A stretch of 30,836 nt of DNA, from IMG/VR virus record IMGVR_UViG_3300022413_000033, positions 1-30,836 of that record. One strand, written 5' to 3'. This document shows, piece after piece, positions 1 through 30,836 of the stretch; the first letter of the stretch is position 1; every line of letters starts with the position of its first letter. A program made the translations under genes and the position numbers. The notes under the pieces were generated by a model, which was not told the origin of the DNA, ran no database searches, and worked only from the letters and a program-made list of their open reading frames with translations. Source of the stretch: a virus.

Positions 1-130
1 GTGGCTAGGATTCAAAGCTCCTGTGGGCTTCTGTATTTCTCCCTGGCTGGGAGGGCGTTCGGTTTCCGGTTGGTGGGTTTTTCGGCAGCTCCTCTACCCG
101 TTTGCTGCCCTTTCCCGTCCGCCTCTTGTT
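1..130. other. Gene-free left edge with possible leftward structured transcript
   Basis: I find no convincing gene here. The stretch lies directly downstream of the leftward promoter at 147-175. Read on the minus strand it holds short self-complementary pairs: GGCAGC with GCTGCC (about 14-nt loop), CGG-AAA-CCG, and CTCCC-AGCCA-GGGAG. It could be the leader of a leftward gene beyond the window or a small structured RNA. It matches no RNA family that I recognise. A minus-strand reading frame crosses it, but it starts upstream of the promoter and has no protein-like character. Confidence 0.25.
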
Positions 131-146
131 CCTAACTTCTAATATA

Positions 147-175
147 AGTATACTATCATATATGATATATGTCAA
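147..175 (-). promoter_or_regulatory. Strong leftward sigma70-type promoter
   Basis: On the minus strand there is a perfect -35 TTGACA (170-175), a 17-bp spacer and a -10 TATACT (147-152), five of six matches to consensus. It reads away from the HTH gene toward the left edge. The spacer contains the palindrome described separately, so repression by a DNA-binding protein is likely. Its target gene is outside the window. Confidence 0.65.
154..167. promoter_or_regulatory. Palindromic operator candidate in leftward promoter
   Basis: TATCATATATGATA is a perfect 14-bp palindrome lying inside the spacer of the leftward promoter. Its core TCAT-AT-ATGA resembles the TCATATGA palindrome in the rightward promoter spacer (216-223). 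Both are placed where a bound repressor would block RNA polymerase. The surroundings are very AT-rich, so chance palindromes are more likely than usual. Confidence 0.4.
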
Positions 176-202
176 GTAGGAAATGAATAAATATGAAATA
201 AA

Positions 203-231
203 TTGCGAAAATAATTCATATGAGGTATATT
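203..231 (+). promoter_or_regulatory. Rightward promoter for the HTH operon, with operator-like palindrome
   Basis: The elements are -35 TTGCGA (203-208), a 17-bp spacer and -10 TATATT (226-231). Transcription would start near 238, leaving a very short leader before the AGGAGG ribosome site (239-244) and ATG 251. The palindrome TCATATGA (216-223) sits in the spacer and looks like the palindrome in the leftward promoter. Autoregulation by the HTH protein is inferred. Confidence 0.5.
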
Positions 232-250
232 TATTTTTAGGAGGTGCGAT

Positions 251-484
251 ATGAACCTGGCAAGCAGGTTGCGTCAGCAGCAACAAAAGGCAGGGTGGAA
301 CCTCAAAGTTATCGCGGCCAAAACGGGGTTACCCTATCAACAAATTTTGCGTCTATTCAATGGCAAATCAGATAATCCGACCCTTCACACACTTATCCGT
401 TTGGCCCATGGGTTAAATATGAGTGGAGATGAACTTTTAGGCTTAGACTTGGAAAGAAATGGGAGGGAAGGCCATGTCACGTGA
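251..484 (+). CDS. Small Cro/cI-type HTH regulator
   Basis: This 77-residue protein is mostly one Cro/cI (XRE) helix-turn-helix domain. The HTH spans about residues 17-40 (LKVIAAKTGLPYQQILRLFNG), followed by the usual helices through DELLGLDL. Length and lack of a second domain suit a Cro-like repressor rather than a full cI. The start is well supported by AGGAGG seven bases upstream. It is the first gene of the rightward operon, and its end overlaps the next gene by 11 bases. The flanking palindromes in both divergent promoters are the probable binding sites. Family assignment is confident; its role as the lysis-lysogeny switch is inferred. Confidence 0.85.
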   Translation: MNLASRLRQQQQKAGWNLKVIAAKTGLPYQQILRLFNGKSDNPTLHTLIRLAHGLNMSGDELLGLDLERNGREGHVT

Positions 485-1190
485 TCTGATTCGGATTCAC
501 AACACGGATATCGAGTCGATCGAGCATGATGGGCAAAGGGTCATCACACTCGATCAAATGGACCAAGTGCATGGGCGACCGAAAGGTACAGCTCGGCGCA
601 ATTTTAACCAACACAAGCAAAGGATGGAAGAGGGAAGGCATTACTTCCGATGCGATGTAAGCGAAGCAGGAATTGTCGGACGAACGGCACCTAATGGACT
701 TCTCCTGCTAACTGAAAGCGGATATTTGATATTAATTAAAACTTTCCGTGATCGCTTGGCATCTGAAGTGCTCTCAGGCACAACCGCGAGCTATTTTGAT
801 CCTTCCTTTTCGCTTGATAGCATAATTACAGAAAGAGAATCTAGCGAGAATGATGGATTTGTTTATGTAATCAATTCGGAGGGAAACCCCTTATATAAGA
901 TTGGGCTCAGCAAAAATCCAACACAGAGATTGGAATCTTTGCAACATGCATGTCCTATCCCTTTAACATTCCGATTTTTATGGAGAACATCTGATATGAA
1001 CTTAGTCGAGAAATGCTTACACAAACGGTTTGAAACAAAAAGGAAGCATGGAGAATGGTTCAAATTAGACTCGCTTGACCTTCACGAAATAGAGCAGCTA
1101 ATGACTCAACCCACTTCAGTCCTCAGCCTTCACAAAGAGCAGCAAGAGATGTACCCTTACCCTTTGTCAATTGAAAAGCTTGAATTGTGA
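474..1190 (+). CDS. ORF6N-type DNA-binding / T5orf172 (GIY-YIG-like) fusion protein
   Basis: I chose ATG 474, which gives 238 residues, because GGGAGG lies seven bases upstream; an ATG at 459 is also possible. Residues 5-95 resemble the ORF6N domain of phage KilA-N/Bro-like regulators (EHDGQRVITLDQM, then NFNQHKQRMEEGRHYF and LLTESGYLILIK). Residues 128-198 match the T5orf172/MUG113 branch of the GIY-YIG superfamily: FVYVI, YKIGLSKNPTQRLESLQ, a conserved EKCLHKRF and a closing GEWF. Such fusions are common among phage regulatory or antirepressor-like proteins. Whether the C-terminal domain still cuts DNA cannot be judged. It follows the HTH gene by overlap, so the two are probably co-regulated. 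Confidence 0.8.
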   Translation: MSRDLIRIHNTDIESIEHDGQRVITLDQMDQVHGRPKGTARRNFNQHKQRMEEGRHYFRCDVSEAGIVGRTAPNGLLLLTESGYLILIKTFRDRLASEVLSGTTASYFDPSFSLDSIITERESSENDGFVYVINSEGNPLYKIGLSKNPTQRLESLQHACPIPLTFRFLWRTSDMNLVEKCLHKRFETKRKHGEWFKLDSLDLHEIEQLMTQPTSVLSLHKEQQEMYPYPLSIEKLEL

Positions 1191-1243
1191 AAGGGTGGCC
1201 AATTGGCTGCCTTTAACCCTAAGCGGAAATAGGAGATCTAACT

Positions 1244-1381
1244 GTGAGCTCTATTATAGTGTTTCTTCTAATCGGATTTGCATCCGGCATGTTGACCCTC
1301 GGGGCCATGCTCCTCTTTTTGGGTGCGCGATGGGACTATCTGGACTCCAAGGATTCCGAGAGGCTTTTACGTGAAAACTGA
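1244..1381 (+). CDS. 45-residue single-span membrane peptide
   Basis: A GTG-started frame with AGGAG eight bases upstream encodes 45 residues. Residues 4-27 form one strong hydrophobic segment (IIVFLLIGFASGMLTLGAML and on), followed by a charged tail that begins ARWDY and ends LLREN. The good ribosome site, clean membrane-peptide composition and fit between neighbours argue for a real gene. Function is unknown; small phage membrane peptides include holin-like, superinfection-exclusion and regulatory proteins, and nothing here decides between them. Confidence 0.55.
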   Translation: MSSIIVFLLIGFASGMLTLGAMLLFLGARWDYLDSKDSERLLREN

Positions 1382-1385
1382 ACGT

Positions 1386-1402
1386 ATCCTTATCGTAAGG
1401 AT
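1386..1402 (+). promoter_or_regulatory. Hairpin covering the ribosome site of the next gene
   Basis: ATCCTTA-TCG-TAAGGAT is a perfect 7-bp inverted repeat with a 3-base loop. Its right arm contains AAGGA, the only good Shine-Dalgarno for ATG 1409. Folding in the mRNA would mask that site, suggesting translational control or coupling to the upstream membrane-peptide gene, which ends at 1381. Confidence 0.45.
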
Positions 1403-1408
1403 GATAAC

Positions 1409-1669
1409 ATGACACGAAATGATGAAAAGATTGGATCAATCAATCCAAAGAAGGATCCTGAGTTCTTTAAGTGGCAAAATATCTTAAGAGAACTCAGAGC
1501 ATTAGATGTATTAATTAATTCAGTCCGGCAGAGAATGGACGCGTTCGAGATATTTCCTAGTAATGAACAGGATGCCGAATTGGGGCACCTCCTGTTGAGG
1601 TTGGCGTCCAACTGCGAGCTGATGAAAATTCAATTGAGTGATCTCTGCGAAAGTGAGGACGACACATGA
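1409..1669 (+). CDS. Unknown 86-residue protein, helical
   Basis: I do not recognise this protein. It is predicted largely helical, with a long amphipathic stretch from FKWQNILRELRALDVLINSV and a second from ELGHLLLRLASNCELM, and an acidic end. This suggests a small helical bundle or coiled-coil partner. ATG 1409 is preceded by AAGGA, which lies inside a hairpin. Its stop overlaps the start of the next gene (ATGA), indicating translational coupling. Confidence 0.6.
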   Translation: MTRNDEKIGSINPKKDPEFFKWQNILRELRALDVLINSVRQRMDAFEIFPSNEQDAELGHLLLRLASNCELMKIQLSDLCESEDDT

Positions 1670-1992
1670 GGATCAGGACTGGACTCGTACTCCTGGCAGC
1701 TCTTGCCTTAGGATGGTGGCTGGGAGTGAAGCAGGGGGTGAATACGGCAGAGGCAAAAATCGAGATTGCAGATGTCATTGCGGTCATGGAAGAAGGAGAC
1801 AAAACCTACAGCTTTGATGTGGTACCCACACAAGGAAATGGACGCAGAATTTTCTGTGAGGGCATTGCGCTCGGCCCCTTGTGGAGTCAATCCGAAGGGC
1901 TCGACCGTAGTTCGCGGTCAGTCGTGTTTCCGGAGACACACTCCGGGAGCATCACGATCACCATCAGTCACACAAAGGAGTCCGGTTTATGA
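1666..1992 (+). CDS. Unknown 108-residue protein with N-terminal membrane anchor
   Basis: Residues 5-22 (TGLVLLAALALGWWLGVK) form one hydrophobic segment after a basic start, consistent with a signal anchor or uncleaved signal peptide. The rest, about 85 residues with many beta-branched residues, would lie outside the cytoplasm. It overlaps the genes on both sides by ATGA junctions, so it is in one operon with the secreted beta-helix protein and may act with it. I recognise no family. Confidence 0.6.
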   Translation: MRIRTGLVLLAALALGWWLGVKQGVNTAEAKIEIADVIAVMEEGDKTYSFDVVPTQGNGRRIFCEGIALGPLWSQSEGLDRSSRSVVFPETHSGSITITISHTKESGL

Positions 1993-3404
1993 GTTTCCGC
2001 ATCCATACAATGGCATTTCTCCTCCTCCTCCTCCTACTTACTTCGCCTGTCAGTGCCTATGATGGGTTCGGCGCTGATGCAGTTGGCGGTGCCGCTGAAA
2101 GCGCAGTCGTTACGGTGACGTCTCTTTCCGACTCCGGGCCGGGAACTCTCCGTGCCGCGTTCGCGACTGCCGAGAGTCTGACATCCCAGTCGTCCGATTG
2201 CTCCACGACTGGTGTATTGATCGATTTTTCCGTGTCCGGAACGATCAGCCTATCGAGCCGGCTGGAAATGAGGGGCGTGGGCTGCATCACGCTCGATGGG
2301 GGCGGCGCCATCCTTGTGACAGGCGATGAGCTTGTGGTTCGTGACGGTGTAGACATTATCGTCACTGGAATGCGCGTCCGCGAAACGGGTGCCGGTAACG
2401 ATGGCATTCGGTTCCACAATGTGGACATTAGTGTCATCGCAAACAATTCCTGCCATGACGCGGGCGACGAATGCTACTCCATTGTCGACGGCGCAACTTC
2501 GATCAGCTTCCTGGACAACATCTGTTCCTATGAGGACTCATCGATTCAGCGGTGTTTACTTGTGGCAAGGTTCAATCCTGCGTTGCCTGACGTTGATCAG
2601 GTGACAGTTGGACGCAACCTCTTCGTCGATGCCGAGCAACGTAGCCCTCAAATCGCCGCTGATGGCATTTTCGTTGTGAAAAACAACCTGGTTGCGGAAT
2701 GGGGCAGAGGCACATTGGAAGGGGAAGGAACTCGTTTAGCAAGCGGATTCGGCAATGCAGAGAACAATCTTTATTGGAAGTTCTCAGCCTCTCACGAAGG
2801 TGATGCGCTTCGGATCTTTGCCGGCGCTGATTATCACATTTCCGGGAATGATTCGGTAGGCGAGTCTCCTGCCGACGTGAATCTGCTCAGCACGAAACCC
2901 AGCCCGTTTAGCATCCCTTCTCAGTACCAAATGGCAACAGTGGATGCAGATGTGACGCAGTGCTTAGTCGTTGCACAGGCTGGCGCGCGGCCACTTGACA
3001 GTCAAGACCAGGCTATTATGGATGAGTTTGCGATGCCGCTCTCTGTTTTGCCGATCTCATCCTGTGTATTGGACGTGGACCAGAACGAGGCGGTCGATGT
3101 AGCAACCGATCTCGTTTATATCTCACGCACCTTGTTGGGGCTTTCTGCGGTACCCCCTTCATTCCGCGTTTTGGACCCGACAATTCCCTCTGATGAGGTG
3201 ATCGAGGCATTTATCAATGCGCATACTGCATTCTACGACCTGGACAAAAATGGTGTTACCGATGTAGCAACCGATCTCGTTTATATCTCGAGGGGCTTGC
3301 TTGGGCTAGATCCCGTACCGCCTTCGTTCCGTATCCTAGACCCGACCATTCCCCCCGACGAAGTAATGGAAGCTTACATTGAGGGAGTCCAGTGTGCATG
3401 TTGA
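1989..3404 (+). CDS. Secreted pectate-lyase-like beta-helix protein with two EF-hand (dockerin-like) modules
   Basis: Residues 1-23 are a classic Sec signal peptide (a leucine run followed by SPVSA, then YDGFGADAVGG). Residues 24 to about 340 resemble the right-handed beta-helix of pectate-lyase-like proteins: GFGADAVGG, VTSLSDSGPGTLRAAF near the start, then repeated IxFxxN/IxVxxN coils. Residues 362-471 are two 55-residue modules, each opening with a calcium-loop motif (DVDQNEAVDVATD; DLDKNGVTDVATD) plus YISRxLLGL and xVPPSFRxLDPTIPxDEV. These resemble dockerin-like EF-hands of bacterial secreted proteins. Polysaccharide binding or cleavage is inferred; I cannot confirm catalytic residues. 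A signal peptide is atypical for virion depolymerases, pointing to export by the host cell. The start overlaps the preceding gene (ATGA). Confidence 0.75.
   Translation: MSFRIHTMAFLLLLLLLTSPVSAYDGFGADAVGGAAESAVVTVTSLSDSGPGTLRAAFATAESLTSQSSDCSTTGVLIDFSVSGTISLSSRLEMRGVGCITLDGGGAILVTGDELVVRDGVDIIVTGMRVRETGAGNDGIRFHNVDISVIANNSCHDAGDECYSIVDGATSISFLDNICSYEDSSIQRCLLVARFNPALPDVDQVTVGRNLFVDAEQRSPQIAADGIFVVKNNLVAEWGRGTLEGEGTRLASGFGNAENNLYWKFSASHEGDALRIFAGADYHISGNDSVGESPADVNLLSTKPSPFSIPSQYQMATVDADVTQCLVVAQAGARPLDSQDQAIMDEFAMPLSVLPISSCVLDVDQNEAVDVATDLVYISRTLLGLSAVPPSFRVLDPTIPSDEVIEAFINAHTAFYDLDKNGVTDVATDLVYISRGLLGLDPVPPSFRILDPTIPPDEVMEAYIEGVQCAC
3095..3289 (+). repeat. Direct repeat within the EF-hand modules
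   Basis: A 30-base segment at 3095-3124 (beginning CGATGTAGCAACCGATC) recurs exactly at 3260-3289. The 165-base period equals the 55-residue protein module. Downstream parts of the two modules are similar but diverged at synonymous positions, so this is an internal gene duplication with one segment kept identical or re-homogenised. Confidence 0.9.
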
Positions 3405-3450
3405 AGTTGTCTCTATTAAGCGTAATCTCATAATATATGGAGAGTAATCC

Positions 3451-3555
3451 ATGTCCAACATCTCAGCTCGGCTCATTCCCGACGCCGTACGGACTGGGTG
3501 TCCAGTGACAGCACGGCCACAAACTGTGGGGATCCATCCGCGCCCAGGCTTGTGA
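3451..3555 (+). CDS. Possible 34-residue small protein
   Basis: An ATG with GGAGAG six bases upstream opens a 34-residue frame, MSNISARLIPDAV to HPRPGL. The ribosome site is good, but the peptide is basic and proline-rich with no recognisable character. It occupies the 225-base gap between the secreted protein gene and the parB-like gene. It may be real, a leader peptide, or chance. Confidence 0.25.
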   Translation: MSNISARLIPDAVRTGCPVTARPQTVGIHPRPGL

Positions 3556-3566
3556 TTTCTGAATAG

Positions 3567-3614
3567 TTGACATTCCTTCAGGCTTGGTAGGCATAGGGCT
3601 GTATCAAGCCTGAA
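3567..3614 (+). promoter_or_regulatory. Candidate promoter and perfect 10-bp inverted repeat ahead of the ParB-like gene
   Basis: A perfect -35 TTGACA (3567-3572) is present, but the -10 is poor (GGCATA at a 17-bp spacing). Overlapping it, TTCAGGCTTG (3577-3586) and CAAGCCTGAA (3605-3614) form a perfect inverted repeat with an 18-base gap. As DNA this could be an operator or a parS-like site for the ParB-like protein; as RNA it could fold just before the ribosome site. The arms are too regular to dismiss as chance. Confidence 0.5.
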
Positions 3615-3629
3615 GATAAAGGGGGAGTG

Positions 3630-4544
3630 ATGGCAAAGCTAAGAGGGGCGGTTGGCAGGACAGATATCCAGCATATGCGAGTCTCAGACTTGCATATCGA
3701 TGAGGCGCAGAATGGGCGGCATTTTCGGCCATCGGAATCAGATGTGCGAACACTGGCGCTCGACATCATGGCGCATGGGCAACTCCAGCCTGTTGTCATC
3801 TATAAGATTGCAGGAGATACCTATGCGCTTGCGGCAGGGCAAACCCGCTGTCGTGCCATTAATCTAATTAACTCCGATCAGGATCTGAGAGGAAAGGCTG
3901 GGCTTGCTGAAGGACAGGAATTACCGGTTAAGTGCGTAACCGTGCGGGCAAACGAGGAAGATGCCCTCCTCATAAATATTGCCGAGAATGCACGACGCCA
4001 TGCTACGTCGCCGATTGACGATGCGCATAATCACGAGAAATTGAGGCGATTTGGATGGACGAATGCAAAGATTGCCGATCTCTATGGGGTGTCCGCAGCG
4101 AGAGTGAGTCAGCTTTCCAACCTTCTCGCGCTTAGCCAAAAGCATCAGCGGCTCGTGCACGACCGTGCATTGAATCTCACTAACGCTATCAACCTGGCTT
4201 CACTCATGCCTGAAGAAAGAGAAGTTATCGTCGAGCAATCATCCGTCGATAACAACGGTGGCGTAGCCCCTGAAGTCGACAATAAAGCGGTCAAAGAAGC
4301 AATTGTCGAGGCCGACCCTGACAAGAAAAAGCCCACCTTGAAGCAGATCAAGGACGGGCTGAAAGAGATGATCGAAAAAGAAAATAGTTGGGAATACTAT
4401 GGTGGCGCAATAAATTACAGAGAGTTGATTCTAAAAAATGTCTTGTATTACATAGAAGGGCAAATAGGGGGAGAAGAGCTCGATATACGACTCGCATATC
4501 CATTTTTCGGCGAGGAACCCCCGAAAGCGGAGCGTGTATCATGA
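3630..4544 (+). CDS. ParB/Spo0J-like DNA-binding protein
   Basis: This 304-residue protein has the ParB N-terminal domain: residues 17-30 (RVSDLHIDEAQNGR), GQTRCRA at 70-76 (the usual arginine-rich GERRxRA motif in variant form) and IAENARRHATSPIDDA at 117-132. A helix-turn-helix follows at about 143-165 (WTNAKIADLYGVSAARVSQLS). ParB proteins bind centromere-like DNA, and many phage members act in regulation instead. No ParA is present. ATG 3630 is chosen; GTG 3627 is adjacent and the ribosome site AAGGGGG is close. An inverted repeat just upstream is a candidate binding site. The end overlaps the next gene by ATGA. Confidence 0.8.
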   Translation: MAKLRGAVGRTDIQHMRVSDLHIDEAQNGRHFRPSESDVRTLALDIMAHGQLQPVVIYKIAGDTYALAAGQTRCRAINLINSDQDLRGKAGLAEGQELPVKCVTVRANEEDALLINIAENARRHATSPIDDAHNHEKLRRFGWTNAKIADLYGVSAARVSQLSNLLALSQKHQRLVHDRALNLTNAINLASLMPEEREVIVEQSSVDNNGGVAPEVDNKAVKEAIVEADPDKKKPTLKQIKDGLKEMIEKENSWEYYGGAINYRELILKNVLYYIEGQIGGEELDIRLAYPFFGEEPPKAERVS

Positions 4545-4990
4545 GAGACATTAAAAAAATCTATTTGGCATCATCGTGGCGAAACAGGGACCAACAGGAC
4601 GTTGTGTCTCATATACGAATGTTAGGGCACGACGTCTACGACTTTAAACAACTAAAGCCGGGTCATCAGGGTTTTCTTTGGAGTGAAATGGACGAGGCTT
4701 ATAGCAGTTGGAATGCAGAGGAGCTCAGGAATGCCTTACTTCACCCTGCCGCCATGGATGGATTTCGGCTGGATTTTGCAGCCATGAACTGGGCGGATAC
4801 GTTTGTGATGCTTTTACCATGCGGGAAGTCTTCCCACTTAGAAGCAGGGTGGGCAATCGGAATGGGGAAGCCCACCTACTTTATCCTGAACGGATGCCAA
4901 GAGCCTGAATTGATGTACAAATTGGCTACTGGAATTTTTTCTACCATTAATGGCTTTTATGAAGCCTTACAATTTGACGAAATCAAATAG
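4541..4990 (+). CDS. Nucleoside 2-deoxyribosyltransferase-like protein
   Basis: This 149-residue protein has the fold signature of the nucleoside 2-deoxyribosyltransferase family: IYLASSWRN at the start, GHDVYDFK, a conserved Asp in DFAAMNWADTFVMLLP, and the catalytic-type glutamate in HLEAGWAIGMGKPTYF. Family members cleave or exchange the N-glycosidic bond of deoxynucleosides; phage homologues are thought to serve nucleotide salvage or modification, and the substrate here is not predictable. ATG 4541 overlaps the parB-like stop (ATGA) and gives the family's usual length; a longer frame upstream lies inside parB and is rejected. Confidence 0.75.
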   Translation: MRDIKKIYLASSWRNRDQQDVVSHIRMLGHDVYDFKQLKPGHQGFLWSEMDEAYSSWNAEELRNALLHPAAMDGFRLDFAAMNWADTFVMLLPCGKSSHLEAGWAIGMGKPTYFILNGCQEPELMYKLATGIFSTINGFYEALQFDEIK

Positions 4991-4999
4991 GAGTGCCAC

Positions 5000-5251
5000 A
5001 TGTCAAGAAAATTTGAGTGGGTAAGGGCGGCAGGAAAGATTCTAAGGCCTCATGGCTTTCAGGTGTTTGAGAATGGTGAAGAGATGGATGTTCGGAAAGA
5101 TGGCTATCTTGTAACCGTCTTTCGTCCTGGATTCCACAGCATACAGGATGTGTATGCTCTTCTCGACGAGTCGTACTACAACGCCGAAGGCGAGCTTGTG
5201 CCTTATCGCTCAACTGACGAAGAGAAAGAGGGGAAAGGGCAGAAAAGATGA
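5000..5251 (+). CDS. Unknown 83-residue protein
   Basis: I do not recognise this protein. It looks like a compact alpha/beta domain (MSRKFEWVRAAGKILRPHGF, VFENGEEMDVRKDGYLVTVFRPG) with a charged C-terminus ending KEGKGQKR. AGGAG lies just upstream of ATG 5000. It follows the deoxyribosyltransferase-like gene by nine bases and overlaps the next start (ATGA), so it belongs to the same operon. Confidence 0.6.
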   Translation: MSRKFEWVRAAGKILRPHGFQVFENGEEMDVRKDGYLVTVFRPGFHSIQDVYALLDESYYNAEGELVPYRSTDEEKEGKGQKR

Positions 5252-5604
5252 ATGATGGCTCCATGGCCTTACAACAGATCGTTGATCGTCTCACAATAGA
5301 GAGAATCATAGACATCGTGAAAGAACAGTCAGAGCTGATCGTATATTGGCCTGCTAAAGCCTTGCAGTGTTTAGTTGCGCATGTGCTGGCCATATTATCA
5401 GGCAGAAGGATATTGGTTGATCAGGATACGGCCTATGAATCTGGAAGATACGCTGCCAGCCCTACAAATGGACAGTGGGCAAGATTGCCTCGTCACATAC
5501 AGGATTTAGTTGCTGAGTTTGATAAGGAGTTCGCTGGGCGCCTCTGTGATAAACAGGACGCCTTGCGATTCTTGCGCAAGTTTAAGCAGAGAGAGGGGCG
5601 GTGA
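5248..5604 (+). CDS. Unknown 118-residue protein
   Basis: No family recognised. The N-terminal half is helical with a moderately hydrophobic stretch (LIVYWPAKALQCLVAHVLAI, about residues 29-48) that could be a weak membrane helix or a buried helix. The C-terminal half is basic and helical (RHIQDLVAEFDKEF, ALRFLRKFKQREGR). It is translationally coupled to its upstream neighbour by ATGA. Confidence 0.5.
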   Translation: MNDGSMALQQIVDRLTIERIIDIVKEQSELIVYWPAKALQCLVAHVLAILSGRRILVDQDTAYESGRYAASPTNGQWARLPRHIQDLVAEFDKEFAGRLCDKQDALRFLRKFKQREGR

Positions 5605-5607
5605 ACT

Positions 5608-5892
5608 ATGAGAAGAGAATCTCATGATTGGGGGGATAGGGTTTGTAGGTCGTGTGGCATTAGGCATGATTGTCGTCAAAAGTTTGTAACACACCGAAAT
5701 TTTGAAATGATGCCCTGGGAGATAGTAATATATGGTCGAGGTTTATTTTCTATAGATATCGATGATCGATTCCTCCCCTTGTCTAATAGCAATGAAACCG
5801 AATATAAAATTGTGAGTATTTCCAACTATCCCTCTGGCGTTGGTCCTTTGAATTGGGACTGGCAAGCCATCCTGCGCCGTATCGAAGGCTAA
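5608..5892 (+). CDS. Unknown 94-residue protein with N-terminal CxxC
   Basis: This is the last gene of the rightward operon. It contains CRSCGIRHDC near residues 13-22, which could bind a metal, followed by a beta-rich region and WDWQAILRRIEG at the end. Function is unknown. It starts four bases after the previous stop, and its stop codon overlaps the stop of the convergent tail gene, so the two blocks meet without a spacer or visible terminator. Confidence 0.5.
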   Translation: MRRESHDWGDRVCRSCGIRHDCRQKFVTHRNFEMMPWEIVIYGRGLFSIDIDDRFLPLSNSNETEYKIVSISNYPSGVGPLNWDWQAILRRIEG

Positions 5893-6689
5893 ATATCATC
5901 AATATCCATGCTGACCGAATGGTAGCCATAAGGCTTCTGCTCCTTCACGGGCTTCCGTGGATAGTCCAGATATCCGTAGTTGATGAGGTTGTGCTCATTT
6001 CCTGTTTCTTCCGGGTCCCGCCAGACCACCACCGGTGTGGATTTCCCATACACCCGGAATAAATTCCGGAAGAACATCGTATCTGTTTCGTTCAGGTGTT
6101 CCCATTGAAACCCCTGTCCTCCCTTCCGCACTCTGCGGCGTACTCTCGTTTCCCCGTTCGATAACCGAATCGGAATGCTCAGATCCTCGTGCCCATCGCT
6201 GGCTCCCAAGCTGGCATGCAAAGACGGCGTAAAGAGGTTCCCCACGTAGGCTACTCCTGCTGTAAAATAGCCGTCCGGATTGGCGCCGTCGCTAACTTCA
6301 ATGCCGATATACTGATACGTTTGCGTATTCGGCGCCTGGTGGAGAGCCGTCCACGAAATAAAATCGCCGTTGGCAGGGAGCCTCAGCGTAAAGGGGGTAG
6401 AGTCATAAGCAGGGCTGGTGAAGAGCACGCCTGAATTGTCATCGGAGGTAATACGCAACGTTGCGGCCGCTGTCGCGTTGGAAAACCCCAAAAAAAGAGT
6501 GTCCCAGGGTTTGGGCGACCCGGCGTCCAGGATGGCTTGCATGGCGGTTAAATTGTTCGTTTTCCAGCGCCGCGATGGAGAGTAATTGAGCAAGGCACTG
6601 GCGCGGGCTCGGATGTCCGGATCCTCATTGGTCGAGGTCGCAATGGCATCGAGAGACCAACTATTGAGGAGGATGTGTGCTTGAGCCAT
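5889..6689 (-). CDS. Tail-tip / distal tail protein candidate
   Basis: This 266-residue beta-rich protein is the last gene of the leftward block. The N-terminal half has ALLNYSPSRRWKT and DTLFLGFSNATAAATLRI, resembling a discoidin- or carbohydrate-binding-type jelly roll of some phage tail-end proteins; the C-terminal half (TMFFRNLFRVYGKSTPVVVW) also looks structural. Its place directly after the 677-residue hub-like gene (one base apart) supports a tail-tip or adhesion role. Assignment rests mainly on gene order; it could instead be a minor tail or receptor-contact protein. Confidence 0.5.
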   Translation of the reverse strand: MAQAHILLNSWSLDAIATSTNEDPDIRARASALLNYSPSRRWKTNNLTAMQAILDAGSPKPWDTLFLGFSNATAAATLRITSDDNSGVLFTSPAYDSTPFTLRLPANGDFISWTALHQAPNTQTYQYIGIEVSDGANPDGYFTAGVAYVGNLFTPSLHASLGASDGHEDLSIPIRLSNGETRVRRRVRKGGQGFQWEHLNETDTMFFRNLFRVYGKSTPVVVWRDPEETGNEHNLINYGYLDYPRKPVKEQKPYGYHSVSMDIDDI

Positions 6690-6690
6690 A

Positions 6691-8724
6691 CTAACACCTA
6701 AACTTGATTTTCGTAAGGTTTTCTGTCCTGGCGGTTGGGCTCATCTCCGTTATGCCGATGATGACGCAAACCCTGGGGACCTGAAACCGAAACCTGGGAA
6801 ATTGAAATAGGAACGTGTCACCGATTCGGAATTCCCATGAGTGATCTAGCACAATCATCGAATACACGTCACGGAATGCCTGCTCTTTGTGCCGAATCAA
6901 GTCGCCAGCAAATCGAGCGTCCGCCTCTTGCAAATAGTTGGTGTTGATCGTTTTAGTCTTGGCGCTGGGAAACCGATCGTTGATGGCATCCACATACGGG
7001 CCGTGGACTCGGTAGCGATACCCTTGCGCACTCAATGTTTTTGTGATTGGATCGGCAGCCCCTAAAAAGTCGCTTTCGGTGAGCACCGTATACGCTTTGC
7101 TGTGTCCGATTCGGTGCTGACTACCTGGCTTGGGAGGGGGTTGTCTTTGTAGCGTCGTGTTTTCCTGGATATCATCCTGGGTCAGTGTCATCAAGGGAGT
7201 TTCGCGTCCCAGGGTACGCATAAAAATGCGATTCAACCGGTTGATGCCAATGATACCCACTGGGGAGACCAACTCTGTCAATACCTCTCCAATCGTGCGT
7301 TCCTCTGTGACGTAGATACCGGCTTTGCCAGTATAAAATGCTTTATGAGCAGTAAACGAGTCCAAATCCAAGTCCGTATCTGGTAGGCCTTGCTCAACGA
7401 TCCACCGGCAAATATCGCTGACTGTTTCCTCTTCGACTATGCCGGATTCGCCGCGTGTGGTAAATGCCATTACTCTGCCACCGGGTGGAGCAGAGAGGCG
7501 GAAAACGCCTTGCGATGTATCAGAAAGGACAGCCGCATCATCAATTTCCTGCTGCGTGGGCACCCAATCCTCTATGTCACCACTAAACGTCGACCCCGTT
7601 GTATAAAAAACCCCTCCTTGCGTAAGTGCGTCCATGTTCCTCATGTCGCCATCGTGTACCTGGTATAACAACAGACTGCGGTCAATCAGTCGAGGCTCTA
7701 CCGCATTCGGAAACCCCAGACATAGGGGCTTGGGCTGCCCTTCGACTTCGCTATCTCCATCCAAGCCCCCCGTCCCGCCGTAATGATTCGGCTGAATGGA
7801 TTGTTTGAATAAAATGCCGGCATCTCGAATCCGTAACGAGATAAAATCTTCGTCCCAGGTGGCGGATTCAATTTCGCCACGAATGGCAAACGGATAAATG
7901 GCGGGCACAGCATCCGTTGACCCAATACGGACGGTAAAGGGCCTGGAATCCCAATCCTGATCGGTCAAGAAATCGAGTTCGCCGTCATGAATGGAGATTC
8001 GAATAAGGCCAATTGTCGGCTCAACGAGTCCTCCGAATCCGTCTTCGGTGAGTGGCGCTTGAGTATCCACATCTCCCATCTCAATGAGATCGGAAAGATA
8101 TGTGCGCCCGTTATAAAACGCCCAGGAATGCCCATTTGAAATGGTGATGCTCTGTGCGCGCTCCGGCTCGTCTCGATCCAGTACAACGCTGATTATATTA
8201 CTGGAATTGATCGTCAATCTGTAAATGCTATGCCCATCTTGCCCGATGAGTTCGAGATAAGGGCCAACATTCCAGGCAAGATCTACGCCTGCCAATGTAG
8301 ATGTTTGTGCGGGATCCCCTGTCCCAAACGCGACTAAGGACGGGGTTGAAAAAAACGACGAGGTAATAAATCGTGTCCCTCCTAGCTCATCTGTCATAAT
8401 GAGATAAAGGGGAGGCGGGGCACCTCCGATGTCTAACCACCGAATGTCTAAAGGACTGACAGGAGGATAGCCGGGTGTCGTAAAAGGGTTGGGCTCAATG
8501 TAACTCGTTAATGTGCCGCTTAGATTGACATAATAATAAGCAGATTCGACGGCGAACGCTGATGGAGTAATTCGAGAAAATGCCAGCCGAGTGGTTTGCA
8601 GAACCGGGTCAATCTCCATCAAGATGGCTTGGCGCTGATCAGTCAAGGGATTCCGAAAATCAAATTCCGGATCCCCAAACACATTTTTGAGGAAAATGTC
8701 TTCCGAGAACGGATTGAGCGCCAT
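6691..8724 (-). CDS. Tail hub / tail-tip protein candidate
   Basis: This 677-residue protein starts at ATG 8724, overlapping the tape-measure stop (TAATG). Its beta-rich N-terminal part has many short strands with YYYVNLSG-like segments. The C-terminal region (FAGDLIRHKEQAFRDVYSMI, then LDHSWEFRIGDTFLFQFPRF and VCVIIGITEMSP) resembles the closing domain of phage tail-tip hub proteins, where a flow-defining domain ends with RxGDxxxxxxPRF and VxGI. Position after the tape measure is the usual place for distal tail and hub genes. It would attach the tail tube to receptor-binding proteins. No enzymatic motif is visible. Confidence 0.6.
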   Translation of the reverse strand: MALNPFSEDIFLKNVFGDPEFDFRNPLTDQRQAILMEIDPVLQTTRLAFSRITPSAFAVESAYYYVNLSGTLTSYIEPNPFTTPGYPPVSPLDIRWLDIGGAPPPLYLIMTDELGGTRFITSSFFSTPSLVAFGTGDPAQTSTLAGVDLAWNVGPYLELIGQDGHSIYRLTINSSNIISVVLDRDEPERAQSITISNGHSWAFYNGRTYLSDLIEMGDVDTQAPLTEDGFGGLVEPTIGLIRISIHDGELDFLTDQDWDSRPFTVRIGSTDAVPAIYPFAIRGEIESATWDEDFISLRIRDAGILFKQSIQPNHYGGTGGLDGDSEVEGQPKPLCLGFPNAVEPRLIDRSLLLYQVHDGDMRNMDALTQGGVFYTTGSTFSGDIEDWVPTQQEIDDAAVLSDTSQGVFRLSAPPGGRVMAFTTRGESGIVEEETVSDICRWIVEQGLPDTDLDLDSFTAHKAFYTGKAGIYVTEERTIGEVLTELVSPVGIIGINRLNRIFMRTLGRETPLMTLTQDDIQENTTLQRQPPPKPGSQHRIGHSKAYTVLTESDFLGAADPITKTLSAQGYRYRVHGPYVDAINDRFPSAKTKTINTNYLQEADARFAGDLIRHKEQAFRDVYSMIVLDHSWEFRIGDTFLFQFPRFRFQVPRVCVIIGITEMSPTARTENLTKIKFRC

Positions 8725-11700
8725 TACACGACCTGCCTGCCAAGTAGGTTCTCAAGTAAGTTTTGGAGTTGTTGGCTCCGTTGTGCTTGCTGAATTCCTA
8801 GCCTGATCAATGCGTCAATGCCCTCTGCAGCATCTTCACCAAATCCTTCAACCCTGAGGAGGGACTGCAAAGAATTTTCGCCCAGCAACAATTGCCTCTC
8901 CTCTCGCCTGGCTTGTGCCTCCAGGCGCCGGCGTTCGTCCTCAACCGCTTGTTGCTGTTGGTCTCTCACACCGATCAAGGCAGCCTCGATACGGTTTTCA
9001 ATATCAAAAAATCCTGACCCACTGCCGAACTGACCCCTGCCGATGTCTCTAAATTGGGTGGCCGCAGCAAGAATGTCTTGGATGTTCCCGCTTGTGATCG
9101 CGGCTTGAAATTGCTCCTCGGCCGCACTAAGTCGAACCGTTCCAGGCTGTTCCGGTGCGGTTCTGAAGCTTCCGATTAACCGATTGATGGACTCAATCCC
9201 TTGGATTTGGCTGGAGAGTTGCCGGTCGATGTCTTCAATAAGGCGCTCTCTGATCACCTTGGCCTGTGCTTCATAGCTCGATTCAAGATCAAACGTGGCG
9301 AATCCCAATAGTTCGGCGGCATCACGCAAATTGAGAAACGTTTCGGTAAGATTGAAAAGCTCTTGACCTGCCGCAGAAAGAGGATTGCCTGCCCCGACAA
9401 AGGTTGAGAAGGCATCCGCGATATCTTGGATAGGTGAACGGTTGCCACCTGAGATGAGTTGCAGAGCTTCCTGTGCAGCAAACGCGGCCTTCGATTGCGC
9501 CTCCAACCGACGAAATAAACCGGAGTCAATTAGCCCTTCCGATAATAATTGGGCAAACTGGTCAAGTTGATTGGCCACCTCTCTGCGTGCGGCTGCGAAT
9601 GGATTGATCAAATCTTCTAACGTATTTAAGGCGCTTTGTCTGGCCTCTCTCCGCAGAGCATTCCCCAAGCTAGCAAATGAACTAAAGAGGTCGTTTGTTT
9701 GCCTGCCCAAATCAAGAGCTTCGCCAAGCAAATTCTGAAATCTGATTTGCAGTTGAGCCAACGCTCGCCCTGTTTCGGACACATCCTGTGCCGATGCGAC
9801 AAACTCTTGAAATCCTCCCTCTGCTTGTTGCCGTTGTGCCCTCTCCTGCTCTCTGGCTGCTTCACGAATGCGTGCGACTTGTTGTTCAAATGATCTCGTC
9901 AGATCGGATGTTCCACGACCCAATTCTTGCGCATCTGTCAGCAAGCGACGAAAATTGAGGCCCAATTGCTCGATTTGCCGGTCTACTGGGCTGAGATCGC
10001 GTCCCGCTCTCACAAACGATTGGAAGGTTTGCTCTTGAGCCTGTTGTTCAGCCAGCGCAGCCGCATTGATTTGGCGTTGCCGATCGCGGAAGGCTTGTTC
10101 GAGGTCGGCCGTGCTTCGACCCAGTAAAAGAGCTGAGGTGCGTAAGCGTGCGTATTCCTCTCGCAACGCTTCGTGGGCAAGCTGGGCTTGAGAGATATCT
10201 CGTGCAGAATCGATAAATGAAGTGAAAAACGATTCGATCTCGGCACGCGGATCTTGGTTTCCACCGCCTTGGATAATGTTTAGGACGCGGTCAAATAACG
10301 ATGCACTCTCGGCATCTATGCCGGCGTTGGCATCCGCTAATTGCTGCGCGAGTTGCTCACGTTCCAACACGTGCAAACGCTCAATTCGAATAAGATTCGC
10401 GTTAGCATCACGTGCTTCCTCGATCTCGATCCGTTGTCGTTCGCGGAGTGCAGCGCGGGCCGCTTCAGCGGGATCCTCGATTTCAAGAATGCGCTGTTCG
10501 ACGTTTTTGTCGATGGCTTCACCAATTTGGGCGATCTGACGCGCCAATTCTCCGCTGAGCGCCCCGGTGGCAATCCCGAATTCTTCGGCACGGGTGATCA
10601 TGGCACCGAATTCGTCTTTCAGCCGTGCGATCGCTTCCGCCGATTGCGTTTGTGGCCCTTGCTCAATCTCATCGATCGTGCGCAGGATCGCCAGCGCATC
10701 ATTCACCCGCCGCTGGAGCGCCTGCACACCGGCAGCAGACTGGTCCCCGGCCGTCGTTGGCACGACGTTTGCCGCCACTTCTCCGCCAGCCAGTGTACCC
10801 ACGATCGTGCGCAGACGCTGCACGATGACTTCTGAGAGGGCTTGGTCCGTCTCTGCATTGGCTTCCCCCACGATGACGCCACTCACCGGGTTTTGCAGAC
10901 TGGCCGCGACAATCCGTCGTTGGCGCTCGGTGATGGCAGATGCAATCGTGCGGTCCAGTTCGGCGATGACGCCTGAAACTTCCGCTGCATTCGCCCTCTT
11001 GGACTGCTCATCGATAAGGCTGATGAAACCGAAGGCACCCCTGACGAGCGCGTCGTCCGATGGCCGGGTCGTGGGAGGAGCAGCCGTGGTTTGCACGGCA
11101 AACCGGCTTTGCTTCGGCCCGCCGCTCAGCACGCCAATCAGATCTTGCAGCCCTTGTACGGGATCGATTGCACCGGCCGCAATTCGCCCCGTCGTCCCTC
11201 CACCGAATAATCCGATATTGAAATCTCGCAACAATTCAAAAAACCCTGACCCCGCAAGCCCCCCGATTGCCGCGCCCCCCGCTGCACCTACTGGCCCTCC
11301 GGCTTGGAACCCTAATGCGGCGCCGGTAGTGGCACCCCCCACAATGTCATTGACAACGGAAGGGATTCCCTGGCCACGTAGCAGGTGAGAAGCAACGAGA
11401 ACGCCACCGAGGGCAAAAGCTGCATTACGGCCTGACGATTCTGTTTTTTTGAGTTCTTCCGTGGTCTTTTTGACCTCGTCCCCGAGAGATTCGACGGACT
11501 CTTTAGAGTCATCTACTGCGCCTGTAAATGAATCTCTAAATGAATTTGCGAGGTTTTCAAATGCCGGCTGGATAAAAAAAGCAGTGGTGAACTCTGCCGC
11601 TGCCCGGTGAAAAATATTGACAATCTCGTCGGCAATATCCCCAACATCGTCTAACTGCCCACTGAGTGCATTGGTGATGGAATCAGCCAAAGCGTCTTGT

Positions 11701-13532
11701 ACGTTTTGAGCTGCTCGCTCAAATGGCCGCTGGATGGCCTCGGCTAAATCCTTGGCTTCTTTTATCGCTCTTTGCGTCCGCGCATCAATGATTCTAAATT
11801 GTCTGCGTGTTAGCTCCGCTTCCGCTTGTTCAACAATCCGCAAGCGGTCTGCCTGAAGTTGTTCCTCTTTTGCAATTTCCGACTCAGATCGGTCACTTCC
11901 TCCTGCAGCCAGCAATTTTTGCCGGAGTTCAATCAATTTGCGCTGCGCATTAATAAATTCTCTTAATTCAACTTCACCTAGATCTCTGAATTTTGCAGTC
12001 GCTCGACGAATTTCCAGGTCTGCTTGTTCTTCGTTTGCTTTCCTACGAATTTCACCAAGCGCTTCTAGGCGTTCTTCTTCAAGTTTTTCTTGTTGAGCAA
12101 TCGATTTCTTGAATATATCTATGCGAGTTTTTGCTTCTTTCTCAGCCTGTTTTTCGAGTTCCTTATCTGCACCGGAATTTTTAATTGCATCTCTAATGAA
12201 TGTAGCGAGCTCTTCATACTCTTTTCTTACGCGATCAGTACTGGATTCGACAGCCTCTTCAAAATCATCAGTGATAAAGCTAGAACTTTTGTTAAGGTTT
12301 CTAAATACATCATTTAATTGTTCATTTCTACCTATGATCGAATCTATGACGTTGTTTACATTCTCTAACTGGTCAGTAAATCCTAAAACCAGTTTTTCGT
12401 TTTCTAGGTTTACTCCAAAGATAACCTGTGCAAGCGACTCAGCCGCTTTTTGTGTTAACCCTAAATCATCGATAAATTTTTGAGCTGCATTTGTCTGTAA
12501 CTCTACCAATTCAGCTCTTACACTAGTAAAATTCAATGATTCTTTAAACTTTGTGACTGCGTTACTGATTTTATCAAAAATGCCAAGAGTCCCGGTCCCA
12601 AGGCTTACGAGTTGATCAACAAAGGTTGTAGTATTTTGTAGAGTCTCAGGGGAGGCGAGTTCTGAGGTGGACTTCGACAAAGCACGGATCGACTCATTTA
12701 GCCGCGTCGAGGCCAGTGCGCCCACACCAAACTGGCCAGACGTCTCCTGTAGGACGCTGATGAGTGCAGCAAAGGCAATAGGTGTACTCTGTGAGGCTTC
12801 ATTGGCGACCTCAGCGAATCGATCTTTCAGACGACCCATAACCAGCAAAAGGGCGTCGGCTGGGATTTGTCCTTGCTCCAGGGCTTTGCGAAGCTCAGAT
12901 CCACTGATCCCGAGCGACTGAGAAAGTTCGCGAAAAATGGGAATGCCTGCCTCAGCAAACTGATTCAGCTCTTCTGTTTTAATGCGATTTTGCGTGAGGA
13001 CCTGATTCGCTGCGATGAGGGCGCGTCTATATTGGTCCGTATTAAGCCCCAAAGCCGTAACCGTCGTTCCCAGTCCCTCAAAGATAGTTTTGGCACCTAG
13101 TCCCTCAAGTCTCGTCCCTCTCGTATTCTCCGTCATTTGTGCGAAGGCGCGGGCACCGGAGATGATGTCCGTGCCAAGTCGCAAGGACTGCTGACGCACG
13201 AAAGCGTAGGCTTCGCCGGCCGCTTTGGCGCTTCCGGTTGTCGCCCGTAGCGTTCGATCCACCGAGATGAGCTGTGTGCCTAGCGTCAGGCTTTGGCGTG
13301 CAACAGCGCCTAGCCCCAAACCAATCAGCACATTGCGCAGAGACCGAAACCCTCCGGCCATGGATTGAGTGCTGGCAGCCACACGTTTATTTGATTTATC
13401 CAGATTATCGAGAGATTTCCCTGCCCGTTGCCCAAAGTCTTGAGCTACGCGAGTGGCTTGCTGGAGATCGCGGCGAAACCCCGAGATGTCGGCTCGAAGT
13501 GAAGCAATGAGTGCTTGTTGGGTTTCCGCCAT
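8724..13532 (-). CDS. Tape measure protein
   Basis: At 1602 residues this is the longest gene. Residues 1-60 are helical (ISGFRRDLQQATRVAQDF), followed by a typical tape-measure N-terminal domain (SLTLGTQLISVDRTLRATTG, then RIKTEELNQFAEAGIPIFRE) up to about residue 240. Glycine-rich hydrophobic segments in the middle (GGATTGAALGFQAGGPVGAA) could insert in membranes during DNA entry. Long coiled coils and four diverged repeats of about 70-75 residues fill the C-terminal part. With the usual 0.15 nm per residue the tail would be roughly 240 nm. ATG 13532 has AAGGTG upstream. Unlike lambda, an opposite-strand cassette separates it from the G/GT gene. Confidence 0.92.
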   Translation of the reverse strand: MAETQQALIASLRADISGFRRDLQQATRVAQDFGQRAGKSLDNLDKSNKRVAASTQSMAGGFRSLRNVLIGLGLGAVARQSLTLGTQLISVDRTLRATTGSAKAAGEAYAFVRQQSLRLGTDIISGARAFAQMTENTRGTRLEGLGAKTIFEGLGTTVTALGLNTDQYRRALIAANQVLTQNRIKTEELNQFAEAGIPIFRELSQSLGISGSELRKALEQGQIPADALLLVMGRLKDRFAEVANEASQSTPIAFAALISVLQETSGQFGVGALASTRLNESIRALSKSTSELASPETLQNTTTFVDQLVSLGTGTLGIFDKISNAVTKFKESLNFTSVRAELVELQTNAAQKFIDDLGLTQKAAESLAQVIFGVNLENEKLVLGFTDQLENVNNVIDSIIGRNEQLNDVFRNLNKSSSFITDDFEEAVESSTDRVRKEYEELATFIRDAIKNSGADKELEKQAEKEAKTRIDIFKKSIAQQEKLEEERLEALGEIRRKANEEQADLEIRRATAKFRDLGEVELREFINAQRKLIELRQKLLAAGGSDRSESEIAKEEQLQADRLRIVEQAEAELTRRQFRIIDARTQRAIKEAKDLAEAIQRPFERAAQNVQDALADSITNALSGQLDDVGDIADEIVNIFHRAAAEFTTAFFIQPAFENLANSFRDSFTGAVDDSKESVESLGDEVKKTTEELKKTESSGRNAAFALGGVLVASHLLRGQGIPSVVNDIVGGATTGAALGFQAGGPVGAAGGAAIGGLAGSGFFELLRDFNIGLFGGGTTGRIAAGAIDPVQGLQDLIGVLSGGPKQSRFAVQTTAAPPTTRPSDDALVRGAFGFISLIDEQSKRANAAEVSGVIAELDRTIASAITERQRRIVAASLQNPVSGVIVGEANAETDQALSEVIVQRLRTIVGTLAGGEVAANVVPTTAGDQSAAGVQALQRRVNDALAILRTIDEIEQGPQTQSAEAIARLKDEFGAMITRAEEFGIATGALSGELARQIAQIGEAIDKNVEQRILEIEDPAEAARAALRERQRIEIEEARDANANLIRIERLHVLEREQLAQQLADANAGIDAESASLFDRVLNIIQGGGNQDPRAEIESFFTSFIDSARDISQAQLAHEALREEYARLRTSALLLGRSTADLEQAFRDRQRQINAAALAEQQAQEQTFQSFVRAGRDLSPVDRQIEQLGLNFRRLLTDAQELGRGTSDLTRSFEQQVARIREAAREQERAQRQQAEGGFQEFVASAQDVSETGRALAQLQIRFQNLLGEALDLGRQTNDLFSSFASLGNALRREARQSALNTLEDLINPFAAARREVANQLDQFAQLLSEGLIDSGLFRRLEAQSKAAFAAQEALQLISGGNRSPIQDIADAFSTFVGAGNPLSAAGQELFNLTETFLNLRDAAELLGFATFDLESSYEAQAKVIRERLIEDIDRQLSSQIQGIESINRLIGSFRTAPEQPGTVRLSAAEEQFQAAITSGNIQDILAAATQFRDIGRGQFGSGSGFFDIENRIEAALIGVRDQQQQAVEDERRRLEAQARREERQLLLGENSLQSLLRVEGFGEDAAEGIDALIRLGIQQAQRSQQLQNLLENLLGRQVV
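9220..10258 (-). repeat. Four tandem protein repeats in the tape measure
   Basis: Diverged repeats begin near 10240 (FFTSFIDSARDIS), 10029 (FQSFVRAGRDLS), 9818 (FQEFVASAQDVS) and 9415 (FSTFVGAGNPLS). Each continues with L..F..LL..A.ELGR.T.DL..SF and a charged helix. The third copy carries an insertion of about 65 residues before the fourth. Repeats in tape measures usually set tail length, so copy number here may be a length-tuning element. Confidence 0.6.
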
Positions 13533-13541
13533 GTTCGCACC

Positions 13542-13570
13542 TTGACGTATACACCTATTAGGCGTATAGT
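13542..13570 (+). promoter_or_regulatory. Consensus-like promoter with embedded palindromic operator
   Basis: TTGACG (13542-13547), a 17-bp spacer and TATAGT (13565-13570) form a strong sigma70-type promoter reading into the ribbon-helix-helix gene. The spacer and most of the -10 form a 21-bp near-perfect palindrome (13548-13568, TATACACCTATTAGGCGTATA) in which nine of ten base pairs match. That is the expected place for an autorepressor. The transcript would start near 13577, at the GGAGG ribosome site, leaving almost no leader. Confidence 0.7.
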
Positions 13571-13588
13571 GTAAGTGGAGGTAAGAAA

Positions 13589-13756
13589 ATGATACGAGTC
13601 AATATCTGGCTGACTGAGACCCAGATTTTCATGCTTGAGAACATTGCTCAGGTCAGCGGTTACTCACGATCTGAACTCATTCGCCAGGCCATTGATGCCT
13701 GGTTCGAGGAAAAGGAGAAAAATCATGAGCACGATCATGATGCATCCCAACCATGA
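13589..13756 (+). CDS. Ribbon-helix-helix (CopG/Arc-type) regulator, 55 residues
   Basis: The sequence MIRVNIWLTETQIFMLENIA, then SGYSRSELIRQAIDAWFE, is a textbook ribbon-helix-helix fold: a beta strand with alternating residues, helix A, a turn with GYSRSE and helix B. The tail is His/Asp-rich (NHEHDHDASQP), partly because it is read in a second frame by the overlapping next gene. GGAGG lies seven bases upstream of ATG. The protein is shorter than a typical gene-calling cutoff. It most likely binds the palindrome in its own promoter. It stands on the strand opposite to all surrounding virion genes. Confidence 0.8.
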   Translation: MIRVNIWLTETQIFMLENIAQVSGYSRSELIRQAIDAWFEEKEKNHEHDHDASQP

Positions 13757-13934
13757 CCAAACCGACACAGAGCCTGAACATCCAGTTCCTGTCGTCATTA
13801 CTGATCTTCGGATGACAAACAAAAGAATCATCTATCGGATGGTTCAATTTGCGCTGTGTGCAATTCCCGCTGCGGCGATTTTAGTCGGCATTGCCGTCAT
13901 CGTATGGTTGGGCATCTGGGACATGTTGAGGTGA
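13725..13934 (+). CDS. Small one-span membrane protein paired with the RHH regulator
   Basis: I place the start at ATG 13725 (69 residues), with AGGAG about seven bases upstream; it overlaps the regulator gene by 32 bases in another frame. Residues 1-35 are polar and acidic (HPNHDQTDTEPEHP), and residues 41-66 form one membrane helix (VQFALCAIPAAAILVGIAVI). The pair shares one promoter. Membrane proteins in phage morons often alter the host envelope or exclude other phages, and RHH-plus-small-membrane-protein pairs can also be toxin-antitoxin systems. Neither role is shown here. Confidence 0.6.
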   Translation: MSTIMMHPNHDQTDTEPEHPVPVVITDLRMTNKRIIYRMVQFALCAIPAAAILVGIAVIVWLGIWDMLR

Positions 13935-13946
13935 ATGTTGCCATCT

Positions 13947-14977
13947 TCAACAAGAAAGCACACCGTTAGACTGGCCATTTTTGTTCATCTGCTCATTTTC
14001 TTGATTAATCAGTCTTTGTTTTTCAATCGACTGGTTAATCAACTGGTCTAGTGATAACTGTCGTGCTTCAGAGCCTAACTCAGTGTCGAGAAAATAAGGA
14101 CGTTTCTCCGGTGGTGTGTTCCAGTAGGCCTCTTTTTGCTTATAGAGCAGAAACCAAAGTCGGTCAAATATTCGTCCATATTCATTCGTACTTTCAAGAT
14201 ATTTTTTATAGGGCTCGCCTAAGATGGTGTAGGCGAACGTCGCCTCGGCAAACAATGCAGTGGTCTTTTCTAACGGGTGCGCCCACGTTGACCCCGTCGT
14301 CTCGGCTTCTGTCCATTGCTCGTAGAGCTGTCTTGGGTATCCGAGGGCGGCGGCTGCTTTCCCTCAAACTCCTCCAAATTCCCCACCTCCGCTTTGATCG
14401 AGAGGTTTTGAATGTACTCCGTAATGTCCGCAAGTTTGCTCGTCGGTATATCGAGTTGATAGAGCGATTCCAGGGCAGCATCTTTGTCACAAACCGAAGG
14501 ATCTGTTGCCGACCAAACAAGACGATCTCCGGTGACGGACTTTAAATCACCGTCAAGACCGTAAAGTAGTTTCTCATATTGGATCCGAATGGATGACTCT
14601 AACCAAGCGGTTCCGTATGCAAGGTATTCAGCTGTCCCTGTATCGAGCACTTCTCGTTGTAGTTCCTCGTCCCATATGCGCGGGACGAATTCATCCGAGG
14701 CAGCCTCGTTCTCATGGATCTCACTGAGCTTTTTGGCTCCAATGGACTTTACTGGAATAGGTAGAGTTTTCCAGGTGTCCCCGTTGTCTAGCGTCCACTC
14801 CAAGCAAAAAACCCCCTTGGAAGCAAAGGTAAACTGGCTTGGATCCAGCACGAGTCGCTTTTTGACATCGGATGTCATCGCATGTCGTAGCTGCTGCGCC
14901 TCGGGGGTATCGACATGCGTAAACATGGCATCGACGGGAGAGGTCGCATGGTTTGCCGACTGCTCATTCTCGCTCAT
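13947..14977 (-). CDS. Tail assembly chaperone fusion (GT-like) made by -1 frameshift
   Basis: Ribosomes that slip back one base at GGGAAAG (14357-14363) leave the frame of the upstream protein after Lys207 and continue AAAALGYPRQLYEQWTEAET without a stop to position 13947, giving about 343 residues. The downstream frame has no ATG; its only start would be a TTG at 14255, well inside the open frame, so a fusion is the natural reading. Frame geometry is exactly -1. In lambda, gpG and gpGT chaperone the tape measure during tail assembly using the same heptamer. The neighbouring tail tube and tape measure genes match this order. Confidence 0.85.
14270..14977 (-). CDS. Tail assembly chaperone (G-like), unshifted product
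   Basis: This 235-residue protein lies directly after the tail tube gene, where lambda G lies. It has a helical C-terminal part (SKLADITEYIQNLSIKAEVG) and a low-complexity basic end (KPRRRGQRGRTR) that is replaced in the frameshifted product. The function, coating the tape measure and recruiting tail tube protein, follows from the family and gene order; sequence similarity to lambda G is not evident by eye. Confidence 0.75.
   Translation of the reverse strand: MSENEQSANHATSPVDAMFTHVDTPEAQQLRHAMTSDVKKRLVLDPSQFTFASKGVFCLEWTLDNGDTWKTLPIPVKSIGAKKLSEIHENEAASDEFVPRIWDEELQREVLDTGTAEYLAYGTAWLESSIRIQYEKLLYGLDGDLKSVTGDRLVWSATDPSVCDKDAALESLYQLDIPTSKLADITEYIQNLSIKAEVGNLEEFEGKQPPPSDTQDSSTSNGQKPRRRGQRGRTR
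14357..14363 (-). other. Programmed -1 frameshift heptamer GGGAAAG
   Basis: On the minus strand the zero-frame codons read GAG GGA AAG, giving the slippery heptamer G-GGA-AAG, the one used by phage lambda in gene G. Slippage permits re-pairing at GGG AAA. The next -1 codons stay open for 136 residues. I see no clear downstream pseudoknot. Confidence 0.85.
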
Positions 14978-14989
14978 TAAAAAAACCCT

Positions 14990-15613
14990 CTATGTTGTTT
15001 CCGTCCCGGCCGAAAAATCAGCAGCTTGGGTATCTATTTGTCCGTAGCATAGACAGCTTAAGTTGAAAAATACCCCGCCCGGGACCAGTTCATGTGTGAA
15101 ATTGACGGTTGCGCATCCCAACAGCCTATGCACAAAATCGACGCCTGATGGTGCATCTGCAGGGGCAGTCAATTTCACTTCTACATTGAACAAATGATTG
15201 ATCTGACGTGCGACCTTTGGACCGGGGACGGTAATTGCCACTCCCTCTGAATTCTCCCGAGTCCCAATATCAGCCACGGCGACAGGTACCCAAACCGTAG
15301 GTGTCGTGCCCACATTCCAAGTCGCCAAACCGCGTGGATTTCCAAACGCATCGAGTTGCCAGATTTTTTCCGATTCCAATCGGAATCGGAGATCGAATGG
15401 GATCGGTTGCATGATAACGGTTTCGTCCACCACAATAGTAGCCACATTCCCGTTCACAAGCTTTTCACCACCGGCTACAATGGTGGTCTCCGGATCCGGA
15501 GGCATTCCCGGCAACGTGGGCAGATCATAAAATGTGACCGTGATATAATCCGCCGTCGTTTGACCATTGACCACGCGTATAGCAGCTGTCGTGTGTGTGT
15601 TAACAGAGGTCAT
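14990..15613 (-). CDS. Major tail (tube) protein candidate
   Basis: ATG 15613 is chosen (207 residues, MTSVNTHTTAAIRVVNGQTT) because GAGGAG lies just upstream; a longer frame to 15655 would add 14 residues overlapping the previous gene. The protein is beta-rich and soluble, with no membrane or coiled-coil segments. Its size and its position between the tail terminator candidate and the G/GT gene are those of the tail tube protein. No conserved motif is decisive. Confidence 0.65.
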   Translation of the reverse strand: MTSVNTHTTAAIRVVNGQTTADYITVTFYDLPTLPGMPPDPETTIVAGGEKLVNGNVATIVVDETVIMQPIPFDLRFRLESEKIWQLDAFGNPRGLATWNVGTTPTVWVPVAVADIGTRENSEGVAITVPGPKVARQINHLFNVEVKLTAPADAPSGVDFVHRLLGCATVNFTHELVPGGVFFNLSCLCYGQIDTQAADFSAGTETT

Positions 15614-15626
15614 CTGCCACTCCTCA

Positions 15627-16151
15627 TCAATTCTGAATAATAGTCTCAGCCACATGTCGCATCGTGGCCGATAGGTTGATTTGCGTGATGCCCAGCTCGG
15701 CTTCCGGACTGAGTCCAGTTAGCACCGGAGGTGCTAAACTCACTAAAGCGGACAGAACAGGATTTCCTCCGGTGTTGTAGTCGCGAATAGGTACGGCCGC
15801 ATCGGGTGGCATGAAAATCTCTTTAATGTTGGTCATGACGGTCCACAGAGAATAGAGCGTGCCCCCACCTCCGCTTTTACGGGCATCGTTCTTTTCAAAG
15901 CCATTGATATTTGTCAGGACCTCATCGATATAGCCATGCCGCCCTGACCCCGTCACCTGAATGTCCCCCTGTGGGCCAAGCTCGATCACGGAGACCTCTA
16001 CCCACTGCGCCGGCTTGGTTTCAAGGTCTAAAGGTTCACCCAGCTGGTAATAAACCGTTAGCCCTAACCCCATTGACACATTTGTGTCTACATAGGCATA
16101 GATCGATTTAACGATATTGTCCATGCGTGACTCAGGCGCGATCGTCGGCAT
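15627..16151 (-). CDS. Tail terminator / tail completion protein candidate
   Basis: This 174-residue protein begins MPTIAPESRMDNIVKSIYAY and has a compact alpha/beta pattern (VDTNVSMGLGLTVYYQLGEP, WVEVSVIELG). Length, order (after the gp10-like protein, before the tail tube) and the short N-terminal helix are typical of the tail terminator that caps the tube. The call relies mainly on gene order. TAGGA precedes the ATG at a suitable distance. Confidence 0.5.
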   Translation of the reverse strand: MPTIAPESRMDNIVKSIYAYVDTNVSMGLGLTVYYQLGEPLDLETKPAQWVEVSVIELGPQGDIQVTGSGRHGYIDEVLTNINGFEKNDARKSGGGGTLYSLWTVMTNIKEIFMPPDAAVPIRDYNTGGNPVLSALVSLAPPVLTGLSPEAELGITQINLSATMRHVAETIIQN

Positions 16152-16164
16152 GTCCAGTTCCTAG

Positions 16165-16659
16165 CTAACTAAATGTGTTCGTAAGCGCTGAGATGATAGC
16201 CTGCTCCTGGACTGACTCATTTCTTCGCTGCTGTCCCAAAGAGTTTCGGATGTCCTGTAATTCTTTCTTGCGTTTTGACAAGGCCCGCCTTACGGGCGCA
16301 GGTGGTTTTTGCGTGGGGTAAATACCTGGATTGAAATCAATCCGCTCTGCATTAGCCACACCTCCTGCAAATTGCGTTTTAGGCCCTACGCCTGGGTAGC
16401 CACCAAATTCAATGATTGGCGCATAAACAAAATTATTCACCACTTCGTAATGGGCATACCCTCGTCGAATTGGCCCCTGCCAACCGGCTCGCGATGCCCC
16501 TGTGTCAACGGGCCAACCTCTGACGATATCGTTACGCAAGAGTGTCGCTTGATGCAGAAATTCTTTATCAACATCTTCGATCGTTCCCTTTGCATAATCC
16601 CGAATCAATACACCAAGTTGTTCCCCGATTTTATCCAAATTGTGACTGATGGCGACCAT
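16165..16659 (-). CDS. HK97 gp10-like tail completion / minor tail protein
   Basis: I choose ATG 16659 (MVAISHNLDKIGEQL, 164 residues): AAGGA sits seven bases upstream and the previous gene stops three bases before. The diagnostic segment is WPVDTGASRAGWQGP followed by NNFVYAPIIEFGG, a pattern typical of the HK97-gp10-like family of neck/tail completion proteins. The C-terminus is a basic helix. It likely sits at the head-tail joint. Confidence 0.7.
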   Translation of the reverse strand: MVAISHNLDKIGEQLGVLIRDYAKGTIEDVDKEFLHQATLLRNDIVRGWPVDTGASRAGWQGPIRRGYAHYEVVNNFVYAPIIEFGGYPGVGPKTQFAGGVANAERIDFNPGIYPTQKPPAPVRRALSKRKKELQDIRNSLGQQRRNESVQEQAIISALTNTFS

Positions 16660-16661
16660 GT

Positions 16662-17039
16662 TCAGGTCCTTACACGACGTGTATAGATCGTCCATTCGAT
16701 TCCGAATTCGTCCAAACTCGATGCGGGATCAGAGAGCACTTCATAACTCCGCCCGCCTTGCGTGATGACATCGCCTGGCTTAACTGTCGTGACATAGGCG
16801 GCACGCAGAGACCAACGTTTTTCGATCTGAGTAAGCCCTGCCTGCGACAACGTCGTGAGCTCGCGTATGCTGATTGGCCTCTCACGTATCCATACTCTGC
16901 ATGTGGTCGAGAGGTCCGATTGCGTCCCAGTAAGCAAGTCCAGGTCACCGTACTTGACGGACTTAAAGAGAGCACGCACACCGATCGCTCTGTCTATTTG
17001 TCGGGTTGTGCGATCAATGGCCCTACTGAGTGCATTCAT
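16662..17039 (-). CDS. Head closure / head-tail connector protein candidate
   Basis: This 125-residue protein overlaps the previous gene by ATGA. A helical start (MNALSRAIDRTTRQIDRAIG) is followed by a small beta-barrel-like part with VKPGDVITQGGRSYEVLSDP, a pattern common in small head-tail joining proteins, where an xGDVIxxxGxxYEV loop recurs. Gene order (after the adaptor, before the gp10-like protein) supports head closure. Confidence 0.6.
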   Translation of the reverse strand: MNALSRAIDRTTRQIDRAIGVRALFKSVKYGDLDLLTGTQSDLSTTCRVWIRERPISIRELTTLSQAGLTQIEKRWSLRAAYVTTVKPGDVITQGGRSYEVLSDPASSLDEFGIEWTIYTRRVRT

Positions 17040-17539
17040 GCCCGAATCAACCTCACCATGCTGCTACTCGTTCGGCTGCCATAGGGGAGTAGCAACTCGG
17101 CCACAGCCTGTGGTAAAACCTTCCTTGCTGAGCCTCGAAACTCAGCGTGATAAGAAGGGGTACGCAGGATATCAAATGCGGCATTCATGCCTCTATCCGG
17201 ATCCGGAGTTAAATACAAATCGAATGCCCATTCGACAGTGGCCCATTCCACAAATTCCGGAATCGAAGTGGGGGATATCGCCGCACCCGTGAGAGGGTGC
17301 GTGACCCCTGTCCTCGGCCACTCGAGAGCTTGTGACGAAGAGACCTTCTCGCCTTGAAAGACAAGACCACGATCAATGAGGCGACTCGCATGCACGAGGA
17401 GTTGCGTTTTGTTGATGGCAAGATCCTCAAACCATTCGTCTGCGTGAGGGAGCTGCTCCATAAGGGTATTGGCTCGTAGCAACGTCACATAGGAGTTGCT
17501 GACACTGCCGCCCACTGTCGCGTCAAGAGTAACTGCCAT
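17036..17539 (-). CDS. Head-tail adaptor, DnaT-like ssDNA-binding family
   Basis: ATG 17539 (MAVTLDATVGGSVSNSYVTL, 167 residues) has GAGGTG upstream; the longer frame to 17647 overlaps the previous gene and is rejected. SNSYVTL...W......K..LL..ASRLIDRGLVFQGEK and ALEWPRTGV match a phage family commonly labelled putative DnaT-like single-stranded DNA-binding protein. Members sit between the coat and connector genes and probably act as the head-tail adaptor. DNA binding is not demonstrated. Confidence 0.65.
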   Translation of the reverse strand: MAVTLDATVGGSVSNSYVTLLRANTLMEQLPHADEWFEDLAINKTQLLVHASRLIDRGLVFQGEKVSSSQALEWPRTGVTHPLTGAAISPTSIPEFVEWATVEWAFDLYLTPDPDRGMNAAFDILRTPSYHAEFRGSARKVLPQAVAELLLPYGSRTSSSMVRLIRA

Positions 17540-17546
17540 GAGCACC

Positions 17547-17888
17547 TCAAGCCCTGTTGCGAGTAGCCGTTGACCATAACCGGTGAGTATCCGGATCATA
17601 ATCTTTGACTGGAATCGTATGCTTAGGAGCCCCCCTCCCCGCTCCAATCGTGTGAATGGCTATCAGCTCCCCCATGTCATCAAAAACAAAGTCAAGGGCA
17701 GGATTGGCTGAACTTGGAACCGTTTCGATGTGACTCTCCGGGCCTGCCGAATTCGACAGCGGACAACGGTAGTCCATGCGTTCTGACCATAATACGTGGA
17801 TGGATGGATCATAGTCAGCCGCATTGAGAATCCACTTGTCATCCGGATCCTTGGGTGAACAAATTTCAACTGTTTCGAGTTCAGCCAT
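17547..17888 (-). CDS. Unknown 113-residue protein with duplicated DYDPxxHxLWS motif
   Basis: Directly after the coat protein gene. Two copies of a short motif stand near the ends: NAADYDPSIHVLWSER (about 22-37) and PVKDYDPDTHRLWSTATR (about 92-110). Related short (D/N)xxDYDPxxHxLW peptides occur in other phage structural proteins, perhaps as docking strands. I do not know its function; a head decoration or connector-associated protein is a guess from position. Confidence 0.5.
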   Translation of the reverse strand: MAELETVEICSPKDPDDKWILNAADYDPSIHVLWSERMDYRCPLSNSAGPESHIETVPSSANPALDFVFDDMGELIAIHTIGAGRGAPKHTIPVKDYDPDTHRLWSTATRNRA

Positions 17889-17899
17889 TCCTCAACCTA

Positions 17900-19069
17900 T
17901 TACGTAAAGGCTCGCACCGCTAAATTCGGGTCAAGCGTCTTTACTCCCAGCAAGGCGTCCAGTGCGACATACGTTTCTGCCGGAAGCCCAGTTGACCAGC
18001 GGCGAGCACGTACGGACAGTCCAGAGACCGGATCAGATGCCGTTGACACCTCAATGCCTGGCAAATTTTCAGGAAGTGGCGCCATTGCGAGCGCAAACGC
18101 ATTACGATGAAACATGAGTTGTTGCACGGAACCCGCATCCGGTTGCTTCGTAAATGTCACGACTGCACCGTCTGCGTATTCCTGTACGGCAGCAGGGGTA
18201 AACGGCATGGCACCATTCGCACCGGCAGTCAACGTGGTATCAGCCGTAACGGCATAGCGCTGTGTATTACCGGCAATCACGAACGTGTCACCTTTCAGAA
18301 TCGTTTCAGACCCCGTCATGCCGTCAATGGCCATCACCGTAGCTCCAAGAAGGAGAGGATTGGAATTGACCGCTCCATCGCTGTCGCCAGCTGCTTGGTT
18401 GGCCGTGCCAGGAACATGAGTGGCTGAATTGGTCGCATTCTGGTTTGCAAATGTCTCTACCCCGAATCGAGTACCCAGACCTCCACGCAATAAGGTTTGA
18501 TTCTGCCCTGGCCCGGTCACTTGCGCAGAATGGAACGTGACGGAATTCTCGAAATGCATCTGTACGGTACCATCTACCATCATATGCATATTGCCAAGGT
18601 CATCGACCGGTACGGCATTTCCGAATGCAACTGACTTCGCGCCGGTGATGATAGTATGGTCCGTCGCAGCAGCATAGTCATAGAGCCATGGGACATCTTT
18701 ATAGAGCTCGACTAAGTACTGATCGATCTTGTTCGCGATCGCATAGGCGGCAGGCGAGATATGCTCGTTTATGACCTGTTCGCCGGTATAAGCCAACTCT
18801 AGGTCAGTCAGCTTAAATGCGACACCGGGATTCCGGTTGACCTGGATATTCAGGACTTCGGTATTCAAATCGGATGCCGTAGCAAGGGGATCTTGTGCGA
18901 CGAAAGTGGAGGGAGAGCGGATAGAGATAAACTCACCGATATTTACAGCCCTGCGTTCGAGTTCATAGCCGCGATGCACGCGAGCCGCCATTCCGAGCGC
19001 ATTTTGCAAATGAATCAGCGCTTCGTTCGCATAGAAAATAGGGTTGTAGTTTCCAAGTGCATTTGCCAT
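17900..19069 (-). CDS. Major capsid protein, P22 coat (gp5)-like
   Basis: ATG 19069 (MANALGNYNPIFYANEALIH, 389 residues) is the family's standard start; the longer frame adds 14 residues with no support, and TAGGAG lies ten bases upstream. Diagnostic features are EALIHLQNALGMAARVHRGY, VNIGEFISIRSPSTFVAQDP, VAFKLTDLEL and the SPAAYAIANKIDQYLVELYK helix, all as in P22-type coat proteins, which have the HK97 fold. Length fits. It follows the scaffold gene after a 144-base gap, as is usual. Confidence 0.9.
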   Translation of the reverse strand: MANALGNYNPIFYANEALIHLQNALGMAARVHRGYELERRAVNIGEFISIRSPSTFVAQDPLATASDLNTEVLNIQVNRNPGVAFKLTDLELAYTGEQVINEHISPAAYAIANKIDQYLVELYKDVPWLYDYAAATDHTIITGAKSVAFGNAVPVDDLGNMHMMVDGTVQMHFENSVTFHSAQVTGPGQNQTLLRGGLGTRFGVETFANQNATNSATHVPGTANQAAGDSDGAVNSNPLLLGATVMAIDGMTGSETILKGDTFVIAGNTQRYAVTADTTLTAGANGAMPFTPAAVQEYADGAVVTFTKQPDAGSVQQLMFHRNAFALAMAPLPENLPGIEVSTASDPVSGLSVRARRWSTGLPAETYVALDALLGVKTLDPNLAVRAFT

Positions 19070-19213
19070 GTAGCCTGTGCTCCTACTAAAAATATGGCCA
19101 TACCTACCCACGCACAGCGTAGATACGTCACATTCTCAGCCAGAGCACAGCAATGGCTAGTGATTGCTCAAGAGGGGACCGACAAAGCCACAGACTTCGC
19201 CGATGTTTGTCCA

Positions 19214-20053
19214 TTAGCCAGGCACGATTTCGAGTTCAGTGTTTGCCTTCTCAGCTTGCGCCTTCATGGACTTGTACTTGCCGAAATCTTTTGCCTCTGT
19301 TTCAGTAATTCGGTATTGCCCGTTCACACTAGCCCCAGACTGGTGGCTTGAACGGCTACCGCTTGATTCTAACACCGCCCAGGGGTTTTCCGCAAGCATC
19401 GTCTTGACTTGCTCTTGCATAGTCAATGTTTTTCCATCGGCACCGACTGCGGTCACTTTGGTTTTTCCGTTGTCCAAGAAATCAACCGGCACAGGCTCAT
19501 CGGACTCAGGATCAAGTTCCCATTTCTGCTTCGCATCCATCATGAGGTAGCGAACCTTTTGCGGATCACCACCTTCCGAAAGAAACTGTCGTTGAAGCTC
19601 CCCTTCGATGACAACGGCTTGCAACCGCTCTCTTTGTTCTTGAATCTTTGCTTCCATCTGAGCATTCTGGTTCTGCGCCGCTTCCACGTTGCGTTGCAGT
19701 TCCGCCATCCTCCTCTCAAATTTCTTCGCGGCCGCTTCTTCATATTTCTTCTCGGAAATAAGTTGGTCGTGCTCCAACTCTTCGACTTTTTTGAGAGCCT
19801 CTATCGCATCCGGCAAGCGCTCGGCATCAATATCGCCGAGCACTTCGCGGAGCTTGTCCAACTCCGCCTTGACACGTGTACGCTCTGCTTTTTCGTTATC
19901 TCGCGCTTGAAGCGCACGCCGCACATCTTCTGCTGACTTCACCCCCTCACCGGGTTCAGCATCCAACTCCCACCGATTATTCACCTCAACGTAGTAATCA
20001 GTGAGGCCTTCCGGGATGTCGTCTTGGTTGTCGTAAAATTGCTTGAGTGCCAT
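19214..20053 (-). CDS. Capsid scaffolding protein
   Basis: This 279-residue protein is highly charged with a long coiled coil from about residue 50 to 155 (KVEELEHDQLISEKKYEEAA). Its start, ALKQFYDNQDDIPEGLTDYY, is a pattern seen at the start of many phage scaffold proteins, and it lies immediately upstream of the coat gene. Scaffolds template procapsid assembly and then leave or are degraded; no protease domain is visible here. The C-terminal basic helix (DFGKYKSMKAQAEKANTE) would bind the coat protein. Confidence 0.8.
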   Translation of the reverse strand: MALKQFYDNQDDIPEGLTDYYVEVNNRWELDAEPGEGVKSAEDVRRALQARDNEKAERTRVKAELDKLREVLGDIDAERLPDAIEALKKVEELEHDQLISEKKYEEAAAKKFERRMAELQRNVEAAQNQNAQMEAKIQEQRERLQAVVIEGELQRQFLSEGGDPQKVRYLMMDAKQKWELDPESDEPVPVDFLDNGKTKVTAVGADGKTLTMQEQVKTMLAENPWAVLESSGSRSSHQSGASVNGQYRITETEAKDFGKYKSMKAQAEKANTELEIVPG

Positions 20054-20056
20054 GCT

Positions 20057-20263
20057 CTACTCCTTCAGTGCCTCCTTTGACAATTGGTAAGTAACGACAA
20101 TCTTGTTGTCAGTCTCACCTATTATCAAATTAAGTTCTTTGATTACCTCATCATGGAAACGACGCATCTCCGGTGATGCGACATTTCCATGGTCTTTCCA
20201 TGATGTCACTTCATCGTAAACCAGCCTACAATATTTATAGAGAGCCATCTCTTGAGGAATCAT
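20057..20263 (-). CDS. Unknown 68-residue protein
   Basis: This small helical protein (MALYKYCRLVYDEVTSWK, EMRRFHDEVIKELNLIIG) has no recognisable family. Its ATG overlaps the exonuclease stop (ATGA), and it ends three bases before the scaffold start, so it is embedded in the head operon. The pairing with the exonuclease suggests a shared late or accessory role. Confidence 0.5.
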   Translation of the reverse strand: MIPQEMALYKYCRLVYDEVTSWKDHGNVASPEMRRFHDEVIKELNLIIGETDNKIVVTYQLSKEALKE

Positions 20264-20850
20264 GCTTCTGACCTCAGTTGCATTTTATACTCTTCGTCAC
20301 TCGAAAGCCCCGCCCCCCAATAGATTCGCATTGACAGGTGATCATAGCATCGTTTAATTATTCTGGCATCCCAGAGTGCATTATGCTTTTGAGCGTATTC
20401 ATCAGAAATTATGAAATCTTTCACAAAGGCTTCTCGATTTATATCCGGATCAATACCTGCAATCTTAAATAGAGTACAGATATCATAAGGAATATAAAAA
20501 ATACAATCCGGGAGATTTAACGCCCCCCCGAATAATTCGCAGAAGAGCATCCAGTTGTATGACAAACAATCAGACCACATTTCAATCCCTTGACCTTGAC
20601 ACTGTAAGATCAACCAAGTTCCCAATTCGTTGGCAATCTCAGCACGATTGCCAACTATAGTCATCTTGTCACTGGGTCTTAGATTATCAATTACGTGCTG
20701 CTTTATCCATGGCGTTATCTGTCCGCGGTCATAATCGGAAAATTCTGCATAAAATACTTCATCTTCGTTCGTGGTTATCCCCAAGCTAATGGGTGTCGTA
20801 TTTTGATGAAGACCGGTGAACTCAAAGTCAAAAAAAGCTTTTCGTCTCAT
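20260..20850 (-). CDS. DEDDh 3'-5' exonuclease (DnaQ/RNase T-like)
   Basis: All expected DEDDh residues are visible: Asp8 and Glu10 in FFDFEFTGLH, Asp94 in WSDCLSYNW, and His156 plus Asp161 in HNALWDARII. The 196-residue size fits stand-alone exonucleases, and the arrangement resembles the exoribonuclease branch with FxFxFxE-type N-termini. It should remove nucleotides from the 3' end of DNA or RNA using two metal ions. Its position inside the head-assembly genes is unusual. Confidence 0.8.
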   Translation of the reverse strand: MRRKAFFDFEFTGLHQNTTPISLGITTNEDEVFYAEFSDYDRGQITPWIKQHVIDNLRPSDKMTIVGNRAEIANELGTWLILQCQGQGIEMWSDCLSYNWMLFCELFGGALNLPDCIFYIPYDICTLFKIAGIDPDINREAFVKDFIISDEYAQKHNALWDARIIKRCYDHLSMRIYWGAGLSSDEEYKMQLRSEA

Positions 20851-20886
20851 GCTGCTCTCCTTTCCCGTATCGTCATATGAAAATTC

Positions 20887-21195
20887 TCATATATGCAAAC
20901 TGACTGATTTTTCTTCTATGGAAACTTTATGTATGGCATCAACAAAAGGCTGAGCGGAATTTTGAATGTAAGCAGGCATTTCATCAAACGGAACAACGCC
21001 TTTAAACTCGGGGTCAATTAATACATTCCATGCGTCCAATGCATGATGCACATCTTCTTTAGTCGTATCAGTCCCTTTAGTCAGGGCCAAGATTGCAAAA
21101 ATAAGGTATATCGTCCTATCTCCTTCGGTTAGTGCGCATTGAGGAGCCCATACATTCTTTACTCTAGTCGCGATCTCTTCGATATATGTGGTCAT
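20887..21195 (-). CDS. Unknown 102-residue phage protein
   Basis: The segment TEGDRTIYLIFAILALTKGT followed by TKEDVHHALDAWNVL resembles a small helical domain common in phages and actinobacterial proteins of unknown function, which I recall only loosely. It overlaps the stop of the Mu-F-like gene by ATGA. After it comes a 36-base gap before the exonuclease gene. Confidence 0.55.
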   Translation of the reverse strand: MTTYIEEIATRVKNVWAPQCALTEGDRTIYLIFAILALTKGTDTTKEDVHHALDAWNVLIDPEFKGVVPFDEMPAYIQNSAQPFVDAIHKVSIEEKSVSLHI

Positions 21196-22301
21196 GCTGC
21201 CCTTTTCCGTCTCTGTGCCAATTGCTTCAAGGTGAGTGGCCGTCCCTTCTGGGTGACGAGCTCACGCAACGAGAGCTTATCCTGTAACCATAGTTCACGC
21301 CGCGTCCGTCCCAAGACACGCACCTGTACGGACTCAGGTTGACGTTTCAGCCAGGTGCCATAATCCTCCTGTGCAGGCGGGTCCGCGTTGAGGAGCGCCC
21401 TTTGCTCCGGAGTGAGCCGACTGATCGCCCTGCGCGCCTGCTCGGAACGCCTTGCCATCTGGCTGGCTGTATGCGTGAGCGGGTAGAGATGCGTACGTTC
21501 CGCAAAATGCCAGGGGGTTGGCCCTGGAAATTTGATCCTGACCGGTGATTCGGGAAGGGGCTGACCGGTATTGAGGCTCCACATGCCATTCGAGCGCGAG
21601 ATGCAAATACGGGTCGTATTGCCGTCAAGTACGGCGATTGCAATGACACCTCGAAAAAGATTGGCGTTCCGTTGCATCATCTCAATGCGGACGTTCGTCG
21701 TCACATGATTCGTGGCCGTGCGGGCAATGCCCACCGCTTCTCGCATTTGAATCCCGTTTTTCTCCTGTAGCCGGGCAATCAACTGACTCAGATTATCGCC
21801 CTGAGAAAACCCCTGCTGCAGAGTGCCTTGTACCCGTCTATGGTGGGCAGCCGCCTCACGTTCAAAAAACCCACGCATCGTTTCTGCATTGTCGAAATTC
21901 GTTGTGATGGCCCGGTCGTCCAGAATGGATGTGACGTCGCTTGTATTGAGACTCCGGCCCATCACATTGACACCGACACCCTGATTCACGATTGCCCTAA
22001 ATGCCTCAGTCTCATCTATTCCAAGGGCAATCAATTCACGGCGAAGAGTACGATACGATTTTGAATAAGCCGTCCTGATCAATCCTTGTGATTCTCCAAT
22101 GACACGATCCAATCGACTCTTTCCAAACGCACGCCGAATAGGTTCGGTTGGGTCGGATGCGGCAAGTTCTCCTACGATTAACGAGGTGAGAGCCCGTACG
22201 TCTTGTTCAATCAGGGTTTCACTAGCGTCGAGCACGCGCAGGACGTCAATGTCATGCTGAATCAAAAGGTCTGTGATGGTTTGGGCTACACTTTCAGCCA
22301 T
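21192..22301 (-). CDS. Minor head protein, Mu gpF-like
   Basis: This 369-residue protein sits directly after portal and zinc ribbon genes, the usual place of Mu-F-like minor capsid proteins. The middle region (AVGIARTATNHVTTNVRIEM) and the motif LDGNTTRICISRSNGMWSLN correspond to the conserved F-like core, where LDxxTxxxC is followed by DG or NG. The N-terminal 180 residues are helical. The protein probably binds the portal and assists DNA packaging or ejection. It starts 16 bases inside the zinc ribbon gene. Confidence 0.75.
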   Translation of the reverse strand: MAESVAQTITDLLIQHDIDVLRVLDASETLIEQDVRALTSLIVGELAASDPTEPIRRAFGKSRLDRVIGESQGLIRTAYSKSYRTLRRELIALGIDETEAFRAIVNQGVGVNVMGRSLNTSDVTSILDDRAITTNFDNAETMRGFFEREAAAHHRRVQGTLQQGFSQGDNLSQLIARLQEKNGIQMREAVGIARTATNHVTTNVRIEMMQRNANLFRGVIAIAVLDGNTTRICISRSNGMWSLNTGQPLPESPVRIKFPGPTPWHFAERTHLYPLTHTASQMARRSEQARRAISRLTPEQRALLNADPPAQEDYGTWLKRQPESVQVRVLGRTRRELWLQDKLSLRELVTQKGRPLTLKQLAQRRKRAA

Positions 22302-22588
22302 GGCTCATCTTTCTCACTCGTCAGTCCACAATTGAGACACATTAGCCCTGTGGAAACAATCCAAAAAATATCTGAGCCGCAACCGCATTGCCATACCGGC
22401 CCTTCCGGAATGATCACACTGTGCCATATCCCATTCATTGTTTGACACTCAGGGCATTCTAACTGAGCGACTCCTGCTGGCGATATGGCTACCCATTCAT
22501 GTCTGCATTGTAAGCAGGTCGCAAATCCTGTGCGATGTGGCTCTTTTCTGTAAGCATCAGCGTAAAACACTTTTTGATTACGCTGCAT
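22286..22588 (-). CDS. Small zinc-ribbon protein
   Basis: Cysteine pairs CLQC, CPEC, CGCG and CLNC are spread over 100 residues, enough for two zinc ribbons. The opening MQRNQKVFYADAYRKE and the CLQCRHEWVA segment are consistent with a phage zinc-ribbon family often found between portal and minor head genes. It overlaps the portal end by 11 bases and the Mu-F-like start by 16. Its job is unknown; binding nucleic acid or portal is a guess. Confidence 0.6.
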   Translation of the reverse strand: MQRNQKVFYADAYRKEPHRTGFATCLQCRHEWVAISPAGVAQLECPECQTMNGIWHSVIIPEGPVWQCGCGSDIFWIVSTGLMCLNCGLTSEKDEPWLKV

Positions 22589-23987
22589 CTGTCACCCCTT
22601 CATTCTCGTCATCACCAAACGGCAGTCGCGTGGGCTGGGTGATCTCGATCCGTCGAATTTCATCCTCAATGCTGACATCCGGGGGCAATCGTTCGCCTTG
22701 CTGTAGGTTATACAGGAAGGTCTCTTGACTGAATCCGCCCCCTTGGAAAACGGTAAACAGAGCAAGCAAGTCTTGCGCGCTCATCGTCATGGATGAAAAA
22801 TCGGTGTTCAGTTCGATCGAATATTTCTCATCGAGGGGTTCTTCTGTGTCCCCATTCCACCAATGATCGACCTGAATGACCCTCGTCATGCCCTGAGACA
22901 CTAAATTGGCGATCGTTCTCAAGCTCCCTGTATCGCCAGCGTGCCTCAGTTGCACTGCACCCAGAGTTTCCTGCACCCCTGGCATTTGTTCCAAAAGGCG
23001 AGCTCCCAACGTGGCCATTTCCTGCTTGTCAGTTTCCATGGCTCGCTCAAGAGTCTCCAGTCCCATTCCTTGATATTCCAAAAAATAGGCTTTTGCTTCC
23101 GGATTGGGCAATATCCAGGCCGTCAGGGCACCGATAGCCAATACTTCGTCCCGATTTTCATGCCCCGTGACGACAGGAGTGGGGATGCCTGTCAGATACA
23201 GGCCGTGCTCGTAATCCGCACTATGCCGAAAATAAGAATAATTCACGTCACAAAGATCATCCATCGGGCCATCTGAAATATCGGGAGTGAGATCAGTAGA
23301 GCCAAAAAATTGAAACGGAATGAAGGGCAAGGGTTTTTTGCGTCGTTCCGGAATGAATGATTCGATCATACTAAACGCATTGGCGCTTCCATCCGGTTGC
23401 TCGTGAATTTGCACCTCATAGACGCCATCTGAGTTAAGGAATCCAACTCGCACGCGGTCCTTAAAGGTCAGATCATAAAAATCCGATGAGAAATCTTCGT
23501 GGTGCTCCTGCAAAACGATCAACGTCAGCCGATCTTCTCCATCTATGCGTTCCGTCCTCCAATTCAGGATTTTTTCCGGCGGAAATCCGGACCAGTAGGG
23601 TCTTTTTTGCTCGTCGGAATAATCAAGTAATACGCCGTAACGGCCGATCAGGTTCATATCCGCGAGGATGCTTAACGCGAAATCTTCCAGGTCAATACCA
23701 CTCAGCGTGATATCTTGTGAGGTTCGCAAAAATCGTGCTGAAGCAGATAAGACAGGCGGTTTCTGCATGATGGCACCCGTAAGTGCACCGACCGTTCGCT
23801 TGGTCGCGCCGTACCATTTCGCACGCCTCACATACCGCTCGTAATGCTTGTCCAGGAACCCTTCCGGGCGGTCCAGATATAGGCTCGCGTGAAGCTTCAC
23901 CGCATCCTCACCATCAAAGGCATGACGTTGTTTATTCCACCGAGCTAACTTGTTAGAATACAGTGGATGTCTGCTATTGACTGGCAT
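22578..23987 (-). CDS. Portal protein, DUF4055 family
   Basis: This 469-residue protein starts at ATG 23987, overlapping the terminase stop (TAATG). The N-terminal region (DGEDAVKLHASLYLDRPEGF, YERYVRRAKWYGATKRTVGA, LTGAIMQKPPVLS) is typical of DUF4055 portal-like proteins. The central beta-rich part contains KPLPFIPFQFFGST and the later part a helical stem region. Portals form the 12-fold DNA entry ring. Position between terminase and minor head protein is canonical. Confidence 0.85.
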   Translation of the reverse strand: MPVNSRHPLYSNKLARWNKQRHAFDGEDAVKLHASLYLDRPEGFLDKHYERYVRRAKWYGATKRTVGALTGAIMQKPPVLSASARFLRTSQDITLSGIDLEDFALSILADMNLIGRYGVLLDYSDEQKRPYWSGFPPEKILNWRTERIDGEDRLTLIVLQEHHEDFSSDFYDLTFKDRVRVGFLNSDGVYEVQIHEQPDGSANAFSMIESFIPERRKKPLPFIPFQFFGSTDLTPDISDGPMDDLCDVNYSYFRHSADYEHGLYLTGIPTPVVTGHENRDEVLAIGALTAWILPNPEAKAYFLEYQGMGLETLERAMETDKQEMATLGARLLEQMPGVQETLGAVQLRHAGDTGSLRTIANLVSQGMTRVIQVDHWWNGDTEEPLDEKYSIELNTDFSSMTMSAQDLLALFTVFQGGGFSQETFLYNLQQGERLPPDVSIEDEIRRIEITQPTRLPFGDDENEGVTDAA

Positions 23988-25414
23988 TAGAAGTCAACCT
24001 TCGCGGTTACTGGACCGTGCAAGCCTTTGATAATGCGAATCCGTAGTGCATCCGCGCAATGATCTTCCGTCGAGGAATCGATGTCGTCAGGCTTCTTTAG
24101 ATCACGAGGCAAACTCGGGAGTGTGCGATGCAAATGTTCACAGTTACGAAAGACAAACAACCCCGGCTCTTCCATTGGCCACTGCCTTGCCGCTTTAAGT
24201 TTCGCTGCAATCAACATCCAGCCTGCAATCCGACTTCCTGGCCCTTTGCTCGGCCGTGTCCATAGGACTCCCATATCCGCCATCTGCTTGGCCATCGATT
24301 CGCCGCGTGAGACGTCGAAAATCGGGTCATCGGCAGGGCCAGGCAACGGCTCTTTGGGGATCATGGCGGCCGCAAACATTCTCTGTTCAGTTGCGGTCGT
24401 TCGCAACGCGATATCTCTGGGCAATAGCTCCAGACCGACATTCGGCTTCCAATTGGGCTTCTGAGGATCGCCCGCACACCCGTAATCTTCATTGATTACA
24501 AAGATTGTGCCCTTTGGCCAACTCCTGCCGTCAGGTAACGCTTCCCCATTGCTCTCCGCAAACCACAACGTGGCAAACGGCGCACTCGATCCCCAATCAT
24601 GTGAGCGGTCCACATACCATCCGGGTGGAATTTGAAACGGCTCAATCCAGTGTGAGCCATCGCGCCAAACATCGGCAAAGTAGCCACCGGCCATGATGTT
24701 CCACGAATTATGAAGCCAGGCATCGCGTTGTGCTTGATTCGTGATTTCTTCCGCTAGACGCACATGATAATCCGGGTCTGCTGCCCGGAAGGGTTCATTT
24801 TCGCGCCACCTGATGGGAATCCGAATGCGTTCACGCCCTTTTTCGCCAAGGGGTTTGAATGGCTCAGCGTGATCGACAAACCTGGATTTACACCACTGAA
24901 AGCCGGCGCCCCAAGGATTGGTATTTGCCCGAACCATCCTAGGCATCCCCATGACATCGCTGCGAGAACAAGAGAGCATGGCCTCATAACATTCAGATGT
25001 GGGCCAATTCGTCAATTCTTCAAATCCTATAAACGGATAAGTATGTCCGTGATAAGTCTCATAATCTGATAAGCTACTCAAGTAGCTAAAAATAAGCACT
25101 TCGCCATCCGGAAATGTCCATTGCTTATCTTGTTTATTATAACTTGCGCCTGGAAAGATTCTCGGAATCCATCGTCTACTTCTGTTTATAATATCTCTCA
25201 ATTGAGGAAATGTGCGACGAAAGATGATCCCACGCCAATTCTCTCCCCATCCCTGGCCGACGTGCTTGAGATAGGACATTAGAAGCACGTCCGTTTTGCC
25301 ACCGCCGCGATCGCCATCGCCTAGCACTTGCCAGTGCGGCGACTTGAGGAACAGCCACTGGCCCCCTCTATTGCCTCTCCACTTCACCTTCGGTGCCGTC
25401 TGCAATTTGGACAT
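23987..25414 (-). CDS. terL: Terminase large subunit
   Basis: This 475-residue packaging motor has a Walker-A-type loop GDGDRGGGKT (32-41), a Walker B strand with FIGFEE (about 128-133) and a coupling motif NTNPWG near 159-164. The nuclease half shows DRSHDWGSSAPFATLWF with its RNase-H-like aspartate and a closing SSTEDHCADALRI with a conserved acidic pair. It starts 47 bases inside the small terminase gene. The family resembles Terminase_6-type enzymes; whether packaging is cos or pac cannot be read from this. Confidence 0.9.
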   Translation of the reverse strand: MSKLQTAPKVKWRGNRGGQWLFLKSPHWQVLGDGDRGGGKTDVLLMSYLKHVGQGWGENWRGIIFRRTFPQLRDIINRSRRWIPRIFPGASYNKQDKQWTFPDGEVLIFSYLSSLSDYETYHGHTYPFIGFEELTNWPTSECYEAMLSCSRSDVMGMPRMVRANTNPWGAGFQWCKSRFVDHAEPFKPLGEKGRERIRIPIRWRENEPFRAADPDYHVRLAEEITNQAQRDAWLHNSWNIMAGGYFADVWRDGSHWIEPFQIPPGWYVDRSHDWGSSAPFATLWFAESNGEALPDGRSWPKGTIFVINEDYGCAGDPQKPNWKPNVGLELLPRDIALRTTATEQRMFAAAMIPKEPLPGPADDPIFDVSRGESMAKQMADMGVLWTRPSKGPGSRIAGWMLIAAKLKAARQWPMEEPGLFVFRNCEHLHRTLPSLPRDLKKPDDIDSSTEDHCADALRIRIIKGLHGPVTAKVDF

Positions 25415-25802
25415 GCTTGATTTCTCTATCTACGGATTCATCCCAAAATTCCGCGTCGATGGTTTCGGGGACTTGCGCGATGCCGCTATCGAGTCTGTGG
25501 GTCACGTCAACTTCCACTTCAGCCGTGTATCCCCGATGCTTGCCCTTCGTGCTCAAGTGATATTTGATGGCGATGATGTTGCCCTTCTCAATCTGTTTCA
25601 TCAGTGCCGTTTCACTCTTATCCAGAGCACGCCCATTGGCTCCATCAAGTGCCTCTTTCACACTTTCATATCGATCAATATAATTGTAAACCGTCTTTGG
25701 GTCACAGCCCAACTTCTCGGCTGCCATATAGACCATACCCCGAGTTATCGTCAATGCTTCAATGACTTGCTTTGCGGTATAGCGTTGTCTCCTAATTGCC
25801 AT
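25368..25802 (-). CDS. terS: Terminase small subunit
   Basis: ATG 25802 (MAIRRQRYTAKQVIEALTIT, 144 residues) is chosen; the longer frame to 25853 would run through a perfect hairpin and lacks support. Residues 8-45 form a helix-turn-helix (RGMVYMAAEKLGCDPKTVYN), typical of DNA-recognising small terminases, followed by a helical oligomerisation region (KSETALMKQIEKGNIIAIKY) and an acidic end. It overlaps the large subunit by 47 bases. The ribosome site is weak (GGTGA). Confidence 0.75.
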   Translation of the reverse strand: MAIRRQRYTAKQVIEALTITRGMVYMAAEKLGCDPKTVYNYIDRYESVKEALDGANGRALDKSETALMKQIEKGNIIAIKYHLSTKGKHRGYTAEVEVDVTHRLDSGIAQVPETIDAEFWDESVDREIKHVQIADGTEGEVERQ

Positions 25803-25837
25803 AAGTTCACCACTTGCCCAATATGGAATCTGTGGAA

Positions 25838-25861
25838 GCGCATAGTTAAACAACTATGCGC
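25838..25861 (-). promoter_or_regulatory. Perfect 10-bp hairpin in the terminase leader
   Basis: GCGCATAGTT and AACTATGCGC form a perfect stem with a 4-base loop. The candidate transcription start is at about 25860, so the hairpin would be the very 5' end of the packaging mRNA. There is no T-run, so it is not a standard terminator. It could protect the mRNA end, act as an operator, or be a packaging recognition site. Confidence 0.55.
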
Positions 25862-25866
25862 CTATA

Positions 25867-25895
25867 TCTATATTCTGTAGCCGTTTTGAGATCAA
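25867..25895 (-). promoter_or_regulatory. Candidate leftward late promoter
   Basis: On the minus strand TTGATC (25890-25895), a 17-bp spacer and TATAGA (25867-25872) have four of six matches each. The -35 lies in the inverted repeat TGAGAT-CAAG-ATCTCA (25887-25902), a possible operator. It precedes the terminase-portal-capsid operon. Confidence 0.35.
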
Positions 25896-25988
25896 GATCT
25901 CAGGCAAAACTCTGTGATGCGATTTCTCCAGGTAAGCTCAGGCATCACACATCCTCACTTCCCTCTGACTCATATTCGCACGATTGAG

Positions 25989-26117
25989 TCACCAGCACCT
26001 CAATCTCGCTTCCTCCGGAGATGTTATCACTTGCCATTTATTATCAAGTTGCTCCCAAGGGGTCACTTTTTGTTCTCCGTAAATTATTTTTGTTTCACTT
26101 CCTTGCATATTTTCCAT
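25989..26117 (-). CDS. Possible 42-residue small protein
   Basis: The frame MENMQGSETKIIYGEQKVTP followed by WEQLDNKWQVITSPEEARL has protein-like composition. No strong ribosome site is seen; starts at 26123 and 26108 are also possible. It overlaps the 20-residue frame at 26095-26157 and may be its frameshifted continuation. It lies in the otherwise gene-free stretch before the terminase genes. Confidence 0.35.
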   Translation of the reverse strand: MENMQGSETKIIYGEQKVTPWEQLDNKWQVITSPEEARLRCW

Positions 26118-26157
26118 TCTCATCCGCAGTGAGGACATCAGGGGGATCAGGTATCAT
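26095..26157 (-). CDS. Possible 20-residue small frame or broken gene start
   Basis: MIPDPPDVLTADENGKYARK begins four bases after the stop of the 26162-26473 gene, with AGGTTG upstream. It stops inside the next small frame. Joined by a frame change near 26100, the two would form one coherent protein of about 55-60 residues, so a frameshifted pseudogene, sequencing error or programmed shift are all possible. Confidence 0.25.
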   Translation of the reverse strand: MIPDPPDVLTADENGKYARK

Positions 26158-26161
26158 GGGT

Positions 26162-26473
26162 TCAACCTATCGGCTCGGTATTGCGTAGTGCCTCCCACGC
26201 TTCATCCACGCTGTAACCCTCGGTGACGTCGCGCTCGTAGTCCATTTCCCTATCTATGGAAATAGGAATAAAGGGATTAAAAATCTCATCATTGAAAGCA
26301 GTAATATTAATCTCCGCAGGTATAATTCCACGCCTAAGATCTTCTTCCTCAATGGGTAGAGTCACCACGGTAAATGGATGACTTTGATAAAAATTATGAT
26401 CTGTATCAATGGTCATAGGCAATAAATTTTCAGCACACACCAACAGAATCGGCTTCTCATGATGCTCAGGCAT
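26162..26473 (-). CDS. Unknown 103-residue acidic protein
   Basis: Unrecognised. It starts MPEHHEKPILLVCAENLLPM and contains FTVVTLPIEEEDLRRGIIPA and a C-terminal DEAWEALRNTEPIG helix. It overlaps the end of the previous small gene by eight bases. It is part of a run of small genes between the nuclease and the terminase. Confidence 0.55.
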   Translation of the reverse strand: MPEHHEKPILLVCAENLLPMTIDTDHNFYQSHPFTVVTLPIEEEDLRRGIIPAEINITAFNDEIFNPFIPISIDREMDYERDVTEGYSVDEAWEALRNTEPIG

Positions 26474-26672
26474 CGGTCTCTCTCCTTATTCCTGTATGGT
26501 ATTGCAAAGAAAGATATGCAATCTCTTCTCTTCCTTCACGAATGAATCGGTTCACTTCTTCACGAATAACTTCGTCAATGGCTTTATCAATCTGTTCATG
26601 ATAAGCCTTTGACAAAAGAGCAAATGATTCACCAGCCTGTTTAATATTATTAGTGTCAATCTTGATCATCAT
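26466..26672 (-). CDS. Unknown 68-residue helical protein
   Basis: A strongly helical, charged small protein (KQAGESFALLSKAYHEQIDK, AIDEVIREEVNRFIREG) of unknown family. It overlaps both neighbours by a few bases, typical of a compact phage operon. Confidence 0.55.
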   Translation of the reverse strand: MMIKIDTNNIKQAGESFALLSKAYHEQIDKAIDEVIREEVNRFIREGREEIAYLSLQYHTGIRRETDA

Positions 26673-26859
26673 TACCTCTTTTCTCCGCCAATGGCAATAT
26701 GCAGCTTTCGATTGCCTCTTTAAACATCTCTCTAATCTCTGGTTCTAATTCACGCTGCATTTGCTCCACTCTTGCTTTGATAGTCGTTCGTATCTTCTCA
26801 TCTAAGCCGAGTCGAGACATGAGGTCAAGCCGATTCGCCAAACTCACCATCTCAGCCAT
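26656..26859 (-). CDS. Unknown 67-residue helical protein
   Basis: I choose ATG 26859 (MAEMVSLANRLDLMSRLGLD), just after the nuclease stop at 26862. A longer frame to 26952 overlaps the nuclease C-terminus and is less likely. Near the junction the ten bases GAGCATGGCT are directly duplicated, so the nuclease stop and the new start lie in twin copies. The C-terminal part is a helix ending LPLAEKRGNDDQD. Function is unknown. Confidence 0.5.
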   Translation of the reverse strand: MAEMVSLANRLDLMSRLGLDEKIRTTIKARVEQMQRELEPEIREMFKEAIESCILPLAEKRGNDDQD

Positions 26860-26861
26860 GC

Positions 26862-27338
26862 TCAGCCATGCTCTGCCCTCCTCTTCCTCCGTACTCGAGG
26901 TTTCTTGGCTGGCACTCTGATGCCCTGCTTCCTCAGTTGCTCCCGTTCCCACACCTCTCTGATTGCCTCAAAGTCAAAATCACCGCGACGCCAGAACCAT
27001 TCCGTCCTTCGCCCCATTGGCCCGCGCCTGTGGGCACGCTGAACGACAATATCCCAATCTTCGGGGTACCAGATGTGGCACTCTATTCGCGCGGCCGTCA
27101 TCGCTTGCATCCACAACACCTGCGGCCATGTGGGATCCTTGCCCGGCATTTTAAGCTCAGCCATCAGGAACTCACCGCGCGTCTCGTGAGCAAGCCGGTA
27201 GTCGGACTCCCCCGGCGCCGAGTGCCGGCTGTCAAACGTATGCCCGACCAGCCACCTCATTTTGCGGTAGAGTTTTTCCAGCTCTAGCCCAAATGCTTTT
27301 TCGTTCGCGAAGAGTGGCTGAACGTCGGCGCCTGTCAT
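26862..27338 (-). CDS. VRR-NUC-like PD-(D/E)XK nuclease
   Basis: ATG 27338 (158 residues) overlaps the previous stop as ATGA and has GGGAG upstream; the longer frame is rejected. The nuclease core is visible: FDSRHSAPGESDYRLA with Asp46, MAELKMPGKD with Glu61 and Lys63, and WPQVLWMQAMTAARIECHIWYPEDW with Gln73, the layout of VRR-NUC/Holliday-junction-resolvase-like proteins. Such phage nucleases act on branched DNA before packaging or in recombination. The C-terminus is very basic (KKPRVRRKRRAEHG). Confidence 0.7.
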   Translation of the reverse strand: MTGADVQPLFANEKAFGLELEKLYRKMRWLVGHTFDSRHSAPGESDYRLAHETRGEFLMAELKMPGKDPTWPQVLWMQAMTAARIECHIWYPEDWDIVVQRAHRRGPMGRRTEWFWRRGDFDFEAIREVWEREQLRKQGIRVPAKKPRVRRKRRAEHG

Positions 27339-27685
27339 GGGGATTCTCCCGGAAGCGTGGTCCTGTTGAGCCGGGCTAGCTGCCATTCCAAGCCCAACAA
27401 CTTGCGCTTCAACTCTTCCATTTCTTTATAGAAATGCCCTTTAAATTCTCGCATTTCGGACAATTGTTCGCGGTGAAATTCCTTGTGCCCTTGTTCGATC
27501 TCCTTCACTCGTGTTTCCGAATACGCGGCACGATTTTTGAGATTCAGTACCTCTCTACTATTTGATGTAATCGTTATGTGATAGAAAGAGGCAATGCTCG
27601 AAAGAATAAGAACTAACACGGTAACGATTGTGGTCAAGAGCCATTTCTGGGATAAATATTTCCCCTCTTCTTCCGAGCCAGGCAT
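27335..27685 (-). CDS. Membrane-anchored coiled-coil protein
   Basis: Residues 14-37 are one transmembrane helix (KWLLTTIVTVLVLILSSIAS), and residues 45-105 a heptad coiled coil (SETRVKEIEQGHKEFHREQL, YKEMEELKRKLLGLEWQLA). The layout matches inner-membrane spanins and some holin-accessory proteins; no endolysin is in the window to support either. AAGGAG precedes the ATG. It is the first gene of the block that leads to terminase. Confidence 0.6.
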   Translation of the reverse strand: MPGSEEEGKYLSQKWLLTTIVTVLVLILSSIASFYHITITSNSREVLNLKNRAAYSETRVKEIEQGHKEFHREQLSEMREFKGHFYKEMEELKRKLLGLEWQLARLNRTTLPGESP

Positions 27686-27814
27686 ATTGCAACTCCTTCT
27701 AGGACAGGGTAAACGCCTGGCTCTATTTTATGAACAAATAAATAAAAACACAAAATAGACGTCTGGTTTCGGGCTTTTGCTTAGGCTTTTCTTTTCAAGG
27801 AGTTACTCACTACT
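27686..27814 (-). other. Intergenic spacer with inverted repeat between fibre and nuclease blocks
   Basis: This is one of the few true gaps of the leftward block. GAGTTAC (27800-27806) and GTAACTC (27820-27826) form a perfect 7-bp inverted repeat across the stop of the upstream gene. A weak promoter-like pair, TTGTGT-17-TAAAAT, reads leftward on the minus strand before the membrane protein gene. No T-rich terminator is evident. Confidence 0.35.
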
Positions 27815-28165
27815 TTAGGGTAACTCAATGGCAACCAGGTCAATAGGTCCGAAGACCACTCCGTTAAGGTTCGTGGGATCAAAAACGATGAACCAGCAAT
27901 TCTTCATTCCCCCTGTCAAATTTGGGATAGCACCGAACTTGCATTGGATTTTCCCCACTTCGAATCCCACGACATTCCACCGAATGAGGTCTGAGGACTG
28001 ATTCGTTGATGTGACATCAAGACCAGCAACATTTGCGTCAATTTGTGTCACACTATCGAGCACAAGAGGGACGTTATCGGATTCTAGCCGAAAATCATTG
28101 GTATTATCGTAATTGCCAACAATGACAACTTCCTGGATCTGGTTCCCTCCCACCGCTTGGTCCAT
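27815..28165 (-). CDS. Small tail-fibre-associated protein candidate
   Basis: This 116-residue beta-rich protein (MDQAVGGNQIQEVVIVGNYD, TNLNGVVFGPIDLVAIELP) starts two bases after the preceding fibre-like gene. No family recognised. Composition and neighbours suggest a virion surface or fibre partner. Confidence 0.5.
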   Translation of the reverse strand: MDQAVGGNQIQEVVIVGNYDNTNDFRLESDNVPLVLDSVTQIDANVAGLDVTSTNQSSDLIRWNVVGFEVGKIQCKFGAIPNLTGGMKNCWFIVFDPTNLNGVVFGPIDLVAIELP

Positions 28166-28167
28166 CC

Positions 28168-29022
28168 TTATGTTGCGGTTACACTAATCGAGCTTGTCGG
28201 AAAATTCACTTCATCGTTTTCGACCACGTTGCTTTGGTCAACGAGTCCTGAAGAATTATAAAATAGGATATTTCCTGCTCCCGACACAGAGTCAATAATG
28301 AGCCCTGCTACAAAATCATCCCAACCCCCCGCTCCCACCGTGCCAAAATCTACAATCGCTGCATTGCTCGCCACTCCACCACTGACTGTCGTCCAAGTCG
28401 GAGACGAACCGCCGTTTGCATCTAGCAACTGACGTGCATATGCTGTGCCGGTCACCTCGGTAAAGTCCCCAATCGCTACATCCTGGTCATCAAGCACAGT
28501 TTGAGACAGAGCGACATAGTTTGAGCCGGCTGGAGACGTAAATGCCACATTGCGAAACATCAAATCGAGCATGCTATGCACGGCATAGTCCGAGATGCCT
28601 TCGCCCGACCCGGCCGTAATTTCGATGTAGACTTCTTGAAGTGCCGTAATGACTTTGGGTGTATTCCCAGTAACCGGCTGAAAGGAACTGGAGAATGCAC
28701 CATGGGCCAGCATATTCCCTGCCCCATGAGTGGCATTATCGACGATTGCCCAGTGGGTAATAGGTGACGCATAGTTGCCCGTAGCCTGTGGAAAACTGAC
28801 ATCAGCATTTTGTGTCACCCTTCTAGATGTCGCAGCTCCAAAAGGGATCGCAGTTCGCGCATAAGCCTGTGCATCCGCTGTTTCGTTCATGGATGCACCG
28901 GTTCCTGCATCCGTTGGGTCTGCTGTGGCTAAAGCCAGGTAGACCGTCGCGACAGGCGTATAGGCCGTATTGATCAGGTGATCCAACCAAGCGTCCTCAG
29001 CAAAATTTGAGAGTGACCCCAT
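28168..29022 (-). CDS. Fibre-like structural protein with two tandem domains
   Basis: Residues 1-135 and about 145-284 share one plan: a helix (DHLINTAY; HSMLDLMF), a YxALxxADP/YVALSQTV strand, a YARTAIPFG/YARQLLDA motif, ANxxVxFxxATG and HWAIVDNATHGAGNMLAHG against AGLIIDSVSGAGNILFYN. This YARxxxxxG...GNxL pattern is widespread in phage tail-fibre and surface-decoration proteins. Copy B is more diverged. ATG 29022 has AGGAG upstream. Confidence 0.65.
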   Translation of the reverse strand: MGSLSNFAEDAWLDHLINTAYTPVATVYLALATADPTDAGTGASMNETADAQAYARTAIPFGAATSRRVTQNADVSFPQATGNYASPITHWAIVDNATHGAGNMLAHGAFSSSFQPVTGNTPKVITALQEVYIEITAGSGEGISDYAVHSMLDLMFRNVAFTSPAGSNYVALSQTVLDDQDVAIGDFTEVTGTAYARQLLDANGGSSPTWTTVSGGVASNAAIVDFGTVGAGGWDDFVAGLIIDSVSGAGNILFYNSSGLVDQSNVVENDEVNFPTSSISVTAT

Positions 29023-29036
29023 CTTTTTCTCCTTTA

Positions 29037-30836
29037 CTATAACTGTACGATATTTTTGCTTCGAGTCAACGTCACTACACCAGGATTCACAATCACCCCC
29101 AGCCCGCCTAACACCATCACCACGTCATCAGGTGTCAAGCTGGCGACATCAATACTCATTGCCAGGATACGGGAAAGCATCGTGTCGATATCGGGAGTCA
29201 AACTCGTGCATAACGCACTCAATCCCAACTCGCGAGTCAGAATGTTGTCCACATCGGGGGTTAGGCTCTGGCTCTCGATCGCCATCGATAACGCGCGAAA
29301 ATTCGTCAGAACGGCATCAACGTCCGGGGTTGCGGAGCCCATGGACGTTGAGAAGGTAAGGGATCGGTCCAGAATAAGATTTATACCTGGAGTAACACTT
29401 GCAATCAGGGATTGCAGACTTATTGCGCGATTCAGTAATGCATCAATTTCTGGCGTATTGCTCAATACCGAGAGGGACATCGCGAGTAACCTCGCCCCGG
29501 AAATATCAATATCGATGTCCGGAGTCAAGCTCGCAAGAGCAACGCTTAGTGTCAATGCCCTGCTCAATACGCTTTCGATGTTCGGCGTTGAGCTGCTCAC
29601 ATTCGATTGCAGAGACACGTTTCGTTGGACCACCGCATCCACATTAGGCGTCAACGAGTCAACAGACAGGGACATCGTCAATAATCGGGAACCACTCAGA
29701 TCAATATCGATATCCGGGGTAAGGCTTACCACTGAAAAAGCCATAGACAAGATACGATCCAGAATCAAGTCCACAGAGGGCGTCGTGCTCACCGTGTTAA
29801 AGGAAAATGACAGAGCACGATCTAAGAGAAGGGCAATATCCGGAGTCGTGCTAGAGAATGAAAGCGATCCCGATAATGCGCGCTGAAGAATGACATCTAC
29901 ATTCGGAGTCGTGCTCCCTAGCGAGAGGGACATGCCTAAAGCACGATCCAGGATAGAATCAAGGTCCGGCGTTGTGCTCGATATGTTTACGGAAAGTGTT
30001 AATTGTCGATTGCCGGAAATGGAAATATCGATGTCCGGGGTAAAGCTTGGAATGGTTGTGTCAAGAGACAAAGCTCTATTCAGTACACTGTCCACAGCTG
30101 GCGTCAAGCTAAGGGCAGAAGAAGAAACTGACAACCTGCGATCGAGCATCCCATCTACGGATGGCGTTGTACTGGCAATCGTAATGGGGGCAGACAGGTT
30201 GCGAGTTAAGGAGAGATCAATACTCGGAGTCGTTGAAACTTGCGCCAAAACCATTGAGAGTTTGCGATCGAGTACCCCGTCTACAGACGGTGTCATGCTG
30301 GCAATCGTGGCAGACATCGAGAGATTCCGAGTGGTGCCCCCACCTGCGTTCTCTTCAAACGTCAGCCCCGCCCATTGGCTGGCAGAGCCACGCACGGATG
30401 AAAAGTTGAGCGTCCACCCATCCGCATTGAACGTGGGAGATATCGCCTTGTACTCATCCGCCCCAATGTGATCGACTGCGTTCACCGCGATGTTGTCGGC
30501 CATGGATTGAGAGTCGGTCACTCCCGCGCCGTCGTCCACCGTGGTGCAGTAACTGGTCTGACTCGAAACCGTGATGGCGGCACCGCCGAACTGCACGGCG
30601 TTATCATTCGTGGTCAGACTGTTCACTGAAGTTTGACGGCTATACAAAAATTCGAGGTACTGGGGCTTAAACGTCAGGGTGGTATTAGACTGATTGCCTT
30701 CAGTCGTAGGAGCGGCATGCGTCACCAAAGACACAGTATTCGAGGGGCACCGAATCGCGGTGTAAAAAGCCCACATGTTAGCCGCTGCGACACGTGGCGT
30801 TATCGTCCAGCCTGAGGCGCCAAAAGCGGTCACCTC
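29037..30836 (-). CDS. Repeat-rich fibre-like protein, 5' end beyond the window
   Basis: The frame is open to the window edge; the GTG at 30833 need not be the start, so the gene is partial. After an N-terminal region of about 168 residues (GNQSNTTLTFKPQYLEFLYS, a shell-like beta domain), about 19 tandem repeats follow, most of 21 residues and four of 23, with consensus RxLSxSxxxxSxTPDIDxxLx. The final 22 residues end TRSKNIVQL. Regular short beta-rich repeats suggest a fibrous or solenoid shaft. Location next to the duplicated fibre-like gene supports a tail fibre or host-contact protein, but other surface roles are possible. Confidence 0.7.
   Translation of the reverse strand, partial: EVTAFGASGWTITPRVAAANMWAFYTAIRCPSNTVSLVTHAAPTTEGNQSNTTLTFKPQYLEFLYSRQTSVNSLTTNDNAVQFGGAAITVSSQTSYCTTVDDGAGVTDSQSMADNIAVNAVDHIGADEYKAISPTFNADGWTLNFSSVRGSASQWAGLTFEENAGGGTTRNLSMSATIASMTPSVDGVLDRKLSMVLAQVSTTPSIDLSLTRNLSAPITIASTTPSVDGMLDRRLSVSSSALSLTPAVDSVLNRALSLDTTIPSFTPDIDISISGNRQLTLSVNISSTTPDLDSILDRALGMSLSLGSTTPNVDVILQRALSGSLSFSSTTPDIALLLDRALSFSFNTVSTTPSVDLILDRILSMAFSVVSLTPDIDIDLSGSRLLTMSLSVDSLTPNVDAVVQRNVSLQSNVSSSTPNIESVLSRALTLSVALASLTPDIDIDISGARLLAMSLSVLSNTPEIDALLNRAISLQSLIASVTPGINLILDRSLTFSTSMGSATPDVDAVLTNFRALSMAIESQSLTPDVDNILTRELGLSALCTSLTPDIDTMLSRILAMSIDVASLTPDDVVMVLGGLGVIVNPGVVTLTRSKNIVQL
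29103..30329 (-). repeat. Tandem 63-base (21-residue) coding repeats
   Basis: About 19 degenerate units, for example RNLSMSATIASMTPSVDGVL and RALSFSFNTVSTTPSVDLIL. Four units have two extra residues (ISGN, LSGS, ISGA, TNF). The DNA is diverged between units while TP and D-I/V-D positions hold, showing selection on protein. Confidence 0.9.

Follow-up and report, generated by a model that had tools for sequence, protein, structure and literature searches.

A conserved reverse-strand gene pair encoding a probable ribbon-helix-helix autorepressor and a small membrane protein at the tail chaperone-tape measure junction of a phage

The window analyzed here is the 30,836-bp IMG/VR virus record IMGVR_UViG_3300022413_000033, which is part of a genome. 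Its virion genes occupy the minus strand from about 5.9 to 30.8 kb. A 393-bp cassette at 13542-13934 is on the plus strand, opposite in direction to all of the virion genes, and lies between the gene for the chaperone extension GT (ending at 13947) and the tape measure gene (starting at 13532). The features at this junction are as follows.

13542-13570, plus strand: sigma-70-type promoter TTGACG-17-TATAGT, by match to the consensus
13548-13568, no strand assigned: 21-bp operator-like palindrome within the spacer of the promoter (9 of 10 pairs match)
13589-13756, plus strand: 55-aa ribbon-helix-helix (RHH) protein, probable autorepressor, by Pfam match and predicted fold
13725-13934, plus strand: 69-aa single-span membrane protein, by hydrophobicity and comparison with the relative G001
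13538-13543, minus strand: Shine-Dalgarno sequence AAGGTG of the tape measure gene, read from the sequence; arrangement shared with G001
8724-13532, minus strand: tape measure protein gene, 1602 aa, PF20155; 75% identical in G001
13947-14977, minus strand: tail assembly chaperone G with its GT extension, -1 slip at GGGAAAG (14363-14357)

There is no slack at this junction. The stop codon of the cassette is 12 nt from that of GT, the two cassette genes overlap by 32 nt, and the -35 box shares 2 bases with the Shine-Dalgarno sequence of the tape measure gene, as is also the case in G001 (IMGVR_UViG_3300022413_000001, 58,954 bp). The neighbor had been taken for G/GT in the original prediction, and this identity is supported by a lambda-type slip site, GGGAAAG, at 14363-14357 on the minus strand, which would shift the frame by -1 from G into T; G001 has the same heptamer at the corresponding place. 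The accompanying statement that lambda-like phages have no gap here does not hold generally, since HK97 carries gp15 between G/GT and the tape measure gene. The cassette itself, proposed as a reverse pair of an RHH gene and an overlapping one-span protein gene with their own promoter and spacer palindrome, is borne out: all the parts are located and are conserved in G001.

The RHH gene is preceded by the Shine-Dalgarno sequence GGAGG at 13577-13581. Its product scores 24.0 bits against Pfam RHH_1 (PF01402), above the gathering score of 20.5, which places it in the RHH_1/CopG family, and it also matches phage repressor families in PHROGs. The AlphaFold model (pLDDT 82) has predicted helices at residues 10-23 and 27-51, and the β strand is not assigned in this monomer model. 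The nearest solved folds are ParG, AtaR, and ParD, with a Foldseek E value of only 0.1. The protein is 62% identical to its G001 counterpart, with about 70% identity in the core, and the last 11 residues are hardly conserved. Beyond the core there is a tail of 11-16 residues that is not conserved between the two phages, and there is no evident second domain because the protein ends soon after the core.

The membrane protein gene starts with ATG at 13725, ends at 13934, and has the Shine-Dalgarno sequence AAGGAG at 13712-13717. The product contains a single hydrophobic span (KD-19 maximum 2.75, residues 42-60), which is preceded by a variable N-terminal tail rich in acidic residues, histidine, and proline, and is followed by a very short C-terminus. 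Positive charges (Arg/Lys) precede the span, suggesting that the predicted orientation is likely N-in/C-out. The protein is 55% identical in G001; conserved residues cluster in the span and at its cytoplasmic edge, and a juxtamembrane stretch PVxVVIxDxRM is retained. In the searches of profile libraries the membrane protein matches no profile and no known toxin family, and it has no PADLOC match.

In G001 the cassette is found at the identical junction, in the same gene order, and on the same strand. The nucleotide comparison gives pN 0.23 and pS 0.54 for the RHH gene and pN 0.26 and pS 0.77 for the membrane protein gene. As pN is well below pS, both genes are, on this comparison, under purifying selection. 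The conservation in G001 of the place, order, strand, both genes, operator, and promoter indicates that selection maintains the two genes as a genuine pair with an operator of their own. G001 was the only relative recovered when viral contigs were scanned with the RHH protein, the membrane protein, the tape measure, and two hub-side tail proteins, singly or in pairs, a scan in which near copies of the window may have been omitted. Two scans of genome contigs, with membrane protein and hub alignments, gave no match and hence no host and no empty site, and nothing useful came from tblastn, run against phages with both cassette proteins and against plasmids with the RHH protein. G001 is probably close to complete, since both its ends match one window gene.

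The synonymous-codon identity with G001 is unusually high in the RHH gene (13589-13723) and is raised as well, to 66%, over codons 1-50 of the tape measure gene. At the conserved residues within RHH positions 1-45, 23 of 28 codons are identical as well, compared with 46% in the tape measure gene; across four other shared genes, all 2,339 windows of the same length (45 codons) fall below the RHH value. The excess could reflect an additional signal in the DNA of this block or a more recent exchange of the block than of the sequence around it. RNA structure does not clearly account for it: around the start of the membrane protein gene, mRNA folding is only marginally stronger than in shuffled sequences (z -1.35 and -1.61).

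The promoter and the palindrome of the window, each taken alone, are unremarkable. The promoter matches the sigma-70 consensus at 10 of 12 positions, and the window contains five sites at 10/12 or better against 4.75 expected; three 21-bp palindromes as good as that at 13548-13568 occur in it. The cassette promoter of G001, TTGACA-17-TATAAT, matches at 12/12 and is the sole perfect match in its 59 kb (0.0 expected from shuffles). G001 has five 11/12 sites, compared with 0.2 expected at 11/12 or better, and one of them directly precedes an HTH_3 regulator gene. G001 thus appears to rely on host sigma-70 promoters at other places too.

The consensus of the operator core over both phages is a perfect palindrome, TACGCCTAWTAGGCGTA, and the window and G001 cores each depart from it at a single, different position. 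Neither genome contains a second copy, even when 3 mismatches are allowed. Because the operator occurs only once per genome, the RHH protein is probably a dedicated autorepressor of the cassette. At the level of sequence, the locus thus has what is expected of an autoregulated RHH operon, a conserved palindromic operator inside its own promoter. Such a circuit is described for the plasmid RA3, whose RHH protein MobC binds an imperfect palindrome between the -35 and -10 boxes and thereby represses its own bicistronic operon (PMC4175270). The cassette resembles the MobC operon in that an RHH dimer would repress its own operon via a spacer palindrome, and differs from it in the downstream gene, a relaxase in RA3, and in the plasmid transfer context. 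Of the self-regulated unit proposed originally, the promoter, the operator, and both genes are conserved, and the autorepression is probable.

A strong host-type promoter with an operator in its spacer most simply suggests a circuit of burst and then silence. On genome entry the cell would contain no RHH protein yet, so that host sigma-70 RNA polymerase would fire the near-consensus promoter, and the bicistronic mRNA would give the RHH protein and the membrane protein via overlapping translation. RHH dimers would then fill the palindrome between the -35 and -10 boxes to shut the promoter, which would presumably also spare late transcription of the tail genes head-on polymerase collisions. Once made, the membrane protein would remain in the inner membrane, where it may keep related phages from delivering their genomes, probably by acting at the tape measure/inner membrane step. 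The parts of this scheme differ in strength: the promoter, operator, and gene pair and their conservation are established from sequence, the autorepression is quite probable, the early timing is somewhat likely, and the exclusion function, suggested by position and precedent, is tentative. Taken as a whole, a self-limiting reverse expression cassette for an early membrane factor, most likely one of superinfection exclusion, is our best model, held with less than even confidence.

Exclusion is the leading guess because of two known systems and the inheritance of the cassette. Like the cassette protein, the superinfection exclusion protein gp15 of HK97, a moron product, is a small one-span membrane protein whose gene sits precisely at the junction of the frameshifted tail chaperone and tape measure genes, and its exclusion depends on the tube/tape measure region of the incoming phage (PMC10883804). 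Unlike the cassette, gp15 is encoded on the late-gene strand with an annotated terminator after it and no regulator, and its span is N-terminal, whereas that of the cassette protein is towards the C-terminus. Mnt of P22 is an RHH protein. In the immI region, or "ant moron", of P22, which also includes arc, mnt and sieA, the latter encoding an inner membrane exclusion protein, lie on the strand opposite to the late genes and are inserted among virion genes (PMC8022706; also PMC2629481). The P22 block differs from the cassette in its site between genes 16 and 9, in the own annotated promoter of sieA, and in its antirepressor genes. Finally, the cassette has kept its association with the tape measure gene, whereas its other neighbor, the chaperone, and the gene beyond it are only 30-36% identical to those of G001.

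The idea of an exclusion factor, also raised in the original prediction, is therefore plausible from the junction of HK97 gp15 and the logic of P22 sieA/mnt, but it gains nothing from similarity: direct comparison of the cassette proteins with gp15, SieA, Mnt, and Arc shows none, and the membrane protein resembles no profile. The differing position of the gp15 span, the lack of a recognized lysogeny module, and the number of members, two only, also weigh against exclusion. A more specific version is speculative and rather doubtful, namely that the cassette is an RHH-capped immediate-early exclusion unit back-to-back with the tape measure, its promoter overlapping the ribosome-binding site of that gene, so that a phage would pass on the exclusion factor together with its target specificity as a single unit. 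If this were true, such inheritance would act as a built-in label barring phages that inject with a like tape measure. Should the exclusion model hold, one 393-bp unit would unite the HK97 junction exclusion gene and the P22 reverse RHH-plus-exclusion block, so far separate. It would also suggest that entry-blocking membrane proteins recur at the chaperone/tape measure junction, where new exclusion factors of uncultured phages could then be sought.

The membrane protein may instead serve in counter-defense, neutralizing a host membrane-linked defense or remodeling the envelope early, with the RHH protein capping the burst. Aca proteins cap the strong early promoters of acr-aca operons through palindromes (PMC9410906), and a near-consensus promoter, a palindrome in the core promoter, and, in the model, an operon-encoded repressor give the cassette the same layout; this function would also fit a phage without a recognized integrase. 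However, the regulator of the cassette is the first gene, its partner is a membrane protein with no apparent link to an Acr, and the locus has no known Aca family beside an Acr, the Aca families described in PMC9410906 being HTH and not RHH and PADLOC giving no match. We consider this reading unlikely.

Lower still in probability is a toxic or addiction pair, in which a membrane-depolarizing peptide would be kept low by the RHH repressor. Many toxin-antitoxin operons are arranged in this way, with an RHH gene that follows an autoregulatory palindrome and precedes a small overlapping gene, and the RHH protein weakly matches RelB/VapB and EndoAI-antitoxin profiles, but the NCBIfam antitoxin matches are far below their cut-offs. 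Type II RHH antitoxins bind the toxin through their C-terminal tail. The short, unconserved tail of the cassette protein offers no candidate neutralizing domain, and the partner has no match to a toxin profile. The earlier suggestion of a toxin held in check by the regulator is thus disfavored in the type II sense.

The cassette might also act on the late operon: the RHH protein, bound immediately upstream of the tape measure start, or antisense RNA running into GT/G, would tune the ratios of tail proteins, the membrane protein being secondary. The operator is situated in the tape measure leader, where the -35 box overlaps the Shine-Dalgarno sequence, and no plus-strand terminator-like site is found from 13934 into G. 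This proposal leaves the purifying selection on the membrane protein unexplained, and we regard it as improbable. A structural, assembly, or lysis-timing membrane protein, such as a holin-like one, that happens to be backwards is very unlikely: both members carry the gene and it has stayed with the tape measure, but such a protein would be expected in the late operon and not under an early-type autorepressed promoter opposing it, and it matches no holin profile.

The cassette has its own promoter, as a moron would, but its description as an optional insert lacks support: it is present in each of the two phages, and the scans recovered neither a cassette-free relative nor an empty site. It may rather be a standing part of a small phage group, which comes close to the refuting condition named in the original prediction, although two members are too few to decide. 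Nor is expression from a prophage supported, as neither a tyrosine integrase domain (PF00589) nor a serine recombinase domain (PF00239) was found in either record, the window being a fragment. HTH repressor-like genes do occur in these records. At the left end of the window, ORF6N plus T5orf172/MUG113 antirepressor-like and ParB-like proteins are encoded on the plus strand at 459-1190 and 3627-4544.

Several other differences and resemblances between the two phages were observed. A diverged or swapped island at 13947-15655, comprising the chaperone and the gene at 14990-15655, tube-like by position, is flanked by blocks at 75-82% identity. The head genes at 17.0-25.3 kb of the window have no protein match in G001. 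A noncoding stretch at about 25852-25893, just upstream of the gene beside the large terminase, is nearly identical in G001 and could be a late promoter or a packaging/operator site. At 25657 a further antisense promoter-like site, which has a positional match in G001, was rejected because it falls within conserved coding sequence and the two phages share no antisense frame there. G001 also encodes a ROS/MUCR-family regulator at 41327-41803 (L010 1327-1803; PF05443, E 8e-33).

Pattern matches to a promoter plus operator were found in three further viral contigs (L014 7975-8003, L015 2143-2171, and L016 3538-3566). They were rejected as relatives, the palindrome being of the CCCAATGGG type and no RHH relative being found. 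In these unrelated phages, consensus promoters carry CCCAATGGG palindromes in the spacer, and the genes downstream encode a small membrane-like peptide, a serine-recombinase-like protein, and a ParB-like protein, respectively; a small HTH-like gene follows in L014 and L016. The CCCAATGGG palindromes are possibly a shared HTH operator type.
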